Assembly: GCA_949284615.1 (NCBI GenBank)
Contig: CASDWL010000067.1
Span: 1-14,893, forward strand
Direction of reading: 5' to 3'
DNA from: an uncultured Mycoplasma sp.
Lineage (GTDB): Bacteria; Bacillota_I; Bacilli_A; Mycoplasmatales; Metamycoplasmataceae
Length of the DNA: 14,893 nucleotides
Under the pieces are notes generated by a model. The model was not told where the DNA came from. It worked only from the letters and a program-made list of their open reading frames with translations, and ran no database searches. This document shows positions 1 to 14,893 of this stretch, one piece after another (the stretch's first letter is position 1; every line of letters begins with the position of its first letter). Position numbers and translations under genes: made by a program.

Positions 1-791
1 ATTTTAAAGAAAAACTAGAAAAACCAAATGATGAAAATGTGTTCGAAATAGAAAACTTATCGTTGTGATATAAAAATGGACAAAAACAAGCTTTATTTAA
101 TATAAATACTAATATAAAATTAAAAAAAGTTACAGCTTTAATTGGACCATCAGGTTGTGGTAAATCTACATTTTTAAGAGAATTAAATAGAATGAATGAT
201 GAAATAGAAGGTGTTACCAAGGAAGGAAATATTTTTCTTGAAGGTAGAAATATTAATTCCAAAAAATTTCCTGTAACTCTTCTTAGATCCAAAGTGGGAA
301 TGGTTTTTCAAAAACCTACACCCTTTCCAATTTCAATATATGATAATGTTGCTTATGGACCTAAATCTAATGGAATTCATGACAAGAAAATACTAGACAA
401 AATTGTTGAAAACGCTCTAACCCACGCAGCTTTATGGGATGAAGTTAAAGATAATTTATTAGAACTTGGTACTAGTCTATCAGGAGGACAACAACAAAGA
501 TTGTGCATTGCAAGAGCAATTGCTTTAGAACCTGAAGTATTATTAATGGATGAACCTACATCAGCATTAGATCCCATTGCTACAGCAAAAATTGAAGAAT
601 TGATTCTTATGTTGGCAAAAAAATATACTATTGTTATTGTTACTCATTCCATGGCTCAAGCACAAAGAATAAGCAATGAAACAATTTTTTTCTATAAAGG
701 TGAGATTATTGAAAAAGGTAAAACAAAACAAATATTCTTAAGACCTAATAACAAAAAAACTAAAGATTACATTAATGGAAGGATAGGATAA
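1..791 (+). CDS. pstB: PstB, phosphate ABC transporter ATP-binding protein (5' end outside window)
   Basis: Cytoplasmic ATPase that powers high-affinity phosphate import through the PstC/PstA channel. The reading frame is open from base 3, so the gene begins before the window. A TGA near base 75 is read as Trp in the strand before Walker A. Visible motifs: Walker [10 protein letters not shown] (144-170), a PstB-typical Q-loop stretch [19 protein letters not shown] (about 308-362), ABC signature LSGGQQQR (477-500), Walker B/D-loop [12 protein letters not shown] (about 540-575) and the switch His in VTHSM. The [14 protein letters not shown] sequence separates PstB from general ABC ATPases. The stop at 789-791 is one base from the phoU start, so the two are probably translationally coupled. 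No pstS, pstC or pstA is visible; they would lie upstream. The last 199 aa follow an internal ATG at 192, which cannot be the true start because Walker A lies upstream of it. Confidence 0.95.
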
Positions 792-792
792 A

Positions 793-1473
793 ATGTCAAC
801 TAATTACAATATTTTGTTAAAAAGTGAAAAAAAATTAAAAGAATTAATTTTGTCTTATATTTTATTAATGCATGAAATTCATAAAAAATTGTGAATAGAT
901 ACAAATAAATATATTAATGATAATCTACATATTATTTTTGATAATGTTGAAAGAAGACTTAAAAGATCTAAAGATATGGAAGATGAATTATTAGATGAAT
1001 GCATTTGAACTATTTCTAAAGATGATCCAAGAGCTAACCATTTAAGATTTATTATTTCAATCATTTATTCAACTAAAGATATTTCTCGTTCATGTGAATA
1101 TGCTCAATCAATAGCTAAAATTATTGTAAGAAATAATATTAGTCAAAATGTAATAAAAAGTTTTGGGCCATTAATAAAATTGTATTTAGAATATATTGAA
1201 AATGTTATGAAATTGAATAATAGTTTATCAAATAATAAAATAGATCTTTTTGACGAATTAAATATAGATTTTGAAAATAAATATGAGAAATTCCAAAAAG
1301 AAATTAACAAAAATTATGAAAAAGATGAAGTTATTCAATATCAATTAACACAAATTAGTAGATTGGTATTTTCAGTGATTGAGAAAATGCAGTCAATATT
1401 TTCAACCATATTCTTTTCTAAGAGCCAAAGCAAAACTGCTACAGTAGAAATATCAAAGAAAAGCAAAAAATAA
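793..1473 (+). CDS. phoU: PhoU-like phosphate transport regulator
   Basis: A 226-aa all-helical protein of the PhoU family, whose members bind metal clusters and modulate Pst transport and phosphate signalling at the membrane. The ATG follows the pstB stop by one base. The purine-rich GGAAGGATAGGA at the pstB end supplies the ribosome-binding site, which favours this start. Two TGA codons (about 892 and 1006) are read as Trp, so only the C-terminal third is open under the standard code. The family stretch W-x-I-S-K-D-D-P-R-A-N-H-L-R-F-I-I-S (around 1006-1062) matches the PhoU region usually written RxxPVAxDLR. The metal-site motifs (ERxGDxAxNI type) are degraded: SRSCEYAQSI in the first half and SRLVFSVIEKM in the second. 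The C-terminus ends in a Lys/Ser-rich tail. Length is normal for the family (about 215-235 aa). Confidence 0.88.
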
Positions 1474-1484
1474 TTTTATTTTAA

Positions 1485-2660
<1,176 letters not shown>

Positions 2661-2669
2661 TAGGTCATT

Positions 2670-3803
2670 CTACCCTTCTAAGGCATCAATTTTTGTATGT
2701 TCTTTTACCAAGAATTCTTTTGTTTTTTTAGAATCAAAAATATTTTTAGATTTTTGAACATTATTTAAAATCTTTCTAATACATTTTTGAATCTCATCAG
2801 AATTTTTAATTAATTTGTTTTCATCAACATTAATAGCCATGATAGATACTTGACAATATTTTACAAAATCAAAATGTCCTACATAACTTAAAACATAAAA
2901 TTGTTTCCACTCACCAACTACTAATTTTAAGATTGTTTCCAATTTATTCATAATCTCATCTGTAAAAAATGGCATCTTAACAGAAACAATGAATGTATTT
3001 GATGCTTCAAAAGCTGCCGCAAACATTGCTGAAGATAAAGCTTGAATTAATGCTAATTCAACATTGTCATTAGGATCTTCAGAATATCCAATTGATGAAA
3101 CAATTTTAGTCTCAAAATTTCTTTTAGTTTTATAAAATAAAGCTTTTGTTTTAGAAAAAGCATCTGGATTTCTTTTAGGATCTAAAAATGGAGACACAAA
3201 CAAATCAATTAAATTATTTATATATAAATTTGCATAATAATTTCTTGAAGACACAGTTGCATTCTTGTAAGTTGATACAATAACTTCTTCTCTTATAGGA
3301 ATATAAAGTTGTCTTCTTTTCTTCATTGATTTAATCATCTTTTCATATATTTTTTTGGCTTCAAATGATTGAATAAAGTTCTCTAAAACAAAGTGGAAAG
3401 TGAAAACATCATTTTTATCTAAAATGCTCATCAATTCTGAAACATAATCTAAATTTGCTAAACTTGATGATTTATATACAATAACTGCAATATCCATTTC
3501 TTTAATTCGAGCAATTAAATCACGTCCTTGTGATGAATGTAAAAATGCTGATGGTCTCATAATTCTTTCTTCATCTTTTTTAGATTCCATTCATGAATAA
3601 TATATCCCATTAAAATGATTTGCTGATTTTTGATTTAGAAAAGGATTTGATGAACCTATATGAATAAATTGAGCATATTCAAATGTATTTCTAGAAAAAT
3701 CTTCAAAAATATTTAAGTCCGAATCACTAAAATAAATTACTGAGATTCTAGGAACATAAAATCTTTTAAAATTTTTAGTTTGAATAATTCTTTTGCTAGG
3801 CAT
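2670..3803 (-). CDS. Putative divergent FtsZ/tubulin-fold protein lacking the GTPase signature
   Basis: A 377-aa protein. One TGA (Trp71, near 3593) splits it under the standard code. The ATG at 3803 is preceded by a strong AAAGGAG, which fixes the start. By eye the whole chain aligns with FtsZ: ISVIYFSDSDLNIF (20-33) sits where FtsZ has IKVIGVGGGGNNAV, FIHIGSSNPFL (46-56) at the FIAVNTDAQAL position, DIAVIVYKSSSLANLD (104-119) at DMVFVTAGMGGGTGTG, FVLENFIQSFEAKK at VVTRPFTFEGRKR, LYIPIREEVI at LIVIPNDRIL, SIGYSEDPNDNVELALIQAL (from about 237) at GIGxATGENRAxEAAKxAI, and QVSIMAINVDEN at the last core strand. Every Gly-rich nucleotide loop is lost, so GTP hydrolysis is unlikely. It forms a single-gene unit downstream of the trxB terminator and converges on mnmA. 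The family call is inference from pattern and strand order; no search was run. It is otherwise a hypothetical protein. Confidence 0.55.
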
Positions 3804-3814
3804 TTTTTCTCCTT
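3797..3814 (-). promoter_or_regulatory. Shine-Dalgarno of the FtsZ-like gene
   Basis: Minus-strand AAAGGAG followed by about five A residues and the ATG at 3803-3801. This is among the strongest ribosome-binding sites in the window. It supports the start and argues that the gene is expressed. Confidence 0.7.
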
Positions 3815-3825
3815 TAAATTAAATC

Positions 3826-3862
3826 AAAAATAAAAGAATGATATTTAAAAATTATATCATTC
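3826..3862 (-). terminator. Rho-independent terminator after trxB
   Basis: On the minus strand a perfect 9-bp stem (GAATGATAT with ATATCATTC, plus-strand arms 3836-3844 and 3854-3862) encloses a 9-base loop and is followed by the T-rich run TTTTATTTTT. It lies 10 bases past the trxB stop and ends the rpoB-rpoC-trxB transcript before the FtsZ-like gene. Confidence 0.75.
3851..3856 (-). promoter_or_regulatory. Possible -10 box (TATAAT) for the FtsZ-like gene
   Basis: A perfect minus-strand TATAAT overlaps the upstream arm and loop of the trxB terminator. It would start transcripts about 40 bases before the ATG at 3803. No good -35 element is seen, and AT-rich sequence makes chance matches common, so this is tentative. 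Confidence 0.3.
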
Positions 3863-3871
3863 AATTGTATA

Positions 3872-9028
<5,157 letters not shown>

Positions 9029-9029
<1 letters not shown>

Positions 9030-12000
9030 TATTTGCTACCTCCTATTTTATTATTTTTTTTATCTGATTCTTTTTCATGAATATCTAATTTAATACCTAA
9101 ACCTCTTAATTCATATGCAAGAACATTGAATGATTCTGGTGTTCCTGGTGTTGGAAGAGTTGATCCTGTTGCTAATGCATTATAAAGTTTGTTTCTACCA
9201 GAAATATTATCTGATTTATATGTTAATAATTCCTGTAAGATGTTAGTTGCTCCATGAGCTTCAATAGCTCATGTTTCCATTTCACCAAATCTTTGACCCC
9301 CATTTTGAGATTTACCTCCTAATGGTTGTTGTGTAATTAATGAATATGGACCCACACTTCTTGCATGCATTTTATCATCAACCATATGTGATAATTTCAA
9401 CATATACATAACTCCAACTGCTACATCATTATCAATAACTTCACCATTAATTGGATTGTATAATTTTTGTTTTCCTGAAACTGGTAATTTTGCTTCTTTT
9501 AAAACATTTTGAATATCATCAATTTTTACTCCATCAAAAGAAGGACAAGCAAATTTAACATTTAATTTTTTACCTGCATAACCTAAATGTAATTCTAAAA
9601 TTTGACCTAAGTTCATCCTTGAAGGAACACCTTGTGGGTTTAAACAAATATCTATTGGTGTACCATCTTCTAAATGTGGCATATCTTCTTCAGGTAGAAT
9701 AACTGAAATAACACCTTTATTTCCATGACGTCCAGCCAATTTATCCCCAACTTTTATTTTTCTTTTTTGAGCTATATAAACTTTAACAATTTTCTCTATA
9801 CCATCTTCAAGAACATCACCTTGATCTCTTGATAATATTTCAACATTAATAACTGTTCCTGCTTGACCATGTTTTACTTTTAAAGATGTATCTTGTAAAT
9901 TAGAATCACGAGAACCAAAAATAGCTGCCATTAATTTTTCTTCAGGTGTAGGGTTATGTTCACCTTTTGGAGATACTCTTCCTACTAAAATATCACCAGC
10001 TGATACTTCTGAACCTACAATTACAATTCCATTTTCATCTAAAAATCTTTTTGATGCAGTTGAAACATTAGGTATTTCTGCTGTTAATTTATCATTACCA
10101 ATTTTTGATGATCTAAATTGAATTATTTGTTCTTCAATATGAATTGATGTTAAAACATCATCTTTAACTAGTCTTTCATTAATGATGATAGCATCCTCAA
10201 AGTTATAACCATTTCATGTTGAAAATGCAACTAATAAATTTTTACCTAATGCCATTTCACCATCTTTAAATGAAGATCCATCAGTTAATAAATCATTTTC
10301 TTTAACATGATCATTTAATTTAACAATAGGAATTTGATGAATTAAAGTACCTTGATTTGATTTTTCAAATTGTTTTAAATTGTAAACAATTATTTCATCA
10401 CTATTTTCAGTTTTAATTTTAATTTTTGTAGAATCTACAAAAATAACTTGTCCAGATTTTTTAGCTTTTAAATTACCAGCTGAAAAATTAGCAATAGCAC
10501 TTTCAATTCCTGTACCAACAATAGGAGCTTCAGCATTTAACAATGAAACTGCTTGACGTTGCATGTTTGAACCCATCAAGGCTCTATTGGCATCATCATT
10601 TTCTAAAAATGGAATAGCTGATGCGGCAATAGATGTCATTTGTCTAGATGAAACATCTATAAAGTCCACCTCTTCAGGTTTTACAATAATAAAGTCATGA
10701 TTTTTTCTAACTGTTACTTCTTCATTTACAATTTTGTTATCAACAATTGTTACAGTTGATTGAGCGAATGTAAATCCAAATTCTTCTGAAGCAATTAAAT
10801 AAACAGGTTCAGAATAATCAACTACTCCTTTGTTAACTCTAAAATATGGAGTTTCTAAAAATCCATATTCATTAATTCTTGCATAAACAGCTAAGTTTAA
10901 AATTAATCCAATGTTTGGTCCCTCAGGTGTTTCAATAGGACAAATTCTTCCATAATGAGTAGGATGGACATCACGAACCTCAAATTGAGCTGTTTCTCTA
11001 TTTAGACCTCCAGGTCCTAAAGATGTAATTCTTCTTTTATTTGAAATCTCTGATAAAGGATTTATTTGATCCATGAATTGAGAAAGTTTTGATGAGTTAA
11101 AGAATGATTTAAATTGATTATATACAGGCTTATTATTTGTAACATTTTTAGGTGTTATTTTATCAATTTCTTTAGATGCCATTCTTTCTTTAGTATTTCT
11201 CTCAACTTTAGTTAAAGCAATTTTGAATTGATTTTGTAATAACTCACCTATTAATATTATTCTTTTGTTAATCAGTGAATCTGGATCATCATCTAATCCT
11301 ATACCTTCTATTAAATTGAAATAATATGAAATTGATGCAACAATATCTGAAATTAACAATATTAAATCATCATCTTGTTGATTATTTCCAATAACTAATG
11401 TAGGTTCTTCATTTTTTTGATATTTTTGCTCATTTGCATAAACTTTAATCATTGCAACTTTGATTTTTGTTTTTAATTTTGGATTATTATTAAGCATTTT
11501 TCCATAAACAAGTTCTGGATTAATATTTGGAATATTGGTTAATTTTAAAACTTTATCTCTAAATAAACGATCAATTAATTGAGCATCTTTAGCACTAAAT
11601 TTGTGTCCTTTTTTAAAAATAACTTGACCTGCTACATATTCATCATTTGTTTCATCAGCAATTAAATCTTCAGCTAAAATAGTATCAATAATACGACTTG
11701 ATAATTTTAATTTATTATTTAAAACATATCTACCTGTTCTTGATAAATTGTATCTTCTTTCATTAAAGAATAAATTTGGTAATAAAGAATTTACAGATTC
11801 TTTAGTTACTCTATCTCCTTTTCTAATTATTTGGTAAATAGCTTCTGTTGAGCTGTATTGGTCTTGAGTTTTTTCTCTTTTTAAAGTTTCTTTCATTACA
11901 TTTGAATTCCCAAATAAACTTATTATTGTTTCTTTGTCAAATCCAAAAGCTCTTAAAAATGTTGATAAAAATATTGATTTTTGTTTATTAATTTTAACTT

Positions 12001-12583
12001 TTACTGAATCAATAGTATTACCTGTAACTCTATGGAATATTTCAATTCAAGCACCTAATTTAGGAATAAATTCTAATTTATTAAACAAATCATCTGTTTG
12101 CTTATTTCTAACAGAAAGTCCATAATAAGCTCCTGCAGATCTAATTAATTGTGAAACAATAATTTTTTCAGAACCATTAATAACAAAAGAAGCTGCTGAA
12201 GTCATTAAAGGAATTTCGCCAAATAAAATTTCATCTTCTTTGATTTCTCCTGTTTCCACAACAGTTTTTCTTAATTTAATAAAAATTTTAGCTGAATATG
12301 TAGATCCTTTTTGTTTTGCTTCCTGAATAGCTGTATATTCATTTTTAGGTTTTTGAATTTTTACTGATTTTTTTACATAATCAATAATAATTTTGTCATT
12401 ATTAGATTTAATCGGATATATTTCATTAAAAGTTTCTTCTAAACCTTTTTTTAATAATCAATCAAATGAATCTTTTTGCATTTGTAAAAGATCTTGAATT
12501 TCCAATTCATGTTTTGTATTTGAATAGTTTCTTCTTTCTGTAATAGGACCAAATTTTTGAATTCTATAATTGCTTTTTTGCAC
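9029..12583 (-). CDS. rpoB: DNA-directed RNA polymerase subunit beta
   Basis: An 1184-aa second-largest RNA polymerase subunit, close to the Bacillus length. Landmarks: [20 protein letters not shown], then GPGGLNRE and [20 protein letters not shown] (rifampicin-pocket region, around residues 500-560), [20 protein letters not shown] (around 795), [15 protein letters not shown] with active-site Lys948 and Lys956, and [20 protein letters not shown] near the C-terminus. TGA codons are Trp (for example in TWNGYN and ETWAIEA). The start is taken as GTG at 12583: it follows AAGGGG by 6 bases, there is no in-frame ATG before the conserved N-terminal region, and it gives [24 protein letters not shown] one codon earlier is the alternative. 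The rifampicin-pocket position equal to E. coli His526 is Asn515. It is the first gene of the rpoB-rpoC-trxB unit. Confidence 0.97.
9038..9044 (-). promoter_or_regulatory. Shine-Dalgarno of rpoC
   Basis: A consensus AGGAGGT on the minus strand, inside the last codons of rpoB (encoding part of KIGGSK) and 8 bases from the rpoC ATG. It fixes the rpoC start and, with the TAATG overlap, suggests matched beta and beta' synthesis. Confidence 0.9.
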
Positions 12584-12595
12584 CAAATACCCCTT
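12581..12595 (-). promoter_or_regulatory. Ribosome-binding site and GTG start of rpoB
   Basis: Minus-strand AAGGGG, a 6-base spacer (TATTTG), then GTG. The adjacent TTG would leave only 3 bases, so GTG is preferred. Confidence 0.65.
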
Positions 12596-12834
12596 TTTTT
12601 ATACTCATATAAGTATTAAAACAATAAAAAAAGAAATAACAACTTCATTTTGTGTTCTTTTCTTTTTTTCCTCTCAATACTTATTTTATTATTAATTTAA
12701 AATAATAGTTAATGTATTTTAACGCTTTTTTTATAAAAATAATAAAATTTTGTATATAATTAAAAAACATTTTAATATTGAAATAATTTTAAAAGTTTTG
12801 TATTAAAATATTACTATTATTCATAATGTAGTAT
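12584..12834. other. Divergent intergenic region with rpoB leader
   Basis: A very AT-rich 251-base gap between the divergent rpoB and tRNA units. The plus-strand half holds a TATAAT (listed separately). The rpoB side has an untranslated leader containing purine/pyrimidine tracts and inverted repeats: ATAAGTATT (12609-12617) complements AATACTTAT (12676-12684), and ATACT (12601-12605) complements AGTAT (12612-12616). These pairings share bases and exclude each other. A 10-codon minus ORF (ATG at 12648, MKLLFLFLLF) lacks a nearby Shine-Dalgarno and is probably chance. No convincing minus-strand promoter could be picked out. Confidence 0.4.
12731..12760 (+). promoter_or_regulatory. Probable promoter of the tRNA cluster
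   Basis: A perfect TATAAT at 12755-12760 with a weak TTATAA (12731-12736) 18 bases upstream, about 75 bases before tRNA-Asn. A nearer CATAAT (12822-12827) sits too close to the tRNA 5' end unless the precursor has almost no leader. Support is by motif and position only. Confidence 0.4.
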
Positions 12835-12909
12835 GCCGACATAGCTCAGCGGTAGAGCAACTGGCTGTTAACCAGTGGGTCACAAGTTCGATCCTTGTTG
12901 TCGGCGCCA
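12835..12909 (+). tRNA. tRNA-Asn (GTT)
   Basis: 75 bases. Acceptor GCCGACA pairs with TGTCGGC, discriminator G, encoded CCA. The anticodon stem ACTGG/CCAGT holds a loop with anticodon GTT. The T-loop reads GTTCGATCC. Confidence 0.96.
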
Positions 12910-12912
12910 TTT

Positions 12913-12988
12913 GGCCTATTGGTGAAGCGGTTAACACACATGGTTTTCATCCATGGATTCACGGGTTCGAGTCCCGTATAGGTCACCA
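12913..12988 (+). tRNA. tRNA-Glu (TTC)
   Basis: 76 bases. Acceptor GGCCTAT pairs with ATAGGTC (one G-T pair), encoded CCA. Anticodon stem CATGG/CCATG has loop TTTTCAT and anticodon TTC. It is a known type of substrate for MnmA, encoded at 1509-2660. Three bases separate it from tRNA-Asn. Confidence 0.96.
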
Positions 12989-12994
12989 TTTTAA

Positions 12995-13070
12995 GGAAGT
13001 TTAGCTCAGTTGGGAGAGCATTGCCCTTACAAGGCAAGGGTCATGGGTTCGAGTCCCCTAACTTCCACCA
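12995..13070 (+). tRNA. tRNA-Val (TAC)
   Basis: 76 bases. Acceptor GGAAGTT pairs with AACTTCC, encoded CCA. Anticodon stem TTGCC/GGCAA has loop CTTACAA and anticodon TAC. T-loop GGGTTCGAGTCCC is canonical. Confidence 0.96.
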
Positions 13071-13072
13071 TT

Positions 13073-13148
13073 GCCGTTTTAGCTCAGTTGGCAGAGCAAC
13101 TGACTTGTAATCAGTAGGTCGTAGGTTCAAGTCCTATAAACGGCACCA
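13073..13148 (+). tRNA. tRNA-Thr (TGT)
   Basis: 76 bases. The acceptor arm starts GCCGTTT and ends AAACGGC before A-CCA. Anticodon stem ACTGA/TCAGT has loop CTTGTAA and anticodon TGT. It is only two bases from tRNA-Val. Confidence 0.96.
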
Positions 13149-13150
13149 TT

Positions 13151-13226
<76 letters not shown>

Positions 13227-13232
13227 TTTGTT

Positions 13233-13243
13233 GAGAGGCACCA
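13233..13243 (+). other. Possible remnant of a tRNA 3' end
   Basis: GAGAGGCACCA followed by TTTTT, in the 41-base gap between tRNA-Lys and tRNA-Leu, resembles the 3' acceptor end plus CCA seen after each neighbouring tRNA. No complete cloverleaf surrounds it. It could be the trace of a deleted tRNA gene, or chance. Confidence 0.3.
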
Positions 13244-13267
13244 TTTTTATTTTTGTAAGAATTACAT

Positions 13268-13351
13268 GCGCGAGTGGTGAAATTGGCAGACACGCAAGTT
13301 TTAGGCACTTGTACCTTTGGTGTGAGGGTTCGAGTCCCTCCTCGCGCACCA
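13268..13351 (+). tRNA. tRNA-Leu (TAG)
   Basis: 84 bases with a long variable arm, as in class II tRNAs. Acceptor GCGCGAG pairs with CTCGCGC, encoded CCA. Anticodon stem CAAGT/ACTTG has loop TTTAGGC and anticodon TAG. Last gene of the cluster, before the terminator at 13431. Confidence 0.95.
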
Positions 13352-13430
13352 TATCAAATATTCAATATTTGCACAAATAAATCATTGTACAATTGAAGAA
13401 AGTTATTTTATTTTTAGACCATAAATATGA

Positions 13431-13476
13431 ATTAATATAATAAAAAGAATCAGATGATTCTTTTTATTATATTAAT
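13431..13476. terminator. Bidirectional terminator, perfect 22-bp inverted repeat
   Basis: Arms 13431-13452 and 13455-13476 are exact reverse complements with two bases between them. Each contains an A/T tract (AAAAAGAATCA / TGATTCTTTTT). It sits between the plus-strand tRNA cluster and the minus-strand LRR gene, 30 bases past the stop of the latter, so it can end transcription from both directions. Confidence 0.8.
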
Positions 13477-13505
13477 AATTTAATTAAAATTTAATGAAGT
13501 TTAAA

Positions 13506-14816
13506 TTATAGTAATCTTCCTTGACCTTCTGTATCAACTAAAAATCAATTTAAACTTCATTTATTATAATGATCTCTATATCAACTAGCATTTACTATAA
13601 TAATATATGTTGGACTTATAACATTTGTTGTAACAACTTGATTTCAAAATCTATTTGTATCTCCATCAATATCAAAAAGATCAACTTCTAATTTTGATGT
13701 ATCTGATGAGTTAAGGATAATAGATGATGAGTTAAAAGCTCCTTTATCTATTTTATTAATAGTTTTAGGTAAATGAATGATATTTTCTGGATTATTACCT
13801 AAAATATTAAAATTTAAATTATTTCATCCAAATGCATATTCTCCAATATAACTTATATTAGAATATTGTAAATTTAACCCATTATTTGTTATTCTATTGT
13901 GAGAAAAAGCTTCTTTTTCTATTGATTTAATAGATGATTTTCATGTTATAGAAGAAATTTGATTGTTTTTAAAAGTAGCTGCTGAAATTGATTCTATATC
14001 TCCCATAACACTAAGATCAATAACTTCTATATAATTGTTTTCAAAACATGAAACACCTAAAAAAGTTGTTTTTGAACTTAAATATAATAGTTTAATATGA
14101 CTATTAGCAAAAGCATAATCCTCAATTTTAGTTATGCTAGTTTTACTTAAATCTAATCTATATAAATCATTGTTAGCAAAACATCCTATACCTAAAGATG
14201 TGATTTTTGAATCCATGTATAAATATGTTATTGTATTTGATCTAAATGAATAATCAGGAACATCTTTTATATTAGTCTCTCTAAGATCAACTGTACCAAT
14301 CCTATTGTTTTCAAAACAAGAAACACCTAAAGATGCAATTTTTGAATCTCAATTAACATATGAAATTCTATTATTTTTAAAAGCATAATCAGGAATGTTA
14401 GTTAATTTTGTATTTCTAAGATCTATTGAATCTATAGCATTATTTGAAAAAGAACTTTTACCAATTTCTCTCAAAGAATTTGGTAAAGTTAAAGTTTTAA
14501 TATTGTTATTATTAAAAGCATTATTACCAATTTTTGTAATCATCACATTATCATCAAAAGTTAAACTAGCAATCTCTTTATTTTCAAATGCACCATCTGC
14601 AATTTTTGTTATAGTTCTTGATATAAATCTATTACCATTTTGTTTAATTTCATATTGAGGTTTAATAACAATATCTTTTGAAAATCCTGTATATCCAAGA
14701 ATAGTATCACCTTTAATACGAAAACCATCAACTGATGTGTATTCTTGAGTAGAAATAGCATCATTTAGTGGATCAGGATTATTAAATAAAAAATTTAATG
14801 ATTTTAAAATTCCCAA
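13506..14816 (-). CDS. BspA-like leucine-rich-repeat protein (LRR_5 type), 5' end uncertain
   Basis: A 436-aa reading frame from a TTG at 14816 to TAA at 13506, continuous once several TGA codons (Trp in VNWDSK, ITWKSS, FGWNN, RFWNQ, ASWYRD, NKWSLNWF) are accepted. After about 50 residues it is built of 22-23-residue leucine-rich repeats of the form IxxIxxxAFxxNxIxxLxL, as in BspA/Treponema surface LRR proteins. Repeats alternate between an AF type (IPDYAFKNNRIS) and a CF type (LGVSCFENNRIG), giving a 45-aa unit. A non-repeat C-terminal domain of about 110 aa follows. LRR proteins of this class are usually extracellular and bind host or neighbour proteins. The frame has no signal sequence and no good start: the TTG lacks a Shine-Dalgarno and the frame stays open to the window edge. 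The missing anchor appears in another frame just upstream (next entry), so the gene may be frameshifted. Product and activity are inferred from repeats only. Confidence 0.75.
14034..14438 (-). repeat. Tandem 135-bp units inside the LRR gene
   Basis: The plus-strand marker ATTGTT(T/A)...CAAAAC..GAAACACC-like recurs at 14034, 14169, 14304 and (more diverged) 14439, exactly 135 bases apart. Each unit encodes one AF plus one CF leucine-rich repeat (45 aa). The nearest unit outside (about 13896) breaks the exact spacing. This indicates expansion by unit duplication, with copies now diverged by point changes. Confidence 0.75.
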
Positions 14817-14878
14817 ATTGTAATTACAATCGCAACACTTAATAAAATTATGAAAGGTTGGGGTTGTGATTTTTTTAT
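14807..14878 (-). pseudogene. Out-of-frame start and membrane anchor of the LRR gene
   Basis: On the minus strand, GGAAGGA (14893-14887) is followed 8 bases later by ATA at 14878 and a 24-codon frame: KKSQPQP then FIILLSVAIVITIWEF, stopping at 14806-14804. Two Lys followed by a hydrophobic stretch is a typical signal or anchor sequence. It is one frame off the LRR frame. One extra G in the GGG at 14812-14814 would join them as ...VITIWGILKSLNFLF, a full-length transmembrane helix. The ATA could be a rare start or a mutated ATG. The window ends at 14893, so a start further upstream cannot be excluded. Confidence 0.45.
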
Positions 14879-14893
14879 ATAAAAAATCCTTCC

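Follow-up and report, generated by a model that had tools for sequence, protein, structure and literature searches.

A P42-family gliding protein gene with a predicted FtsZ fold and altered GTP-binding loops in an uncultured Mycoplasma that carries the gliding G1-ATPase

An FtsZ ancestry for P42, a protein of the Mycoplasma mobile gliding machinery that we take to be MMOB1050, was reportedly proposed by Tulum in 2014. Ohtani and Miyata are said to have found in 2007 that P42 of M. mobile, produced as a recombinant protein, is active on nucleoside triphosphates and hydrolyses them, which would contradict the label 'non-GTPase'. The family is modeled in NCBIfam as NF045859, which corresponds to gliding protein Gli42 of M. 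mobile, and the current model, as given in a passage of PMC12994834, has gliding powered by a G1-ATPase. In Tulum et al. 2020 (PMC7052211), this motor was known from four species, and gli42 and gli123 were not detected by BLAST in M. agassizii and M. testudineum.

We analyzed a stretch of 14,893 nucleotides (the window) from the genome of an uncultured Mycoplasma sp., in which a long minus-strand open reading frame runs from an ATG at 3803 to a stop codon at 2670-2672, giving 377 codons. This gene, its signals and its neighbors are as follows.

2670..3803, minus strand: P42 (Gli42) gene, an open reading frame of 377 aa under genetic code 4; 418 bits to NF045859 (glide_P42), cut-off 280
3591..3593, minus strand: TGA codon for Trp71, the sole TGA in the P42 frame; Trp in 28/28 aligned sequences, the window's own included
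3809..3815, minus strand: Shine-Dalgarno sequence AAAGGAG, read directly, five bases 5' of the P42 ATG
3872..4807, minus strand: trxB-like thioredoxin reductase gene, directly upstream of P42 on the same strand; TIGR01292 314 bits, below the cut-off of 343
4788-9029 and 9029-12586, minus strand: rpoC and rpoB, on the same strand as P42; recognized from their translations alone
1509..2660, plus strand: mnmA, convergent with P42; TIGR00420 414 bits, cut-off 237

The presence of Trp at the TGA column in all 28 aligned sequences supports the use of code 4. A reading of this DNA made earlier from its letters alone (the sequence-only reading) had described a 377-aa frame with TGA as Trp behind a strong Shine-Dalgarno sequence, and both descriptions hold. 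Between trxB and P42, positions 3836-3862 of the minus strand form an A-T-rich hairpin followed by a T-rich stretch that could be a weak terminator; the hairpin is not unusual against shuffled sequences (z −1.5), and terminator prediction called none in this gap. Elsewhere in the window, a PhoU-like gene at 793-1473 on the plus strand (Pfam PhoU 30 bits, over the cut-off; TIGR02135 70 bits, below the cut-off of 130) sits behind an apparent phosphate ABC ATPase gene. Six tRNA genes (Asn, Glu, Val, Thr, Lys, Leu) lie upstream of rpoB on the opposite strand (12835-13351, plus), and a BspA-type leucine-rich-repeat (LRR) protein (13506-14891, minus; Pfam LRR_5, E 1.5e-42) runs off the window end.

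The window protein matches the NCBIfam model "gliding machinery protein P42" over residues 12-370 with 417.9 bits, and on this sequence evidence the gene is, with near certainty, P42/Gli42, a family that already has a name. The M. pulmonis protein P0146 carries the same annotation. A protein search returned 23 further relatives that are 43-82% identical to the window protein; the sole named entry among them is a hypothetical protein from a Mycoplasma metagenome-assembled genome. Identity to P42 of M. pulmonis, M. agassizii and M. testudineum is 21-22%. The window protein resembles known P42 in its model score over the cut-off, its predicted fold, its length and its lost GTP loops, and the window genome likewise holds the gliding G1-ATPase. 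It differs in that the gene adjoins trxB and mnmA rather than gli521, with no gliding surface gene adjacent in the window (an associated feature, not a defining one), and in that Gli349 was not found in its genus.

The sequence-only reading had asked how far the gene is conserved. Across 320 genomes of the order, the P42 model scores over its cut-off in 14, which belong to two genera only: ten of the 12 genomes of the window genus (g1, which includes the window genome, G000, and three metagenome-assembled Mycoplasma genomes) and all four of a second genus (g13) that takes in M. pulmonis (G121), M. agassizii (G119) and M. testudineum (G122). One further g1 genome, G134, has a P42 gene that breaks off where its contig ends (267 bits), and in another, G125 (84% complete), P42 was not found. 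The gene had been read as intact, which is right, and it is conserved across both genera. It is conceivable that P42 is a decaying, functionless duplicate of ftsZ, as the loss of its nucleotide loops might imply. However, 55 columns are invariant over 22 P42 sequences with a mean column identity of 62%, no stop other than TGA interrupts P42 in the 14/14 genomes with a match over the cut-off, and the gene is kept in two genera; at the sequence level, this conservation leaves decay close to refuted.

From the predicted structures, it is near certain that P42 has the FtsZ/tubulin fold, as had been proposed by eye. P42 can be aligned with FtsZ over 337 profile columns, and M. pulmonis P0146, modeled separately, shows the same fold (pLDDT 76.5) with FtsZ as its best Foldseek hits (E 4e-17). 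Compared with FtsZ, tubulins, BtubAB and OdinTubulin give lower Z scores against P42, their solved chains are longer, and P42 differs from them in having no canonical GTP loops. The relation between P42 and FtsZ escapes single-sequence searches: Pfam gave nothing over the cut-off for the window protein and no tubulin match (PF00091), the Pfam tubulin model matched only the separate ftsZ in the window genome and not P42, and searches of PDB sequences, one of them with a P42 family profile, returned nothing relevant. In a tree, P42 and FtsZ fall on opposite sides of one branch with support of 100/100; the tree comes with warnings about the long branch of the window genome's FtsZ and about deviating composition in eight of the FtsZ rows. 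P42 has its whole fold in common with FtsZ and forms a separate clade.

Whether the genome has a canonical ftsZ besides this gene had also been posed as a check. A separate ftsZ is present: it is on contig C60 (L001:1498-2646), is the only Pfam-tubulin gene in the genome, and follows an open reading frame that is an ftsA-like candidate by position alone. This FtsZ is itself drifted (T2 NTD changed to DNN, T4 GFGGKTGT, T7 NLDFKVSW), and no other FtsZ in the tree has so long a branch. Another member of the genus, G128, has a normal ftsZ.

The GTP site was compared in an alignment of 28 P42 and 13 FtsZ sequences, a set in which M. mobile P42 is not included. Four positions of the window protein are of interest.

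3711..3734, minus strand: T1-loop position, residues 24-31, YFSDSDLN where FtsZ has GVGGxGNN (alignment with 13 FtsZ)
3447..3473, minus strand: T4-loop position, residues 111-119, KSSSLANLD where FtsZ has GMGGGTGTG (alignment with 13 FtsZ)
3288..3290, minus strand: Glu172, Glu in 28/28 P42; Asn (T6) in 13/13 FtsZ
3243..3245, minus strand: Arg187, Arg in 28/28 P42; Ser, Ala or Ile in the FtsZ column

The two loop replacements are the same as those given in the sequence-only reading (GVGG-G-NN to YFSDSDLN and GGGTGTG to SSSLANL), and the loss of glycines extends to the family. At the four T1 glycine positions, 6/112 cells are kept in the 28 P42 sequences, versus 52/52 in FtsZ; five of the six retained glycines belong to the four g13 sequences and the sixth to P0021. 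At the six T4 positions, the count is 0/168 versus 75/78. The T7 region (NxDxAD in FtsZ) reads NPDAFSK in the window protein and NPxLY in the four g13 sequences, neither of which matches the FtsZ catalytic motif; the register here is uncertain by one residue, and the second Asp is missing either way. In sum, the T1, T3 and T4 glycines, the T6 Asn and the T7 Asp residues of FtsZ are missing or altered in P42. Judged from these sequences and the predicted fold, canonical GTP binding and hydrolysis across the P42 family is very unlikely.

In FtsZ, the T6 Asn contacts the nucleotide base. That Glu172 stands at this site and is invariant in 28/28 P42 sequences, as is Arg187, would fit a protein that has kept nucleotide binding and hydrolysis by means of a remodeled pocket and so energizes or regulates gliding, and the NTPase activity reportedly found for M. 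mobile P42 in 2007 points the same way. However, not one of the six T4 glycines is present in any of the 28 sequences, no glycine-rich replacement occurs there, and the current model already assigns the power for gliding to the G1-ATPase. We consider a remodeled pocket of this kind unlikely, if well worth keeping in mind.

The genomes that contain P42 also contain a motor. The gamma-like subunit of the G1-ATPase, MMOB1630, scores over its cut-off in 16/320 genomes of the order, namely 12/12 of g1 and 4/4 of g13. Among these 16, P42 is over its cut-off in 14, truncated in one (G134) and not found in one (G125), versus 0/304 in the order's genomes where MMOB1630 is not over its cut-off. This co-occurrence is the strongest functional hint that we have, yet it is weak as functional proof because it involves two genera and perhaps one inheritance event. 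Fisher tests, which take no account of relatedness, carry no weight here. In the window genome, contig C15 carries, in order, a 311-aa MMOB1620-like gene, MMOB1630 (388 bits, cut-off 250), MMOB1640 (237, cut-off 100), MMOB1660 (824, cut-off 600) and MMOB1670 (1170, cut-off 850), and with four NCBIfam models over their cut-offs the Type 2 gliding G1-ATPase is present in this genome. Furthermore, PF00006 matches suggest a second F1-like alpha/beta pair in 9/9 g1 genomes searched (on two contigs in G125). Proteins of five Metamycoplasmataceae metagenome-assembled genomes (P0053, P0055, P0058, P0063 and P0064) already bear the MMOB1670-family label from the NCBI pipeline, and in the literature searched we found no report of this gliding motor in uncultured mycoplasmas. 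Genes for lipoprotein-like proteins of ~1140-1200 aa lie right behind the G1-ATPase beta gene of g1 genomes, or one gene behind it (L099:1062-4622, L098:15839-19246 and L100:13414-17001); they are candidate surface parts, and an NCBIfam scan of two of them gave no match.

The distribution of P42 also bears on the proposal, made in the sequence-only reading, that the protein serves FtsZ filaments as a non-hydrolysing partner or capping subunit, which would place it in division. The common fold, the separate ftsZ of the window genome and the normal ftsZ of G128 would all suit such a partner. However, P42 tracks the gliding G1-ATPase and not FtsZ, and in eight other genera of the family the weak matches to the P42 model fall on an FtsZ gene, with P42 over the cut-off in none. 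Capping of FtsZ is highly improbable because M. mobile, where P42 was described, has P42 and is reported, in a passage of PMC8475190, to be without ftsZ.

Other parts of the gliding machine are unevenly recovered in the window genus. The NCBIfam model for Gli349 is over its cut-off in 0/12 g1 genomes and only in the four g13 genomes. Among the matches listed, the model finds short pieces of LRR regions in 11/12 g1 genomes, and a two-row Gli349 profile run on G128 again matched chiefly in an LRR region. LRR is thus the part of Gli349 that matches in g1, and the window has an LRR protein of its own. A passage of a salmon-gut study (PMC10886447) places Gli349, within that study's clade, only in the reference M. 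mobile. The MMOB1670 tree gives no settled order for M. mobile, M. pulmonis, M. agassizii/M. testudineum and g1, so that a loss of Gli349 in g1 and its never having been there cannot be told apart.

The apparent absence of Gli349 could also be a false negative, by analogy with our probe for Gli521. This first probe, the N-terminal 1400 residues of the M. pulmonis protein, gave matches in 4/135 genomes and in 0/12 of g1. We rejected the idea that g1 is without Gli521: G128 has an open reading frame of 4534 aa (L118/L119, C1:139075-152676) that scores 570 bits (E 3e-172) against a profile of three Gli521 sequences and is a diverged Gli521, and a C-terminal probe found the protein in 8/12 g1 genomes, making the N-terminal result a false negative. 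Gli521 was not found in G000, G130, G131 and G134 with the N-terminal probe, two C-terminal probes and the profile. The profile did recover M. testudineum, which the single-sequence C-terminal probe had missed, and absence of Gli521 is therefore not proven; the assembly of the window genome has 91 contigs and is 90% complete. In G124, G125 and G133, Gli521-related pieces are scattered over several places, some of them at contig starts. We likewise dropped the view that MMOB1610 and MMOB1650 are missing from g1. The motor clusters that were read do not contain them, but weak homologues lie outside: an MMOB1610-like membrane part in 7/12 genomes, the window genome included (contig C14, E 2e-20), and an MMOB1650-like protein in 5/12, one of these marginal.

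No Gli123-like gene was found in G128, the g1 genome examined for it. In the second genus, P42 is over the cut-off in M. agassizii and M. testudineum (463 and 476 bits), which corrects the non-detection of 2020. In both species, it lies directly behind a gene related over its full length to an 1128-aa M. pulmonis protein (24% identity, E 8e-65 and 3e-69), which from its place and size is probably Gli123, and P42 and gli349 are on different contigs. The genes before P42 are located as follows.

L037:16894 to L038:467, and L036:9056-12775: Gli123-like gene directly before P42 in M. agassizii/M. testudineum

Taken together, these results lead us to prefer a reading of P42 as a paralogue of FtsZ that serves the M. 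mobile-type gliding machine as a structural subunit or linker without GTPase activity, and we give this reading as a whole a probability of roughly 60%. P42 would have arisen by one old duplication of ftsZ and would have lost GTP-driven polymerization, with the FtsZ fold kept for its surfaces and the nucleotide switch gone. It would be a soluble protein on the cytoplasmic side, placed between the G1-ATPase motor and the membrane or surface part; the P42 orthologue of G128 has no hydrophobic stretch in a simple hydropathy scan. The earlier suggestion of a repurposed tubulin scaffold in wall-less cells survives here as a broad idea, while the named family, P42/Gli42, had been missed. Counted against the preferred reading are the position of P42 in the window, which is not beside gliding genes, the failure to find Gli521 in the window genome with four probes, the lack of a Gli349 match over the cut-off in all 12 g1 genomes, the NTPase activity reported in 2007 and the restriction of the co-occurrence to two genera.

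For the window genus itself, the machine may comprise the motor, often a Gli521 crank, and surface legs other than Gli349. More tentatively, and with some doubt, we suggest that these mycoplasmas run M. mobile-type gliding or a related surface-moving machine without Gli349, with other surface proteins, perhaps LRR proteins, as its feet, and with P42 as a nucleotide-free core part of tubulin fold on the side of the motor rather than the legs. The basis for this is the gamma-like subunit in 12/12 genomes, P42 in 11/12 (one truncated), diverged Gli521 in 8/12 and the MMOB1610-like part in 7/12.

What is new here is the presence of P42 in little-known mycoplasmas that carry the matching motor; the family itself is not new. 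P42 belongs to a unique bacterial motor in which its part is poorly understood, and from the family-wide loss of the GTP site we learn which functions are improbable for it. Mutation of the invariant Glu172 and Arg187 offers a test of the NTPase activity that was reportedly observed. Furthermore, P42 accompanies the motor even in genomes that gave no Gli349 match over the cut-off, which sets it apart from the leg protein and hints at the half of the machine for which it may work. P42 also marks a little-known genus with an M. mobile-type motor, one that adds 12 genomes to the known carriers of this motor.
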